In this document: positions 1 through 64,000 of the stretch, piece by piece
Layout of the letters: the number at the start of each line of letters is the position of its first letter
How positions within the stretch are numbered: the stretch's first letter is position 1
Source of the DNA: Peristeroidobacter agariperforans
GTDB taxonomy: Bacteria; Pseudomonadota; Gammaproteobacteria; Steroidobacterales; Steroidobacteraceae
DNA length: 64,000 nt
NCBI RefSeq assembly: GCF_004138335.1
Contig: NZ_RYFW01000004.1
Span: 372,001-436,000, forward strand
Direction of reading: 5' to 3'
Notes under the pieces: generated by a model
What the model saw: the letters and a program-made list of their open reading frames with translations, nothing else
What the model was told of the DNA's origin: nothing
The model's database searches: none
Made by a program: the position numbers and the translations under genes

Positions 1-1
1 G

Positions 2-2584
2 CTCGCAGGCGTGCAGCGCGTGAGCTACGAAGGCGCGCAGCCGCTGGCGATGCGCGTGTGGATCGATCCGGATCGACTCGCGGCTCGCAACCTTGCGCCA
101 GGCGACGTGCACGATGCCTTGCGCCGAAACAACTATCTCGCGGCTGTTGGCCAGACCAAGGGCAACCTGGTGCAAATCAACCTGCTGGCCAACACGGATC
201 TGCGCGCGGTCAAGGAATTCGAGAACCTGATCGTTGCGGACCGCGACGGCGCGATCGTGCGCTTGAGCGATGTCGCGCGCGTTGAGCTGGGCGCCGAAGA
301 AGCGGCGACGGTGGCCAAGTACAAGAACCAGCAGAGTGTGTATCTCGGCGTGTGGCCGCTGCCTGGGTCCAATGAGATCGAGGTCGAGAAACATCTGCGT
401 GCGGAGATGGAGCGCATCGAGCCCACGCTGCCGGCGGACATCGAGATGCGGCTGGTGTGGGACGGCACCATGTTCATGCGCAGCGCCCTGGAAGAAATCA
501 CCAAGACGCTGGGCGAGACTGTGCTGATCGTGGCTCTCGTCGTGTTCCTGTTCATGGGCTCGGTCCGGACCGCGCTGGTGCCGCTGGTCGCGATGCCGGT
601 GTCGCTGGTGGGCGCGGCCATCGTGATGATGGCGTTCGGTTTCAGCCTGAACCTGCTGACGATTCTCGCGATCGTGCTATCGGTCGGTCTGGTCGTCGAC
701 GACGCCATCGTCGTGGTGGAGAACGTGGAGCGTCACGTTCGCGAAGGCAAGTCTCGCATCGACGCTGCGCTGGCGGGCGCGCGTGAGCTGGCCGGTCCCG
801 TCGTTGCGATGACGATTACACTGGCGACCGTGTACGCGCCGATTGCTTTCCAAGGCGGCCTCACGGGTTCGCTGTTCCTGGAGTTTGCCATCACGCTGGC
901 CGCAGCGGTCGTCGTGTCCGGTGTCGTCGCGCTGACGTTGTCGCCGGTGATGAGCTCGCGCTTCGTGCACGAGCATGGTCATGAGACGAAGTTGACCGTG
1001 CTCGTGAATCGGGGATTCGAAGCGATCCGTCGCGGCTACGAGAAAATGCTCGATGGCGCGCTCGGGATGCGGTGGGGCATCGTTGCAATGGCGGCGCTCG
1101 TCACGCTGGCGGCGTGGCCGCTCTTCATGTACTCGCGTCAGGAGCTGGCGCCGGTCGAGGATCAAAGTCATATCAGCATGTTCTTCGAAGCGTCGCCGGA
1201 TTCGTCGCTGGCGGCGACCGATCGCCATTCGGAGAACGTGGTCAACGCTCTCACCGCCTTTCCCGAAACGGACTTCACGTGGTCGTTGACGTCGGCGTGG
1301 GGCGGTTACGGCGGCATGGTCGCGAAGAACTGGAAGGAGCGGGAGCGCTCGACCGAGGAAATGTTTGGCGAGGTTTATGGCGCCGTGTCGCAAGTGCCGG
1401 GCGTGCGCGTGTATCCCCGCCTCGATCCGCCGTTGCCGACGCCGGGCCAATATGACGTCGAGATGATCATCCAGAACGAGCAGTCCATCGAAGAATTGCT
1501 TGCGACCACGCAGGCAGTGCTCGATGCCGGCATGGCCAGCGGCAAGTTCCTGTATGTCGATACGGATCTGAAGATCGATCTGCCGCAGGCGCGGGTCGTG
1601 CTCGACCGCGAGCGGCTCGCCGATCTGGGGCTGGATCTCGCCGGCGTCGGTCGCGAGCTGGGCACGTTGTTGGGCGGCGCGTACGTGAATCGCTTCAACT
1701 ATTTCGACCGCAGCTACAAGGTGATCCCGCAGATCGGCGACAAGGATCGCGCCACGCTCGATCCGCTGCTCGATCTGAAGATCAAGACGCCGAGCGGCGC
1801 GCTGGTGCCGGTGTCCACGTTCATGCACATCGAATCGGAAACCGGCCCGCGCACGTTGAATCGATTCGCGCAACGTAACTCGTCACGCATCTTCGGTGGC
1901 GTGCAGCCGGGTGTGACCAAGGACGAAGGGTTGCGCGTGCTCGAGGCCGCTGCCAAGAAGGCCGGCGGCGAGAATGTGCTGATCGACTACGCGGGCGAGT
2001 CGCGACAGATTCGTCACGAGGGCGCGGCGTTGACGGCAACGCTGGGCTTCGCGCTGATCCTGATCTATCTCGTGCTGGCCGCGCAGTTCCAGAGCTTCCG
2101 CGATCCATTGATCGTGTTGCTCGGCTCGGTGCCGCTCGCCATCTCGGGTGCGCTGGTGTTCACGTTCCTGGACATGACCACCATCAACATCTACTCACAA
2201 GTGGGGTTGATCACGCTGGTTGGCCTGATCGCGAAGAACGGCATCCTCATCGTCGAGTTCGCGAACACACTGCAGGAGCGGGGCGTAGAAAAGATCGCGG
2301 CTCTGCGTGAGGCCTCGCTGACCCGGTTGCGTCCGGTTCTGATGACCTCTGCGGCTACCGTGTTCGGCCACTTTCCGCTGGTGCTGGTTTCGGGCCCCGG
2401 CGCCGAGGCGCGGAACAGCATCGGCATCGTGCTGGTGACGGGCATGATCGTCGGCACGCTGTTCACGCTGTTCGTGGTGCCGGTGTTCTATACGCTGATT
2501 GCTGCGGATCATCGCAAACACGGCGCGCAGCAAGAGGAGACAAAGCACGAGGTCGCCGGCATACCGACCGCTCAGCCGGTTTAG
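2..2584 (+). CDS. RND efflux pump permease, HAE1 type, 5' partial
   Basis: Inner-membrane proton-driven permease of a tripartite RND exporter. The reading frame is open from base 2, so the gene begins before the window; about 860 residues of the usual ~1030-1050 remain, with only the N-terminal part missing. Visible family marks are the intramembrane Asp-Asp pair in GLVVDDAIVVVEN (codons at about 698-703), the essential Lys in IAKNGILIVEF (about 2234), and the periplasmic GAQPLAMRVW segment just inside the window. Two blocks of transmembrane helices flank a large periplasmic loop. The membrane-fusion partner is presumably upstream. Substrate cannot be told from sequence. Confidence 0.95.
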   Translation, partial: LAGVQRVSYEGAQPLAMRVWIDPDRLAARNLAPGDVHDALRRNNYLAAVGQTKGNLVQINLLANTDLRAVKEFENLIVADRDGAIVRLSDVARVELGAEEAATVAKYKNQQSVYLGVWPLPGSNEIEVEKHLRAEMERIEPTLPADIEMRLVWDGTMFMRSALEEITKTLGETVLIVALVVFLFMGSVRTALVPLVAMPVSLVGAAIVMMAFGFSLNLLTILAIVLSVGLVVDDAIVVVENVERHVREGKSRIDAALAGARELAGPVVAMTITLATVYAPIAFQGGLTGSLFLEFAITLAAAVVVSGVVALTLSPVMSSRFVHEHGHETKLTVLVNRGFEAIRRGYEKMLDGALGMRWGIVAMAALVTLAAWPLFMYSRQELAPVEDQSHISMFFEASPDSSLAATDRHSENVVNALTAFPETDFTWSLTSAWGGYGGMVAKNWKERERSTEEMFGEVYGAVSQVPGVRVYPRLDPPLPTPGQYDVEMIIQNEQSIEELLATTQAVLDAGMASGKFLYVDTDLKIDLPQARVVLDRERLADLGLDLAGVGRELGTLLGGAYVNRFNYFDRSYKVIPQIGDKDRATLDPLLDLKIKTPSGALVPVSTFMHIESETGPRTLNRFAQRNSSRIFGGVQPGVTKDEGLRVLEAAAKKAGGENVLIDYAGESRQIRHEGAALTATLGFALILIYLVLAAQFQSFRDPLIVLLGSVPLAISGALVFTFLDMTTINIYSQVGLITLVGLIAKNGILIVEFANTLQERGVEKIAALREASLTRLRPVLMTSAATVFGHFPLVLVSGPGAEARNSIGIVLVTGMIVGTLFTLFVVPVFYTLIAADHRKHGAQQEETKHEVAGIPTAQPV

Positions 2585-2634
2585 TAGGAACCGGGGTGCG
2601 TGACGCCTGTCCAATTCGGCATCTACGAGATCGG

Positions 2635-2668
2635 GCGCGAGCCTTAGGCATTCCCTTAAGGCTCGCGC
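2635..2668. terminator. Inverted repeat after RND gene, possible terminator
   Basis: A 12-bp perfect stem, GCGCGAGCCTTA (2635-2646) with TAAGGCTCGCGC (2657-2668), with a 10-nt loop, lies 50 nt after the RND stop codon. No long T-run follows, so it would be a weak intrinsic terminator, an mRNA-stabilising hairpin or an operator for the TetR gene that starts at 2710. Confidence 0.45.
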
Positions 2669-2709
2669 TCTCGTCTTGATTCACAGGCAGCCGTCACAAC
2701 CTTGGTCTG

Positions 2710-3252
2710 ATGAGCACGATTCCATCTATTCGCGCCCGCGCCGCAAGCCATCGGCGGCAACAGTTGTTGGATGCCGCCGCGGCACTGGTGCTGAAGAGAG
2801 GCACTGGCGCACTGACGTTGGATGCAGTCGCGGAGGCCGCGCACGTCAGCAAGGGCGGGTTGTTGTATTACTTCGACTCGAAGAATTCCCTGCTGGAAGC
2901 GCTCGCCGACTACCTGGCCGAGCAGTTGCAGATCGAAGTCGAGCGTGAGGCAGCGGGTGGCAGTCTCGCGAAGGCTTATCTGCAGGTCGTGTCGCGCATG
3001 GGGCAGCTGCCGAAAGATCAGCAGGTGTTCAAAGCGCTGACCATCATCTGTACCGCACAGCCCGAGCTGGCGGGGCGCGTGCGGTCACGATTGCACCTGT
3101 GGCCATCCGAAAATCCATCGGGCGAGACTACGCTCGACGAACTGCACCTGCGACTGGTCGCCGATGGTATGTGGCTGGCCGATCTGTTCGATTGTTATGA
3201 GATCAGCCCGGAGCAGCGCGCGGCGCTGCTGCAGAAGTTGGGCGCGGCCTAA
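2710..3252 (+). CDS. TetR/AcrR family transcriptional regulator
   Basis: DNA-binding repressor of 180 residues. The N-terminal TetR helix-turn-helix is clear (about residues 17-62), including the recognition segment VSKGGLLYYFDSKNSLLEAL. The C-terminal ligand domain is short and not diagnostic. It lies 125 bp downstream of the RND permease on the same strand, so it is probably the local regulator of that pump, though this is inference. It converges on the alpha/beta hydrolase gene, with a 4-bp overlap of the two 3' ends. Confidence 0.9.
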   Translation: MSTIPSIRARAASHRRQQLLDAAAALVLKRGTGALTLDAVAEAAHVSKGGLLYYFDSKNSLLEALADYLAEQLQIEVEREAAGGSLAKAYLQVVSRMGQLPKDQQVFKALTIICTAQPELAGRVRSRLHLWPSENPSGETTLDELHLRLVADGMWLADLFDCYEISPEQRAALLQKLGAA

Positions 3253-4067
3253 TCTTTCTCGGCCTGCGCAGCTGCCGGCGCCAGCTCGCCTTGCAGGAAC
3301 TCGATCAAGGTGGCGTTGAATTCCTCGGCGCGCTCGACGTTCGACAAGTGCGCGGCATCCAACAGAACCAGCTTGGCTTCCGGAATCGAGTTCGCCATGA
3401 AGTCCGCGTGCGCTGGCGTCGTTCCCGCGTCATGCATGCCGCCGATGACCAGTGTCTTCGCAGTGATGTTCTTGATGGACTCCCGCTGATCCATATCGCG
3501 AATGGCCGCGCAGCAGGCCGCGTACCCCTGCGCCGACGTTTCCAGAAGTAACGAACGGATCTTGGCGATCTTGTCAGGATGCGCTTGATGAAACTGCGGC
3601 GTGAACCAGCGCCCCAGCGTGGCTTCGGCCAGCGCTGCCGGCCCTTGCGTCAATGCGGTTTGAATTCTCGCATCCCAGGTTTCGCGTGGCGGCATGTGAG
3701 GCGTGGTATTACACAACGCGGCCTTGAGCACGCGGTCCGGCCACTTGGCGGCAATATGCATCGCGATCATTCCACCTAAGGACAGCCCGCAAAGATGGGC
3801 GCGTGCGACCCCGCACGCTTCGAGCACGTTGAGTGCATCGGCGGCCAGCAGGTCGATGGTCGCTTCCTGGTGCGTGCCGATTGTAGATTTGCCATGGCCG
3901 CGCGCGTCGAAGCGGATCAGCTCGAACCGCTCGCTCAGCGCCTCGAACTGGTCGTCCCACATTTCCAGCGACGTGCTGAGCGCGTTCAACAACAGCAGCG
4001 CCGGCGCACCCGGCCGGGGCGTGTGCTCGACCCGGAGTTGTACATCCTGTGAGGTGATTTGCTTCAT
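3249..4067 (-). CDS. Alpha/beta hydrolase, 3-oxoadipate enol-lactonase-like
   Basis: Cytoplasmic alpha/beta hydrolase of 272 residues that resembles PcaD (3-oxoadipate enol-lactonase). The nucleophile elbow GLSLGG places Ser96. The segment NALSTSLEMWDDQ matches the PcaD oxyanion region, and the catalytic His is probably that in DAAHLSNVE near the C-terminus. No other beta-ketoadipate gene is adjacent, so the lactonase role is only a family-level suggestion; a general esterase or lactonase is the alternative. The gene stands alone and converges on the TetR gene. Confidence 0.8.
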   Translation of the reverse strand: MKQITSQDVQLRVEHTPRPGAPALLLLNALSTSLEMWDDQFEALSERFELIRFDARGHGKSTIGTHQEATIDLLAADALNVLEACGVARAHLCGLSLGGMIAMHIAAKWPDRVLKAALCNTTPHMPPRETWDARIQTALTQGPAALAEATLGRWFTPQFHQAHPDKIAKIRSLLLETSAQGYAACCAAIRDMDQRESIKNITAKTLVIGGMHDAGTTPAHADFMANSIPEAKLVLLDAAHLSNVERAEEFNATLIEFLQGELAPAAAQAEKD

Positions 4068-4449
4068 GAGAACGGTGCGTCCGCGCGAAAGACAACGGCC
4101 CTATCCTACAACAGTCCCCGTCGGCCCTGGGTTCAGGGGCTCGGATGGGCTTCTGCTTCGTCATTCGATTGCGCAGGCTCGGTACGCGACCGGCTTCGAT
4201 CGCAGAATGCGATCGATCGGATCAGTCTCATAGACGAAGTCTTTTCGTTGATTGCGCTGTCAACGCGCATTCGTGACAGAAGTGTGACGCCTCTTCTGGC
4301 CCTAAGGGTTCCCCGGCGGCGCCCCTACATCCTTTCCGGCAGTGCGGCATCAGGAGAGGTCAAATCAAGTCGTTGCAATGCGACGCCGATAGTGAGGGAG
4401 TCACGGGGCCAAGCGCTCCGTCGCTCTAAAAACTTACGGAGTCAGCTTC
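4068..4449. other. 382-bp divergent intergenic region
   Basis: This gap separates the hydrolase start (4067, minus strand) from the porin start (4450, plus strand). It holds the sigma-28-like promoter at 4365-4392 and a Shine-Dalgarno GGAG eight bases before the porin ATG. At 4273-4288 there is a GTGAC direct repeat with 11-bp period, which loosely resembles a reversed Pho box. I see no credible small gene or riboswitch. Confidence 0.6.
4365..4392 (+). promoter_or_regulatory. Sigma-28 (FliA)-like promoter for porin operon
   Basis: TCAAGT (4365-4370) and GCCGATAG (4385-4392), with 15 nt between TCAAG and GCCG, closely match the flagellar/chemotaxis sigma-28 pattern (TAAAG or TCAAG, then GCCGATAA). 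The predicted transcript would start near 4399 and carry a leader of about 50 nt. The same TCAAG-N15-GCCG geometry recurs before the chemoreceptor gene at 6119-6146. Confidence 0.6.
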
Positions 4450-5661
4450 ATGTCCTCACGTTTTTCGATCATCGCGTTGGCGGTTGCGGCAGCGTTGCCG
4501 ACCGTTGCATCGGCGGTGGATTTTTCATACAGCGGCTTTTCTACCGCTGCCTATTCGCAGTCCGACACCGACCTGGCCGACGTGGGTTACACCTCGCAGC
4601 CGGACAGCATCGATAAGGGCGGTTCGTTCGAGACCGACTCGAAGCTGGGCGTGCAGCTGACCGCCAAGTTCAACGACATTGTTTCGGCGACCGTCCAGGG
4701 CGTCGCTTACACCGACCTGACCGGCGACTTCGAGCCGCATCTGGATTGGGCCTATGTTCGCGCCCAGGCCACGCAGAGCCTGAGCTTCCGTGGCGGCTAC
4801 CTGCGCGCCCCGACCTTCATGTATTCGGACTCGGTGTTCGTCGGCTACGCCAATACCTGGGTGCGTCCGCCGCTGGAAGTTTATAACTTGTCGCCGGTGT
4901 ATCAGCTGCTCGGCGTCGATGCGACTTACCGCGCGCAGCTCGGCGCGTTCACTGTCACAGTGAATCCCTATTTCGGCGAGAGCGAAGTCGACGTGTCGAC
5001 CCTCAAGCTGGACGTGCCCGAGTGGAAGGGCCTTGCCACCACGGTCAACGTCGGTTCGTTCCAGGCGCGCGTCGGCTACGGCGTCATCGACCTGGAGACG
5101 GATTCAAACTCGGTCGCCGCTCTGACCGATCCGTTGTTTGCCATTCCCTCCGCCCTGTGCGGCGGCTGCGCGTCCGAAGCTCAGAAGCTGCTCATCGGCG
5201 GCGCCCGCATTGCCAACTTGAACATCGGCGTGCAGTACGACGACGGCACGAACCTGATCGCCAGCGAATACGCCAAGTCCAACACGGATGGCGGCGAGTA
5301 CTTCATGCCGGATCGCTACTCGGCGTATGTCACCTACGGTCGCCGCTTCGGCAACCTGATGCCGTATGCGACGCTGGCTGGCATGCGTCGTGAGACTCCG
5401 ATGTCCACCAACGCCATTTCGATCCCCATGCTCAGCGCCGCCGTGAACGGCCTGATCGCGAGCCAGGGCGCGACCGACCAGGACAGCTACAGCCTGGGCG
5501 TGCGCTATGAGCTGCCGTCGTTCTCGGTGGTGAAGGGCGCACTGGTGAAGTTCCAGTACGACCACATCGACGCTGACGGCCGCGGCAACCTCAACAACGT
5601 GCAGCCTGGCTTCGACGGCAAGATCGACATGGTCAGCGCATCGCTCGACTTTATTTTCTAA
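4450..5661 (+). CDS. Outer membrane porin-like protein
   Basis: Predicted outer membrane beta-barrel of 403 residues. It has a clean signal peptide (about residues 1-22, cut after ASA). Alternating beta-strand sequence runs throughout, and the last residue is Phe (SLDFIF), the usual signal for outer membrane barrel assembly. It probably forms a diffusion channel for an unknown solute. It is the first gene of a unit with a PstS-like periplasmic protein (9-bp gap) and a chemoreceptor, so it may admit the ligand that those proteins bind. The start is supported by GGAG at proper spacing. Confidence 0.8.
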   Translation: MSSRFSIIALAVAAALPTVASAVDFSYSGFSTAAYSQSDTDLADVGYTSQPDSIDKGGSFETDSKLGVQLTAKFNDIVSATVQGVAYTDLTGDFEPHLDWAYVRAQATQSLSFRGGYLRAPTFMYSDSVFVGYANTWVRPPLEVYNLSPVYQLLGVDATYRAQLGAFTVTVNPYFGESEVDVSTLKLDVPEWKGLATTVNVGSFQARVGYGVIDLETDSNSVAALTDPLFAIPSALCGGCASEAQKLLIGGARIANLNIGVQYDDGTNLIASEYAKSNTDGGEYFMPDRYSAYVTYGRRFGNLMPYATLAGMRRETPMSTNAISIPMLSAAVNGLIASQGATDQDSYSLGVRYELPSFSVVKGALVKFQYDHIDADGRGNLNNVQPGFDGKIDMVSASLDFIF

Positions 5662-5670
5662 CGGTGTCCC

Positions 5671-6093
5671 ATGCGTAGTCTGAAATCGATTTTGAGTGTC
5701 TGCGCGCTGACGCTGGCTGCGGCCGGCGCCAACGCCGAAGTGGTCGTGATCGTGAATCCGAAGAATCCGGCGGCGAATCTGTCGGCGGAGCAGGTCGCGG
5801 CGCTGTACCTGGGCAACGCGAGCACGTTCCCGGACGGCGGCGCGGCGACGCTGGCCGACCAGCCGGAATCGGCTGCGGTTCGCGGCGCGTTCTACGAGAA
5901 GGCGACGGGTCGCTCGGCCGCGCAGGCCAAGGCCACGTGGGCGCGCCTGACTTTCACCGGCAAGGGCACGCCGCCGAAAGAGCTGAAGAGCGACGCCGAT
6001 GTGAAGGCGTTCGTGGCTTCGGATCCGAAGGCGATCGGCTACGTCGATTCGAGCGCGGTGGACGGCTCGGTCAAGGCCGTGTTGAAGCTGTAA
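5671..6093 (+). CDS. Small periplasmic phosphate-binding-protein-like (PBP-like)
   Basis: Exported protein of 140 residues with signal peptide 1-22 (cut after ANA). The mature part resembles one lobe of PstS/PBP-like phosphate-binding proteins: it begins with strand EVVVIVNPKNP, followed by a segment beginning LSAEQVAALYLG, and ends with GYVDSS. Full PstS proteins are about 300-340 residues, so this is the short stand-alone form. No ABC permease or ATPase gene is nearby. Lying between a porin and a chemoreceptor, it may deliver a ligand to the receptor rather than support transport. The ligand is unknown. Confidence 0.7.
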   Translation: MRSLKSILSVCALTLAAAGANAEVVVIVNPKNPAANLSAEQVAALYLGNASTFPDGGAATLADQPESAAVRGAFYEKATGRSAAQAKATWARLTFTGKGTPPKELKSDADVKAFVASDPKAIGYVDSSAVDGSVKAVLKL

Positions 6094-6118
6094 TGCTCGC
6101 GGCACGCTGGCGGCGTCC

Positions 6119-6146
6119 TCAAGCAGGCGCCGTCAGCTGCCGTTAC
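6119..6146 (+). promoter_or_regulatory. Second sigma-28-like promoter, before chemoreceptor
   Basis: TCAAG (6119-6123) and GCCGTTAC (6139-6146), 15 nt apart, sit directly before the chemoreceptor gene. The -10 element matches 6 of 8 positions of GCCGATAA. Start of transcription would be near 6153, giving a leader of about 20 nt. The spacing equals that of the promoter at 4365-4392. Confidence 0.45.
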
Positions 6147-6174
6147 TCATTGGGTTCGTCCCGAAGATAGTGCA

Positions 6175-7842
6175 ATGAAATTCAAACATCGTATCTGGAT
6201 GCTGCCGATCATGACGGCAGTGATCATCATGATCGGCATCGCGGTCAGCTCGCAGATGACGTCCAAGACGTCGGCTGCGCTCGCGCGTGTGGAGAAAGTG
6301 CAATATCCGACGGTCGAGGCGTTGCGTGTAGTGCGCACCGAATTCACCGACGTGCAGGAATCCCTGCAGCGTGCGGTGGCGGAAGGCGACCAGGACGGCA
6401 TTACCGCCGCGACCGCGCATGCCAACAGTGTGCGCGCCGCGCTCAAGGACCTGGCTGCTGCGGATCCCGATCGCAGCCTCGCAAGCGACCTGGGCAGCGC
6501 TTTTGACGATTACTATTCCGCCGCCACTTCGGCGACGCGGATCATGTTGGGCAGCGAGACCGGCGACGCCGCCAGTGCCATCGCCCGCATGCAGAAGACC
6601 AACGAGGCGATGACCGCGTTGGTGACCAAGTCGCAGGAAGATGCGATCGGAGAATTTCGTTCCTTGCTCGCCAGTGGCACGGAAAACGTGCAGCACAGCT
6701 TGATGGCCAGCCTGATCACCGCGGTGGTGATGTTGCTGGTTCTGGGCGTGGGCTCGTGGGTGTTGATCGGCAATGTGTTCCGCAGCCTCGGTGGCGAGCC
6801 GGAATTTGCGGTGCAGATCGTGCGCTCGATCGCGAGTGGCGACTTCACGACGGCGGTCACGCTGCGCCAGGACGATCAGTCCAGCCTGTTGCACGGAATC
6901 GAGACGTTGCGTCAGAAGCTGGGCAACCTGATTCAGGATGTGCGTACGACTTCCGGCGCGGTCGATTCGGCCGCGACCGATATCAACTCTGGCATTGATC
7001 GCTTGAGCACTCGCACGTCGGACCAGGCCGCGAGCCTGGAAGAAACCGCGTCGAGCATGGAAGAAATGACAGTGACCGTGAAGCGCAACGCCGACAATGC
7101 GCGTCACGCCAACCAGCTCGCGTCCGAAGCTCGCGATCAGGCCGAACGCGGTGGCGCGGTCGCTGCCCGTGCAGTGAGCGCGATGGCCGAGATCAACAGC
7201 TCGAGCCGCAAGATCGCCGACATCATCGGCGTCATCGACGAGATCGCGTTCCAGACCAACCTGCTGGCGTTGAACGCAGCGGTCGAAGCGGCGCGTGCCG
7301 GCGAGCAGGGCCGTGGCTTCGCAGTCGTCGCGTCCGAAGTGCGCAGCCTCGCGCAGCGTAGCGCCACCGCGGCTCGCGAGATCAAAGAGCTGATTCAGGA
7401 CTCGGTGTCGAAGGTGCAGGACGGCACCAAGCTGGTGGATGAATCCGGCCAGCACCTGACCGACATCGTTTCGGCGGCGAAAAAGGTTGCCGACATCATC
7501 GGCGAGATTTCCTCGGCCAGCCAGCAGCAGGCTGCCGGCCTCGACCAGGTCAATGGCGCGATCACGCAGATGGACGAGAGCACGCAGCAGAACGCGGCGA
7601 TGGCCGAAGAAACCTCGGCGGTCGCAGCTTCGATGAGCGAGCAGGCCAAGAAGCTCACCGACATGATCTCGGTGTTCAAGATTCGCTCCAGCGGCGGTGG
7701 ATATCAGCAGCCGGTGGTGCGTACGCCGGTGGCGGCAGCACCTCAGCCGGTGCGCGTTGCTAACGCCAGGCCCGTCGCGACTCCGGCCCCGCAGCCTCTG
7801 AAGAAGGCGGCCGGCTCGGATGTGGAGTGGCAGGAGTTCTGA
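6175..7842 (+). CDS. Methyl-accepting chemotaxis protein
   Basis: Chemoreceptor of 555 residues. The order is TM1 (about 7-27), a helical periplasmic four-helix-bundle-type sensor (28-180), TM2 (about 181-202), HAMP (203-255) and a cytoplasmic signalling domain with the conserved hairpin tip [20 protein letters not shown] and long flanking coiled coil. The C-terminus ends in EWQEF, which fits the xWxxF pentapeptide that tethers CheR and CheB in high-abundance receptors. It is the last gene of the porin/PBP-like unit and is followed by a strong terminator. The ligand may be bound through the neighbouring periplasmic protein. Confidence 0.95.
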
Positions 7843-7869
7843 TCCAACGGACGATCGAGGATTGATGTA

Positions 7870-7897
7870 GGGGCAGCCGGTGGCTGCCCCTTTTTTT
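7870..7897 (+). terminator. Rho-independent terminator after chemoreceptor gene
   Basis: GGGGCAGCC (7870-7878) pairs perfectly with GGCTGCCCC (7882-7890) around a GGT loop and is followed by seven T residues (7891-7897). It lies 28 nt after the stop codon. Confidence 0.9.
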
Positions 7898-7978
7898 GTC
7901 CGCATAGAAATGTCGGGCCGGCGCCGGCGGGATCGTCTTCAAGTCAGATCAGAGCAATCAACCGACAGGAGCACGAGC

Positions 7979-8422
7979 ATGCGCGTCATGGTAATGATCA
8001 AGGCGACCGGGAATTCCGAAGCTGGCGCCGCGCCCACCGAGGAACTGGCTGCCGCGATGACCAAGTTCAATGAGGCGCTGGTCCAGGCCGGCATCATGCT
8101 GGGCGGCGATGGCCTGAAACCGACCAGCAAGGGCAAGCGGGTGCGCTTCAGTGGCGACAAGCGGCTGGTGATCGACGGCCCGTTCGCCGAGACCAAGGAA
8201 GTGATCGCCGGCTACTGGGTGTGGCAGGTGAAGTCCATGGACGAAGCCGTGGAATGGGTGCGCCGCTGCCCCCATCCCATGCCGGGCGAGGACACCGAAA
8301 TCGAGATTCGTCCCCTCTATGAGATGGAGGATTTCGGCGAGGCGTTCACGCCGGAGCTGCGCGAGAGGAACGAACAGATGCGGGGCGAGATCGAGCGCCA
8401 GCACGCCGCAAAGGAACAGTAA
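7979..8422 (+). CDS. YCII-related domain protein
   Basis: Small cytoplasmic protein of 147 residues from the YCII/DGPF family. The N-terminal MRVMVMIKA strand, the DGPFAETKEVIAGYWVW motif (about residues 59-75) and SMDEAVEWVRRCP are typical. The biochemical role of the family is poorly known; members often sit beside ECF sigma factor genes, which is not the case here. The reading frame extends upstream to 7880, but the ATG at 7979 follows GACAGGAG and begins where the family begins. A hairpin terminator follows. Confidence 0.85.
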   Translation: MRVMVMIKATGNSEAGAAPTEELAAAMTKFNEALVQAGIMLGGDGLKPTSKGKRVRFSGDKRLVIDGPFAETKEVIAGYWVWQVKSMDEAVEWVRRCPHPMPGEDTEIEIRPLYEMEDFGEAFTPELRERNEQMRGEIERQHAAKEQ

Positions 8423-8440
8423 ACCGAGGTGGGATCAATC

Positions 8441-8472
8441 AAGGCGCGTGACCCGGTCGGGGCACGCGCCTT
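8441..8472. terminator. Hairpin terminator between convergent genes
   Basis: AAGGCGCGTG (8441-8450) pairs perfectly with CACGCGCCTT (8463-8472) around a 12-nt loop, and TTGTTTATT follows on the plus strand. It can end the YCII transcript and may also serve the small-peptide unit that arrives on the minus strand. Confidence 0.7.
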
Positions 8473-8514
8473 TGTTTATTAGAGTCCTGAAGGACTCCGA
8501 CGGGTGGGCTGCGC

Positions 8515-8697
8515 TTAGAGCGGGCGCTGCCAGGTGGTGATCGAAGACGAGGCTTGGGCCTTCAACTGCTCCAGAGCCACCGACTGGACCGCCGCCTCAG
8601 GCTTGGAGGCATTCGTGCCTGCTGCGCCCATGCTGGTGCTCACAGCGGTGGACATCAGGCTGGCAGCAACCACCATAAGAATTGGAAAGCGTTTCAT
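8515..8697 (-). CDS. Small exported peptide, 60 residues, unknown function
   Basis: Unrecognised small protein. The N-terminus is a plausible Sec signal peptide (Met-Lys-Arg, hydrophobic stretch, cut near MGAAG), leaving about 35 residues that end in ITTWQRPL. It starts 20 nt after the repeat-peptide gene on the same strand and has its own ribosome site (GGAG six bases before ATG), so the two are very likely co-transcribed. Its terminal RPL echoes the KRPL of every repeat unit in its neighbour. Possibly a second secreted peptide of the same system; no database family is recognised. Confidence 0.6.
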   Translation of the reverse strand: MKRFPILMVVAASLMSTAVSTSMGAAGTNASKPEAAVQSVALEQLKAQASSSITTWQRPL

Positions 8698-8717
8698 GGG
8701 GGTCTCCGTGAGTGCTG

Positions 8718-9152
8718 TTAGGCGACGGTGATGAGCGGGCGCTTGCCGCCAACGACGCCATCAGCCAGCAGGGGGCGCTTGCCACCCACCACGCCATCGG
8801 CCAGGAGCGGACGCTTGCCACCCACCACGCCGTCGGCCAGGAGCGGACGCTTGCCGCCAACCACGCCATCGGCCAGGAGCGGACGCTTGCCGCCAACCAC
8901 GCCATCGGCCAGGAGGGGGCGCTTGCCGCCAACCACGCCATCAGCCAGGAGGGGGCGCTTGCCGCCAACGACACCATCGGCCAGGAGGGGACGCTTGCCG
9001 CCAACCACACCATCGACCAGGAGGGGGCGCTTGCCACCGACCACGCCATCGGCCAGGAGGGGACGCTTGCCGCCGACCACGCCATCGGCCAGGGCGACGT
9101 TCGCCATCAGTGCAAAGGACACAGCGAACGCCGAAATAATCTTGCTACGCAT
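8718..9152 (-). CDS. Secreted tandem-repeat peptide precursor, ten 12-residue repeats
   Basis: Protein of 144 residues made of a signal peptide (1-22, cut after VALA), ten units of DGVVGGKRPLLA and a short tail ending ITVA. Each unit carries one dibasic Lys-Arg followed by Pro. Among units only one residue differs (Ala to Val at the end of the second), while many wobble bases differ, so the peptide sequence is conserved by selection. There is no domain beyond the repeats, no Cys, no aromatic residue and no adjacent modification enzyme. It could be a multi-copy peptide precursor, an adhesive or structural repeat, or a secreted decoy. It starts after GGGAGA and lies 53 bp from a perfect CRP palindrome. 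Confidence 0.75.
   Translation of the reverse strand: MRSKIISAFAVSFALMANVALADGVVGGKRPLLADGVVGGKRPLLVDGVVGGKRPLLADGVVGGKRPLLADGVVGGKRPLLADGVVGGKRPLLADGVVGGKRPLLADGVVGGKRPLLADGVVGGKRPLLADGVVGGKRPLITVA
8725..9086 (-). repeat. Ten 36-bp in-frame tandem repeats
   Basis: Ten head-to-tail 36-bp units encode the 12-residue repeats of the secreted precursor. Read on the plus strand, units vary at unit positions 3, 6, 15, 18, 21, 24, 27, 30 and 36. These are all codon wobble positions of the minus-strand gene. The only other variable position is 31, in one unit, which causes the single Ala to Val change. Confidence 0.95.
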
Positions 9153-9204
9153 ATCAACGTTTCTCCCGCAAACAATGTGCTAAGCCACCCGCTCGACAGG
9201 ACGA

Positions 9205-9210
9205 ATCATA
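9205..9210 (-). promoter_or_regulatory. Probable -10 element of repeat-peptide promoter
   Basis: On the minus strand these bases read TATGAT (five of six matches to TATAAT). Transcription would start near 9198, about 45 nt before the ATG. No good -35 hexamer is present at the expected distance; the CRP palindrome occupies that place, as in class II activator-dependent promoters. Confidence 0.5.
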
Positions 9211-9229
9211 GACATAACCGATGTTTAAT

Positions 9230-9245
9230 TGTGATCCTCGTCACA
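9230..9245. promoter_or_regulatory. Perfect CRP/Clp-type palindrome
   Basis: TGTGA (9230-9234), six bases, TCACA (9241-9245): a perfect consensus CRP half-site pair. Its centre is about 40 bp upstream of the predicted transcription start of the repeat-peptide gene, close to the -41.5 of class II CRP promoters. It could also act on the divergent kinase gene, whose ATG is 255 bp away. Confidence 0.75.
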
Positions 9246-9492
9246 CTGGAAATGTTCGATTATGTTATCTCCAGTGCAAAATCAGGGTATTGCTTAAGCG
9301 ACACTGCATCGTGCGACCCTACGTGGCCGGCGCGAGAGCCCGGACGAGAACGTCGAAACTGGAAAGTCCGACACGCAAAGGTCCTGTTTTTTACGGAGAA
9401 TTGGCGTCGCCCGAGGTTGTTATTTCGATGTGGCTTTGCACATCCCTGGTCCGACGCGCCACTGACGTTCAGTAACTACCGATGCCGGTCAA

Positions 9493-12255
9493 ATGACATC
9501 TCCCAGAACCGCCGAGGGGCGGCGCCTAACGCAAGTGGGGCAAGTACTCGAAGAAGCGATGCAGCTTCTGCCCGAGGACCGGGAGCACTACGTTCGCCAG
9601 CAGATTGCGGAGCCGCAGGAGCTCGAGGAAGCTCTGGGCCTGCTCAGCGTCTATCCCGAGGCGGCCACCAGCGGGCCTATCTCACGGGCGGTCGGCGCCG
9701 CGTTCTTACGCTCCAGCCAGACAGGCCGTCACAGCTTGTTGGGCCACGTCATTGCCGATCGTTACAAGATAATTTCCGTGCTCGGCCGAGGCGGGTCGGG
9801 CACCGTCTATCTGGCCGAGCGCGCCGATAAGCAATATTCCGCGCAGGTCGCGGTCAAGATCATCGATGAGAGCGCCGCGGCTTCCTTCGGCCTGCGTTTC
9901 CGCGCCGAGCGGCAGATTCTTGCGAGCCTCAATCACGCCAATATTGCGCGCTTGCTGGATGCAGGCGAAACCGAAGGACATCAGCCCTACCTGGTCATGG
10001 AATACATCCATGGCGAGCCGGTGGATCAGTTCTGCGATCAGCGGCAGTTGAATCTGCGCGAACGGCTCGAGTTGTTTCTCCAGGTCTGCGCCGCGGTGCA
10101 GTACGCACATCAAAACCTGATCGTCCATCGCGATCTCAAGCCCGCGAATATTCTGGTCACGGGCGATGGCCTGCCGAAGCTGCTGGACTTCGGTATCGCC
10201 AAGCTGCTGGACGCCAGCGATGTCACCAAACCGTCAGATCTGACGCGCATGAACGACCGCCTGCTCACGCCCGAGTACGCGAGTCCCGAACAGATTCTCG
10301 GCAGGCCGGTAACGACCGCGAGCGATGTTTATTCACTGGGCGTCGTTCTGTATCAGCTGCTCACGGGGCTGCGCCCGTACACGTTGTCGTCCTCCGCGGC
10401 CAGCCAGCTCGAACTGGAGCGCGCGATTTGCGTGACCGATCCGATGCGTCCGAGCGTCGCCGTGCAGGGAGCATTGCGTGCAGGACCGAAAGATGACGAA
10501 CCATCGATCTCCGTTCTGGCCAATGCTCGCAGCACGACGCCAGACAAACTGGAGCGCGGCCTGGCTGGCGATATCGATGCCATCATCATGCGCGCGATGC
10601 GCAAGGAGCCGCAGCACCGCTACAGCTCCATCGATCAGCTCATCGGTGACATTCGACATTACCTGGCGAACGAGCCGGTGCAGGCCCGGCAGGGCAACTG
10701 GGCCTATTACACGTCTCGTTTCATCAGGCGCAATCGGCTGGCCGTCGCGACTGGCACGACTGTCGCGGCGCTCATCGTGAGCTCGCTCATTACCGTTTCC
10801 ATCCAGCGCGCCGCCGTTCAAGACGCTCTCGAGCTGGTCACCCAGGAAAAAGAAACAGCCGAACGGGTGTCCGGACACTTTCGCGACATCTTTGCCGCGG
10901 CCAACCCCTACGTGAACTTCGGCCGCGAGATGTCGGCGCGCGAGCTGTTGGATCAGGCGAGGCTGGTGATCGATGCGGATCCGAACGTGAATCCGGAGGT
11001 GCGCTCGGAGCTGCACGTCAACATGGGGGTGGCCTATCGACGCCTGGGCGAACCCAACGAAGCTGTCGACCAGCTCGAAAAAGCCTTGCACCTGCGGCGT
11101 GAGTCGAGCGGCGGATCGAGTCCCAAGATCGTGACTACTCTGATCGAGCTCGCGGTCGCCGAGCGGGATGCCGGAAAAGCTCAAGCCTCCGATGCGCACT
11201 TCAGCCAGGCGCAGACCATGATGGCGAGTCTCGGCGAGGCCGACCCCGTGGCCAAGGCCAAGCTGCTGGCTGAGATCGGGCGGCTGGAGACGATGCGCAG
11301 CCGGCCCGTCGAGGCGCTGGCCGCGTTCGATGCAGCGCTGGAATTGATGCGCCGGGCGAAGGCGCCGCGAGATCCCGAAATCGCCAGCATCTTGATCGAG
11401 CAGGCCAATCTTTATACCTGGGTGGACGACTATGCCCGGGCCGAAGCAGTCGCACGCGAGGCGGTCGAGATCTACGAATCCGTCGACGTGCGGCATCCCG
11501 ATCGAGTCAAGACGGACTTCGTGCTCGCCGAAACGCTGTTGTACCAGGGCAAACTCGCCGCGGCCGCACCGATCTACGAACGCACGCTGGCGACTCAGCG
11601 AGCGCTGTTCAAAGCCAATCCAGCGGTCGCGGAAACCTTGTCTTCGCTGGCCCAAGTGCGTCTGGCGCAAGGCGATACCGACGAGGCGGAGAAACTGGTC
11701 CGCGAGGCCATTGCGATTCATCGCAATGCGCATAGCACGGCGTACGCCAAGATCGGTTTTCTGCAAACGATGTTGGGAACAGTGCTGATCCGACAGGCCA
11801 AGTTCGAGGAAGCCGGACCGCTGCTGCGCGACACTCTGGAATTGTTTGGCAAGAGTCTGCCGCCCGATCATCAATACGTCGCATCGGCGGAGCACTATCT
11901 GGGTGAGGTCCTGGCGGCCACCGGCAAGCTTGCCGATGCCGAAGCACATCTCATGGCCGCGGCAAACCGGTGGAAGCGCACCGGGGCGCCCGAATGGCGC
12001 GCGGCGCGATCGGCTAGCGCGCTTGGCGAAGTCCTGCACAAAGAAGGCAAGCATCGAGAGGCCGAAGCGAAGCTCGTCGACAGCTATCGCATCCTGGCTA
12101 CGGCGGATGGCGTCGATTCGGCTACCCGGGAGTTGGCGCGCTCTCGCGTGATTCGCTACTACGTCGATACGAGGCAGCGAGAGAAATTGGATGCGCTCAT
12201 GCAAGAGCTGCATCCGGAGCGAGCACAAAACATCAGGGCGCAACGATCGCTTTGA
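9493..12255 (+). CDS. Membrane Ser/Thr protein kinase with TPR domain
   Basis: PknB-type kinase of 920 residues. The kinase domain (about 90-390) has the glycine loop GRGGSGTVY (from residue 98), ATP-anchoring Lys122 in VAVK, catalytic Asp214 in HRDLKPAN and the DFG motif at Asp232, so it should be active. One transmembrane helix (about 413-437) follows, then a long helical region (about 470-900) of tetratricopeptide repeats predicted to be periplasmic. The ATG lacks a strong ribosome site. In related bacteria such kinases often sit beside ECF sigma genes; none is here. The substrate is unknown. Its upstream region is shared with the repeat-peptide gene. Confidence 0.93.
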   Translation: MTSPRTAEGRRLTQVGQVLEEAMQLLPEDREHYVRQQIAEPQELEEALGLLSVYPEAATSGPISRAVGAAFLRSSQTGRHSLLGHVIADRYKIISVLGRGGSGTVYLAERADKQYSAQVAVKIIDESAAASFGLRFRAERQILASLNHANIARLLDAGETEGHQPYLVMEYIHGEPVDQFCDQRQLNLRERLELFLQVCAAVQYAHQNLIVHRDLKPANILVTGDGLPKLLDFGIAKLLDASDVTKPSDLTRMNDRLLTPEYASPEQILGRPVTTASDVYSLGVVLYQLLTGLRPYTLSSSAASQLELERAICVTDPMRPSVAVQGALRAGPKDDEPSISVLANARSTTPDKLERGLAGDIDAIIMRAMRKEPQHRYSSIDQLIGDIRHYLANEPVQARQGNWAYYTSRFIRRNRLAVATGTTVAALIVSSLITVSIQRAAVQDALELVTQEKETAERVSGHFRDIFAAANPYVNFGREMSARELLDQARLVIDADPNVNPEVRSELHVNMGVAYRRLGEPNEAVDQLEKALHLRRESSGGSSPKIVTTLIELAVAERDAGKAQASDAHFSQAQTMMASLGEADPVAKAKLLAEIGRLETMRSRPVEALAAFDAALELMRRAKAPRDPEIASILIEQANLYTWVDDYARAEAVAREAVEIYESVDVRHPDRVKTDFVLAETLLYQGKLAAAAPIYERTLATQRALFKANPAVAETLSSLAQVRLAQGDTDEAEKLVREAIAIHRNAHSTAYAKIGFLQTMLGTVLIRQAKFEEAGPLLRDTLELFGKSLPPDHQYVASAEHYLGEVLAATGKLADAEAHLMAAANRWKRTGAPEWRAARSASALGEVLHKEGKHREAEAKLVDSYRILATADGVDSATRELARSRVIRYYVDTRQREKLDALMQELHPERAQNIRAQRSL

Positions 12256-12273
12256 TCGTGCGCCTGATTGCTC

Positions 12274-13386
12274 CTAGTCGTCCGCTCGCAAATCGAACAA
12301 CCCGCGGAATCGCGCCGGCTGAGAGCGCAAATATTGATCTGGCGCTTTCACGCGGGCGCCGAAGTGAGCCGCGGCATGCCACGGCCAGCGCGGGTTGTAG
12401 AGCATGGCGCGCGCGAGCGCGATGAAATCCGCATCGCCTGCAACGAGCACCGATTCCGCGTGCTCGAAATCGTTGATCAATCCGACAGCGATCACAGGCA
12501 TCTTCACCGCTGCTTTGACTGCGCGCGCCAAAGGCACTTGATAGCCGGGACCGACCGCAATCTTCTGCGCCGGTGTCAACCCGCCGCTGGAAACGTGAAT
12601 GGCATTGCAGCCACGCGCCTCGAGTGCTCGCGCGAATTCGACGGTTTGTTCGATGTTCCACCCGTTCGGCGCCCAGTCCGTTCCGGAGACGCGAATACTC
12701 ACCGGCTTTTCGGGCGGCACGGCGGCCCGCACCGCATCGAACACTTCGAGTGGAAAGCGCATCCGATTCTCGAGCGAGCCGCCGTATTCGTCGCTGCGAC
12801 GATTCGACAGCGGCGACAGAAACTCATGGAGCAAGTAGCCGTGCGCGCCGTGTAGCTGGACCGCGTCGAGGCCGATGTTCACAGAGCGGCGAGCAGCGGC
12901 CACGAAAGCGTCGCGCACATCTTTCAGGCCGTCGCGATCCAACGCAACCGGCGGATGTTCGTTCTCGTGGAAGGCGAGCGCGGCGGGCGCTTCGGTTTGC
13001 CAGCCGTGCGCATGATGCGGCGGCAGCTGAGCACCGCCTTTCCAAGGCAAGTCGGTGGACGCCTTGCGGCCGGCATGCGCGAGCTGAATCGCAATCGGCA
13101 TGTCCGACCAGCGGCGCACCGATTCCACGACCCGGTGCATCGCTCGCTCGCACTCATCGGAGTACAGGCCAACGTCGGCATAGGTGATGCGCCCCTCCGG
13201 CTTGACTGCGGTGGCTTCGATGGTCAGCAGACCGGCGCCTGACACGGCGAGCAGTCCGAGGTGCATCACGTGCCAGTCGGTCATGCAGCCGTTGTCGGCC
13301 GAATACTGGCACATGGGCGCGATCACGATGCGATTCGCCAGTGTAAGAGGGCCGACCTGGGCCGGCGTGAACAGGTGGGATCGCAT
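12274..13386 (-). CDS. NADH:flavin oxidoreductase, old yellow enzyme family (YqjM/XenA type)
   Basis: FMN-dependent ene-reductase of 370 residues that reduces activated C=C bonds or nitro-compounds with NAD(P)H. The YqjM-type active site is visible: Cys26 and Tyr28 in APMCQYS, the substrate-binding His pair near LHGAHGYLLHEFLSP, and ARAMLYNPRWPW near the C-terminus. It lies 39 bp downstream of nikR on the same strand and may be co-transcribed with it, with no obvious functional link. It converges on the kinase gene. Confidence 0.92.
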   Translation of the reverse strand: MRSHLFTPAQVGPLTLANRIVIAPMCQYSADNGCMTDWHVMHLGLLAVSGAGLLTIEATAVKPEGRITYADVGLYSDECERAMHRVVESVRRWSDMPIAIQLAHAGRKASTDLPWKGGAQLPPHHAHGWQTEAPAALAFHENEHPPVALDRDGLKDVRDAFVAAARRSVNIGLDAVQLHGAHGYLLHEFLSPLSNRRSDEYGGSLENRMRFPLEVFDAVRAAVPPEKPVSIRVSGTDWAPNGWNIEQTVEFARALEARGCNAIHVSSGGLTPAQKIAVGPGYQVPLARAVKAAVKMPVIAVGLINDFEHAESVLVAGDADFIALARAMLYNPRWPWHAAAHFGARVKAPDQYLRSQPARFRGLFDLRADD

Positions 13387-13425
13387 CGGTCATCTCCGCC
13401 AGAGAGGTGTCCGATGATCGCGGCT

Positions 13426-13890
13426 TCAGCGGTGCGGTCGCAAGTGGACGTGGTGATAGTACTGATGATGCGCGCGGCCGTTGCTCTCCGATTCAATCGG
13501 GATCACGTTGAACTTGCCGTGGCGAACGCCCTTCTCGGCGATCAAGGCCTCGGCAAACTGCACCACCTCCTGCGTATGACCGCGCAGGATCATGGTCTCG
13601 ATGCAATTGTCGTGGTCCAGGTGCGCGTGCATGGTCGAGACCGTCACGTCGTGATGATCGTGCTGAATCTGCGCTAGTCGCCCGGCGAGCTGGCGCTCAT
13701 GATGGTTGTAGACGTAACTCAGCGCCGCCACGCAGTGCTGCGTGCCGCCCTGATCCACGCTGTCCCGGCCCAGTTCGCCACGCAATAGATCGCGAAAGGC
13801 CTCGGAGCGATTCTGGTAACCCTTCTGCTGCATGAACCGATCGAAGGTGTCGGCGAGCTCGTCGTCGATGGAAATGGTCAGGCGTCGCAT
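13426..13890 (-). CDS. nikR: Nickel-responsive regulator NikR
   Basis: Ribbon-helix-helix repressor of 154 residues. The RHH domain is MRRLTISIDDEL to about residue 48, followed by an ACT-like metal domain. The four square-planar nickel ligands of E. coli NikR are all present one position later (His77, His88, His90, Cys96). The reading frame opens earlier (13962), but the ATG at 13890 matches the family start. It is divergent from a HupE/TonB/DUF4198 operon, which is almost certainly its target: with nickel bound, NikR should shut off that uptake system. Confidence 0.95.
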   Translation of the reverse strand: MRRLTISIDDELADTFDRFMQQKGYQNRSEAFRDLLRGELGRDSVDQGGTQHCVAALSYVYNHHERQLAGRLAQIQHDHHDVTVSTMHAHLDHDNCIETMILRGHTQEVVQFAEALIAEKGVRHGKFNVIPIESESNGRAHHQYYHHVHLRPHR

Positions 13891-13983
13891 GGGAATGCTC
13901 GTGCTTCGAAGCGAGCAGCATAACCGACAGAAGCAGGATTCAAGGATGAACCGGGGCAACAAAAAAGTTGTCGCCTGAAACCT

Positions 13984-14010
13984 GTGTGAAATATTCCGAA
14001 ATCATCATAC
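13984..14010. promoter_or_regulatory. Candidate NikR operator
   Basis: GTGTGA (13984-13989) and TCATAC (14005-14010) match the E. coli NikR half-sites GTATGA and TCATAC in 11 of 12 bases, with 15 rather than 16 bp between them. It lies in the nikR-hupE divergent region, about 60 bp before the hupE-like start. Confidence 0.4.
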
Positions 14011-14070
14011 GTGCCGCTCGCGCCTCGGACGGTTCGACGCGAATAACTCCATCGAGGGCGTGAGTGGGCT

Positions 14071-14790
14071 GTGAGAAGTCGCTTTGCAATGCTGTTGTCC
14101 GTTGTCTGTGGTGCGGCGAGCGTGCTGTTCGCCGCCGCCACGGCGCTGGCGCATTCGGTCAGCGAACAGGCGCAGCAACGCATGTTGATCGGCGGCTTCG
14201 CCGATGCAGCGTGGATCGGCGCCGAGCACATGCTCACTGGCTACGATCACCTGTTGTTCCTGTTGGGCGTGATGCTGTTTCTGGCGCGCTTCAGTCAGAT
14301 CGTCGTGTTCATCACGGCGTTCACGGCGGGCCACACGATCACGCTGCTGTTCGCGACGTTGGCGGGCATCACTGCCAATCCGTACCTGGTCGATGCGGTG
14401 ATCGCACTGACCGTGACTTACAAAGCCATCGAGAACCTCGATTTGTTTCGCCGCTGGTTCGGCCGGCCGGCGCCGAATCTGCTGTTCATGGTGTTCGTGT
14501 TCGGCCTGATCCACGGCTTCGGCTTGTCGACCCGCCTGCAGCAGATGACGCTGGCGAAGGATCCGGAGCTGGTGACCAAGATCATCGCGTTCAATGTCGG
14601 CGTCGAATTCGGTCAGATTGCCGCGCTGGCGTTGATGACTGCAGTCGTCAAAGTCTGGCGCACGAGCACGGCTTTCCCGGCAATCACGCGCGTGACCAAT
14701 GGCGCGTTGATCGCGGCAAGCGCGGTGCTGCTGGGTCTGCAAGTTCATGGCTACGTCACATCGTCCGCTGTGGCTTCCTTGCCGTCGTGA
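14071..14790 (+). CDS. HupE/UreJ family nickel/cobalt permease
   Basis: Inner-membrane protein of 239 residues, predicted to import nickel or cobalt. It has a signal-like N-terminus cut after ATALA, so the mature chain begins with His, then six to seven transmembrane helices. Metal-handling motifs include YDHLLFLLGV, FTAGHTITL and HGFGLS, where conserved His and Asp residues lie in the membrane. The start is GTG. First gene of a four-gene unit with a TonB receptor and two exported proteins, divergent from nikR. Confidence 0.9.
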   Translation: MRSRFAMLLSVVCGAASVLFAAATALAHSVSEQAQQRMLIGGFADAAWIGAEHMLTGYDHLLFLLGVMLFLARFSQIVVFITAFTAGHTITLLFATLAGITANPYLVDAVIALTVTYKAIENLDLFRRWFGRPAPNLLFMVFVFGLIHGFGLSTRLQQMTLAKDPELVTKIIAFNVGVEFGQIAALALMTAVVKVWRTSTAFPAITRVTNGALIAASAVLLGLQVHGYVTSSAVASLPS

Positions 14791-14802
14791 TGGAGAACGC
14801 TC

Positions 14803-16821
14803 TTGGCAGTCGATAACTCGAAGAACGTGTTGCGATGGGCGGTGGCCTGCGGGCTTGCAATGGTGTCGTTCGGCGCGGCGGCGGAGACGATCGACGAGGT
14901 CGTCGTCAAGGGTCAGCTGCTTCGGCCCGAGGAGTCGGCGTTCAGCGCGACTGTGTTGGACAACGTGGCGATTCGCGAGCAGGCGCTGGCCGATGTCGAC
15001 GAGCTGTTTCGCTTCGTGCCCGGCATGGTCGTGCGCGACCTGCAGCTCGGCTCGGTCGCCAGCAACATCGTGATTCGCGGCTTCGGCAGCGGCGGTCACG
15101 GCGGCGATCTTGGCGCCGTCATCGACGGCATTCCGCTCAACGAAGCCATGTCGCACGCCGACGGTTACGTCGATCTGAACACGGTGGTGCCGCTCGAGAT
15201 CGCATCGTTCAGCGTTTTCAAAGGCCCGGTGTCGGCGCTGTACGGCAACTACAATCGTGGCGGCCTGGTCGATATCCAGACGCGTAAGAGCGGCAACTAT
15301 GCCGAAGCGGATTTGTCGTTCGGCTCTTATGACACGATGGATTTGCAGGCTGCTTACGGCGCGGCGCACGGCGACACGCAGCAGATCAACCTTGCGGGAC
15401 AGCTGTTTCGCACTGACAGCTATCGGCCGCAGAGTGAGACTCGGCGCGGCACGTTCTCCGGGCGCTGGTCGGCGAACGTCACGCCAGACCTGCAGGTTGC
15501 GCTGTCGTCGCGCTACTTGCAGTCGGAGAGTGACTCTGCGTCGTATCTGACGCAGGCGCAGTTCGAGGCCGATCCTCGCGGCATCGATCCGAACACTCAG
15601 AACGACGGCGCGGACAAGCAATTCCTGACGGTTCGCGGCGACGTTAACTATCGGATCAACGACGATCTGAAGCTTCTGACGTTCGCGTACACGACTCAGC
15701 AGGACTTCACGCGCTGGTTCTCGCGGCCCATCACTACGACGACTTGGCGGCAGCGTGAAGAAACGTACGATCGCAGCGTCTTTGGCGCTGGCGCCAGCTT
15801 GAATGGCATGACGGCGCTGGCATCCATTCCGCTGAGCTACATCGCCGGTGTCGAAACATTCCGCGAGTCCACCGAATACAGGTTCTTCGACGGATTGGAT
15901 CAGCGCCGTCGCGTGCTGCCCGCACAGTCGAATCGCGAGACCGAGCTCAATAGCGTCTCTGCATTCACCGAGGTGAGGGCGAGCCTGCACCCGCTCGCGC
16001 AGCTATCGGTGGGGCTGCGCGCAGATCGTTTCACCGGCGGCTGCGAGCTGCTCGGGGCCGAGACGGGTGCCGACCCCTGCAATGCTCTCAACGACGCCGA
16101 GCATGCCAGCCCGAAGGTAGGTTTGAATTCGCAATTGACCGAGTGGTTGCAGCTGCGCGCCAGCTGGGCTGAAGGCTTTGCGCTGCCGAACGGATTCGTG
16201 AAATACGCCATCGGTGGCCAGCCGCTCGATGAGAACGTGTTCCGACAGACCGAGATCGGCATGCGTTTCGCGGCCGCCGACGTGTTCGAGATCGACATCG
16301 CCGGGTATCGTTTGAAGTCGACCGGCGAAGTGCGCACGGTGTCGCCAGGCGTTTACGAGAACTACGGCGCGACCTTGCGTGAAGGCATCGAGGCGAGCGC
16401 GAAATGGGCGCCGGTCGAGAGCTTCGAGCTGAGCGCAGTCTATGGGATCACGGACACCGAAGTGGAGCAGAACGCGAACGCTCGCCTCTTGGGCTTGGCC
16501 GTGCCTGGTGTGCCGGAAACTTCCGGCAGCCTCGAAGCGACCTATCGTCCGTTCGCGAACTGGAGCATCGACGCATTCTGGCGTTACGTCGGCGAGTACC
16601 AGGTCGATGCGCTCAACACGTTGCAGGCAGAGAGCTACGACCTGCTCGATCTCGCGGTTTCGTATGCAAACCGTGGCGAGCGTAACTATCGCGTTTACGC
16701 CCGGCTCGACAATGCCACAGACGAGAAGTACGCCACGTCGGTGTCGGTCATCGGCGGCCAGCTCTTGTTCGCTCCGGGATCGCCGCGCACTGTGCGCGCC
16801 GGCATTCAGTTCGATTTCTAA
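14803..16821 (+). CDS. TonB-dependent outer membrane receptor (probable nickel/cobalt)
   Basis: Outer membrane active-transport barrel of 672 residues: signal peptide (about 1-27), plug domain (about 35-165, with IRGFGSGGHGGDLGAVIDG and ALYGNYNRGG) and a 22-strand barrel ending in Phe. The start is TTG at 14803, preceded by GGAG eight bases away. Placed 12 bp after the HupE-like gene and divergent from nikR, it probably brings a nickel or cobalt chelate across the outer membrane. The assignment of metal rests on neighbours only. Confidence 0.9.
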   Translation: MAVDNSKNVLRWAVACGLAMVSFGAAAETIDEVVVKGQLLRPEESAFSATVLDNVAIREQALADVDELFRFVPGMVVRDLQLGSVASNIVIRGFGSGGHGGDLGAVIDGIPLNEAMSHADGYVDLNTVVPLEIASFSVFKGPVSALYGNYNRGGLVDIQTRKSGNYAEADLSFGSYDTMDLQAAYGAAHGDTQQINLAGQLFRTDSYRPQSETRRGTFSGRWSANVTPDLQVALSSRYLQSESDSASYLTQAQFEADPRGIDPNTQNDGADKQFLTVRGDVNYRINDDLKLLTFAYTTQQDFTRWFSRPITTTTWRQREETYDRSVFGAGASLNGMTALASIPLSYIAGVETFRESTEYRFFDGLDQRRRVLPAQSNRETELNSVSAFTEVRASLHPLAQLSVGLRADRFTGGCELLGAETGADPCNALNDAEHASPKVGLNSQLTEWLQLRASWAEGFALPNGFVKYAIGGQPLDENVFRQTEIGMRFAAADVFEIDIAGYRLKSTGEVRTVSPGVYENYGATLREGIEASAKWAPVESFELSAVYGITDTEVEQNANARLLGLAVPGVPETSGSLEATYRPFANWSIDAFWRYVGEYQVDALNTLQAESYDLLDLAVSYANRGERNYRVYARLDNATDEKYATSVSVIGGQLLFAPGSPRTVRAGIQFDF

Positions 16822-16833
16822 TGAGATAGGGAT

Positions 16834-17550
16834 ATGTTCGCCAGATCACGCCAGCTGATTCTCTGCGCGATGCTCACGTGCTGTGCCTCCAGTGCAATGG
16901 CGCACACGGTGTGGCTCGAGTCCCTGCCGCAGACGCCGGGCGAATTCCGGGTTTTTTTCGGCGGTCATGCCGGCAAGCTCGAGACGTACCAGCCGGAGAA
17001 GATCAAGCAGATCGACGCGCTCGACGAGCAGGGCAAGAAACTCGCCCTCGAGCAAGAGGTGACCGCCGATGGCGTGCGCCTGCACGTTGCGGGCTCGCCA
17101 GTGTTGATCTCCATGCACTTCGACAACGGCATTCATTCGCGACCGCCGACAGGGCGGAGCGTCGAGAAGCCGATGAACGAAGTACCAGGCGCCACGCGCG
17201 CGACCTACGCCGTCAAATATCACAAGACGGTCGTGGAGTGGGCGCCGCTGGTGACCAGGATGCTCGGTCAGCCGTTCGAGGTCATTCCTTTGTCGGCGCA
17301 GCAGCCGGTGGCCGGTCAGCCGTTCCGCGTTCGCGTGCTCCAGGATGGCAAGCCCGTCGCCGGTGTGAAGCTGGGCCATGGCGAGGAAGGGACGGCGGCA
17401 GATCCAGTCACCGATGCCGAGGGTATCGCGGCTTTCGTGCCGAAGCAGGGTTTCAACAGGCTGTGGGCCGGCAAACGCATTGCCGTCGCTGGCAACCCCC
17501 GATATACGGAGCTGAGCTATGAATATTCCTTTGGGTTCGATGCGAAGTGA
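16834..17550 (+). CDS. DUF4198 periplasmic protein of nickel/cobalt uptake
   Basis: Exported protein of 238 residues from the DUF4198 family, often found with Ni/Co transporters. Signal peptide 1-23 is cut after AMA, so the mature chain starts with HTVW, a typical N-terminal His for this family and a likely metal ligand. The C-terminal half is Ig-like (segments QPVAGQPFRVRVLQDGKPVAG and TDAEGIAAFVP). It follows the TonB receptor by 12 bp and overlaps the next gene. Likely role: periplasmic metal or metallophore handling; not tested by sequence. Confidence 0.8.
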   Translation: MFARSRQLILCAMLTCCASSAMAHTVWLESLPQTPGEFRVFFGGHAGKLETYQPEKIKQIDALDEQGKKLALEQEVTADGVRLHVAGSPVLISMHFDNGIHSRPPTGRSVEKPMNEVPGATRATYAVKYHKTVVEWAPLVTRMLGQPFEVIPLSAQQPVAGQPFRVRVLQDGKPVAGVKLGHGEEGTAADPVTDAEGIAAFVPKQGFNRLWAGKRIAVAGNPRYTELSYEYSFGFDAK

Positions 17551-18007
17551 GTGGTTCGCGTGCCTGCTGTTGCTGCTGCCGGGCCTGGCGGCGGCGCACG
17601 GTCTGTTGCTCGACGCCAAGCACGTCGCCGATAAGATCGAAGGCACGGTGTACTACTCGAACGGCGAACTGGCCGTGCGCGAGTCCGTCGAGCTGCTCGA
17701 TCTGTCGACTCAGAGCGCGACTGCCGTTACGGGCGAGACCGACGATGCCGGCAAGTTCAGTTTTCCGGTCGTGGACGGTCATCGCTATCGCGTCTCCGCC
17801 TATGCCGCCGAAGGGCACGGTGTGGATATCGAGATCGACGCCCGCGCGAACGCGCGCCCGGAACTCATCGAGATGACAGCTGCGGCTGAAGAACAATCCT
17901 GGATGCCGCCGGCGTGGGCGGTCATCGGCTTCCTGTTGCTCGCATCGCTCGTGCCGGTCGTGGTCACACGCCGGCGTGCTGCGGCCGGCTCGGCCGCGAA
18001 TCGATAA
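17519..18007 (+). CDS. Membrane-anchored accessory protein of nickel/cobalt uptake
   Basis: Protein of 162 residues: signal peptide cut after LAAA, so the mature chain begins HGLLLDAKH; a carboxypeptidase-regulatory-like beta domain (about 30-125, with GETDDAGKFSFPV); and a C-terminal membrane helix (about 132-150) followed by basic residues. The layout resembles NikL/CbiL-type accessory subunits of metal uptake systems. It overlaps the DUF4198 gene by 32 bp; the ATG at 17519 has GGAG upstream, while one at 17540 would cut the overlap to 11 bp. Last gene of the unit. Confidence 0.7.
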   Translation: MNIPLGSMRSEWFACLLLLLPGLAAAHGLLLDAKHVADKIEGTVYYSNGELAVRESVELLDLSTQSATAVTGETDDAGKFSFPVVDGHRYRVSAYAAEGHGVDIEIDARANARPELIEMTAAAEEQSWMPPAWAVIGFLLLASLVPVVVTRRRAAAGSAANR

Positions 18008-20065
18008 TCACTGCGCGCGCTTCGCGCCCAGCCATTCCCCGTTCCGGAACGAAAGATATACCGTGCTCCACAGCTGAGCTGCGTTCGATTCGTCCGCGTG
18101 CGTGTTGTGTTGTCCGAACGCCTCGGCACGATACTGACCATTCGCAAACGACCACGTCCAAAGCTCCGAAGAGCGCAGCGCGTTGGTGGCATCGATCGCC
18201 TTCCAGAGCTGAGCGCGCGCCGTCTGCAATTGCGTGCGAAGCTCTGCTGACAAATCATTTCGCGCCAGCTGACGACTGAGCCCAGCCGCGAGCACCGCTT
18301 GCTGCCAGGACCAGACAACTGTGCCGTGATAGGCCGAGTTGCCGAACCGAGACTGCGTGTCTCGATCGGCAAACGCAGGATTGGCCACCAGCAAGCCGGC
18401 CGGCGTCATCAGCCCCGCTGGAAACGGACGCATGATCGCGTCGATCGAGCGTTGCAGTTGTGCAGCCGTCGGCTGAGTGAACAACAGCGCGAAGCCATCG
18501 TCGGAGTGCATGATGGGAATCGGTTGGCCATTGGCGTCGAGCGACAGTGCATTGAACGTCAAAGACTGCTCGCGCAGGCCGCTGTCGAGCGCGGCGAGCG
18601 GCTGCTTGGCGTCTACGCCGATTGCTGATGCATAAGCGGATACCTGGTCTCGTGCCAGCTTCGCAGGTAACGTCACTACGAACATCGGTGGCGCCTTGCT
18701 GGACCAGACGTCGTGCTGAGTTCCTGCCTTTTGCAGCGTGCGGCGTTGAGCGTCGCTCAGATAAGTGTCGATCAAGCCACTCTCGAGCAGACGATCGATC
18801 GCGTCGAGCGCGGCTGGAACGAAGACGGCGTTCACGTCGTAAGCGTAACGCCCGCGGCCCAGGCCTTCCTCGCTATCTCGCCACTGCCCCGTCATGCGAC
18901 CTTCCTTGAAGCCAACGAGATTCGCGGGCTTGGGATTCGCAGCGAAGGCGGCGCTACGCCCCACCACCCAAGTCAAGTTCTTCACGAGCGCATCGCCTTG
19001 TCGCTGGCCGGCGGCGTTCTTCTGCGAGAGGAACTTGGGCGCGCGTGTCCGGCCTTCGTTCTCCAGCAGCCAATCGGCGGTCAGAGGCGCGAGCATGAAG
19101 TCGTCATCGACCATTCCGTAGTCGTAGATCGGCGTGTCGACCTTGCCGCGACCTTCTTTGACGTTGCGAAGTACGGCGAACTCACCAATATCTTCTTCGT
19201 GCGCGACCTCGCCGTTCGGGGCGAGCCGAGTGAGAACTGCTCCGATGCCGCTCTCGATCGCCAGGTGCTGCAGGACTGGAGCGAGCAGCGTCAATGACAT
19301 CAAGCTGTCGCGGCCGAAGTAAGTGTCGAAGCGCCACGAGCCGGCGAGGTACTTCTCGCGATAGCTCAGAAAGGCGAGGACGTCGCGTGCGCGTGTGTCG
19401 CGAGCGGCCGTGGCAGTCAGCAGCGACGTGTTGTCGATGGGGGTTAGAGGGGTCTCGCCGGTCAACGCGACGACTTTCAGTCTGAGCCTGTCGTTCGCGC
19501 CAGTAATGGATTCAGTCGAGACTCGCGCGCCGTCGAGTGCTTCGATGGACAGCCGATACCCCGGCGCACCATCGAGCCTGGAGCGCTCCCAAACGATGTG
19601 ATTGGCGCTGACCTTCGGCTTCGCTGCGACTTCATTCGGCATCGTGCCCAGCGCCTGGTAGTCACGCAGCACGCGCACTGATGACAGCACCGCCTCGTGG
19701 ATATCGAGTTTGTTGGTATCGACGGTGACTTCCGCTTCGACACCGTGAAGCGGCCGACCTTTCGAATCTTTTTCGTGCGCCGCCGTCGGTTGATTCGAGA
19801 GCCGCCACTCGACCGGCTGCTCGCTCTTGCCGAACCAGAGACCCACACCGCTGTTGCCAGCGGGGAAGGCGACGAGGATGCGCGGGTCCGTGCCTGATCG
19901 CAGTAACAAGTGCGCAGCCACGGGACCTTCGCGCAAGAAACTGTTGATGTTGAGCCCCTCGTCGATCTGGAAGCGTAAGGAGGGCGGCGAGGCAGGTTGT
20001 GTTTGGGCCGTCGCGCAGCTGGCAGTCGCAATGACGCCGGCGATGAATGCAGTGAGGCGAATCAT
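18008..20065 (-). CDS. Secreted six-hairpin glycosidase-like protein
   Basis: Exported protein of 685 residues with a signal peptide of about 20 residues. The Cys near the cleavage site gives only a weak lipobox. The C-terminal two thirds look like an (alpha/alpha)6 barrel: TYFGRDSLMSLTLLAPVL recalls the WGRDT motif of glycogen-debranching and related glycosidases, and YDYGMVDDDFMLAP and WRDSEEGLGRGRYAYDVNA follow. The acidic residues of these segments are candidate catalytic groups. Substrate unknown. It converges on the nickel operon with no gap. A polysaccharide-degrading role fits the nearby GH2 enzyme. Confidence 0.55.
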   Translation of the reverse strand: MIRLTAFIAGVIATASCATAQTQPASPPSLRFQIDEGLNINSFLREGPVAAHLLLRSGTDPRILVAFPAGNSGVGLWFGKSEQPVEWRLSNQPTAAHEKDSKGRPLHGVEAEVTVDTNKLDIHEAVLSSVRVLRDYQALGTMPNEVAAKPKVSANHIVWERSRLDGAPGYRLSIEALDGARVSTESITGANDRLRLKVVALTGETPLTPIDNTSLLTATAARDTRARDVLAFLSYREKYLAGSWRFDTYFGRDSLMSLTLLAPVLQHLAIESGIGAVLTRLAPNGEVAHEEDIGEFAVLRNVKEGRGKVDTPIYDYGMVDDDFMLAPLTADWLLENEGRTRAPKFLSQKNAAGQRQGDALVKNLTWVVGRSAAFAANPKPANLVGFKEGRMTGQWRDSEEGLGRGRYAYDVNAVFVPAALDAIDRLLESGLIDTYLSDAQRRTLQKAGTQHDVWSSKAPPMFVVTLPAKLARDQVSAYASAIGVDAKQPLAALDSGLREQSLTFNALSLDANGQPIPIMHSDDGFALLFTQPTAAQLQRSIDAIMRPFPAGLMTPAGLLVANPAFADRDTQSRFGNSAYHGTVVWSWQQAVLAAGLSRQLARNDLSAELRTQLQTARAQLWKAIDATNALRSSELWTWSFANGQYRAEAFGQHNTHADESNAAQLWSTVYLSFRNGEWLGAKRAQ

Positions 20066-20133
20066 GCGGGCGATGATGCGCCGGCCCGCGATCCGGCGCT
20101 ATACGTTAGCGGTCACTCGTCGCGCCATGAAAT

Positions 20134-20832
20134 TTATTCAAGCAGCCAGCGACGCAGCAGCTTCGATGTCTCCTCCGGCGCTTCCATCGGCGGCAAATGG
20201 CCACACGCAGCGAACACGTAGTACGTCGAGCCTGCAATCTGCCGATGCATTTCCTCGGCATCCTCGGGCGGCGTGAGAATGTCCGAGTCGCCGACAGCGA
20301 CCAGCGTTGGAACATCGATCGAAGCCAGCAAGGGCCGTGAGTCCGGCCGATTCAAGATGGCGTTCTGTTGGCGCAGGAAAGCATCGCCGCCGACGCGCTT
20401 CGCCATGGCCTGGACTTCGGCGCCGATTGGGCCGTGCACGTGCCCGGCGTGAACCAGCTGCGGCAGCATGCGAGTGGTGACGCCGAAGAAGCGCCCGTGC
20501 TTGAGCGACTGAATGCCCGCCAATCGTTGCGTCACTCTTTGCGGCGAGTCGAGCGCAGCGCTCGTATCCAACAACGCAAGTCGCGTCACTCGTCGAGGCT
20601 GCTGGCGCAGGATCTCAAACGCCACGTAGCCGCCCATCGAGAGCGCGGCCAGTGCGAACCGATCGGGCGCGGCGTCGAGGACGCGTTTGGCCATCGCGCT
20701 CAAGCTGTCGTCGAGGGTGAGATCGGGGATGGCCGGCTCGGCAATGTCTTCGAGATCCCGGGCTTGATCGCGCCACAGCCGCTGGTCGCACAACAGGCCG
20801 GGCAACAATACGAGAGGCAGTCGTTCTGGCAC
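20134..20832 (-). CDS. Alpha/beta hydrolase
   Basis: Hydrolase of about 232 residues with the early motif LVLLPGLLCDQRLW, nucleophile elbow ALSMGGY and a late His in AACGHLPPMEAPEE. The reading frame opens at 20916, but the GTG at 20832 has AAAGGA eight bases upstream and gives the usual family N-terminus. It resembles the hydrolase half of the fusion protein at 33114-34295 (shared PGLLCD-type start and SMGG elbow). Substrate unknown. Divergent from the GH2 gene. Confidence 0.8.
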   Translation of the reverse strand: MPERLPLVLLPGLLCDQRLWRDQARDLEDIAEPAIPDLTLDDSLSAMAKRVLDAAPDRFALAALSMGGYVAFEILRQQPRRVTRLALLDTSAALDSPQRVTQRLAGIQSLKHGRFFGVTTRMLPQLVHAGHVHGPIGAEVQAMAKRVGGDAFLRQQNAILNRPDSRPLLASIDVPTLVAVGDSDILTPPEDAEEMHRQIAGSTYYVFAACGHLPPMEAPEETSKLLRRWLLE

Positions 20833-21015
20833 GGTGAGTTTCCTTTGACTCAGCGTAACGAGCGCGGCGTGCAAGTTGCAAGGCAAGGATCGCCGAATCC
20901 TCCGCTGTCGGCGCACACACCTGGCGTCTGCCCGAAGTTTGATGCAGACATTGCATCGGTCGATCCAACATTGACAATTGCTCGCATCGGCGCGGGCGTG
21001 ATAGATGCCTTCGCC

Positions 21016-23802
21016 ATGAAGCGCACACCCCTGGATCGTTTGCTGTTCTCGACGTTATTTCTAGCGGCAACGGCTCAGGCTGACGCACAGCCCACCCAGG
21101 TCCTCCCCTTGAGCGCCACGGGCGAGGATGGAGAGACACCCGTCTACTGGGATTTTCGCCTCGACCAAGGAAGAGGTGCGGGCGAGTGGCGGCCGATACC
21201 CGTGCCCTCGAATTGGGAGCTGCAGGGCTTCGGGGCCTATCTGTACGGCGTGCACGTTCGTGGCAAGCCCGACAGCGACGCTGCGATTCCGAAGGAGCGC
21301 GGCGAATATCGCCGCGAGTTCACGTTGCCTGCGCAGTGGCGGGATCAGCAAGTGCGCATCGTGTTCGAAGGAGTGATGACGGACACCGCCGTACGGGTCA
21401 ACGGGCAGAGTGCGGGCCCGGTGCATCAAGGAGGATTCTACCGTTTCGAATATGACATCACCGGCCTGGTCCGCTTCGATCAACCGAATCTGCTCGAGGT
21501 GCAGGTCGACAAGGAGTCGGCCAATGGTAGTGTCAATCGAGCGGAGCGACGCGGGGACTACTGGACTTTCGGTGGCATTTATCGGCCCGTATGGCTGGAA
21601 GCACGACCTGCCCGGCACATCGATCGGCTCGCCGTGGATGCGCGCGCCGATGGATCGCTATATGCGCAAGTTTATTTGGGCGGCGACTCGTCGCCAGGCG
21701 AAAGCCTCCAGGGCCGCATTGTCGACGCCGCGGGGCGGGCGGTTACCACTTGGCGTCGCATCGATCAGCCATCGCAGGGCCCTGCGATTCTGCGAGAGCA
21801 GGTCTCGAAGCCGAGTACCTGGAGCGCGGAGACCCCTCATTTGTATCGTCTGCAGGTACGTTTCCAGGGTGGGCATGAGCTCGAGACCCGCTTTGGCTTC
21901 CGCACTTTCGAGGTGAGACCGCGCGACGGCTTATATCTCAATGGCCGGAAGATCGTATTGAAGGGCGTGAATAGACACAGCTTCAATCCGGAGACCGGTC
22001 GCGTCATGAGCCGGGCAAACAGCGTTGCCGATGTTCGCGCCATGAAAGAGGCGAACATGAATGCCGTGCGCATGTCGCATTACCCGCCGGATCCGCATTT
22101 TCTAGACACTACCGACGAGCTCGGCTTGTATGTGTTGAACGAGCTCGCCGGGTGGCAGCAGGCATACGACACACCCACGGGCGCGCGCCTCATCGGTCAG
22201 ATCGTGCGACGGGATGTGAATCATCCCAGCATCCTGTTCTGGGACAACGGCAACGAAGGCGGCTGGAATCGAGAGGTCGACGGCGAGTTCGATCGCTGGG
22301 ATCCGCAGCGCCGGCCGGTGTTGCACCCCTGGGCCATTCATAGCGGCATCAATACCGATCACTACGAGAACTACGACAGCACGGTGAAGCTGAGCGCCGG
22401 TCCTGACATCTTCATGCCGACCGAATTCCTGCACGCCCTTTACGATGGCGGCGCGGGCGCCGGGCTGCACGACTACTGGAAAGTCATGTCATCGAGCCCG
22501 ACGGTCGGCGGCGGATTTCTCTGGGCATGGGCGGACGAAGGCGTGCGTCGCTCCGACCAGGGTGGCCGCATCGACAGCCAGGAGGATTTTGCGCCGGATG
22601 GCATCGTCGGGCCGCACGGTGAGAAGGAGGGGAGCTACTTCACCGTCAAAGAATTGTGGTCGCCGGTGCAGGTCGAGAGCCTGACGCTCACGCCCAAGGG
22701 TTTGGCGATGCAGTTGAGCAATCGGTACTCGTTCACCAATCTGCGCGAGACCCGGTTCAGATGGGAGCTCATCAAGCTGCCCGGCGCGGCGACGCCAACC
22801 GGCAAGCGCGAGGTTGTGCTCTCCGGCCAGGTGCAGGGTCCAGAACTTGCGGCGGGCTCGAGCAAACAGTGGCAAGTTCCCATCAAGCTCAACGGACGCG
22901 CCGATTTCAATGTCGCGCATCTCGCCGCGTTCGATGGCAGCGGCCAGCACTTATGGACCTGGTCCGTCCCCAACAATCGAGACGCCGCAAAGCCGGCGGG
23001 CGCAGAAGCATTCTCGTCAGCGACCGCCGAAGCTAATGCGGATACAGTTAAAGTGGTCAGCGCGCCATTCGAGCTGACCTTCTCGCGCGACAGCGGCGTT
23101 CTCACCGACATACGCAAGCACGGTCGCAGTTATGCGCTGGGCAATGGTCCGCGCGCATTGGCCTATCGTCGTGAAGGCAAGAAGTTCCTGCCCATCGCGC
23201 CAGAGTCGCGGCTCTTGAAGCTGGAAACGCAAGGGCTGGAGCCGGGAGTCATCGCCCGGGGGACCTACGATGGAATCCTGCGCAGCGTTGTATGGTCGCG
23301 CGCAGGCGATGCGATTGCTGTCGATTACGAAGTGGCCTGTGAGTGCACCACCACGCTGTTCGGCGTGAGCTTCGACGTGCCAGAAAAATCCGTGCGGCAA
23401 AAGCGATGGGTCGGCAACGGGCCGTACCGCGTCTGGCAGAATCGATTGCAGGGAGGGATGCTGGACTTGCATCAGGTGGCGTACAACGCCGCGGTTCCAG
23501 GTGAAAGTTATAACTATCCAGAGTTCTCCGGTTACTTTTCCAATTGGCAGTGGCTCACGCTGCAAACCGATTCCGGCGCGATCACGGTCGAGAATGCCAG
23601 CGGCATTCCCTACTTTGGTTTGTATCGTCCGCCTGGCGGCGTGCGCCCCATCCTCGAGCTGCCCGATGTGGGCGTCTCGATGCTGTCCGTGATCCCTGCG
23701 ATGGGCTCCAAGTTCGGCAAGCCCGAACTGTTCGGCCCTCAATCTCAGCCGCGGACGCTCAGCGGCTCGCAGCGGGGGCGGGTTCTGATCTATCTGCAGT
23801 GA
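21016..23802 (+). CDS. Secreted GH2 beta-galactosidase-like enzyme
   Basis: Glycoside hydrolase family 2 protein of 928 residues with a signal peptide (about 1-24). Domain order follows the family: sugar-binding jelly roll (about 35-215), Ig-like domain (about 216-310), TIM barrel opening with LKGVNRHSFNPETG, and C-terminal beta domains. The acid/base is Glu414 in GNEGG; Glu470 in PTEFLH lies where the nucleophile is expected. The open frame extends far upstream (20368) antisense to the hydrolase gene, but the ATG at 21016 begins a proper signal peptide. Probably cleaves a beta-galactosyl or related plant-type glycoside outside the cytoplasm. Confidence 0.88.
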   Translation: MKRTPLDRLLFSTLFLAATAQADAQPTQVLPLSATGEDGETPVYWDFRLDQGRGAGEWRPIPVPSNWELQGFGAYLYGVHVRGKPDSDAAIPKERGEYRREFTLPAQWRDQQVRIVFEGVMTDTAVRVNGQSAGPVHQGGFYRFEYDITGLVRFDQPNLLEVQVDKESANGSVNRAERRGDYWTFGGIYRPVWLEARPARHIDRLAVDARADGSLYAQVYLGGDSSPGESLQGRIVDAAGRAVTTWRRIDQPSQGPAILREQVSKPSTWSAETPHLYRLQVRFQGGHELETRFGFRTFEVRPRDGLYLNGRKIVLKGVNRHSFNPETGRVMSRANSVADVRAMKEANMNAVRMSHYPPDPHFLDTTDELGLYVLNELAGWQQAYDTPTGARLIGQIVRRDVNHPSILFWDNGNEGGWNREVDGEFDRWDPQRRPVLHPWAIHSGINTDHYENYDSTVKLSAGPDIFMPTEFLHALYDGGAGAGLHDYWKVMSSSPTVGGGFLWAWADEGVRRSDQGGRIDSQEDFAPDGIVGPHGEKEGSYFTVKELWSPVQVESLTLTPKGLAMQLSNRYSFTNLRETRFRWELIKLPGAATPTGKREVVLSGQVQGPELAAGSSKQWQVPIKLNGRADFNVAHLAAFDGSGQHLWTWSVPNNRDAAKPAGAEAFSSATAEANADTVKVVSAPFELTFSRDSGVLTDIRKHGRSYALGNGPRALAYRREGKKFLPIAPESRLLKLETQGLEPGVIARGTYDGILRSVVWSRAGDAIAVDYEVACECTTTLFGVSFDVPEKSVRQKRWVGNGPYRVWQNRLQGGMLDLHQVAYNAAVPGESYNYPEFSGYFSNWQWLTLQTDSGAITVENASGIPYFGLYRPPGGVRPILELPDVGVSMLSVIPAMGSKFGKPELFGPQSQPRTLSGSQRGRVLIYLQ

Positions 23803-23806
23803 TGTT

Positions 23807-24400
23807 TCAGTCCTTGACGCGCGTGTCCACCGCAATCCAATTGACTTCCCAGGTCTTGCCGCCGTCATCGGAAAACGACTGTTCGAAGCGGCACGAGTCC
23901 GCGGTGATGTCCGACCAGACGTTGCGAACCAGTATGGTTCGGCCTTCGAAGACCTCCTGGTCGTAGAACTCGCCGCGCCCATCCTTGAACTCTCCGACCG
24001 TCGGCACGCTCAGAGTACCGCCGCTGGCGTTGGCGGCATTGAGGCTCCACTGGCGGGCCCGAGGGTTATAGAGGCGCAGCGACAGCACGTGGATCGGGCC
24101 GTCAGCAGTGTCCAGGGTGAGCTCGGCCAGGTTGGCGCGACCATCCCAAACCTTCCGGACGACCGTGGTCCCCTGAAGCTCCACCCAGGTTGTGGAGCCG
24201 GTCAACGGCTTGACCAGACGCTTCAACTGCGTTTTCCACGTGCCGATGGCGAAATCGAAGTCATGCCCCCCATCGCGCCTCTCGGCAGCAGATGGTACGT
24301 CCGTTGCCGATGTTCCTGTGTTTTGCTGGGCCATGCCGGGCAATGGCAGCAGCATCAGCGCGAGTGTGCATGTCAGAAGAACGCTGCTGTGAGAGCTCAT
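23807..24400 (-). CDS. Secreted DUF1579-like protein
   Basis: Exported protein of 197 residues with signal peptide 1-24 (cut after GMAQ or near). The mature part, beginning around HDFDFAIGTWKTQ, is a lipocalin-like all-beta domain similar to DUF1579 proteins. Function unknown. It is divergent from the MocR regulator (74 bp between starts), which makes it a possible target of that regulator. It converges on the GH2 gene. Confidence 0.65.
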   Translation of the reverse strand: MSSHSSVLLTCTLALMLLPLPGMAQQNTGTSATDVPSAAERRDGGHDFDFAIGTWKTQLKRLVKPLTGSTTWVELQGTTVVRKVWDGRANLAELTLDTADGPIHVLSLRLYNPRARQWSLNAANASGGTLSVPTVGEFKDGRGEFYDQEVFEGRTILVRNVWSDITADSCRFEQSFSDDGGKTWEVNWIAVDTRVKD

Positions 24401-24474
24401 GCAGACCTCCGCGTCGGTGTGCTCATTATCGAGAGCGTGCCGTAGACTGTGGCCCTTTCAAAGGTCCATTCCCC

Positions 24475-25908
24475 GTGTCATTCGTAATACCACTTCTAAA
24501 CGACCGCGAGCCGCTCTCGCGGCAGATCTACCTGTGGTTCCGGCAGGCCATCTTGCGCGACGAAATGAAAAGCAAAGAGCGCCTGCCCTCAACCCGGGAG
24601 TTGGCGGAGCATCTGAATGTTTCGCGTACAGTCGTGGTGCTCGCGTATGAGCAGTTGTTGGCCGAGGGATTTGTTCGCGGCCGAGCGGGATCGGGGACCT
24701 ATGTGGCGGAGGGGCTGGGTATTGGCCGGCCCAGCTCCCGTGCCGGTCGCGCGAGTGTGCAGCTGTCGCGCTACGGTCGGTCGCTGGTTGAAGCTGGGCC
24801 GAACATAGCCATTCCCGCCAGGCGGCCGACCTCGCTGCGATTTGATTTCGCCTACGGCCGAAGCGATATCGAACTGTTTCCGTTCGAAACATGGCGTCGC
24901 ATGTTGCTGCGTCACGCCCGCAAGGCGCCGGTGCGCGAGCTCGATTACGCACCGGCAGCCGGCAGCCTCGCGCTTCGCGAGGCGCTGGCAGTTCACCTGC
25001 GTCGCTCTCGAGCGGTGGTGTGCGAGCCATCGCAGGTGATCGTCGTCAGCGGTTCCCAGCAAGCTTTGGATCTGATCGCGCGGGTGCTGGTCGAGCGTGG
25101 CGATCGAGTCGCGATGGAGAACCCTTGCTATCAAGGCGGCCGCGAGGTTCTGCGTAGTATCGGCGCTCGGTTGCTGCCAGTTGCGGTCGATGCAGAGGGG
25201 CTGAATCCCGCCGCCCTTCCGGAGAAGGCTCGCATCGCGTTGGTGACGCCGTCACATCAGTTTCCGACGGGTGCAATCCTTCCGCTTGCGCGGCGGCTTG
25301 CGTTACTCGATTGGGCGAGGCGAACCGACGCTTTGGTGGTCGAGGACGACTACGACGGCGAGTTTCGTTACGAGGAGCAGCCACTGCAATCGCTGCAAGG
25401 TTTGGATGCCGACGGACGCGTGATTTATATAGGGACGTTCTCGCGTACCATCTTCCCCGCGCTGCGGATCGGCTATCTCATCGCTCCCAAGTCGCTGACC
25501 GCGGTGTTCACGTCAGCCAAATGGCTGTGCGATCGGCACACCGCCACTCTGGAACAGGAAACGTTGGCGGAGTTCATCTCGAGTGGAATGTACGAACGTC
25601 ATCTGCGTCGCGTTCGGCGGAGGAACGCCGCCCGCCGCAAGGTGATGCTGGACGCGGTCGAACGATATCTCGGCGACCGCGTTCAAGTGACAGGTTATGG
25701 TGCCGGCGCTCACGTTGTTCTGTGGTCCCATAGACGCATCGCCGAGCGCGCCGTGGTTGAAGCGGCCGCATCGCTCGGGGTGGGAATCTACGGCATATCT
25801 CCGTACTTTCTGACGCAGCCCGCCAGGAACGGTTTCATTCTGGGATATTCGCGCATGAAAGAGGCAGACATCCGCGAGGGTATCCGGCGCTTGCGCCAGG
25901 TGCTGTGA
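24475..25908 (+). CDS. MocR/PdxR-type regulator with Arg replacing the PLP lysine
   Basis: GntR-type winged helix (about residues 10-75) joined to a class I aminotransferase-like domain (about 110-470), 477 residues in all. The PLP-pocket motif VVEDDYDGEFRY is intact, but the segment that normally reads FSK is GTFSRTIFPALRIG, so the Schiff-base lysine is Arg324 (codon CGT at 25444-25446). It may bind PLP non-covalently or another ligand. The start is GTG at 24475, preceded by AAAGG; the longer open frame lacks homology. Divergent from the DUF1579-like gene, its likeliest target. No pyridoxal synthesis genes are nearby. Confidence 0.88.
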   Translation: MSFVIPLLNDREPLSRQIYLWFRQAILRDEMKSKERLPSTRELAEHLNVSRTVVVLAYEQLLAEGFVRGRAGSGTYVAEGLGIGRPSSRAGRASVQLSRYGRSLVEAGPNIAIPARRPTSLRFDFAYGRSDIELFPFETWRRMLLRHARKAPVRELDYAPAAGSLALREALAVHLRRSRAVVCEPSQVIVVSGSQQALDLIARVLVERGDRVAMENPCYQGGREVLRSIGARLLPVAVDAEGLNPAALPEKARIALVTPSHQFPTGAILPLARRLALLDWARRTDALVVEDDYDGEFRYEEQPLQSLQGLDADGRVIYIGTFSRTIFPALRIGYLIAPKSLTAVFTSAKWLCDRHTATLEQETLAEFISSGMYERHLRRVRRRNAARRKVMLDAVERYLGDRVQVTGYGAGAHVVLWSHRRIAERAVVEAAASLGVGIYGISPYFLTQPARNGFILGYSRMKEADIREGIRRLRQVL

Positions 25909-25934
25909 GCCACAGAGTTTCGAACCAGGGCCGC

Positions 25935-26321
25935 TCACGCTTCGTTCTGAAGCAAGACGATGAAGTTGCCGCACGTGTCATCGAAGAATACGAACCTGCT
26001 CGATCCCACCTTTTTCGGCTTGCCGCGAAACTTGACGCCCAGGCCCTTCAAGCGTTGGTATTCGGCGGCGACGTCGTTCGTCGATAGTATGGCGGCCGGA
26101 AAGACGGCATCGTAAAGCGCCTTTTGCGCCGCCCGTGCCGGTTTGAAGGCGTTCGATTCCAGCACGAGCTCGACGCCCTTGGGACCCTTCGGCGAGGCTA
26201 CCGTCAGCCACCGGGTGCGGCCGCGACGATCTCGAGACTTCCTGAAGCCCAAGACGCTCGTGTAGAACGCGAGCGCCTTGTCCTGGTCGTCGACCTTGAT
26301 GATCACATGTCGGATTTGCAT
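25935..26321 (-). CDS. VOC family (glyoxalase/bleomycin-resistance fold) protein
   Basis: Small protein of 128 residues with the vicinal-oxygen-chelate fold: MQIRHVIIKVDDQDKALAFY at the start, WLTVASP, and FFDDTCGNFIVLLQ at the end. Metal ligands would include the early His and the late Glu or Asp region; a function (lyase, isomerase, dioxygenase or resistance protein) cannot be named. The ATG at 26321 is preferred over one at 26342, which would overlap the upstream gene. It follows the SnoaL-like gene by 7 bp, so the two form an operon. Confidence 0.8.
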   Translation of the reverse strand: MQIRHVIIKVDDQDKALAFYTSVLGFRKSRDRRGRTRWLTVASPKGPKGVELVLESNAFKPARAAQKALYDAVFPAAILSTNDVAAEYQRLKGLGVKFRGKPKKVGSSRFVFFDDTCGNFIVLLQNEA

Positions 26322-26328
26322 CTCGCGC

Positions 26329-26733
26329 TCACTTCGTCGCACTACGCACTGCCGTCGCCGCCGGCGCGTCGCCGCTCTTCACGTAGCCGCAGGCCTCCAC
26401 GACCCGACCGTCGCGCACGCGCATGACATTGACACCGCGTACCGACTGCGACATCCCGGGGCCGAAGCGATAGCGCCAGCGAATGAAACCGTGCTCATCG
26501 AAAGCGACGATGTCCTCCGCAGTGAACGCGCCGTCGCGGTTGGCCGCCAGCTTCTGCCAGAAGTCCAGGCAAGCGCTGCGTCCGACGTATCGTGTTCCGT
26601 CTGGAGCCGGCTCCACGCTCTCCATGACACAGTCTTCGGCGATCAGATCATCGAGCAGCGTCCCATTGTGCTCAATGAAGGCCTGGTTGAAGCGCTGCAG
26701 GATTTGTAACGTGTGGGATGGCTGGGCTTTCAT
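26329..26733 (-). CDS. SnoaL/NTF2-like protein
   Basis: Protein of 134 residues of the SnoaL/nuclear-transport-factor-2-like fold: helix ILQRFNQAFIEHNGTLLDDL, then ..LIAEDCVMESV.., FWQKLAANRDGAF and curved strands GFIRWRYRFGPG and VNVMRVRDGRVV. Such proteins are small isomerases, hydrolases or ligand binders; the role here is unknown. The ATG at 26733 has GGAGAG upstream. First gene of a two-gene unit with the VOC gene, divergent from an AraC regulator that may control it. Confidence 0.8.
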   Translation of the reverse strand: MKAQPSHTLQILQRFNQAFIEHNGTLLDDLIAEDCVMESVEPAPDGTRYVGRSACLDFWQKLAANRDGAFTAEDIVAFDEHGFIRWRYRFGPGMSQSVRGVNVMRVRDGRVVEACGYVKSGDAPAATAVRSATK

Positions 26734-26834
26734 GGTCTCTCCTATACTCCTCGTTGGCTGGGAGAGAGTGTGCCGAGGGCCGCCCGGCTGGAATTGATCG
26801 AGAGTCCTGAGTTCTTTGCAGCGGCTGGATTTGG

Positions 26835-27812
26835 ATGGATGCACTGACAGAAGCCATGCGCGCCGTGCGCCTCACGAGTGCGCTGTTCTTCAACGGCGAG
26901 TTCTCTGCGCCGTGGCGTTTCGCTACGCCGGCGCAGGACAAGGTGGCCCCCATTGTTTCACCCGAGAGTGAGCGGCTCGTTCTGTTTCATCTCGTCACCG
27001 ACGGAGCAGCCACCGCTCGTGCCGCCGGTCACGATGATGTGGCGCTCACGGCGGGAGACATCGTCGTGTTCCCGCAAGGCGATGCTCACGAGATGTGGAA
27101 CGGACGAACTTCCAAGCTGTTTCCTGGAGCCCGCCTGTTGCCGCGGCTCGCCAAAGGTGAGCTGGCCGCCGAGAAGTGGGGCGGCACTGGAGCCGTGACG
27201 AAGATCATCTGCGGCTACCTGGGTTGCGAACGTCACGCCGAGGGCTCGTTCCTGAGCGGCTTGCCGCCGATTTTCAAGGTCAACGTGCGAAGCAGCCCGG
27301 CCGGCGCGTGGATCGAAAGCGCAATACGTCACTGCGTGAGCGAGATCGATCCGCCACGTGCGGGCCGCATGGCGGTGCTCGCGAAGCTGGCCGAGACGCT
27401 GTTTGTGGAAACTTTGTGTCGTTACATGGACGAGTTGCCGGCCGAGCGCACCGGCTGGCTCGCCACTGCACGCGATCCGAAAGTGGGGCAGGCGCTTGCC
27501 CTGCTGCACCGTGAGCCGGCGCGCGCATGGACGTTGCCCGATCTCGCTCGGGAGAGCGGAACGTCGCGTACCGTGCTGGCCGATCGGTTCGTCCAACTCA
27601 TGGGTGAATCGCCGCTCGCCTATCTGGCGCGCTGGCGGCTGCAACTCGCTGCGCGCCGCTTGACGACTACCGACCGGAAGGTCCTGCAAGTTGCGTATGA
27701 CGTAGGTTACGAATCGGAAGCGGCGTTCAGTCGCGCTTTCCGTCGAGAATTCGGAATGCCCCCGGCCCGCTATCGACGGGAGCGCAAAGCGCCAACGGGA
27801 CACGCGACTTAG
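26835..27812 (+). CDS. AraC family regulator with N-terminal cupin
   Basis: Transcription regulator of 325 residues. The N-terminal half is a cupin sensor of the AraC-binding type (segment VALTAGDIVVFPQGDAHEMWNG), and the C-terminal 100 residues carry the two AraC helix-turn-helix motifs (LPDLARESGTSRTVLADRF and VLQVAYDVGYESEAAFSRAF, then FGMPPARYR). Regulators of this subtype often control adjacent oxidoreductase-like genes; here it is divergent from the SnoaL/VOC pair by about 100 bp, its likely target. Confidence 0.9.
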   Translation: MDALTEAMRAVRLTSALFFNGEFSAPWRFATPAQDKVAPIVSPESERLVLFHLVTDGAATARAAGHDDVALTAGDIVVFPQGDAHEMWNGRTSKLFPGARLLPRLAKGELAAEKWGGTGAVTKIICGYLGCERHAEGSFLSGLPPIFKVNVRSSPAGAWIESAIRHCVSEIDPPRAGRMAVLAKLAETLFVETLCRYMDELPAERTGWLATARDPKVGQALALLHREPARAWTLPDLARESGTSRTVLADRFVQLMGESPLAYLARWRLQLAARRLTTTDRKVLQVAYDVGYESEAAFSRAFRREFGMPPARYRRERKAPTGHAT

Positions 27813-27961
27813 AGCGCCCGACTTGCGTCGGCAATTCAAGTTCCGGTAGTCCGTCAGTGACAGCGTGTGCGGATCGGCGGGTGTCGATCCGCGGAACTCC
27901 TGCACGCGTCGGAGTATTCCTGGGTTGGAAAGGCGTGACGCCGCAGCGGAGGGCTCCGCTC

Positions 27962-28381
27962 ATGAACTCTGTAACATCCTTCCCAAGGACTTCGTCCGTT
28001 CTCCTGCTGGCGGCATCGTTGGTCGCTGGTTCTGGATCGATGGCGGTTGCGCAGCCGCCGAATGAAGAGGAGCCTCCGCCGTCCGCAACACCCGTGCCGC
28101 CAGCCGCCGCGCCGCTCGAAGACAAGAAGCTCGATCAGTATGCGGATGCATTCCTGGACATCGAACAGATTCAAGTCGAGGCGTCAGCGCAGCTGGACAA
28201 AGCAGAAAATGAAGCGGCTGCCGTGGCCATCAAGGAGAAGGCGGAAGGCGCGATCATCGAGGCCATCGAACGCAGCGGCCTGAAGCTCGACGAATTCAAT
28301 CAGATCACCGAGGTCGCAGCGTTCGATAACGACGTGCGCCGCAGGATCGCCGATCGTGTCGAGAAGCGCCGGACCATCTGA
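27962..28381 (+). CDS. DUF4168 secreted protein
   Basis: Exported protein of 139 residues: signal peptide to about residue 30 (cut after AVA), a Pro/Glu-rich linker (EEEPPPSATPVPPAA), then a helical DUF4168 domain with LDQYADAFLDIEQIQVEA and FNQITEVAAFDNDVRRRI. Function of the family is unknown. The ATG at 27962 is supported by GGAGGG eight bases upstream; the longer frame to 27857 is unlikely. A monocistron that converges on the LysR gene. Confidence 0.75.
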   Translation: MNSVTSFPRTSSVLLLAASLVAGSGSMAVAQPPNEEEPPPSATPVPPAAAPLEDKKLDQYADAFLDIEQIQVEASAQLDKAENEAAAVAIKEKAEGAIIEAIERSGLKLDEFNQITEVAAFDNDVRRRIADRVEKRRTI

Positions 28382-28393
28382 GGTCTTGCCTGA

Positions 28394-29314
28394 TTACAGA
28401 CCCTCTCGAGTCGGGGCCTGAAACAGCTCCGCAGTCCGCGTTCGCAGCCAGCGGTTGCGCGGGTCGTGGTGAAACTTGCGGTGCCAGATCTGCCGCAATG
28501 GGATTCGCGGCGACGGAAAGGGCAGGCCGACGACGCGAACCTGGGGCGACGCGGCTGAGAAATAATGAGCGAGCGGCTCCGGCACGGTGACCATGAGATC
28601 GGATTGCGCAACGATCACCGGGGCGCTGCCGAAGTGGGGCGTAGTCAGCACGACCCGGCGCTGAATGCGCTTGCGCTTCAAGTAACCTTCGATGACTTCT
28701 TGGCTGCGGCTCTCGGCTCGCACGACCACGTGCTCCAGCTGCAGAAACTGCTTCAGGTTGAGCTTCTTCGTCGACAGCGGATGGTCGGCGCGCAGCAGGC
28801 CGATGAAGCCGTCCGTGAACAGCACCTGCTGAAAGAAATTGTTCTTTTTGAGATCGGGGAAGTAGCCCATCGCCAGATCGACCGTCCCGGACTCCAGCCC
28901 GTCAGCGATCTGTGCCGCCGGCAGGCTGACCGCGTTGATGCTCGCTTGAGGCGCGAGCCGGCGAAGGTCCTTGAGCAGCTTCGGAAGAAATACGATCTCG
29001 CCCACGTCGGACATGGCCAGCGAGATCGGCCCGGTCAGGGTCGCGGGATCGAAGACCGGCGTCGCGATGATATCGGCGCCGATGCGCCCGAGAATGACGC
29101 GTGCCGAGCCGACGACGCTCCGGCCTCGGGGCGTGGGCTGCATGCTGTTGCCGATGCGCACGAATAACGGGTCATCGAAGAAGCTGCGCAGCTTGCCAAG
29201 CGCCGCGCTGACCGCAGGCTGACTTCGGCGCAGCTTCACAGCCGCGTCGCTGACGCTGCGGCAGTCATCCAGCGCCACCAGCACGTAAAGCAGATTCAGG
29301 TCCAGTTCGCTCAT
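28394..29314 (-). CDS. LysR family regulator of the aromatic-acid island
   Basis: Regulator of 306 residues with an N-terminal winged helix (about 1-65; VSDAAVKLRRSQPAVSAALGKL) and a periplasmic-binding-like effector domain. The N-terminal style (MSELDLNLLYVLVALDDCRSV) is that of the NodD/LinR/PcpR branch of LysR proteins, many of which respond to aromatic compounds. It is divergent from purU, the first of twelve same-strand genes, and a T-N11-A dyad lies between the two starts. Probably the activator or repressor of at least purU-metF. Confidence 0.9.
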   Translation of the reverse strand: MSELDLNLLYVLVALDDCRSVSDAAVKLRRSQPAVSAALGKLRSFFDDPLFVRIGNSMQPTPRGRSVVGSARVILGRIGADIIATPVFDPATLTGPISLAMSDVGEIVFLPKLLKDLRRLAPQASINAVSLPAAQIADGLESGTVDLAMGYFPDLKKNNFFQQVLFTDGFIGLLRADHPLSTKKLNLKQFLQLEHVVVRAESRSQEVIEGYLKRKRIQRRVVLTTPHFGSAPVIVAQSDLMVTVPEPLAHYFSAASPQVRVVGLPFPSPRIPLRQIWHRKFHHDPRNRWLRTRTAELFQAPTREGL

Positions 29315-29334
29315 AGAGATGTATCGCCCGGGGT

Positions 29335-29359
29335 GCTCTATTCATTTCACGGATAGAGC
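29335..29359. promoter_or_regulatory. LysR-type operator, T-N11-A dyad
   Basis: GCTCTAT (29335-29341), 11 bp, ATAGAGC (29353-29359): a perfect 7-bp inverted repeat with the T-N11-A core of LysR recognition sites. It lies between the divergent LysR and purU starts, with its centre 95 bp before the purU ATG, consistent with a recognition site near -65. Confidence 0.65.
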
Positions 29360-29441
29360 CAATAGTCCAGATCGTGTTGCCGGATGAGGGCCCGGAGCCG
29401 GAGCATAGCCTGCATTGGACGATTCTCGAAAAGACCGCCGC

Positions 29442-30287
29442 ATGCAGCGTTACATCCTCAGGCTTTCCTGCCCGGACCGCAGAGGCATCGTCGCCGCCGT
29501 GGGCAGCTTTCTGCTCGAACACCGCTGCAACATCGTGGAGAGCGCCCAGTTCGGCGACCAGGCGCAGCGCTTCTTCATGAGAGTTTGTTTCGATGGCGAG
29601 CAGGCCCAGCCGGTCGAAGCCCTGCAGGCGGCGTTTGCGCCGATCGCCGAGAAGTTCTCCATGCAGTGGGACTTTTACGACCTCGCGGTCAAGCAGCGAG
29701 TCGTGCTGATGGTCTCCAGGTTCGGGCACTGTCTCAATGACCTGTTGTATCGCTATCGAATCGGCGCGCTCGCCATCGAGATCCCCGCGATCGTCTCGAA
29801 CCATCGCGATTTCTATCGGCTCTCCGCCGCCAACGACATCCCGTTCCATTACCTGCCGGTGAGCCCGGAGAACAAACCACGCCAGGAGCAACAGTTGCTG
29901 GAGATCGTGGCCGAAACGCGCGCCGACCTGGTCGTGCTTGCCCGGTACATGCAGATTCTGTCGCCGACGTTGTGCCAACGGCTGCAGGGTCGCGCCATCA
30001 ACATACATCACTCGTTCCTGCCGAGCTTCCAGGGGGCGAGGCCGTACCAGCAGGCGCACGATCGCGGCGTCAAGTTGATCGGCGCCACCGCGCACTATGT
30101 CACGGAGGATCTGGACGAAGGGCCCATCATCGAACAGGACGTAGCACGCGTCGATCATGCCATGAGCGCAGACGATTGCGCCGCTGTGGGGCGCGACGTG
30201 GAGTGTGCAGTGCTGGCGCGTGCGGTGAAATGGCACGTCGAACACCGCATCTTGTTGAACGGCAATCGCACCGTCGTGTTTCGCTGA
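29442..30287 (+). CDS. purU: Formyltetrahydrofolate deformylase PurU
   Basis: Hydrolyses 10-formyl-THF to formate and THF. 281 residues: N-terminal ACT domain (1-80, opening MQRYILRLSCPDRRGIV) and C-terminal formyltransferase fold with INIHHSFLPSFQGARPYQQA and TAHYVTEDLDEGPIIEQD, which carry the catalytic Asn-His-Asp set. The ATG at 29442 matches the family start; a TTG at 29415 is possible. First gene of the aromatic island. With the MetF-like and LigM-like proteins it can clear the methyl groups that O-demethylation puts on THF, regenerating free THF and releasing formate. Confidence 0.93.
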   Translation: MQRYILRLSCPDRRGIVAAVGSFLLEHRCNIVESAQFGDQAQRFFMRVCFDGEQAQPVEALQAAFAPIAEKFSMQWDFYDLAVKQRVVLMVSRFGHCLNDLLYRYRIGALAIEIPAIVSNHRDFYRLSAANDIPFHYLPVSPENKPRQEQQLLEIVAETRADLVVLARYMQILSPTLCQRLQGRAINIHHSFLPSFQGARPYQQAHDRGVKLIGATAHYVTEDLDEGPIIEQDVARVDHAMSADDCAAVGRDVECAVLARAVKWHVEHRILLNGNRTVVFR

Positions 30288-30300
30288 GCGCAGGTCGTAG

Positions 30301-31218
30301 ATGACACAACCCAAGTTAGAGGACATGCCGCAACCCGCGGTCGATCGGGCAAGCATTGCCAGGCTGGCGCGAGAGTGTTCCATCGAAATGAACGTGCAGG
30401 ATGCTCCTCAGCTGCGTCCTGCCCGCGTGCTGTTGTCACCAGGAAAAAAGGTCTACGTGAGCCATCTGCCGAAGCAGACATGGCAGCAGACACTCGACGC
30501 TTGTCGCGAGGTGCGAGAGGTTGGATTCGAGCCGGTGCCGCATGTGCCGGTTCGTTTGTTGGAGAGCGAGCGCTCGCTCGAAGAGTTTCTGCACGAGGCT
30601 GTCCGACGAGCCGAGGTTGCGGAGGTGCTGCTGATCTCCGGCGATTATCCGCAGGCGCGCGGGCCGTACTCGACTGTTGCGGAGGTTTTGCGAACCGGCA
30701 AGCTGGTCGAGCTCGGCTTGCGCAGGATTTCGATGGCGGGCCATCCCGAAGGACATCCACGAGTGGCGCTGCCCGAAATCCGACGAGCCGAACGCGACAA
30801 GGCGCAGCTGGCGCAAGCGGCAGGATTGCAAGCCACATTGCTCACGCAGTTCTTTTTCGAAGCGCCGCCGTTCCTCGAGTGGGCTGCGGGCTTACGCGCT
30901 GACGGTGTCAACTCGAGGCTCGTCGCAGGCCTGTCCGGCCCCGCCAGTATCGCGACGCTGCTTCGCTATGCGGTGCGCTGTGGCGTCGGCCCGTCGATTC
31001 GTGCGCTGGGGGCAAGGCCGACCTCGATGGTGAAGCTCATCGGCGACCACGGGCCCGAGACGCTCATGCGCACGCTGGCCGGCGTGTCACGACCCGATGT
31101 GTATGACGGCCTGCACCTTTTCACGTTCGGCGGTTTCTTGCGAACGAGCGAATGGTTGAAGCGTGTCGGCGACGGCGAGTTCACGCTCGATCGGCACGGT
31201 GGTTTCCGCGTCGACTGA
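30301..31218 (+). CDS. MetF-like methylenetetrahydrofolate reductase
   Basis: Protein of 305 residues with the TIM-barrel fold of 5,10-methylene-THF reductase: VYVSHLPKQTWQQTLDACREV, LLISGDYPQARGPYSTVAEVL, ISMAGHPEGHP and LLTQFFFE are family landmarks. It is divergent from housekeeping MetF, like the forms found with THF-dependent demethylases. Likely direction here is oxidation of 5-methyl-THF to methylene-THF, downstream of the LigM-like demethylase. It follows purU by 13 bp. Confidence 0.85.
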   Translation: MTQPKLEDMPQPAVDRASIARLARECSIEMNVQDAPQLRPARVLLSPGKKVYVSHLPKQTWQQTLDACREVREVGFEPVPHVPVRLLESERSLEEFLHEAVRRAEVAEVLLISGDYPQARGPYSTVAEVLRTGKLVELGLRRISMAGHPEGHPRVALPEIRRAERDKAQLAQAAGLQATLLTQFFFEAPPFLEWAAGLRADGVNSRLVAGLSGPASIATLLRYAVRCGVGPSIRALGARPTSMVKLIGDHGPETLMRTLAGVSRPDVYDGLHLFTFGGFLRTSEWLKRVGDGEFTLDRHGGFRVD

Positions 31219-31335
31219 GGACTATCAGCAAAGTTTATCGCTTGGCCGCGGTTCGGCATTGGCGCGACGGTCTGCCGTCTCCCAATAATCGGCTGCTTGG
31301 ATCGAATATAAACAGTTAGATATTGCGGGGATGGA
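31219..31335 (+). promoter_or_regulatory. 117-bp gap within the aromatic island, possible internal promoter
   Basis: The only sizeable gap among the twelve island genes. It contains TATAAA (31307-31312), a possible -10 without a good -35, and a CCAA-N11-TTGG dyad (31282-31300) just upstream. This may be a second regulated promoter for the catabolic genes that follow. Confidence 0.35.
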
Positions 31336-33117
31336 GTGGACACAAGGCTGGGTCCCTACGCAGGAGTGGCTGAGCGGCGCGCCGACGGATGTTGGTCGCT
31401 GCGCTCTGTCGACCCGCTGCGTTCCTATCCTCGCCGCTTCACCGAATATCTCGCGCGCTGGGCCCGGGAGCGTCCCGAGGCCGTCTGGCTCGCCCAGCGC
31501 GACACCCATGGCGAATGGCGCAAGCTCAGCTATGCGGCCGCCTTCGCACAGATCCAGAGCATCGCCGCAGGCTTGCTGCAACGAAGCCTCAGTGCCGAGC
31601 GGCCGCTCGTGATTCTCTCGGGCAACAGTATCGAGCACGCACTGCTCACATTCGCGGCCATGCATGTCGGCGTGCCGGTCGCGCCGTTATCGCCGGCATA
31701 TTCGCTCGTCGATCCCGAGGCAAGGCGTGTCCAGCACACGATCTCGCTGCTGACGCCGGGATTGGTGTATGCCGAGGACGCTCGAGCATTCGACAACGCG
31801 GTATCGGGGGCTGTGCCGGCGGCAACAGAAGTCGTCGCTCTTGATGGCCACTTCTCCTCGCGGCGTCACACGCCATTCTGCAGCCTGATGAGCGAGGCGA
31901 GCGTCGACGTCAAGCGCGCACATGAAGCGGTGACGGGCGACACGATCGCGAAGTTCATGTTCACCTCCGGCTCCACGCGCATGCCGAAGGCAGTCATCAA
32001 CACGCATCGCATGCTCTCGTGCAATCAGCAAATGTATGCCCAGTGCTATCCGTTTCTCGAAGAGGAGCCGCCAGTGCTGGTGGACTGGCTGCCCTGGCAT
32101 CACACGGCCGGCGGCAACGCCAATATGGGAACGGTGCTCGCACACGGGGGCACGCTCTACATCGATGCGGGCAAGCCGACGGCGGCGGGTATGGCGCAGA
32201 CGGTTGCGAATCTGCGCGAGGTGGCGCCGACCGTCTACTACACGGTGCCGAAAGGCTTGGAGATGCTGGTCGACGCAATGCGCGGCGATGAGCGCCTTCG
32301 CACGCGCTTCTTCAGCCGCATGAAATTGATATTTCCTGCCGGCGCCGGCCTGCCGAAGCCGGTGCAGGACGCGATTGACGAGATGTCGATGCAAGTGCGC
32401 GGGCGCAAGACTCCGATGACCATGGGCCTGGGCATGACGGAGACGGCTCCGTTCGCCATCTCGGCGCATCTGCCGACGTGGCAACCGGGAGTGATTGGAC
32501 TGCCAGCGCCAGGCGTCGACGTAAAACTGGCGCCGGTCGCGGACAAGCTCGAAGTGCGCTATCGCGGGCCGAGCATCACGCCTGGCTATTGGCGTCAGCC
32601 GGAGATCAGTCGCGAGGCCTTCGATGACGAAGGTTTCTTCTGTAGCGGCGATGCCGCGGTATTCATCGATCCGGCTCAGCCCAGCCTCGGGCTGCGTTTC
32701 GACGGCCGCATCGCCGAGGATTTCAAACTCTCGAGCGGCACCTGGGTCAATGTCGGCGCGATGCGTTCGGCAGTGCTGGCGGCCGGCGCGCCATACATCC
32801 ATGACGTCGTGTTCGTCGGCCAGGATCGCGATGAACTCGGCATGCTCGTGTTTCTTAGCACGATGGCCTCACGGCTTTCCTCTGCCGGTGTGCAGACCTG
32901 GTTGGGCGATCTGCTCAAAGTGCTGGCGCATCGAGCAGGCGGTGGCTCGCAGCGCGTGACTCGGGCGCTCGTGTTGCAACAGCCACCGTCGATCGTCGCA
33001 GGCGAAGTCACGGACAAAGGCACGATCAATCAGCGCGCCGTGATCCTGGCGCGTCAAGCGATGGTCGAGCGGCTGTATTGCTCGCCTCGCGAGCCCGGCG
33101 TGGTGGTGCTGTCATGA
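31336..33117 (+). CDS. Feruloyl-CoA synthetase-like acyl-CoA ligase
   Basis: AMP-forming CoA ligase of 593 residues that resembles feruloyl-CoA synthases. The phosphate-binding motif is FTSGSTRMPKAVINTHRML (about 212-230); DWLPWHHTAGGNANMG and MGLGMTETAPFAI are typical of this branch, and FDGRIAEDFKLSSGTWVNVG carries the hinge. Predicted reaction: hydroxycinnamate (ferulate or p-coumarate type) + ATP + CoA to the CoA thioester, in the cytoplasm. The start is GTG at 31336 behind GGGGATGGA. It overlaps the next gene by 4 bp. Confidence 0.85.
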   Translation: MDTRLGPYAGVAERRADGCWSLRSVDPLRSYPRRFTEYLARWARERPEAVWLAQRDTHGEWRKLSYAAAFAQIQSIAAGLLQRSLSAERPLVILSGNSIEHALLTFAAMHVGVPVAPLSPAYSLVDPEARRVQHTISLLTPGLVYAEDARAFDNAVSGAVPAATEVVALDGHFSSRRHTPFCSLMSEASVDVKRAHEAVTGDTIAKFMFTSGSTRMPKAVINTHRMLSCNQQMYAQCYPFLEEEPPVLVDWLPWHHTAGGNANMGTVLAHGGTLYIDAGKPTAAGMAQTVANLREVAPTVYYTVPKGLEMLVDAMRGDERLRTRFFSRMKLIFPAGAGLPKPVQDAIDEMSMQVRGRKTPMTMGLGMTETAPFAISAHLPTWQPGVIGLPAPGVDVKLAPVADKLEVRYRGPSITPGYWRQPEISREAFDDEGFFCSGDAAVFIDPAQPSLGLRFDGRIAEDFKLSSGTWVNVGAMRSAVLAAGAPYIHDVVFVGQDRDELGMLVFLSTMASRLSSAGVQTWLGDLLKVLAHRAGGGSQRVTRALVLQQPPSIVAGEVTDKGTINQRAVILARQAMVERLYCSPREPGVVVLS

Positions 33118-34295
33118 CCACGCTGGCGCTGATTCCAGGGTTGCTCTGCGACGAGTTCGCATGGTCGGAACAAAGGCGCGCCCTGTCGAGCCACGCTCGA
33201 GTCTGGGTGCCCGATCATGGCTCGATTCATTCGCTCACCGACATGGCGCGAGCCATCCTGCGCGATGTGCCGGCCGAGACATTCGCCATGGCGGGACATT
33301 CGATGGGCGGCCGGGTCGCGCTAGAAGTGCTGCGGCTCGCACCGCATAGAGTCGAGCGCCTGGCGCTGCTCGACTCCGGCTGGCAGCCGCGCCAGCCCGG
33401 CGCCCGAGGCGAAGAGGAACGAACATCTCGGCTGGCGCTGCTCGAAGAGGCTCGTCGCAACGGCATGCGCGCCATGGGGAGGCGGTGGGCCTCGGGGATG
33501 GTGCATCCCAAGCGACTCGATTCATCGCTGTTCGAAGCCGTCGTCGACATGGTCGAGCGCAAGACGCCAGAAATATTTGCCGCGCAGATCCGAGCGCTGC
33601 TCGCGAGGCCCAATGCGATGGAGCAGCTACTCGCCATCCATTGTCCGACGCTCGTGGCCTGCGGGCGCCAGGATGCCTGGAGTCCCTTATCGCAACACTT
33701 GCAGATGGCCGTGATCGTCCGCGGCGCGCGTCTGCGCATCATCGAGGAAAGCGGTCACATGAGTACGCTGGAACAACCGGAGGCCGTGACGGCCGCGTTG
33801 GCGGAATGGCTGAGCGGGAAGGGCGACATCCCGGTCGCGCAGCGACCCATCGCGCTGCTGGAGCGTCAGCTCGCCGAGTCGGCCTGTCGTGATGTGGTGC
33901 GCCGGGCCGCACTCAAACTCGACGCCAACGACCTGGACGGCTTCGCCCAGTTCTTCACACCCGATGCGGTCGTCCTGCGGCCGGGCAAAGAACCTCTCTG
34001 CGGGGTCGACGCATTGCTTGCGTCCTACCGATCCCGGCCGCCTTCCTACCTGACTCGACATCTGGTGTCCGGCAGTGTCGTCGATCTGCGCGCGCCCGAC
34101 GAGGCGCACGCCATCAGCAATGTGTTGCTGTGGACGGGGAATGCCGATCACGAAGCCGGCGATTTCGGCCGCCGTGCGCAGTCGCGGCAAGTCGTCGGGG
34201 AATTCGAAGACACCTTGCGCTTGTGCTCCGACGGACGGTGGCGCATTGCGCACCGTCAGGCACGCTTTCTCCTGCACGTCGAAAGCGGTGGGTGA
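33114..34295 (+). CDS. Alpha/beta hydrolase fused to a SnoaL-like domain
   Basis: Fusion protein of 393 residues. Residues 1-240 are an alpha/beta hydrolase (LALIPGLLCDEFAW, nucleophile Ser in GHSMGGR, terminal His in ESGHMSTLEQPE). Residues about 255-390 form a SnoaL/NTF2-like domain (ALKLDANDLDGFAQFFTPDAV to WRIAHRQARFLLHVE). I do not know this fusion from characterised aromatic pathways. Possible roles are ester or thioester hydrolysis of the aromatic substrate or an intermediate. The ATG overlaps the ligase stop (ATGA), so the two are translationally coupled. The MFS gene follows after 3 bp. Confidence 0.85.
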   Translation: MTTLALIPGLLCDEFAWSEQRRALSSHARVWVPDHGSIHSLTDMARAILRDVPAETFAMAGHSMGGRVALEVLRLAPHRVERLALLDSGWQPRQPGARGEEERTSRLALLEEARRNGMRAMGRRWASGMVHPKRLDSSLFEAVVDMVERKTPEIFAAQIRALLARPNAMEQLLAIHCPTLVACGRQDAWSPLSQHLQMAVIVRGARLRIIEESGHMSTLEQPEAVTAALAEWLSGKGDIPVAQRPIALLERQLAESACRDVVRRAALKLDANDLDGFAQFFTPDAVVLRPGKEPLCGVDALLASYRSRPPSYLTRHLVSGSVVDLRAPDEAHAISNVLLWTGNADHEAGDFGRRAQSRQVVGEFEDTLRLCSDGRWRIAHRQARFLLHVESGG

Positions 34296-34298
34296 GGC

Positions 34299-35627
34299 AT
34301 GGCGCCAATCGATCCCAGTGCACAGCTGCGTCGCGAGCCCATGAGCTCGTTTCAAATCGTCGCGGTCGCGATTTGTGTCGCGCTCAATGCACTCGATGGC
34401 TTCGATATCCTCGCGATCACATTCGCCGGGCCGGGCATCACGCGCGAGTGGGGACTGGGTCCGGGCGGGCTCGGCATCGTCATTTCCACCGGCCTGGTCG
34501 GCATGTCGGTGGGATCGCTGTTGCTGGCGCCGCTCGCCGATTCCATCGGCCGCCGTCCCATCATCCTGCTGTGTTTGATTCTGATGACCGTGGGCATGCT
34601 GCTGTCCGCGACTGCCGCCAACGTCATCGCGCTGTCGATCTGGCGCATCGTCACCGGGCTGGGCATCGGCGGCATGCTCGCTTCCATCAATGCGATGGTT
34701 GCCGAGTATTCGAATGACACTCGCCGCGACTTCTGCGTCAGTCTCATGACCATCGGCTATCCGTTGGGCGGCGTGCTGGGCGGCACGGCCGCCGCTTGGC
34801 TGTTGCGCGAGTTCGACTGGCGCTCGGTCTTTCTGTTCGGCGGCGTAGTCTCGACGCTGATCCTGGTCGTGGTGTGGTGGCGCCTGCCAGAGTCCATCGA
34901 GTTCCTGGTGTTCAAACGTTCGCCGGACGCATTGAATCGTGTGAATACGATTCTTCGCCGCATGGGGCGAGCAAACATTGCTGAAATGCCAGCCCGAACG
35001 CGGCAGCCGCGCATGAATGTCTGGGCGGCGTTCGACAAGCAGCTCGTAGCGCAAACGGCGCTGATCTGCGCGGCGTACTTCCTCTACATGATGACGTGCT
35101 ACTACGTGCTCGGCTGGATTCCTTCCATCGTCACGGCACTGGGCTTCACCGCGAGTGTTGGCGCGGAAGTGTCGGTCTGGACCAATCTGGGTGGAATCAT
35201 CGGCGGCGCGCTGCTCGGGTATCTCGCCCGACACATCAATCTCAAACCGCTGGCGAGCGGCGCGATGCTGCTCACAGCGCTCTCGCTTGCCGTATTCGGC
35301 CGCACGCAACCCGATTTGTTCGCTCTCAAGGCAGTCGCGTTCGTGCTCGGCTGGTTTCTCTATTCGTCGGCGGTCGGGTTCTACGCGACGTTCGTTCGCG
35401 TATTTCCGACGCACCTGCGCGCCACCGGCACGGGCTTGGCCATCGGCCTGGGTCGTTTCGGCGGAATGCTCGGTCCCGTGCTCGGCGGCTGGTTGATGGC
35501 GGTGGGAACGAGCCGCCCCAGTGTCGCGGGGATCATGGCGCTTGGCGCGGCACTGTCTGCGATGTCCATCTGGTTATTGCGAGGATCGATGTTGGCAGCG
35601 CCGCCGCGGCTGGCGCTGAGCCGCTAG
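34299..35627 (+). CDS. MFS transporter, aromatic acid:H+ symporter type
   Basis: Inner-membrane permease of 442 residues with 12 predicted helices. The DGFDILAITFAGPGI segment in TM1 with its conserved Asp and the loop 2-3 motif PLADSIGRRPIILL are hallmarks of the AAHS family (PcaK, BenK). Probably imports the hydroxycinnamate or a benzoate from the periplasm after the TonB receptor has carried it over the outer membrane. It lies 3 bp after the fusion gene and 40 bp before the receptor. Confidence 0.9.
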   Translation: MAPIDPSAQLRREPMSSFQIVAVAICVALNALDGFDILAITFAGPGITREWGLGPGGLGIVISTGLVGMSVGSLLLAPLADSIGRRPIILLCLILMTVGMLLSATAANVIALSIWRIVTGLGIGGMLASINAMVAEYSNDTRRDFCVSLMTIGYPLGGVLGGTAAAWLLREFDWRSVFLFGGVVSTLILVVVWWRLPESIEFLVFKRSPDALNRVNTILRRMGRANIAEMPARTRQPRMNVWAAFDKQLVAQTALICAAYFLYMMTCYYVLGWIPSIVTALGFTASVGAEVSVWTNLGGIIGGALLGYLARHINLKPLASGAMLLTALSLAVFGRTQPDLFALKAVAFVLGWFLYSSAVGFYATFVRVFPTHLRATGTGLAIGLGRFGGMLGPVLGGWLMAVGTSRPSVAGIMALGAALSAMSIWLLRGSMLAAPPRLALSR

Positions 35628-35667
35628 AGAGGTCGAATAAACAGGGTCGATACGACAGGGGGCTGCC

Positions 35668-37887
35668 GTGTATTCATCAAGACGAGTTCCGATGATGGCT
35701 GTGGCATTGACGTTGACGCTGCCGCTGACAGCGCGCGCTGCCGAGCTGGAAGAAGTGATCGTGACGGCGCAGAAACGCGAACAATCGTTGCAGGACGTGA
35801 GCCTGGCCGTCACGGCGCTGTCCGCCGACGACCTGCTCCGTAGCAACATCTCGAGCATCGAGGACCTGCAGCATCGCGTGCCGGGTGTCACGTTCGGCAA
35901 CGACTTTGCGTTTGCGAAGCTGTTCATCCGCGGCGTCGGTTTGAACAGCTCGTTTGCCGGCATCGATCCTTCCGTGGCGCTGCACGTCGACGGCGCCGTG
36001 GTCGCGCAAGCGTCCGCGCAATTCGCGTCGCTGTTCGATCTGGAGCGGGTCGAAGCGCTGCGCGGCCCGCAGGGAACGTTGTATGGCCGCAATGCCACCG
36101 GCGGTTCCATCAACCTGGTGACCGCGAAGCCCACGCAGAACTTCAGCGGCTACACCAATGTTTCAGTCGGCGGCAGCGATCTGAGCTACGGACTGGACTC
36201 CGCGCTAAGCGGACCGCTCACAGAAAAGCTGCTCGGCCGCGTCGCTGTCCACTATCAACATCACGACGGCTACGGCAAGCACACTGGCAGCGGCAAAGAC
36301 ATCGATGACCTCAATGTGATCGCCACGCGCGGCCACCTGCAATTCAAATTCAGCGAGGACGTGGACCTGTTGCTCAGTGGCGAGTATGCCAAGGAAGACG
36401 ATCACACCAAGTCCGTGCACTTCATCGCGCCCATGTTTCCCAACCCGCCGCTGCCCAGCCTGCGGGCCACGGGTCTGCCCAACGTGTCGCCGAACTCGCG
36501 CAACGCTGGCGGCGACTTCCGCCCGACGTTCGAAAGCGAGACCTGGGCGGCCACTGCCACATTGACGGTCGGCGTCAGCGATGCAATCTCGTTCAAATCG
36601 CTGACCAACTATCGCGAGTTCGACGATCAGCTGACGCAGGACTTCGATGTCTCTGACACGGTGAACGGCAACTTCCCGCCGGCGCCTACGTCGACGACGC
36701 AGTTACAGGCCATCGGCGATGAGCAGTTTTCTCAGGAACTGCAGTTCATCTACGAAGGCGACCGGCTGCACGGCATAGCCGCCGCCTTCTACCTGACCGA
36801 GGACATCGACAGCCTGGTGCTGCTGGGTCGCGATCCTGTGCGACAGCCCACCCGCTCCCGAGTGATCGTGCCGGCAACGCTCGATGTGGACGCATGGGCG
36901 TTGTTCACCAACTTCACTTACGACCTCACCAAGATGTTCTCTATCAAGGCCGGCGCACGCTACAGCTCGGAGAAGCGCGCGATGGAGAATCATTTTGCGG
37001 TGGCGAGCCCGGTCGACCCGGCCGCTGTCTTCGATCCGGTGAAGCGTGCGTCTCGAGATTATTCGGATTTCTCTCCGGAGGTGGGTGTCGAGCTGCGGCC
37101 CATGGATTCGGTCATGCTGTACGCCACCTATTCGGAAGGCTTCAAGAGCGGCACCGCCAATCTTGGCGAGCGCGTGCCCAACCTGGTCAATCCCGAGACG
37201 ATCGAGAACATCGAGGCGGGCTTGAAGAGCTGGCTGTTGAAGGACTCGTTGATGCTCAACGTCGCCGCCTTCAAATACAAGGTCGAGGATGCGCAGTACG
37301 ATCGCACCTACGCCATCACTGCGCCGCCGTTCTATGCCGCCCGACTGGAGAACGCGGCGACCACCGACGGCAAGGGTGTCGAGCTCGAGACCAGTTGGAT
37401 CGCGACGGAGCGCTTCAAGGTGTCGTTCGCCGGCACCTACTATCACATTCGCTTCGACAAGTTCCTGTCGCAGAACCCGATCAATCCGGCGCTGTTCGGG
37501 CCGGGTGGGTCGAGCCTGCCGCCGGAGGATCTGACCGGCAACCGTCCGCGCAATACGCCGGATTGGACCGCCGAACTCTCGGCAACCTACGAATGGCCGC
37601 TGACGAGTGGCGCATCGCTGGCATTGACCGGCGGAGTGTCGAGCCGGGATAAGCAGTACTACACGGAGTTCAATGATGAGATCACCGGCCAGGACGGCTT
37701 TACGCTGTACGACGCCAACCTGCTGTACACGGGCGCCGGCGGCAAGTTCACGCTCAATTTCTGGGGTAAGAACCTGTCGGATGAGATGATCGTGTCCGGC
37801 ATTTATGTGACGTCCACCGCGCGCACGATCACCGGCACCTATTTGCCTCCGCGCACGTATGGCGTGACCGCCGGTTATAAGTTCTGA
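35668..37887 (+). CDS. TonB-dependent receptor of the aromatic island
   Basis: Outer membrane receptor of 739 residues: short signal peptide (cut near ARA), TonB-box-like LEEVIVTAQKRE, plug (about 40-160; GTLYGRNATGGSINLVTAKP) and barrel ending in Phe (YGVTAGYKF). The IVTAQKREQSLQDVPL-like N-terminus marks the large family used by oligotrophic and aromatic-degrading bacteria for organic nutrients. Its place between an aromatic acid symporter and a beta-oxidation enzyme suggests uptake of a lignin-derived aromatic. The start is GTG behind AGGGGG. Confidence 0.92.
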   Translation: MYSSRRVPMMAVALTLTLPLTARAAELEEVIVTAQKREQSLQDVSLAVTALSADDLLRSNISSIEDLQHRVPGVTFGNDFAFAKLFIRGVGLNSSFAGIDPSVALHVDGAVVAQASAQFASLFDLERVEALRGPQGTLYGRNATGGSINLVTAKPTQNFSGYTNVSVGGSDLSYGLDSALSGPLTEKLLGRVAVHYQHHDGYGKHTGSGKDIDDLNVIATRGHLQFKFSEDVDLLLSGEYAKEDDHTKSVHFIAPMFPNPPLPSLRATGLPNVSPNSRNAGGDFRPTFESETWAATATLTVGVSDAISFKSLTNYREFDDQLTQDFDVSDTVNGNFPPAPTSTTQLQAIGDEQFSQELQFIYEGDRLHGIAAAFYLTEDIDSLVLLGRDPVRQPTRSRVIVPATLDVDAWALFTNFTYDLTKMFSIKAGARYSSEKRAMENHFAVASPVDPAAVFDPVKRASRDYSDFSPEVGVELRPMDSVMLYATYSEGFKSGTANLGERVPNLVNPETIENIEAGLKSWLLKDSLMLNVAAFKYKVEDAQYDRTYAITAPPFYAARLENAATTDGKGVELETSWIATERFKVSFAGTYYHIRFDKFLSQNPINPALFGPGGSSLPPEDLTGNRPRNTPDWTAELSATYEWPLTSGASLALTGGVSSRDKQYYTEFNDEITGQDGFTLYDANLLYTGAGGKFTLNFWGKNLSDEMIVSGIYVTSTARTITGTYLPPRTYGVTAGYKF

Positions 37888-37901
37888 GGAGCGAGGGACC
37901 G

Positions 37902-40024
37902 ATGCCGTCAGACGCCGTTCAGTATCACATGCGGAATCAGGTTGGCTTCTTGCTGATCGATTACCCGCCGGTGAATGTGCTCGGAGCATCGGTTCGCGCC
38001 GGCCTTGCACGCAGCCTCGAGACAGCCCTCGCCGATGAGTCCGTGCGGGTAATCGTCATCGCCTGCGCCGGTAAGACGTTTTCGGCCGGCGCCGACATCG
38101 GCGAATTCGATGGCGCGATGGCGGAGCCGACATTGCAGTCGGTGTTCGCGTCCATTGAGGCGTCGAATAAGCCAATAGTCGCCGCGCTACATGGAATGGC
38201 GCTTGGCGGCGGCGTCGAACTGGCGCTCGCATGTCACTACCGAGTGGCGACGGCGGATGCAAAGCTCGGTCTTCCAGAGATCACGCTGGGACTGATCCCG
38301 GGTGCAGGTGGCACGCAGCGTTTGCCGAGAGTCATCGGGGCGGCGGCGGCACTCGACATGATCGTCTCTGGCGCACCTGTCGACGCCGCGGCGGCGCTGA
38401 AGCTCGGACTGGTCGATGCAGTGGTCGACGCAGATCTGCTGCTGGGAGCACAACGTTTCTGCGAGCAATTGATCGAGCAGGGCGCAGAGCCCCGTCCGAC
38501 GGGCAGGCGGGCGGTCGAGGCCAGGGGCTTCGATGCGGCAGGCATTGCTCTCACCCTCAGCAAACATTCGCGAGCCTTGAAAGGGCGCACGACTCAGCAA
38601 CTGGTCGTCGAGGCACTCACTGCGGCCACGCAATCGGACTTCTACGCCGGGCTTGCTATCGAACGTCGCATTGCCGATCGCTCGATTGCGACGACCGAAA
38701 GCAGGGCACTGCGCCACCTGTTCTTCGCCGAGCGGCAGGTCGCGAAAGTGCCCGGTGTCGCGATGGATTCCTCAAAGGCGCCGATTGCCCGCGTCGCGGT
38801 CATCGGGGCGGGAACGATGGGCAGCGGCATCGCCACCGCGTGCGCCGACGCAGGCATCGCCGTTACATTGATCGATTCCCATGCCGAGGGCATCGAACGC
38901 GGGCTGGCGTCGATTGCATCGAACTACGAGTCGAGTGTGGAGCGCGGGCGTTTGACTCATGAAGAAGCCGCGCGCCGGCGCGGACGCATCGTGGACTCGC
39001 TGGACCTGGGGGCCGCTGCCGAGGCAGACGTGGTGATCGAGGCGGTGTTCGAAGATCTGGCGCTCAAACAAAGCATCCTGTCCAAGGTCGCCTCGCTCAC
39101 TGCGGCGTCGACGTTGCTGGCCTCGAATACTTCCACTTTATCCATCGCCGAGCTGTCACGAGCCTGCCGCGATCCGCAGCGGGTGGTCGGGCTGCATTTC
39201 TTCAGCCCGGCGCATGTGATGAAACTGCTCGAGATCGTGCGCGCGCCAACCGTCGATCCGGCAGCGCTCGGCCGGGCGCTGATGCTGGCAAAGCAGTTGA
39301 AGAAGATCGGAGTCGTGGCCGGCGATGCCTTCGGCTTCATCGGCAACAAGATGATGCTGGACGGCTACTGGCGTGAAGCGGAGCTGCTGATGTTGGAAGG
39401 CGCGACGCCCGAACAGGTCGACAGCGCGATGGAAACCTTCGGTTTCGCGATGGGGCCAGCGCGCGTCAACGATCTCGGCGGAACCGATGTCGGCACCAAG
39501 ACCCGCATCGAGTTGTTCAAACGCGAGACGCGGCCGGATCCTTACTTTGTCATCGCCGATGCGCTGACGGCGATGAACCGCCTCGGGCAGAAGACGCTTG
39601 CGGGCTTCTATCGGTATCGACCGGGCGAGCGGCAGGCGCTGCCGGATGACGAGGTGATCGGGCTCATTGCAAAGCTAGCCGCCGGTCGCGGCATCGCCCA
39701 AAGATCGCTCGAAGCCTCTGAGATCGTGGAGCGGTGCCTGGTGCAGCTCATCAACGTCGGGTCGCAGGTGCTCGAAGCTCGCATCGCGATGCGCGCTGCC
39801 GATATCGATGTGGTGTGGGTGCATGGCTATGGCTTCCCCAGGCATCTCGGCGGCCCCATGTTTCACGCCGACAGCCTCGGGCTTAAGCACGTCCTCGAGC
39901 GCATCGAGTACTACGGCGCTCGCATGAAGAATCGCAACGACTACTGGCGGCCGGCGCCACTGCTCCAAACACTCGCTCAGCAGGACAGGTCGTTCGCAGA
40001 TTGGGACAGCGAGCGCGCCGCCTG

Positions 40025-40025
<1 letters not shown>
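37902..40025 (+). CDS. Enoyl-CoA hydratase / 3-hydroxyacyl-CoA dehydrogenase fusion
   Basis: FadB/FadJ-type enzyme of 707 residues. The N-terminal crotonase domain (1-200) keeps both catalytic Glu residues (GGGVELA and LPEITLG) and the oxyanion segment FSAGADI. The dehydrogenase domain has the NAD motif VAVIGAGTMGSGIA (about 298-311) and the catalytic-His segment GLHFFSPAHVMKLLEIVR, then two C-terminal HAD domains. In this setting it should hydrate feruloyl-CoA (or analogue) and oxidise the beta-hydroxy group to the beta-ketoacyl-CoA. It ends in TGATGA overlap with the next start. Confidence 0.93.
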
Positions 40026-43943
<3,918 letters not shown>

Positions 43944-43950
43944 GCTTGCC

Positions 43951-44823
43951 ATGACGCTCAAGCTCGATGAGCTGATTGCGATCGACGTACACACGCACGC
44001 CGAGGTTTCCTGCCGCTGCCCGATGGACGAGGCGTGGCAGGAATATGAGCAGGCAGCGAACGTGTACTTCAAGGCCGGCAGCCGCCGGCCAACCATCGCC
44101 GAGACGGTGGCTTACTATCGCGAGCGGAAGATCGGGCTGGTGATGTTCACGGTCGATTCCGAACATCAGATCGGCGCGCGCCGCATCCCCAACGAAGAAG
44201 TGGCGGATGCGGCGCGCGAAAATGCCGACATGATGATCGCGTTCGCCAGCATCGATCCTCACAAGGGTCGGATGGGCGTGCGCGAGGCGAAAGCCCTGTT
44301 GAAAGACGGCGGCATCCGCGGTTTCAAGTTTCATCCCACCGCGCAGGGCTTCTTTCCTAACGACCGGATGGCCTATCCGCTATACGAGGTGATCGCCGAG
44401 CACAGGCTGCCGGCGATCTTTCACAGCGGCCACTCAGGCATCGGCACCGGAATGCCGGGCGGCGGCGGACTGCGCTTGAAGTACTCCAACCCGATCTATC
44501 TGGACGACGTCGCCGCGGACTTCCCCGAGATGAACGTCATCATCGCGCACCCGTCCTGGCCGTGGCAGGACGAGGCGCTGTCGGTGTGCTTGCACAAGCC
44601 GAATGTTTATATCGACCTGTCGGGGTGGTCGCCGAAGTACTTTCAGCCGCAGTTGATCCAGCACGCCAACAGCCAGCTCAAGCACAAGATGCTGTTCGGC
44701 TCGGACTATCCCCTGATCACGCCCGAGCGCTGGATGAAAGATTTCGCGGAGGCCGGCTTCAAGCCCGAGGTGCGGCCGCTGATTCTCAAGGAGAACGCGA
44801 TCAAGGCGCTGCGCTTGAGGTAG
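43951..44823 (+). CDS. Amidohydrolase, probable aryl-beta-ketoacyl-CoA hydrolase (CouO-like)
   Basis: Metal-dependent hydrolase of 290 residues (amidohydrolase family 2). Metal-site motifs are visible in order: IDVHTH, GFKFHPT, FHSGHSG, IIAHPSWPWQDEA and FGSDYPLITPERW. The sequence style matches proteins annotated as 4-hydroxyphenyl-beta-ketoacyl-CoA hydrolase, which split the beta-keto thioester to the benzoate and acetyl-CoA in some p-coumarate pathways. That role would complete side-chain removal here, where no thiolase or hydratase-lyase is present. Alternatives are the ring-fission hydrolase LigI or hydratase LigJ, which fit the motifs less well. Last island gene; its 3' end overlaps the convergent gene by 23 bp. 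Confidence 0.75.
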   Translation: MTLKLDELIAIDVHTHAEVSCRCPMDEAWQEYEQAANVYFKAGSRRPTIAETVAYYRERKIGLVMFTVDSEHQIGARRIPNEEVADAARENADMMIAFASIDPHKGRMGVREAKALLKDGGIRGFKFHPTAQGFFPNDRMAYPLYEVIAEHRLPAIFHSGHSGIGTGMPGGGGLRLKYSNPIYLDDVAADFPEMNVIIAHPSWPWQDEALSVCLHKPNVYIDLSGWSPKYFQPQLIQHANSQLKHKMLFGSDYPLITPERWMKDFAEAGFKPEVRPLILKENAIKALRLR

Positions 44824-45268
44824 CCTTCGTACAGTCGCATGCGTTGCATCCCTTGTCGAACACGACGCGCCATGTGCCGTCCGGCTCGCGGCGCCACACT
44901 GAATTGAACGTTCCGACGCGCTTGCCTTTGGGATCCAGGATGGGGCCGCTGCTATGGGCTAGCGTGCCGGAGTCGACCACTTCGACGGTTTCGGGTGCCC
45001 AGGAGAACGGCGGATTCGGACCGTCGAAGTACGCCTTCCATGCCGCCGCGATTGCCGCTTTTCCGCGGGTTGCTTTGTCACCGTCAAAGAACACCGCGTC
45101 CTCCGAGAGATGTCGCGTGAACGCGGCGTGATCGCGAGCCGCCATGGTGGCTGCAAATGCCTGCTCTGCATCGCGTACCTCTTTGGTCAATGCTGTGCGA
45201 TCGGCGGCAGCCGCACCGGCGAAGGCGACCAGAGCGATGAAGCAGGTCAGTGAAGTCTTGAGGCTCAT
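44801..45268 (-). CDS. Secreted DUF4440/SnoaL-like protein
   Basis: Exported protein of 155 residues: signal peptide to about residue 22 (cut after AAA), then an NTF2-like DUF4440 domain (AEQAFAATMAARDHAAFTRHLSEDAVFF to WRVVFDKGCNAC). Function unknown. The ATG at 45268 has AGGA seven bases upstream and is preferred to an ATG two codons earlier. It ends in CNACDC, a small Cys cluster that could form disulphides. The 3' end overlaps the amidohydrolase gene. Confidence 0.75.
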   Translation of the reverse strand: MSLKTSLTCFIALVAFAGAAAADRTALTKEVRDAEQAFAATMAARDHAAFTRHLSEDAVFFDGDKATRGKAAIAAAWKAYFDGPNPPFSWAPETVEVVDSGTLAHSSGPILDPKGKRVGTFNSVWRREPDGTWRVVFDKGCNACDCTKATSSAAP

Positions 45269-45385
45269 GCGCATGTCCTGAACTGGGGGAGCGAGCGAAC
45301 GATACGCGTAAATCTGTCGCGAGCAAGTGAGCGTTGGTACGGGCGGAGCGCCCATTTCGCTGGGAAGGCCAGGATGCCCAGATGC

Positions 45386-46330
45386 TTAGAGTATGAGAAT
45401 GCTGCTGGGAGTCGGCAGCCGCTCGGCTCTGCGTGACCACGTCCGCCCAGCGTCTTCGGACACATATAGGGTCCCACCCTGATCGGCGAGCGCAAGCGTC
45501 GAGGCGTGCGTCGCTATGCAGGCTGTATCGACGATGCCCTCCAGCCATTTCGGCAGTCCTGCGCCGACCGGTAACAGCGGACCCGATCCATCCAACGGAC
45601 GGCGATAGATTCCACCGTGTGCAGCGAAGTGACCGTCGGATGCGGCAACGATGGCATCGCCACCCGCGAATGCGACCGCCGAACAGTAGGGCGCGTGCAA
45701 GCCTTCTTGTTCCACGCTCCATGTCTTGCCGCCATCGCGGCTGATGCAGAATCCAGTGGCGGCCGCGGCGATGACGATCTCGGGGCGACTTTCGTGAGCA
45801 CGCACCTCGTGTACGTCTTCATCGATATTGATCGTCGGTTGCCAGGTTGCGCCACCGTCCGTCGAGCGGGGGATGCCGCCGACATGCACGTTCGCGAGAA
45901 GGGCAGCACCGTCGCACGTCGCGGCCATGGACCGGATGCCCAGCGGCGGGCCGAGCAACTTGCCATCGATGAGCGCCGTTCCCGCATACCATGTTTCACG
46001 CCCGGGCACGGCGGCGAACCCGGAAAGCGGATCGAGATTGCCGCTCGCGCCGAGACGCAACACCTCTGCACTCTCAGTGCCGACGTAAATCTCGCCCGAA
46101 ACAGTCGCGATAGCTGCAAGCTCGGATTCGCTCACGGCGAGCGTGCGCCACACGCCGGTAGCGCTGCGCTGGCGCAGCGTGCGCCCGCCAACGACTGCGA
46201 GAGCGCCACCATCGCCGTCAGGCGCCAGTCCTCGCACCGGCTGACCTTCCAGTTCGTGTTCCGAATTTGCGCCGGAGATGACGATCAAACCGTCGCTCCA
46301 GGTTGCCACGAGCACAGTCGGTGTAGCCAT
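45386..46330 (-). CDS. Sialidase-like BNR/beta-propeller protein
   Basis: Predicted beta-propeller of 314 residues with Asp-box (BNR) repeats such as STDGGATWQ, SRDGGKTW and SEDAGRTW, plus repeated strands like VLVATWSDGLIVI. Such propellers are found in sialidases and photosystem-assembly-like proteins; catalytic sialidase residues are not evident. No signal peptide is visible from the ATG at 46330; the frame extends to 46504, but the upstream part has no domain. Function unknown, probably a binding or scaffolding propeller. Confidence 0.7.
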   Translation of the reverse strand: MATPTVLVATWSDGLIVISGANSEHELEGQPVRGLAPDGDGGALAVVGGRTLRQRSATGVWRTLAVSESELAAIATVSGEIYVGTESAEVLRLGASGNLDPLSGFAAVPGRETWYAGTALIDGKLLGPPLGIRSMAATCDGAALLANVHVGGIPRSTDGGATWQPTINIDEDVHEVRAHESRPEIVIAAAATGFCISRDGGKTWSVEQEGLHAPYCSAVAFAGGDAIVAASDGHFAAHGGIYRRPLDGSGPLLPVGAGLPKWLEGIVDTACIATHASTLALADQGGTLYVSEDAGRTWSRRAERLPTPSSILIL

Positions 46331-46436
46331 CGGAACCTGCTCCTGACCCTGAGGAGAAAGGCCACTGAGCATACCTGATCCCGGTCCGAGCAGACTGCGC
46401 GAAAGCCGGCGTAGCGACGACGAATGTTTGATGCTT

Positions 46437-47255
46437 TCAAAAATTGTCAGGCGCAGGCCGTAGGCCGAGTCGCGGCAATGCTCGATACGCTGTCGCGAGA
46501 ACATCTATATGGTCGGAACGGCGGGTATCCAGCGGTTCCGCCGTGAGTTTGACGAGCCAGGCACCGGCCGGTGTCCTGTAAGAATGCGGAGTCAGCGCTG
46601 CGTGTCGGGCTTCATCCGGAAAGCCAAGAAAGGTACAGGTCGCGGCAGACCAATAGTTCAGCCAGCCAAGATACATCGGCTGAGTCGGGACCGCCGGCCC
46701 GGTGTACGTGAAGTCGGTCAGCCGCGGAATGCCTCTTTCGAGAAGCGTCGGATCGGGCTGCGCCGTCGACGTGTCGAACTGAGTTGCGCGCAGCGCCTCG
46801 TTTCCGTCCGGAACGACCGCCGCGTGAGAGGCAGCCGACGCGTCACCGATTTCGACGAGCAGCTTCTCGCAAAATGTCCAGGGCGCGTCGGGAAAGTCCA
46901 CGGTCATGCTGAGCAGTCCAAGGTCGTGCCGGTGGATGCGTCCGCCGAGCGCGACCCGGCCATCGTCGAACATAGGGCCGCCGCCTCGGCCGCGCACAGA
47001 TTTGCCATTGTGCAGGTGGAACCAGTGCATCTTGGTCCGGGCGCGCTGAGCCAGGTATTTGCGCCGATCGCTCACCGGAATGTCGGTGCCAGGCTCTTTA
47101 TAGGACGATGCCAAACAGAGCTTCTGGCCCGGAAATGCCCGTTCGACGACGTCGCACGCGGCCGCGAGACGATCGGCAAGCGTGTCTCGCTGCACCGGGA
47201 CCTTGAAGGTCACGAAATAGCGAGAAATGTTTGCCATCTGGATTCTGCTCAGCAT
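46437..47255 (-). CDS. Uncharacterised protein, 272 residues
   Basis: I do not recognise this protein. It lacks a signal peptide and membrane helices. It contains YFVTFKVPVQRDTLADRL, HWFHLHNGKSV, WTFCEKLLVEIGD and YLGWLNYWSAATCTFLGFP. The layout (two-domain, alternating beta and amphipathic helix, many aromatics) recalls polymorphic-toxin immunity-type proteins, but that is weak inference. Starts at 47255 or 47237 are both possible. It follows the lipoprotein gene by 32 bp on the same strand, so the two are probably co-expressed. Confidence 0.55.
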   Translation of the reverse strand: MLSRIQMANISRYFVTFKVPVQRDTLADRLAAACDVVERAFPGQKLCLASSYKEPGTDIPVSDRRKYLAQRARTKMHWFHLHNGKSVRGRGGGPMFDDGRVALGGRIHRHDLGLLSMTVDFPDAPWTFCEKLLVEIGDASAASHAAVVPDGNEALRATQFDTSTAQPDPTLLERGIPRLTDFTYTGPAVPTQPMYLGWLNYWSAATCTFLGFPDEARHAALTPHSYRTPAGAWLVKLTAEPLDTRRSDHIDVLATAYRALPRLGLRPAPDNF

Positions 47256-47287
47256 GCAATCACCCGCGGAAGACGTGCCTTTGTGGA

Positions 47288-47977
47288 TCAGGGCGTGGTC
47301 GGCAATTGGTTCCCCAACGCTTCCAGCTTCGGCTGGACAGCCATCGCCACTTCATACGCTGCACATTCGTAGCGCACCTGTGCGCCTCCGGCGGAACGGC
47401 TTTGCTGCCGCTCACGACACTTCGGCGTCAGTCTGGCGATGATGATTTCATTGACGGAACGGTACTCTTGCAACGGAGGCCCGGCCGGCACGCCGGCTTT
47501 GACGTTAGCGACCAGCACTATCGGATAGATGACGCCCAGGGCCAGAGCGACGGCGGCGCCGGCACTGGTGGACACGTCTTCGTAATAGATCCTGGCATTG
47601 ATACCGCATTCCACGGCGCTGTTCACCAAAGGGGGCAGCATGATCTGGGACTCGAGCCCCTGGACGCCAAAGGCGAGCGAACGGGTGCAGGCGCTCACGT
47701 CCAACGGGTCGATCGAATGCCTGCCCAGGTACTTTCCGCCGCCGATCCGCTGCGTGATCTCATTGATCTGGCCGTCGGCGGCAGCGATGGCCGCATACAT
47801 CTCCTGCATTGCTTCCTTAACGTCCGCTGTGGATGCGCCGGCTCCGATCTTCTGCACCACGCCGATAGCTTGTTCTGCTATGCCGACGATCTGGTTGATC
47901 TCACTGAGAGTCTTTGGCGGTGGCCGCGAATCGCACGCTGTGAGCGTCAATGCCGCCACGAGAATGAATGTGCGCAT
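47288..47977 (-). CDS. Uncharacterised lipoprotein with hydrophobic segment
   Basis: Lipoprotein of 229 residues: signal MRTFILVAALTLTAC with lipobox LTAC at Cys15. A helical region with Gly/Ala-rich amphipathic stretches follows (IVGIAEQAIGVVQKIGAGAST), then a hydrophobic segment (GAAVALALGVIYPIVLVANV, about residues 139-158) that could insert in a membrane. Four further Cys residues may form disulphides. No family is recognised. Pairs with the downstream 272-residue gene. Confidence 0.6.
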   Translation of the reverse strand: MRTFILVAALTLTACDSRPPPKTLSEINQIVGIAEQAIGVVQKIGAGASTADVKEAMQEMYAAIAAADGQINEITQRIGGGKYLGRHSIDPLDVSACTRSLAFGVQGLESQIMLPPLVNSAVECGINARIYYEDVSTSAGAAVALALGVIYPIVLVANVKAGVPAGPPLQEYRSVNEIIIARLTPKCRERQQSRSAGGAQVRYECAAYEVAMAVQPKLEALGNQLPTTP

Positions 47978-48100
47978 GGAACCTCCGTGTCCTCGACATA
48001 TTCGATGTCGGCGCTAATTAGCCGTCTTTGCTGTCGCTCGAGTCAAGCGTCTCCCGGCTTGGACACTATCGATTGAGGTCGTGAGGTCGCCGCGTGGTCC

Positions 48101-48574
48101 TCACAGCAATTGCAGCTCCCGAGGCGGATCGACCCGGCCGGTCACATATTCCTTTGTTGAACGAAGGCCATCCTTCAGGCCACGGTACGTGACGAGGTCG
48201 TAGGTTTCGTCGTAGGGACACCAACGATACTCCGCATGTTCCACAGGATTGAGCTCAATGCCCTCCGCGCTCACTTCCGCTGCGTACACGGAAATGATCT
48301 GCATGCAGTCGAATCGGCGGTTGTAGATGGTGTAGACATGCTCGGCCGCCCACACGGTCTTCGGCTCGAGACCGAACTCTCGCAAGCGTCGCGCGATTGC
48401 CGGAACGATCCGCTCCGACGGCTCGGTCATTTGACTTGGCACTTGCCAGAAACGCCCGCCGTTGAACCAGCGATCCGCTTTCTCCTGCGACGTGTAAAGC
48501 AGCAGGTATTCAACGCCGCGGGAAGGTGTGCGTCGGAACACCCACACGTCGAACACGTTTGGTTGAAGCTCCAT
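48101..48574 (-). CDS. Nudix-fold hydrolase
   Basis: Protein of 157 residues with the Nudix fold: N-terminal FDVWVFRRTP strand, then FWQVPSQMTEPSERIVPAIARRLREFGLEP where the Nudix box should lie. The canonical GX5EX7REUXEEXGU motif is degenerate: the first Gly and one of the EE pair are replaced, so pyrophosphatase activity is uncertain. EHAEYRWCPYDET matches the usual C-terminal strand-helix. The ATG at 48574 follows GAGGTG. It lies 38 bp after the third AIM24 gene and may belong to that operon. Confidence 0.75.
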   Translation of the reverse strand: MELQPNVFDVWVFRRTPSRGVEYLLLYTSQEKADRWFNGGRFWQVPSQMTEPSERIVPAIARRLREFGLEPKTVWAAEHVYTIYNRRFDCMQIISVYAAEVSAEGIELNPVEHAEYRWCPYDETYDLVTYRGLKDGLRSTKEYVTGRVDPPRELQLL

Positions 48575-48612
48575 CGGGCACCTCGTGCGGAGTGGCATCG
48601 CGCCCGGCGATC

Positions 48613-49344
48613 TTACTTCTTGGACGGCCGGAACGGCCACACCCAGGAGACGAGCGGGCCGACCTTACGGGTTTGAATCCAGACGCGGCCCTGGCCGGAG
48701 AAACGGCAGACGAAGCCTTCGCCTGAAAAGAACAACGATTTGTAACCGCCGACCTTGGTGACGTTGTAGCTCAGCCCGGCGGTGAACGCGACGATGTTGC
48801 CGGTGTCGACCACGTACTCGCCGCTCACGTCGATTTCGATGATGCCGCCGTAGCTGCTGAACCACAGGTCGCCCTGGCCCTGGCAGCGGATGAGGAACAG
48901 GCTTTCACCCGAGAAAAATCCTTTCACCAGGCCTTGCCACTTGCTTTCCACGGCAACGCCGCTGGTCGAGGCGACATAGGCGGAGTTCTGCAGATAGATT
49001 GTTTGATTGTCCAGATAGACGTGACGCAGATCGCCAGGCGCGCCCGGCGCGATGCCGATCTCGCCCGGTCCGCCTTGGGCGGTGAACTCGTTGATGAAGA
49101 TGGATTCGCCGGTCATGAAGCGGCCCAGGCCGCCGCGCAGGCGAGTCTTCATCGCGAGGTTCGTGTCCATGGTCGCCATCGCGGAGGCTTCCACTTTCAA
49201 TGTTTGATTCGCGGGAATCTGCACGCTCAGGAACGCGTAGTCGGGCTGACCCTGAACGCTGAATTTCAAACCGCGCGGATCGGGAGCCAGAGTCTTCGCT
49301 GCAGCATCGGGCGAAACTGGCGTAATGTTGAATTGCGCTGACAT
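48613..49344 (-). CDS. AIM24 family protein, third paralogue
   Basis: Protein of 243 residues of the AIM24/TIGR00266 family, a tryptophan RNA-binding-attenuator-like beta fold of unknown role. Family segments include VEASAMATMDTNL, FFSGESLFLIRCQGQGDLWFSSYGGI, GEYVVDTGNIVAFT and FSGEGFVCRFSGQGRVWIQTR. It has about 25 extra N-terminal residues compared with its two neighbours. The ATG lies 9 bp after the second paralogue's stop, in one operon with an M48 protease. Confidence 0.9.
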   Translation of the reverse strand: MSAQFNITPVSPDAAAKTLAPDPRGLKFSVQGQPDYAFLSVQIPANQTLKVEASAMATMDTNLAMKTRLRGGLGRFMTGESIFINEFTAQGGPGEIGIAPGAPGDLRHVYLDNQTIYLQNSAYVASTSGVAVESKWQGLVKGFFSGESLFLIRCQGQGDLWFSSYGGIIEIDVSGEYVVDTGNIVAFTAGLSYNVTKVGGYKSLFFSGEGFVCRFSGQGRVWIQTRKVGPLVSWVWPFRPSKK

Positions 49345-49353
49345 GAGTTGTTC

Positions 49354-50037
49354 CTAGCGTGAGCGAGCGCGCAGAGTCGGAGTCAGCGCCGTGCCGAAGC
49401 TGCGCTGATTGTTCGATTGACACCAGACGGTGCCTTTGCCGCGGAACTTGCAGACCAGTCCTTCGCCGCCGAGGATCGAGTGCAGCCAGCTGCCGCCGGC
49501 CTTGGTGAGCGTGAACTGGAGCGTCTCGTTGAATGCCACGATGTGGCCGGTATCGACGATCAATTCGCCATCGACCGGCTGCTCGTAGATGGCGCCGAAC
49601 GAGTTCAGCAGCACTTTGCCGGTGCCTTGCAGCTTGACCCAGAACAAGCTCTCGCCCGAGAGCAGCGTCCGGAAACCCTGCCAGCCCACGCCGACTTCGA
49701 CGCCGCTCTCGCAGGCCACGAACGAGCCGCCCTGCACGATGAGGCTCTCGCGTTGCAGAGTCATGCTCGTCATGTCGCCGGGCAGCGGCGTGCCGAGCCA
49801 CACTTCCGAGCCCGCGCGGCGGGATTCGAAGTGATTTAGAAACAGCGACTCGCCGGCGAACCAGCGCTTCACCGTCTTGGTGAGGCTGCCCGAGCCGCGC
49901 TTGTGAGTCGTGGTCGTGATGCCAACGTCGGCGCTCATCGCGATCATGGCGCCCGCTTCGGCCGTCACGCTCTCGCCGGCGTCGAGCGTCAGCTTCGCAG
50001 CGCTGTTGCCGGGCCGGTGTACGACTTGGATGTCCAT
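49354..50037 (-). CDS. AIM24 family protein, second paralogue
   Basis: Protein of 227 residues of the AIM24/TIGR00266 family: AEAGAMIAMSADVGI, WFAGESLFLNHFES, LLSGESLFWVKLQGTGKVLLNSFG, GELIVDTGHIVAFNE and ILGGEGLVCKFRGKGTVWCQS. It lies 3 bp from the first paralogue and 9 bp from the third. The three share the motif order but are well diverged, so the duplication is old. Possible role: membrane- or surface-linked beta protein; unknown. Confidence 0.9.
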   Translation of the reverse strand: MDIQVVHRPGNSAAKLTLDAGESVTAEAGAMIAMSADVGITTTTHKRGSGSLTKTVKRWFAGESLFLNHFESRRAGSEVWLGTPLPGDMTSMTLQRESLIVQGGSFVACESGVEVGVGWQGFRTLLSGESLFWVKLQGTGKVLLNSFGAIYEQPVDGELIVDTGHIVAFNETLQFTLTKAGGSWLHSILGGEGLVCKFRGKGTVWCQSNNQRSFGTALTPTLRARSR

Positions 50038-50040
50038 CGT

Positions 50041-50709
50041 TCAGCCCCAGAGTTTCGGATTGAGCCAGCCGGTGAGCCCGCTCAGGCTGCGGGTTTGAAT
50101 GACGATGCGGCCCTTGCCACAGACGCGCGTGACCAGACCTTCGCCGCCCATGACGCTGGAGATGAGTCCGCCGGCGAGCTGCAGCTTCAGTTCGATGCCA
50201 GGCTCGTAGGCGACGAGATGGCTCGTGTCCACGATGAATTCGCCGTCGATCTCGCGTTCGATGAGCGCGCCATAAGCGCCGTACCAGACCTTGCCGGGGC
50301 CGGTCACCGAGATCTTGAACAGACCTTCCTTCGCGATGAACGACACCAGTCCGGCCCACTTCAGGCCGATCTTCACCGTCGGTTCGCACGCCAGGAAAGC
50401 GCCGGGCTGCAGATAGTAGGACTCGCCCGCAGCGAGTTCCTTGCACTGCATGTCGCCGGGCGTTGGCTGCACCAGGGTCAGCTGCTTCGGGGCCGATGTC
50501 TCATTCTGAAAGCGATTGATGAAGATCGACTCGCCGCCGAACAGGCGCCGCGCGATCGCGCCGAACAGACCGCCGTTCAGTTGTGTGCGCATGGTCAGAT
50601 CGGCGGCCATGCTGGCCATGGCGTCCGACTCTGCAACGATGGCTTCGCCCGGCGCCAGCGTCACCTGGAGGTGCGCAAACGCGGGGGCTCCATCAATCTG
50701 CGTTTTCAT
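50041..50709 (-). CDS. AIM24 family protein, first paralogue
   Basis: Protein of 222 residues of the AIM24/TIGR00266 family: AESDAMASMAADLTM, LFGGESIFINRFQN, FIAKEGLFKISVTGPGKVWYGAYG, GEFIVDTSHLVAYE and VMGGEGLVTRVCGKGRIVIQTR. Its start overlaps the 3' end of the M48 protease gene by 17 bp, which indicates translational coupling and a shared function. Confidence 0.9.
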   Translation of the reverse strand: MKTQIDGAPAFAHLQVTLAPGEAIVAESDAMASMAADLTMRTQLNGGLFGAIARRLFGGESIFINRFQNETSAPKQLTLVQPTPGDMQCKELAAGESYYLQPGAFLACEPTVKIGLKWAGLVSFIAKEGLFKISVTGPGKVWYGAYGALIEREIDGEFIVDTSHLVAYEPGIELKLQLAGGLISSVMGGEGLVTRVCGKGRIVIQTRSLSGLTGWLNPKLWG

Positions 50710-51889
50710 TCACGGTCTCCTGCGAAGGATGCTCGGCTTGAAGTTCACGGACGCGACTCTTGAGCGCATTGAATGTCGCGCTCATGTCCCGATAGGGGCC
50801 TTGCTGGCGGGCCGCCTTTTCGCGCATACGCTCGATGCGAGAGTCGGTGGTTGGATGCGTAGCTAGAAATTCGGGCGTTTCCGTGAGCACCGCGCCAGCG
50901 CCGTCGCCGACCTGCTCGCGGACCTTCGCTCGCGTTTTTTCTTCTTCGGCCTGCACCTTGTCGAAGAAGGTCACCATGCCGCGACCGTCGATGCGTGCAC
51001 GTTGCAATAGTTCGAACCCTTGCTCATCCGCCTCGTTCTCGAAGCCGCGCGAATATTTCTGCGACAGCAGGAACGGCGCGGCGCTCGCCAGCGTGGCCAG
51101 CAAGCCGCTGGCATCGCCCAGTGCGGCCTGAACAGTCAAAAACAGTCCGGTGGAGGCAATGAGATTGCGCGTGCCGTGTTGGGAGCTGACATGCGAGATC
51201 TCGTGAGCCAACACGCCCAGAACTTCTTCCGCAGAATCGGCTCGCAGCAGCAGCTCCGAGTTGACGACCACATAACCGCCGGGCAGCGCAAATGCGTTCA
51301 GCGAAGATTCGCGCGCCACGTAGAAATGAAACTCATAGCGCGAGTCCGGCAGCGCTTGCGTCAACACGTCCGTGAGCTCGGTCAGCAGTTTGGCGGTCTG
51401 CGGATCCTGGATGATGTCGGCCTGCACCTGGTACTGGCCGAACGCGGTCTTGCCGAGCTGTTCCTCCCAGGAGGCGGGGATCTGCCGGGCGGCGACGCCA
51501 GTGAGCCAACCCATGTTGAGCAACAGCACGACGGGGATTGCAACCAGCACCGCAAGGATGGCAGCAAACACTGCCCGGTTATGCACTCGCTTCCGGCGCA
51601 TCGCGCCCAGTGCGGCCGTCAACTCCGGGTGAGCGGCCAATACCGGATCGCGCAGGATCGCTTGATCGCTGGTGTAGATCGACCAGTCTGGAAAGTCCGG
51701 GTGTGCGATGAAGACGATGCGGTCGCTGGCGCCACCCAGCGTGAGCCGCGCGCCCGCAAGCGGCATCGTCACCGTGTGCGCGTCGCTACGGAAGCAAAAG
51801 CCAGCCGCACTCACGCTCAGATCGCCGGCGGCGCGACCTCGAGCGATGCTTTCGTGAAATGCATGAGCCTGATAGAGCGACTCGGACAT
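50693..51889 (-). CDS. M48 family membrane zinc metalloprotease
   Basis: Protein of 398 residues. An N-terminal soluble domain (about 1-95) is followed by a membrane helix (about 105-127) and an M48 peptidase domain with the zinc motif HEISH in VLAHEISHVSSQHGTRN and the third ligand in FENEADEQGFELL. A C-terminal helix ends in THPTTDSRIERM, typical of BepA/Oma1-like enzymes. Likely acts in protein quality control at the membrane. The frame opens at 51940; the ATG at 51889 begins MSESLYQAH. First gene of the AIM24 operon, with TATAAA on the minus strand at 51915-51920 as a candidate -10. Confidence 0.9.
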   Translation of the reverse strand: MSESLYQAHAFHESIARGRAAGDLSVSAAGFCFRSDAHTVTMPLAGARLTLGGASDRIVFIAHPDFPDWSIYTSDQAILRDPVLAAHPELTAALGAMRRKRVHNRAVFAAILAVLVAIPVVLLLNMGWLTGVAARQIPASWEEQLGKTAFGQYQVQADIIQDPQTAKLLTELTDVLTQALPDSRYEFHFYVARESSLNAFALPGGYVVVNSELLLRADSAEEVLGVLAHEISHVSSQHGTRNLIASTGLFLTVQAALGDASGLLATLASAAPFLLSQKYSRGFENEADEQGFELLQRARIDGRGMVTFFDKVQAEEEKTRAKVREQVGDGAGAVLTETPEFLATHPTTDSRIERMREKAARQQGPYRDMSATFNALKSRVRELQAEHPSQETVNENAD

Positions 51890-51914
51890 CCGCTGTGATC
51901 GAATTCCGCTGATT

Positions 51915-51920
51915 TTTATA
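51915..51920 (-). promoter_or_regulatory. Candidate -10 element of the M48-AIM24 operon
   Basis: Minus strand reads TATAAA, 25 bp before the ATG at 51889. No convincing -35 is seen at 16-18 bp, so confidence is limited. The remaining divergent region up to 52139 shows no other clear signal. Confidence 0.35.
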
Positions 51921-52139
51921 GTGCAATCTGCCGCGGGCAATGTAAGTTAAAGGCGAGCGCGCCAGCAAGGCCAACAGTTGCTCCGGTTCACAGTTCTACA
52001 ATCGCGGCCGCCGGTTCGATGAGTACGACGGCGTCGGAAGTTCCTGTCTCGTTACGGCACTCGGATCGGAGCGACAATCCGGTTCGAGGCGGACCGCGTA
52101 GCCCGTCTCCGCATCGCAAAATCGTGCAGGAGAACTGTC

Positions 52140-52640
52140 ATGGCTTATGCAACGACCGTAGAGGACTTCCTGGAGCGGAATCACCTGGCGCACGAACTCG
52201 TGGAGCATGCGCCCACCGGCAGCAGTCTCGAGTCCGCTCGGGTGGCTCATATTCCGCCTCAGCAGATTGCGAAAGGCGTGCTGTTGAATGCAGACGGTAA
52301 ATACCTGCTGGCCGTGACTCGGGCCGATTGTTATCTCGACCTCGACGAGTTGCGCAGGCAATTGCAGCTTTCGGTCGAATTGGCGCCGCGCGAGGACGTG
52401 GAGAGCGTGTTCGAGGATTGTGCGCTGGGCGCCGTGCCGCCGTTGGGGCCCGCCTACGGCATCGAGAGCGTTTGGGACGAGCAGCTCATGTCGGAGCCGG
52501 ATTTGTACTTCGAGTTCGGCGATCACAGGCACCTGGTGCACGTACGCACTCGGGACTTCCTGGCGCTACTCAATAGCGAGCGGCACGGCTCATTCAGTGA
52601 GCCCATGCTATCGAGCCTGGGCCTTTGGGGGACGGCATGA
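52140..52640 (+). CDS. YbaK/EbsC-type aminoacyl-tRNA deacylase-like protein
   Basis: Protein of 166 residues with the YbaK/ProX editing-domain fold: N-terminal VEDFLERNHLAHELVEHAPTG, the Lys-containing IAKGVLLNADGKYLLAVTRAD and GAVPPLGPAYGIESVWDEQL. Family members hydrolyse mischarged tRNAs such as Cys-tRNA(Pro) or Ala-tRNA(Pro). The form here is a variant and its substrate is not clear. The ATG has AGGAGAA upstream. Divergent from the M48 operon. Confidence 0.85.
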   Translation: MAYATTVEDFLERNHLAHELVEHAPTGSSLESARVAHIPPQQIAKGVLLNADGKYLLAVTRADCYLDLDELRRQLQLSVELAPREDVESVFEDCALGAVPPLGPAYGIESVWDEQLMSEPDLYFEFGDHRHLVHVRTRDFLALLNSERHGSFSEPMLSSLGLWGTA

Positions 52641-52694
52641 GCGCGGATCGCCGACATATGAGATAGTCCGCGGCATCGTTGTCGAGGGACCATC

Positions 52695-53888
52695 ATGAGC
52701 ATTGGCGGATCAAGCATCGGGGCGGAGCTCGCTACCCTGAAATCAGACTATGCCCTGCCTCCGCCCATCAGCCGCGATGAGCGGCTCCAGCGGATCGAGC
52801 GCGCGCGGCGTCTCACTCGCGATGCCGGCGCGGATGTGCTGATCATCAACGCTGGCGCCAGCCTGCGATATTTCACCGGTGTTCCGTGGGGAGCCAGCGA
52901 GCGCCTGGTTGCAATGATTCTGCCGGTCGACGGTGACCCAGTGATGGTTTGTCCCGCGTTCGAAAGCGGCTCACTGGAGGCCGTGCTCGAAATCGCGACT
53001 GACGTGCGTTTGTGGGAAGAAGATGAGAATCCGTTCGCGCTCGTTGCTTCCGCATTACGCGGCATGCGCGCGAACGTTGCAGCGATCGATCCTGCCCTTC
53101 CGTTTGAAATGGCAGGACGACTCTCCGCTGAGATACCGGCGCTGCGACTGCAAGACGCATCGTCGGTCGTCAACGGTTGTCGCATGTACAAGTCGGCTGC
53201 AGAGCTGGCGCTCATGCAGTACGCGAAGAATCTGACGCTCGAAGTCCACCGCCGGGCAGCGCGCATTCTGGCGCCAGGAATTTCGACGGGCGAAGTTCGT
53301 CGCTTCATCGAGGATGCGCATCGCAAGCTCGGCACGGCCGGCAGCACGTTCTGCATCGTGCAGTTCGGCGAAGGCACCGCCTATCCGCACGGCTTGCCGG
53401 GCGAGCAGCAGCTGCGTGAAGGCGACATCGTTCTGATCGACACCGGGTGCAGCGTCGAGGGCTACAACTCGGATATCACGCGCACCTATGTGTTCGGCAA
53501 AGCGACCGACGAGCAGCGGCGAATCTGGGAACTCGAACATGCGGCGCAAGCGGCGGCATTTGCGAGCGCCCGGTTGGGCGTCGAGTGTCAGGCTGTCGAT
53601 GCCGCCGCGCGCGGGCTTCTCACCCGCGCAGGGCTGGGGCCGGATTATCGATTGCCGGGTCTGCCGCACCGTACTGGTCACGGCATCGGACTGAGTATTC
53701 ACGAACCGGCGTATCTGGTGCGTGGGGATCGTACGCCGCTCGCCCCTGGAATGTGTTTTTCCAACGAGCCGATGATCGTGATCCCCGGCCGCTTCGGCAT
53801 CCGGCTCGAGGATCACTTTTATATGTCCGAGCACGGGCCGAAGTGGTTCACGCAGCCGTCGCCGTCGATCGATGCACCGTTTGGCTGA
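52695..53888 (+). CDS. M24 family Xaa-Pro peptidase
   Basis: Metallopeptidase of 397 residues. The N-terminal creatinase-like domain (about 25-165) precedes the pita-bread catalytic domain. The five metal ligands are present: Asp in LIDTG, Asp in NSDITRTYVFG, His in RTGHGIGLS, Glu in SNEPMIV and Glu in RLEDHFY. Likely cleaves Xaa-Pro dipeptides or N-terminal Xaa-Pro bonds in the cytoplasm. It lies 54 bp after the YbaK-like gene, and the two may be co-transcribed. Confidence 0.93.
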   Translation: MSIGGSSIGAELATLKSDYALPPPISRDERLQRIERARRLTRDAGADVLIINAGASLRYFTGVPWGASERLVAMILPVDGDPVMVCPAFESGSLEAVLEIATDVRLWEEDENPFALVASALRGMRANVAAIDPALPFEMAGRLSAEIPALRLQDASSVVNGCRMYKSAAELALMQYAKNLTLEVHRRAARILAPGISTGEVRRFIEDAHRKLGTAGSTFCIVQFGEGTAYPHGLPGEQQLREGDIVLIDTGCSVEGYNSDITRTYVFGKATDEQRRIWELEHAAQAAAFASARLGVECQAVDAAARGLLTRAGLGPDYRLPGLPHRTGHGIGLSIHEPAYLVRGDRTPLAPGMCFSNEPMIVIPGRFGIRLEDHFYMSEHGPKWFTQPSPSIDAPFG

Positions 53889-53890
53889 CC

Positions 53891-55156
53891 CTACAGAGCC
53901 ACGAAAGCAGCGGCTGCCAGCAGCGTCGGCACCGCTGCGCCGAGCAGGAGCCCGCCTGCGCCAATGGTTTCATCCGCGAAACCGCGCTTGAGCAGCGCCA
54001 CGCCGGCGGGGTTTGGAGCGTTCGCGATCACGGTCAGTCCACCGCCGGCGACCGCTCCGGCGACGAGCATGTACTTCGATTCGTCGCTGATGCCCGAGAT
54101 CAAAGAGCCGAGATAGGTGAGCGCTGCGTTGTCGGTGATCGCGGTGAGGCCAAGCGCGCCGCCGAACAACGCGAGCGGTTCCAGCCCGGACACGATGGGT
54201 TGCAGCCACCAGCGCTGCATGCCTCCTAACAGCACCAGGCCTGCCAGGAAGAAGCTCACGAGCAGGGCTTCCCTGATGATCAACGGACTCTGGTGCGCGT
54301 CGTAAGCCTGCGTGAATCCCAGGAACATGAGGAAGAGCCCGAGAAAGACGATGGGATGGTGCGCAAAGATGACGACACCGGCCAGAAACAGAATGTGTGC
54401 GAGCACGATCACTGCCGGGATTTTCGGCCGTGGCGCCGAGGTGTCATCGGCAACTGGTTGCAGATGATTGCGCGCTACGAAGGTAGCGATCGTGGCATTG
54501 ATGAGCACCACCAGCGCTGCTTTCCAGCCTAAGTTGAGCAACATGAAGGTGCTGTCCCAGTTCCAGGTGGATGCCACCATCAATACTGGCGGCGCGGCGT
54601 AAGAGGTGAGGGTGCCGCCAATGGAAACATTCACGAACAGCGCTCCCAGAGCCAGATACTTGACGCGCTCTGGCACGTGCCGCTGAAACAATTGCGGGGC
54701 GAGCATCAGCGCCGCGATCGTCATCGCGGCGGGCTCGGTGATCAGCGAGCCCAACAGGGGCACCATCGCAAGACTCAACCAGGCATGCGCCAGCGGCGTC
54801 GGCACCGGCAACAAATGCGCGGCCGCGCGCAGGCCCGTTTCGACGGCGTGCAGGATCGGTCGCGAGGCCGCGATCACCATGACGACGAATACGAACATCG
54901 GTTCGGTGTAGTTGCGCGACTCTGCGTATGCGATGGCTTGGGAGCCGCCCGCCGCCATGGCTACGCAGACGATCAGCACGATCGCCCACAAGCCGAATAC
55001 GACTTCTACTTCGCCCAACAGGTGAAAGAGCCCGGAGTGGCGCGGCGAATAGGCAGCCGCTCGTTCGAAGTGTTTGACGGAGAACGTGTGAAGAAGCGCC
55101 AGAGCAAACAACACCGCGGCGATCTTCTGAAGCAGAGGGTCGGATTCGATAGTCAT
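53891..55156 (-). CDS. Putative Na+/H+ antiporter
   Basis: Polytopic inner-membrane protein of 421 residues with about 11-12 helices, resembling the PF07399-type putative sodium/proton antiporters. Motifs include PLLGSLITEPAAMTIAALML, SIGGTLTSYAAPPVLMVA, LTAITDNAALTYLGSLISG and VIANAPNPAG, similar in style to the ion-transporter superfamily (NhaD/ArsB). The ATG at 55156 is preferred over 55267, which adds a non-membrane extension. It lies 107 bp downstream of the heavy-metal operon and may be read from it. Confidence 0.85.
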   Translation of the reverse strand: MTIESDPLLQKIAAVLFALALLHTFSVKHFERAAAYSPRHSGLFHLLGEVEVVFGLWAIVLIVCVAMAAGGSQAIAYAESRNYTEPMFVFVVMVIAASRPILHAVETGLRAAAHLLPVPTPLAHAWLSLAMVPLLGSLITEPAAMTIAALMLAPQLFQRHVPERVKYLALGALFVNVSIGGTLTSYAAPPVLMVASTWNWDSTFMLLNLGWKAALVVLINATIATFVARNHLQPVADDTSAPRPKIPAVIVLAHILFLAGVVIFAHHPIVFLGLFLMFLGFTQAYDAHQSPLIIREALLVSFFLAGLVLLGGMQRWWLQPIVSGLEPLALFGGALGLTAITDNAALTYLGSLISGISDESKYMLVAGAVAGGGLTVIANAPNPAGVALLKRGFADETIGAGGLLLGAAVPTLLAAAAFVAL

Positions 55157-55263
55157 GCGCGCAGCCCAGCCGCGCGGCGGCCCGACCTGCGCATCAACCT
55201 GTCGCGCGACCTGGTTCGGCGACACCCGCGCGCATTCTAGCAGATCGATCGCGTCCGGAGATG

Positions 55264-55656
55264 TCACTCACTGTTGCTCATCACGAGCGGCAGAATCCAA
55301 ACGAAACTCGCTCCTATGACATAGGCCGCAGCCGCAAGCCAAAACAGTGCGGAACTGACTCGGCGCAACCGCGCGCACGCCTTGGCGGCCAGCGGTTCGG
55401 TCGGGCAGGGTAGATGGGCTGCACGCCGTAGCACGAACCAGCTCAGGATGAGCATCGCGCCCGCAATGCCGAAGACCAGCAGTTTGTGTTCACTCAGCCA
55501 TATCAGCTGAGGCACGGCCGAAACCAAGCCCACGAGCACGGCCCCTGCGCCTAGCGAAACCAGCACGGCCGGCAAGACGCAGCAGACTAGTGTCGCCGAG
55601 CTCGCCAGCAGTGCGGCGGCAGAGGCGCCGACGGATCTCTGCAAAGTGATGTTCAC
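55264..55656 (-). CDS. MerT-like mercury/metal transport membrane protein
   Basis: Inner-membrane protein of 130 residues with three to four helices. The first helix carries the vicinal Cys pair in ATLVCCVLPAVLVSLGAG, as in MerT, and a further pair of Cys (PCPTEP and KACARL) lies in a cytoplasmic loop. It overlaps the MerP-like gene by 4 bp. Together they should move a thiophilic metal (mercury, or possibly copper) across the inner membrane. No merA or merR is present, so detoxification by reduction is not supported here. Confidence 0.8.
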   Translation of the reverse strand: MNITLQRSVGASAAALLASSATLVCCVLPAVLVSLGAGAVLVGLVSAVPQLIWLSEHKLLVFGIAGAMLILSWFVLRRAAHLPCPTEPLAAKACARLRRVSSALFWLAAAAYVIGASFVWILPLVMSNSE

Positions 55657-55976
55657 TTTTTGCCTTTCAACGTCGCACGCACGTCTGCCATCGAGCGCTG
55701 TGTACGCTCGATCGCTTTGACGTCGTATCCCGCATCGGTCAGCGCCTTGCGCAGATCGGCGTCGGGGATGTCGGCGCCTTCCTTCGTGGCCACAGCGACG
55801 AGCCGGTTCTCGAGACTCACCAGGACATCGGCGGTCGCGGGATTTTTTCGCAAGGTTTTCTCGATGCCTTGAGCACAGAAGCCGCAGACCAGGCCGTTCA
55901 CCGTCATCTCGATGGTGGCGGCCTGCACGTTGCTGACGAGCAGTGCAAGCGCGAACAACAGCTGTGAGGTTTTCAT
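55653..55976 (-). CDS. Periplasmic heavy-metal-binding protein (HMA domain, MerP-like)
   Basis: Exported HMA-domain protein of 107 residues: signal peptide 1-19, then a ferredoxin-like metal domain with the metal site GLVCGFCAQGIEKTL (CxxC). The C-terminus is basic (RATLKGKK). It resembles MerP or a copper chaperone. The reading frame opens upstream to 56267, but the ATG at 55976 with AGGA and a signal peptide is the real start. Its stop overlaps the MerT-like start (ATGA), a typical MerP/MerT pair in reversed order. Confidence 0.88.
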   Translation of the reverse strand: MKTSQLLFALALLVSNVQAATIEMTVNGLVCGFCAQGIEKTLRKNPATADVLVSLENRLVAVATKEGADIPDADLRKALTDAGYDVKAIERTQRSMADVRATLKGKK

Positions 55977-55986
55977 TGCAGTGATC

Positions 55987-56649
55987 CTAAAAGTTGAACA
56001 TGAGCATGGCCTGGACTTCGCCGTCGAGCGTCGCGCCGGCCTCCAGCCACGCGTTGTGTTTGAACAGCCGAACCAGCGCGGCCCACTCGGTCCCGTCGAA
56101 CAATTCGCCGGTGTATTCGCGAGCTTGGATGACGAACCAGACGGCCAGGGTTTCGTAGTCGTGTGGGTACGGTGCGATGCCCAACTGCAGAGTGTCGATT
56201 CGGTGACTGAAAGCGCTGGCGTCGTAGTAGTCGGTGCGCAGCGATGCGTAGACACGCCTCGTTTCATAGTCGAGCTGGCCTCCCGCGTTCCAGGTCAACT
56301 GGTTGTCGCCGGTCTCCCCGATATGAGCCCGGCCCAGGCCGCCCCAGACAAAGACGTTGGCCTGTGCCGACTCGAAGTTCCAGCGTTTCGGCAGGTAGTT
56401 GAGGCGGAGATAGGTGATATCGCGGGTGTCGCCGTTCTCCGCACTGTTCAGCGAGAGGTGTCCGCCGCCCAGCGAATATCGAAAGGTCGGCGCATAGAAC
56501 GCCTGAATCTCAGTCATCGTGCCGGCGCCATATTCGGCCATCACGGTCGTGCCATCGGCGAATGCAATGGGCTTCGCCGCTGCGCTTTCGCAAGCGGCAG
56601 CCGCGACCAGCGCCATCGACACAGCGAGGCGCCCGGAGTGAATGCTCAT
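55987..56649 (-). CDS. Exported beta-rich protein of the heavy-metal operon
   Basis: Exported protein of 220 residues with a signal peptide to about 25. The rest alternates like an eight- to ten-stranded outer membrane or periplasmic beta-barrel and ends in Phe (AMLMFNF), as outer membrane proteins do. No characterised family is recognised; similar unannotated genes are often seen beside HMA-protein genes. It lies 10 bp before the MerP-like gene, so a role in metal passage through the outer membrane is plausible. Confidence 0.65.
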   Translation of the reverse strand: MSIHSGRLAVSMALVAAAACESAAAKPIAFADGTTVMAEYGAGTMTEIQAFYAPTFRYSLGGGHLSLNSAENGDTRDITYLRLNYLPKRWNFESAQANVFVWGGLGRAHIGETGDNQLTWNAGGQLDYETRRVYASLRTDYYDASAFSHRIDTLQLGIAPYPHDYETLAVWFVIQAREYTGELFDGTEWAALVRLFKHNAWLEAGATLDGEVQAMLMFNF

Positions 56650-56714
56650 GGGGCAACTCCAACAAGTAACAGAACGCCCGGCACTACGTGCCGTTGATGG
56701 TTACGAGCTCGGAG

Positions 56715-57035
56715 TTACGCGATCGGCGGTGGAACGAGAGGTGCGTAGTTCGGGCCGGCAAATACCGGTGGAACAAACGTCAGGAGGGCGCCGGCAATGG
56801 CCAGGCGAACAGGGTCGAGGACTACCTGCGGAGCTTGGAGCGCGGAGCACTGAGCAGTGCAGCTCATGCTGGCGGTTCCGCCATCAGGGCAGCAGGCGCA
56901 GTCTTTGGTCGCAGCGTCGTGCCCCGCGCAATGCTGCTCTTGTCCGTGATCGACAGACACGCTGCCGCCGACGGCCACCACGCCTTGCAGTAGCAAAGCG
57001 ATGAAGAGCATCAGATTGAAGGCGAGGCGGCGCAT
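56715..57035 (-). CDS. Small Cys/His-rich exported protein
   Basis: Protein of 106 residues with an N-terminal signal or membrane helix (MRRLAFNLMLFIALLLQGVVA) and a metal-ligand-rich stretch (HCAGHDAATKDCACCPDG, then SCTAQCS): six Cys and several His within about 35 residues. A hydrophobic C-terminal segment follows. It recalls small copper- or mercury-responsive proteins (DUF2946-like), probably a periplasmic metal sponge or sensor. First gene of the four-gene metal operon. Confidence 0.65.
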   Translation of the reverse strand: MRRLAFNLMLFIALLLQGVVAVGGSVSVDHGQEQHCAGHDAATKDCACCPDGGTASMSCTAQCSALQAPQVVLDPVRLAIAGALLTFVPPVFAGPNYAPLVPPPIA

Positions 57036-57110
57036 AGAGTCGTCCGGAGTGTAGAACGAGCGGAGCTGCGATCCAAGCTCTGCAGCGCCGCCATCCGCGT
57101 GGACTCCGGA

Positions 57111-57563
57111 TCAAGTGTCCTGGCGTGACATCGCGCGCTTCAATAGAAGCTCGGCCACTGCGTCGCGCGCCTGGGTCTCGGTGGTTCCGGGAGGAAATTC
57201 GAACACCTCGTCAGCATCGAATGGATTCGCAAAGCGAACCGGTTCGCTCTCGGCGAGCTGCTGAGGTGCCGGCCATTCCGATTGAGCTATCCGTTGCGCA
57301 GTGTTGGCTACGGGTGAATTTGCGCCATCCGAACTCGTGGCTACGTAGGTTGCCCCGGCGAGCCCGACAGCAGCGATCAACGAAAGGGTCAGCGCTGGTT
57401 TTCGCGGCGAGGCGACTTGCGCCGGTTTCGATGGTGGCGCCGAGCTCGTTGCAGGCTTGTCGACATGCTCGAGATGCGAAAGCGCGAGCAAGTCTTGTGC
57501 GCTCAGCTCAATCTCCGTGTCTGTCTCATCGATACGAGGAATCACACCTGCCGATTCGCTCAT
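57111..57563 (-). CDS. Single-pass membrane protein, unknown function
   Basis: Protein of 150 residues: an acidic cytoplasmic N-terminus (IDETDTEIELSAQDLLAL), Pro-rich linker, one membrane helix (about 59-80, ALTLSLIAAVGLAGATYVA) and a periplasmic tail with FANPFDADEVFEFPPGT. No family is recognised. The topology (short acidic N-terminal segment with a leucine-rich helix) suits an anti-sigma-like or adaptor protein, without proof. The ATG at 57563 has GGAGGA six bases upstream; the longer frame is unlikely. A perfect CRP palindrome lies 120-135 bp upstream. Confidence 0.65.
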   Translation of the reverse strand: MSESAGVIPRIDETDTEIELSAQDLLALSHLEHVDKPATSSAPPSKPAQVASPRKPALTLSLIAAVGLAGATYVATSSDGANSPVANTAQRIAQSEWPAPQQLAESEPVRFANPFDADEVFEFPPGTTETQARDAVAELLLKRAMSRQDT

Positions 57564-57682
57564 GACGCTTCCTCCTTCGGTTCGCAGCACCCAGCGACGG
57601 TCCGGGTCGCTCGGGCTGCATGAGGGATACACGCAGCGTCGGCTGGAAAAGTTTCCTGAGCCGGCACAAGGAGGCGACGATG

Positions 57683-57698
57683 TGTGATCGGCGTCACA
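57683..57698. promoter_or_regulatory. Second perfect CRP/Clp-type palindrome
   Basis: TGTGA (57683-57687), six bases, TCACA (57694-57698): a perfect consensus CRP half-site pair in the 221-bp gap between the single-pass protein gene (start 57563) and the sortase stop (57785). The only gene it can activate nearby is the minus-strand gene starting at 57563. No convincing -10 is seen at the class II distance. Confidence 0.65.
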
Positions 57699-57784
57699 AT
57701 TAGTGAAAACATCCATGCACTATGACAAATGGAGAAGACCCGATGCCGCTCCAGAAGCGACAGCACGCGGGCGTCGGGTGAGTG

Positions 57785-58396
57785 TCACGGAGCGACCGGG
57801 CGGATCATGGCGAACGAAGCCGGACCCGGTTTGATGCCGGCGACCGCGACGTAGCGAAGCGGTCCGCCGGGAGTAATGGCATCGAACGGGTAGCAGGTGA
57901 GCAACGTGATCGTGGCGTCCACATTCTCATCGAACTGCAGACGTTCGTGACGGGCGTCGATGATGTGAGTCTCGCTGAGCTGGAAACGCCACTCGCGGCC
58001 GTCGACGGTTTGTATCGCGAATTCGTCGCCGGGTTGCAGGTTACGAAGAAACGCGAAGTGGGTATCGCGATGACCCGCCAGCACCGTGTTGCCTTCGCCG
58101 ATAGCGGCAGTCCCGTTCACGTAGCCCGGGCCGAACGCAAGACTGCGGCCTGACGCATCGGCGAGCACGTACAAATCGACGTCCTTGTCGATCACTTGCA
58201 AGCGTGCGATTGGCCAGGTATCCGCCCAAGGCCACGGTTTAACTTCACGCTCGCCTTCGAGCGTGCGCGTCCATGCGGAGGCGATCAGTTGCTGAGCCAG
58301 CCATGCCTTTGCGTGAATGTATGTACCGCTGGCAACCTGCCACACGCCGAGTGCAGCGACCGCGACGATCGCCATCCGAGTCCAGTCTCGTTTCAT
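57785..58396 (-). CDS. Class GN sortase
   Basis: Membrane-anchored transpeptidase of 203 residues with an N-terminal helix (about 8-24). The catalytic triad is visible: His109 in LAGHRDTH, Cys168 in LLTCYPF and Arg181 in GPLRYVAVAG. This is the proteobacterial dedicated sortase that processes a single vWA-type partner. The ATG overlaps the stop of the partner gene by 4 bp. The frame opens at 58525, but the overlapping upstream part belongs to the partner. Gram-negative sortases act on the periplasmic side. Confidence 0.92.
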   Translation of the reverse strand: MKRDWTRMAIVAVAALGVWQVASGTYIHAKAWLAQQLIASAWTRTLEGEREVKPWPWADTWPIARLQVIDKDVDLYVLADASGRSLAFGPGYVNGTAAIGEGNTVLAGHRDTHFAFLRNLQPGDEFAIQTVDGREWRFQLSETHIIDARHERLQFDENVDATITLLTCYPFDAITPGGPLRYVAVAGIKPGPASFAMIRPVAP

Positions 58397-60489
58397 TGCG
58401 GTTGGCGCCGCTGCAGGCGACGTTCTCGCAGTTGCCAGCCGAGCGCGATGAGCAGCAGCAATGCACCTATTGCGAAGTTGAGCTGCGCAGGTGTCGCGGT
58501 GGATGGGACACCCTCGGCCGGCCAATCGAGACCGTGCGGTTTGGTGTTCGGAATGCGTCGGCTGTGCAGCGATTCACCGTCAGGGCGCGCCGGCGTGCGA
58601 TCGACGGCGACGAGGCTCGTGTAGTTGGAGACGAGTTGGTATTGCAGGGCCAGCGGCAACACACTTCCTCGGATCGAATCATCTGTCGCGCCGTTGGCGC
58701 GCGAGTCCATTAGATCGCCAATTCGATTGCGTGCCCAGAGCGACGCCACACCAGTCCGCGGCTGCATGCCGTTGAGCGAGATTTGTCGTGTCCAAGTGCC
58801 GTTCGTGCGGCCGCTGATGCTCAGCATTCCCTTTGCAGGAGACTGCAGACGAGCCGTGACGACGATGGGTTCACCTGCGTATAGGTCGCCGATACTCGCG
58901 GGCGCATATTCAGGGACTACGCCTGCTGGCCAGCTGAGCTCGATGTCCGTGAGCACGGGGCTCGTCAGCTTGTTCAACAGGGCGGTCATCTTGTTCTCGA
59001 CCTCGTCGATCGAGCCGATATATGTGAATGTCCCGCGACCGGTGCGCGCGGCGCTGCGCAGAAAATGTCCGTTAGGCGCAGAACCGATTCCGACCGTGAA
59101 CAATCGTGCGGACCGAAGTTGTTGACGTATCGCGAGCATGAGCTGGTCTTCGTTACCTACCGCAGCGTCAGTGATGAAAATCACCTGGCGCAGATGTTCT
59201 CTGGACGCAGGCATCGAGAGTGCCGTCAGCAGCGCGGGCAACATCTCAGTGCCGCCGGTTGCGTGTAGATTGCTTACGTAGCGCTGCGCTCGCGAGAGAT
59301 TCTTTTCGGATGCGAAGACGGGCTCGTCGAACAACGCCTCGTGCGCCGAGTTGAACTGAATCACCGTAAATCGATCGGCCGGCTGCAGGGTACTCAAGCC
59401 GTTCGCCAATGCGGCGCGCGCCTGGTCGATGGACGCGCCGCTCATCGAGCCGGAGGTGTCGATGACAAAGATCACCTCTCTCGGCATGTTGATTGGCCGG
59501 GTGTCCTGCGGCGGCATGAACATCAGCAGCACGTGCTCGCCTTGGTCGGTCGGCTCCCGAAACAGCGCGATGGTCGGCTCGCTCTTCACGACCGGCACCC
59601 AGCTCAGCTCGAAGTCGCGATCTGGCGGCGATTGCTGATTACGCAGCTTGATCTCTGCGCCATGCTCCGTCGCACTGACGAGAATAGGGTGATAAGGACT
59701 GGTGATCTTTTCCACCGGCGCGCCGGCGTCGATGTCGATCGCCATGCTCACGCTCTGGCGCTGCGGATCCGCATGCGCCAGCTGCGGTTGCAGATCGCCG
59801 AGGGCCGCCGTGTCATCGCTCGGAACTGCGAGCGTCATCGCTGCGATGGGTGTCTCGCTGGTGAGTTGGGCCTCGGGGTTCGCGCTCACGCCCGGGACAT
59901 AGCGCGGCGTGATCGTGAGCGGGAATCGCAGGCTGTAGCGGCCGGCATCCTGGCCGACAATCTGCAAATAGCTGATCACGATTTCGATGGTCTCGCCGGG
60001 GCCGATGTTGGCGACGGCTGTGCGGAACAGATTCGGCCGCTGCTGATGCACGACACTGGCCCGCTGACCCTGTTGGCGAGCCTGTTCGAAGATCTTCTGC
60101 GCCTGCTGCTTCTCTCGGATCTCACCAATGATGATGCGTTCGCCGACCTTCATGCGCAGCGTGTCCACCGCCGAGTGTTCCGGCAGCGGAAAGGCGTACA
60201 GACCTTCGACCCACGCATCGCTCTCATTGTGAAAACGTTGCGAGACCTCGACACGCGCGACAACGCCCGACACCTTCATTCGCACGGCGGTTTCCATGCG
60301 TGGTGCATCGATGGTACGTCCTTGATCGTCTCGCAATGTCAGCGAGCCGCTGCCGAATTCCTGCTCGAAAGTCTGCGCTTGCGCGATCGATGCGAAGCTT
60401 TGCAGGATCCAGATATAAAAGAGCACGGCACTCGACTGCCTCGCTTTCGCCCAGAATCGTGGCTGCCGTTGCTCATTCTTCCTCTGCAC
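58393..60489 (-). CDS. VIT/vWA-domain sortase target protein
   Basis: Exported protein of 698 residues: signal sequence (about 20-40), VIT domain (about 45-170), vWA domain with MIDAS motif DTSGSMSG (near residue 345) and a C-terminal sorting signal: VPSTATPAQL, a hydrophobic helix, then RERRLQRRQPQ. The PxTATP motif plus helix plus basic tail fits the proteobacterial sortase-target family, so it should be cut and anchored by the adjacent sortase. Inter-alpha-trypsin-inhibitor-like domain pairs suggest adhesion or matrix contact. It is divergent from the 60673 gene, with a 183-bp gap in which I see no clear signal. Confidence 0.92.
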   Translation of the reverse strand: MQRKNEQRQPRFWAKARQSSAVLFYIWILQSFASIAQAQTFEQEFGSGSLTLRDDQGRTIDAPRMETAVRMKVSGVVARVEVSQRFHNESDAWVEGLYAFPLPEHSAVDTLRMKVGERIIIGEIREKQQAQKIFEQARQQGQRASVVHQQRPNLFRTAVANIGPGETIEIVISYLQIVGQDAGRYSLRFPLTITPRYVPGVSANPEAQLTSETPIAAMTLAVPSDDTAALGDLQPQLAHADPQRQSVSMAIDIDAGAPVEKITSPYHPILVSATEHGAEIKLRNQQSPPDRDFELSWVPVVKSEPTIALFREPTDQGEHVLLMFMPPQDTRPINMPREVIFVIDTSGSMSGASIDQARAALANGLSTLQPADRFTVIQFNSAHEALFDEPVFASEKNLSRAQRYVSNLHATGGTEMLPALLTALSMPASREHLRQVIFITDAAVGNEDQLMLAIRQQLRSARLFTVGIGSAPNGHFLRSAARTGRGTFTYIGSIDEVENKMTALLNKLTSPVLTDIELSWPAGVVPEYAPASIGDLYAGEPIVVTARLQSPAKGMLSISGRTNGTWTRQISLNGMQPRTGVASLWARNRIGDLMDSRANGATDDSIRGSVLPLALQYQLVSNYTSLVAVDRTPARPDGESLHSRRIPNTKPHGLDWPAEGVPSTATPAQLNFAIGALLLLIALGWQLRERRLQRRQPQ

Positions 60490-60672
60490 GATGCCTCTCC
60501 CTTGGGTGACTGGCCGTTACTACAGCCGTCAAAGGCGTCGTCATGAGGCGTCGGGCGTGCCGGAGTGCCGATGGATCGTGGCGAATTGTGGCAACTCATC
60601 GGCGAGTTGCAGGGAACATCGCATCCGACCGTATACTCCAACTTCCATCGCGAGCCCCAGAGGACCTGGACC

Positions 60673-62040
60673 ATGACGCTGTCCGTCGCTCGATTAGGGA
60701 TGAATCTCCTGCTGTGCTCCGTGGCGATTCCCGCCATCGCCGCCCAGTCTGAACAAACATCGCCGCCCGGCGCGGTCCCGCCTCCGCCCGCAGCAACTCA
60801 TGCTCCGTTGACCATTGTTGAGCACAGCAGCTCGAACGTATTTCGCGAGGTAGACCCGAGTGCTTCGGGTGGCGTGCCGGCAGCGGACGAGCAAGGAGCA
60901 AAGGCGCAGAACAGATTCAGGTTCGTTACCGGCGAAGAAGCGAACGAATATTCGCGCCGGTTGAAGGAGCGCCTCACGGATCCAGAGCAGCGAGCGGCAT
61001 TGCGCGCTGAGCAACGAGCTGTGCTGATGTCGCAAAACGCCGGGGTAGGGCGGTTGGTCGGGCTCGATCCGGCCACGGAGCAGAAGTTGATCGAGTTGCT
61101 GACGGACCAGCAGATGGAGCGGCTCGATCAGGTGCATATGCAGCCGCGGCCGACCGTCCCGGATCTGCAGCAATATGCGGACCAGGCCACGCAGCGTATG
61201 AACGCGTTGCGCGACCTGCTCGGCGACGAAAAGCTGGAGCGTTTTCGAGATTTCGAGCTGAGCCAAAGCGAGCGCCACTGGGTCAGCCGGCTCGCCGCGC
61301 GGCTTGCGCCTGCGTACAAGTTGCAACCGGATCAGGAGGATCAGCTGACCGCGCTCAAGCACGAGCAGTTCCAGACATCTTCCGCTGCGATGGAATCGTG
61401 GCGTGTGTTCCGCCGTCCCCTCGGTCAACTGACCTCGCTCGAAGAGATGCAGCGAGAATCCCAACGACAGTCTCGTATCGCGAATGAGAATTCCTGGCGC
61501 AAGCGGCAGGTAGAGAACCCGCTGCTGGAGCAGAAGGCCGCGGCGTTCCTGACGCCCGTGCAGTTGGCCGAGCTCTCCAGGTATCACGCGGAGGAGCAGG
61601 ACACCTCGCGGCGTTACGTCGAGTCCGCAAGAGCGGAGGCAGGCCTGGATCCGAAGATTCCGGAGCAGGCGGAGGTGGCGGAAGAAACGCCGAAGCTCAT
61701 CGAAGCCCAGTTGCAGATCGAAGTGAGCTTGACCGTGAACCGGGAGCCGGCGACGGTGACGCGCACGGTGCGCAACGGAGAGTCGTTTACGTTCGAGGTC
61801 GCGCAGGGGTTGACAGTGGAAGCGACGCCAACGATGTATGGCGACGATTGGATCGAAGTGCACCTGAAGTACTACGAAGACCGCACCAACGGCCGGCGTC
61901 GCCTTTCGGGTGGCAGCATCTCGGTTGCTCAGGCCAGACAGCCTGATGGCTCACTGTCCAGCGGCGGTAGCAGTGGAACAGTTATCACGGGCCGCAAGGG
62001 TTATGCGGTCGAAACGAAGGTCAATGCCAGGGTGCTGTGA
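60673..62040 (+). CDS. Secreted helical protein co-transcribed with LytS/LytR pair
   Basis: Exported protein of 455 residues, signal peptide to about 24. The main part (about 60-370) is highly charged and helical, rich in Glu, Gln, Arg, with recurring motifs such as LDPATEQKLIELLTDQQMERL, LQPDQEDQLTALKHEQF and LTPVQLAELSRYHAEEQ, reminiscent of Spy/LTXXQ-type periplasmic chaperone repeats. The C-terminal part is beta-rich (SLTVNREPATVTRTVRNGES) and Ser/Gly-rich. No named family. The ATG at 60673 is chosen for its signal peptide. Its stop overlaps the kinase GTG by 4 bp, so it may be the input or the target of that system. Confidence 0.7.
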   Translation: MTLSVARLGMNLLLCSVAIPAIAAQSEQTSPPGAVPPPPAATHAPLTIVEHSSSNVFREVDPSASGGVPAADEQGAKAQNRFRFVTGEEANEYSRRLKERLTDPEQRAALRAEQRAVLMSQNAGVGRLVGLDPATEQKLIELLTDQQMERLDQVHMQPRPTVPDLQQYADQATQRMNALRDLLGDEKLERFRDFELSQSERHWVSRLAARLAPAYKLQPDQEDQLTALKHEQFQTSSAAMESWRVFRRPLGQLTSLEEMQRESQRQSRIANENSWRKRQVENPLLEQKAAAFLTPVQLAELSRYHAEEQDTSRRYVESARAEAGLDPKIPEQAEVAEETPKLIEAQLQIEVSLTVNREPATVTRTVRNGESFTFEVAQGLTVEATPTMYGDDWIEVHLKYYEDRTNGRRRLSGGSISVAQARQPDGSLSSGGSSGTVITGRKGYAVETKVNARVL

Positions 62041-63167
62041 CGCTGTTCAACCCAGGGCGCGAAGCTGTGAACGGAAACAACATGGTCGCGCGCACGATCC
62101 GCTGGCGCTGGATCGCAGCGATCTGGTTCGCTGGCGGGCTGTTCGAGGCCAGTCAGGCCGTGCTCATCATGCGTTTCGGCGAAGGCAGGCGTCACGCATG
62201 GCTGCCGTTGTTCATCACTGAACTGGCCATCTGGCTGCCGTGGGCGCTAGCGACGCCATGGGTCATCAGCCTCGCGCGGCGCTATCCCATCATTCGCGGC
62301 ACGACGCTGCGCACAGTCGCCGTGCACGTCGCCGCCTTCATCGCCATCAGTGTGGTCGTCGAAGCCTGGTCCGCCGCGCTGCAGGTGCTGTTCAATCCCT
62401 GGGGTAATCGGCGCCCGCCGACCTTCTGGGACACCTGGAGCATCGCGCTGCTCTACCAGATCCTCATTTTTCTGATCGCGTACGTGCTGATCCTGACCAT
62501 CACATATCTGATCGATTCGCGAGAAAACATTGCGCGCCAGATGACGGAGACCGCACGACTCAACGAGGAGCTTTCGAAAGCTCAGCTGGCCGCGCTGCGC
62601 CGTCAGATGGAGCCGCATTTCATGTTCAACACGCTCAATTCCATCGCGGCGCTGGTGCGCGATCGTCGTAACGACGCGGCGGTGAGCATGATCGTCGGAC
62701 TCAGCGAATTCCTGCGTCGAGCGTCGGAAGACTCTCATCGGCCGCAAGTGACCTTGGGCGAAGAAGTGGAGTATTTGCAGCGCTATGTGGACATCCAGAA
62801 AGTACGCTTCGGAGCACGTCTGCACGTGAGCGTAGATATCCCGCCGCATCTGTTGGACGTGCCCGTCCCGAACTTGCTGTTGCAGCCCCTCGTGGAAAAC
62901 GCCATTAAACATGGCATTGGCCAGCGCGCGGCGGGAGGTACGGTCCGCGTTGCTGGCGACCGCAGAGATGGCAGCCTGTACTTGCGGGTCTACAACGATG
63001 GTCCGAGCTTTCCGCAGGATTGGGAAACAAATAGTGGCGGCGTCGGGCTCGCCAACTTGCGCACCCGCCTGCGGATCCTGCACGGCAGCGCCGCTGATCT
63101 CGCGATGGCGTCTAATGGAGCGGACGGCGTGGAAGTCATCATCACCTTGCCGCTGCGGAACGCGTGA
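62037..63167 (+). CDS. LytS/YehU-type sensor histidine kinase
   Basis: Membrane histidine kinase of 376 residues: four predicted helices (about 24-160), a coiled segment, then the His_kinase domain with phospho-acceptor His194 in MEPHFMFNTLNSIAALV and an ATPase domain (LLLQPLVENAIKHGIG and GVGLANLRTRL). The start is GTG overlapping the previous stop. It is paired with a LytTR regulator with no gap. The signal is unknown; the secreted protein encoded upstream is a candidate modulator. Confidence 0.93.
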   Translation: MTLFNPGREAVNGNNMVARTIRWRWIAAIWFAGGLFEASQAVLIMRFGEGRRHAWLPLFITELAIWLPWALATPWVISLARRYPIIRGTTLRTVAVHVAAFIAISVVVEAWSAALQVLFNPWGNRRPPTFWDTWSIALLYQILIFLIAYVLILTITYLIDSRENIARQMTETARLNEELSKAQLAALRRQMEPHFMFNTLNSIAALVRDRRNDAAVSMIVGLSEFLRRASEDSHRPQVTLGEEVEYLQRYVDIQKVRFGARLHVSVDIPPHLLDVPVPNLLLQPLVENAIKHGIGQRAAGGTVRVAGDRRDGSLYLRVYNDGPSFPQDWETNSGGVGLANLRTRLRILHGSAADLAMASNGADGVEVIITLPLRNA

Positions 63168-63905
63168 ATGACGCTCGCCGCGCCGATACGCGTCCTGGTG
63201 GTCGATGACGAACCGCTCGCCCGGCGCAACGTGACTGTCTTGCTGCGCGGTGACTCCGAGATTGAAGCAGTGTCGGAATGCGGATCCGGCGCCGAAGCGA
63301 TCGAAATTATCGGGCGCTGGCAACCGCATCTGGTGTTCCTCGACGTGCAGATGCCCGAATGCGGCGGCTTCGATGTGCTCGAACTGCTGGGCACGGAATT
63401 GCCACCGGCGATTATTTTCGTAACTGCGTATGACGAGTATGCGCTGCAAGCCTTCGAGGTCGGCGCGCTCGACTATCTGCTCAAGCCATTCGATGACGCA
63501 CGCTTCTACCGTGCTTTACAGCGCGCGAAAGGCAAGCTCGCGCACTACGCGGCCGAGCCCCCGACGCGGCGGCTCGTCGTCAGATCCCCTGGCCAGCTGC
63601 TGTTCCTCAATGTTTCGGACATCGATTGGATCGAAGCTGCGAGCTACTACGCTTGCGTCCATGTGGGCCGCGACACACATATCCTGCGGCGGACGCTGTC
63701 CGAGCTCGAAGGCGACCTGGGCGACGGCTTCATCCGCATTCACCGCTCGATCATCGTGAACCTCGACCGCATCCAGGGCATCGAGCTGCAGAGCGCCGGC
63801 GAGTACGAAGTGGTGCTGAAGTCGAGCGTTCGATTGCGATTGAGCCGGCGATTTCGCAAGCGGCTGCAGGAGCGGATGGGCGCGATGGCGGCGCCGAGTC
63901 GATAG
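63168..63905 (+). CDS. LytTR-family response regulator
   Basis: Response regulator of 245 residues: receiver domain (about 7-120) with acidic pair in VVDDEPLARR, phospho-acceptor Asp59 in VFLDVQMPE and Lys in YLLKPFDD; and a C-terminal LytTR DNA-binding domain (about 135-240; WIEAASYYACVHVG, DGFIRIHRSIIVNLDRI). It begins directly after the kinase stop. Targets are unknown; autoregulation of the three-gene unit is likely. Confidence 0.95.
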   Translation: MTLAAPIRVLVVDDEPLARRNVTVLLRGDSEIEAVSECGSGAEAIEIIGRWQPHLVFLDVQMPECGGFDVLELLGTELPPAIIFVTAYDEYALQAFEVGALDYLLKPFDDARFYRALQRAKGKLAHYAAEPPTRRLVVRSPGQLLFLNVSDIDWIEAASYYACVHVGRDTHILRRTLSELEGDLGDGFIRIHRSIIVNLDRIQGIELQSAGEYEVVLKSSVRLRLSRRFRKRLQERMGAMAAPSR

Positions 63906-64000
63906 AAGCTCGCCAGCGAGTTCTCTCATGGCATGTCCCTGAAAAGTGTGAAAAGGAGCGCCAAATATCGCTTCTCGCTACGGCACTATGCGCGCGGCAC
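63906..64000. other. Window end, noncoding
   Basis: A short imperfect hairpin follows the LytTR stop (CTCGC with GCGAG near 63911-63922). Nothing else is recognised before the window ends. Confidence 0.3.

Follow-up and report, generated by a model that had tools for sequence, protein, structure and literature searches.

The window, that is, the whole stretch of 64,000 nucleotides analysed here, belongs to the 7.65-Mb genome of Peristeroidobacter agariperforans and contains a gene for a small tandem-repeat protein with a predicted signal peptide, a gene for a second small exported protein closely behind it and, on the opposite strand, a divergent gene for a transmembrane Ser/Thr kinase (Table 1). 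The second small gene is probably carried on the same transcript as the repeat gene. Beyond these genes, the neighbourhood is unremarkable (an abhydrolase, a chemotaxis receptor, an FMN oxidoreductase, NikR, HupE and a TonB receptor).

Table 1. Features of the repeat-gene locus, with positions counted from the first letter of the window.
Feature	Position	Strand	Basis
Tandem-repeat exported protein, 144 aa	8718..9152	-	ORF, repeat and codon analysis
Signal peptide, residues 1-22, ALA/D cleavage motif, MRSKIISAFAVSFALMANVALA	9087..9152	-	By eye from sequence
Ten 12-residue units, DGVVGGKRPLLA	8727..9086	-	TRF and unit-by-unit reading
Second small exported protein, 60 aa, ending in ...TTWQRPL, starting 20 bases after the repeat gene	8515..8697	-	ORF and sequence
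C-terminal QRPL of the second protein, resembling the KRPL of the units	8518..8529	-	C-terminal comparison
Degenerate promoter-like element	9215..9245	-	Placed by alignment; no exact match
Transmembrane Ser/Thr kinase with TPR ectodomain, 920 aa, divergent	9493..12255	+	Pfam, alignment, model
Kinase domain, residues 91-306	9763..10410	+	Pfam PF00069
Hydrophobic segment, residues 417-435, net charge of +4 on its N-terminal side	10741..10797	+	Segment scan
TPR superhelix, 21 helices, residues 482-906, periplasmic by charge rule	10936..12210	+	AlphaFold2 model; Pfam TPR_12

A preliminary description of this DNA had presented the repeat protein as a secreted chain composed of a signal peptide and ten identical units. 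The signal peptide, recognised by eye, and the ten 12-residue units are borne out, but only eight of the ten read exactly DGVVGGKRPLLA, with a terminal V in unit 2 and a terminal IT in unit 10, which is followed by VA. Moreover, a signal peptide implies export, to the periplasm at least, but not release from the cell. TRF detected a 36-base array of 10.0 copies (8733-9093). Nine of the ten DNA columns that vary among units 1-9 are third codon positions, and pairwise comparison of all ten units yields 160 differences in codons for equal residues versus 40 in codons for different residues, whereas random change would favour non-synonymous sites by 2.3 to 1. Given this third-position bias and the excess of change in equal-residue codons, the array is not a product of chance: the ORF is real, and its reading frame is under purifying selection. 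The closest relative is 92% identical and carries T instead of the first V of the window's unit in all ten units.

In agreement with the earlier statement that the protein belongs to no known family, the repeat chain had no match above the cut-off in Pfam (PGRS, 13.7 bits; cut-off, 27) and none in NCBIfam, and a PDB search returned a single chain with an E-value of 0.78, nothing significant. Its AlphaFold2 model has a pLDDT of 54. Among the relatives read, the repeats were never part of a large structural protein, the outcome that the preliminary description had set against its own proposal. The lack of Ser, Thr and aromatic residues emphasised there is a property of the window member and does not extend to the family. 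It is also correct that no maturation enzyme lies among the annotated neighbours (using Pfam, we recognised no modification or maturation enzyme among 13 neighbours in the window and 10 genes of one type B locus, as defined below), but the informative neighbours, the kinase and the second exported protein, had been passed over. With its repeated equal cores, the chain invites comparison with a multi-core RiPP or an antimicrobial peptide; its Sec-type signal peptide, the lack of a modification enzyme among the annotated neighbours and its tie to a kinase instead make this reading extremely improbable, and the judgement that lanthipeptide and lasso chemistries are unlikely is upheld.

Architecture of the divergent kinase

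The HRD and DFG motifs of the kinase are invariant in 14 aligned rows. A hydrophobic segment with a flanking charge of +3 to +6 was found in 32 of 35 kinase rows; at L203, L206 and L207, the hydrophobic stretch picked by the script falls inside the kinase. Because basic residues precede the hydrophobic segment, the N-terminus of the protein is predicted to lie inside and the TPRs outside. The ectodomain model has pLDDT values mostly between 75 and 95, compared with 74.8 for the whole kinase model (pTM 0.46), and among solved chains, PknS of X. citri (9eed) comes nearest. The TPR domains share a mean identity of 0.41, as opposed to 0.71 for the kinase domains. Partial Mantel tests for co-divergence with the repeat units give 0.35 for the TPR domain and 0.29 for the kinase domain, values that are not separable from shared descent.

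Linkage of the repeat gene to one kinase subfamily

What the preliminary description had overlooked is a whole family of repeat genes, with one to three members per carrying genome, which are divergent from a TPR receptor kinase and whose unit is hypervariable between lineages. When gene families were compared across 20 loci (the window and 19 other regions), a Ser/Thr kinase with TPR repeats was found divergent from the repeat gene in 17, the remaining three being small or split contigs. Close members of this kinase group number 23 in 14 genomes of the genus and at least 12 in other genera, giving 35 kinases in 25 genomes, and 31 of these kinases have enough upstream sequence to be evaluated. 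At 28 of the 31, an exported tandem-repeat protein is encoded divergently from the kinase or its sigma gene. At the remaining three loci, the corresponding position is taken by a gene for an exported protein that has two units (L199), three decayed units (L203) or no array but KKPL and RKPL (L151). No exported array was detected at 50 control kinase loci, which comprise part of the other kinase loci of the genus (30) and of kinase loci from other families (20, hereafter other-family loci), and a Fisher test on the arrays gives a p-value of 1e-18 with kinship ignored. Only arrays are comparable like for like between the two sets, since the controls were scanned by script and the three low-copy cases were found by hand. 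The scans for periodic ORFs used thresholds of 30, 24 and 20 residues, and the periodic control ORFs at L215 and L285 (masked runs of N, the latter also with a script-called signal peptide) and at L209 and L278 (real, without a signal peptide) are not included in the counts. Also left out were kinases at contig ends (L129, L152, L155 and L204) and repeat ends on kinase-less contigs (L085, L087 and L089), of which L085 and L087 appear to be the missing halves of L086 and L088.

Within the genus, up to 64 candidates per genome were scored, and subfamily members reached at least 840 bits, with the next kinases below 500; of these 23 kinases, 17 had first come to notice through their repeat gene. 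Beyond the genus, the best four (family), three (order) or two (class) candidates per genome were scored, so that members from other genera may have been missed, and the gap at the edge of the subfamily is small across genera (613 versus 592 bits), such that its boundary rests on the tree. In this quick tree of 88 kinases (SH-aLRT support, with long-branch warnings), the label 'none' requires two changes, compared with a mean of 27.5 after shuffling. When 14 loci from other genera were anchored on a gene of the type B operon, two had the kinase, and both also had an exported repeat protein, with the units SSPGGIRPPQVLA and VTKLPRV..; the other 12 had neither. A separate observation concerns the region L151:4450-10875 (G006:C37), in which two divergent kinase genes flank the genes for two small exported proteins, with KPL and RPL as their C-termini and with no array.

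Short homogeneous repeats are also found in structural, adhesive or storage proteins, whose linkage to the kinase would then be a matter of chance. Both the frequencies given above (28 of 31 versus 0 of 50) and the match between the repeat motif and the C-terminus of the second protein described below argue against this explanation, which we regard as very unlikely.

Variability of the repeat unit

Scanning named genomes for the C-terminus of the kinase gave 15 loci, of which those with a species name belong to Steroidobacter, Peristeroidobacter and Povalibacter and the rest to MAGs. A search with the repeat protein itself matched 9 of 60 relatives, all from the host genus and with the protein's own genome counted. 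A profile search recovered a match in 10 of the 14 genus genomes, although the match in G013 is the antisense of its repeat gene, which was itself recognised by reading. The second member in the window's own genome (C9:2160714) has units of the type DGDTGGKRPV...

Units differ between proteins of the genus (DGVVGGKRPLLA, DGTVGGKRPLLA, DETAGGKRPLFA, GDTGGAKRPLLA, DGSGGGKRPVLQLA and DAVDVKRPQLA), which also contains odd forms (AENNPPMRPLAQF, VSLPPSRPPAQVA and DNIPVRPPVPRLA), and other genera contribute AGGRIPHADVKL, DGTTVPLPPKFM, LDSAPTLPPRAGV, MDTPPASPPHAVV, QDAHPANPPRFAV, LDLPPTVPPHLAM and RDSIGTHPPQFEV. Between genera, the units are wholly unlike (KRPL, PPR, PPQ, RPP), with a proline motif in all. 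Their near-homogeneity within a protein, combined with their difference between proteins, points to concerted evolution.

The unit borders bear on the idea that the chain is a pheromone precursor, cut at these borders (..LLA/DG..) to release free 12-residue peptides as intercellular signals. Unit 1 starts at the presumed signal peptidase site, the units of most Steroidobacter members meet at a similar x-A/D border, and hypervariable peptides next to a TPR receptor recall the RRNPP systems as portrayed in the accessible part of one account (PMC7425212). However, this border is lost in the g6, g3 and g11 members, which have kept the proline motif, and neither a maturation protease nor an importer was recognised among the annotated neighbours, leaving this reading distinctly unlikely.

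More distant searches covered 369 genomes of the class, 13 of which matched a KRP-triplet pattern; among the loci returned, the family was present in the window's own genome only. Viral contigs yielded 76 pattern stretches and no relative of the repeat protein. Plasmids gave 125 records, each less than 60% identical. The single record read, a hypothetical protein on an enterobacterial plasmid (L322:1794-2396) encoded beside rep and par genes, has a 12-residue period and no signal peptide; it looks like translated iterons, not like kin of the repeat protein.

Match between the second exported protein and the repeat unit

In 25 of 30 rows, the repeat gene is followed, at a distance of about 12-94 bases, by the gene for a small exported protein. 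This protein was not found in the rows L085 (wrong frame), L086, L088 and L090 (contig ends), nor at L198, where the array is present. Its C-terminus varies along with the unit: QRPL, SRPL, PRPL, ARPL and RRPF accompany KRPL or KRPLF repeats, KAPI goes with KRPV, RPPL with RPPQ, APPR with LPPR and APPQ with HPPQ. Across 25 loci, the C-terminal 4-mer matches its own unit with a score of 0.633, compared with 0.442 for the units of others (0 of 5000 permutations), and the match also exceeds permutation within two deep clades (permuted mean 0.558), although close relatives in both sets make these p-values only a guide. The C-terminal 4-mer ranks among the best three of all 4-mers from residue 23 on at 13 of 16 loci, a subset of the 25 that we picked to thin out near-copies. 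The match is poor at L084 (rank 19 of 43), L153 (8 of 32) and L205 (5 of 39), and the best match lies outside the named unit core at L084, L154, L167, L202 and L206. Judged from these comparisons, the C-terminus of the second protein tends to follow the repeat motif, and the two appear to co-vary.

Locus types and a candidate promoter element

Type A loci (the window and five more) are without a sigma gene, and no ECF gene was found at the window locus. At type B loci, an ECF sigma factor gene precedes the kinase gene, which is mostly followed by a gene for a SYLF-domain protein; the repeat-gene side contains the second small exported protein, a TlpA/ResA-like protein, a protein without a Pfam or NCBIfam match, TPR proteins, ExbB and two ExbD. 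At L083, the sigma gene is present and the type B operon is lacking. The operon is spread more widely, its protein without a database match being present in 84 of 120 genomes of the bacterial family. At L091:271-8973 and similar loci, the operon encodes the TlpA-like protein, the protein without a match, two large and one smaller TPR protein, ExbB and two ExbD. This operon is reminiscent of the Agl/Glt gliding motors.

The sigma factor at L091 scores 193 bits with TIGR02999 (cut-off, 126). The sequence LQATAVVHEA occurs in the sigma factors at 19 of 21 loci scanned, including the paralogous locus in the window's own genome; the exceptions are L129, which is cut, and L200, which has no match. 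According to the accessible part of one report, the signature of ECF43 region 2.2 includes a Thr, with QATE in EcfK and QTTA as the consensus (PMC13147305), and the QATA of the family's sigma factors seems in line with this signature.

The sequences upstream of the repeat genes have in common an element of the form GTGA-N18-RTCGCTT (searched with spacers of 16-19). An exact match is present at 16 of the 19 loci that have a sigma gene and at 0 of the 12 that lack one. The element has 16 matches in 521,913 bases of family loci, all of them 80-124 bases before a repeat gene or its decayed form, on the same strand. These counts are partly circular because the upstream sequences themselves served to define the element. 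The non-circular part consists of its absence elsewhere and its genome-wide count. The element occurs twice in 511,920 bases of control loci and 1.55 times in shuffled family loci without the window (457,913 bases). A fuller version with at most one mismatch has a single site in the window's own genome, located before the paralogous repeat gene, and 28 places in 13 of the 14 genus genomes, with repeat genes following 11 of the 12 exact places (the exception being G009:C231) and 2 of the 16 with one mismatch; the reversed control pattern has two places. The ECF43-like sigma factor would be expected to use this element. A second class of sites, GTGAGGG..TTTGTCGCTT, was seen in genus genomes (L301, L311, L312, L313 and L319) between genes that, by eye, resemble those for a thiolase and a ferrochelatase.

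A promoter-like element of this kind would be just as compatible with a gene that is purely an output. In that case, the ECF/kinase pathway would switch on the repeat chain and the second protein as effectors, for instance as an envelope-protecting or envelope-binding polypeptide in the periplasm or on the cell surface, and the kinase would sense something else. Besides the position of the element at 16 of 19 sigma-gene loci and of its sole site with at most one mismatch in the window's own genome, this proposal has in its favour that divergent regulator-target pairs are common. However, at 12 loci, including the window, the gene stays next to the kinase and no sigma gene was found between the two, and the motif, for all its hypervariability, is matched at the C-terminus of the second protein, something a bulk effector would not require. 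Overall, we hold the output reading to be rather unlikely.

Discussion

With a confidence slightly above even, we propose that the repeat protein is an exported, multivalent partner or ligand, made of short motifs, of the periplasmic TPR domain of the divergent kinase and that the two are part of a feedback circuit. In such a circuit, the TPR superhelix on the periplasmic side would read the proline-centred motif (KRPL in the window), the chain of ten motifs would cross-link receptors, thereby switching the kinase on or holding it in an array, and the second protein, with its single motif, may act as a competitor or a tuner. Where a sigma gene is present, the putative ECF43-like sigma factor would be phosphorylated by the kinase and would in turn drive the repeat gene, closing the loop; the window kinase may rely on the sigma factor encoded at the paralogous locus of its genome.

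At the level of sequence, the ligand reading is supported by the predicted export signal, the proline-motif units, the similar C-terminal motif of the second protein, the association of both genes with one kinase subfamily and the upstream element. The three poor C-terminal matches, the locus with an array but no second protein (L198) and the 0 of 20 arrays at other-family kinases are points against it. Of the roles suggested in the preliminary description, signalling is the most likely, and nothing seen favours an adhesive or decoy function. It is tempting to speculate further that hypervariable, concertedly evolving motif chains, periplasmic TPR kinases, a tuner with a C-terminal motif and a loop closed by a sigma factor define a new ligand-receptor class, a tentative proposal to which we give somewhat less than an even chance. 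If binding is true, a new class of ligand-receptor pair would emerge. The repeat family provides a natural series of candidate motif-receptor pairs in which joint change of a short motif and its reader can be studied.

Recognition of C-terminal peptides by TPR domains is known from PEX5-PTS1 and from Hsp70/90 with their EEVD motif. The second protein, with a short motif at its free C-terminus, resembles the ligands in these cases by description, whereas the units of the repeat protein hold the motif internally. The yeast alpha-factor and apidaecin precursors are multi-copy peptide precursors composed of a signal peptide and equal short units, a plan shared by the repeat protein; unlike in these precursors, there is no family-wide scheme of Lys-Arg cleavage, and KR is absent from the other-genus units read. 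RRNPP systems such as Alo of Paenibacillus and Rap-Phr likewise place a TPR receptor beside the gene for a short exported peptide, as far as described in the accessible text (PMC7425212). Their receptor is cytoplasmic and their peptide re-imported; here, by contrast, a transmembrane segment precedes the TPRs of the kinase, which would face the periplasm of a Gram-negative cell, its partner is built as a tandem array, and nothing in the arrangement implies an importer.

The closest known systems are the ECF43/PknS pairs, EcfK-PknS of Xanthomonas citri and EcfP-PknT of Vibrio parahaemolyticus. Like PknS, the window kinase is a Hanks kinase with one predicted transmembrane segment and a C-terminal, putatively periplasmic TPR domain; unlike in the ECF43/PknS module, no Thr-type ECF sigma factor is encoded next to it. 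In the available portions of the respective reports, no exported array is mentioned for either pair (PMC13147305, PMC8999054), and the 20 related other-family kinase loci, 18 of which have a sigma gene, also differ from the repeat-gene family in lacking an exported array, although PknS itself is perhaps not among them. The periplasmic TPR region of PknS is required for function and may hold the kinase off, and the accessible part of that report does not state which signal is sensed (PMC13147305); the unit, as a 12-residue peptide, offers a candidate partner for TPR domains of this type. Open PMC text returned no match for five unit strings and no account of a kinase of this type with an exported, hypervariable partner made of tandem motifs. 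Thus, the ECF43/kinase frame is already known, whereas the exported hypervariable tandem-motif partner is apparently new within open PMC text and the family libraries, and the repeat protein, a regular and fast-changing companion of one kind of receptor kinase, may be what such receptors read.
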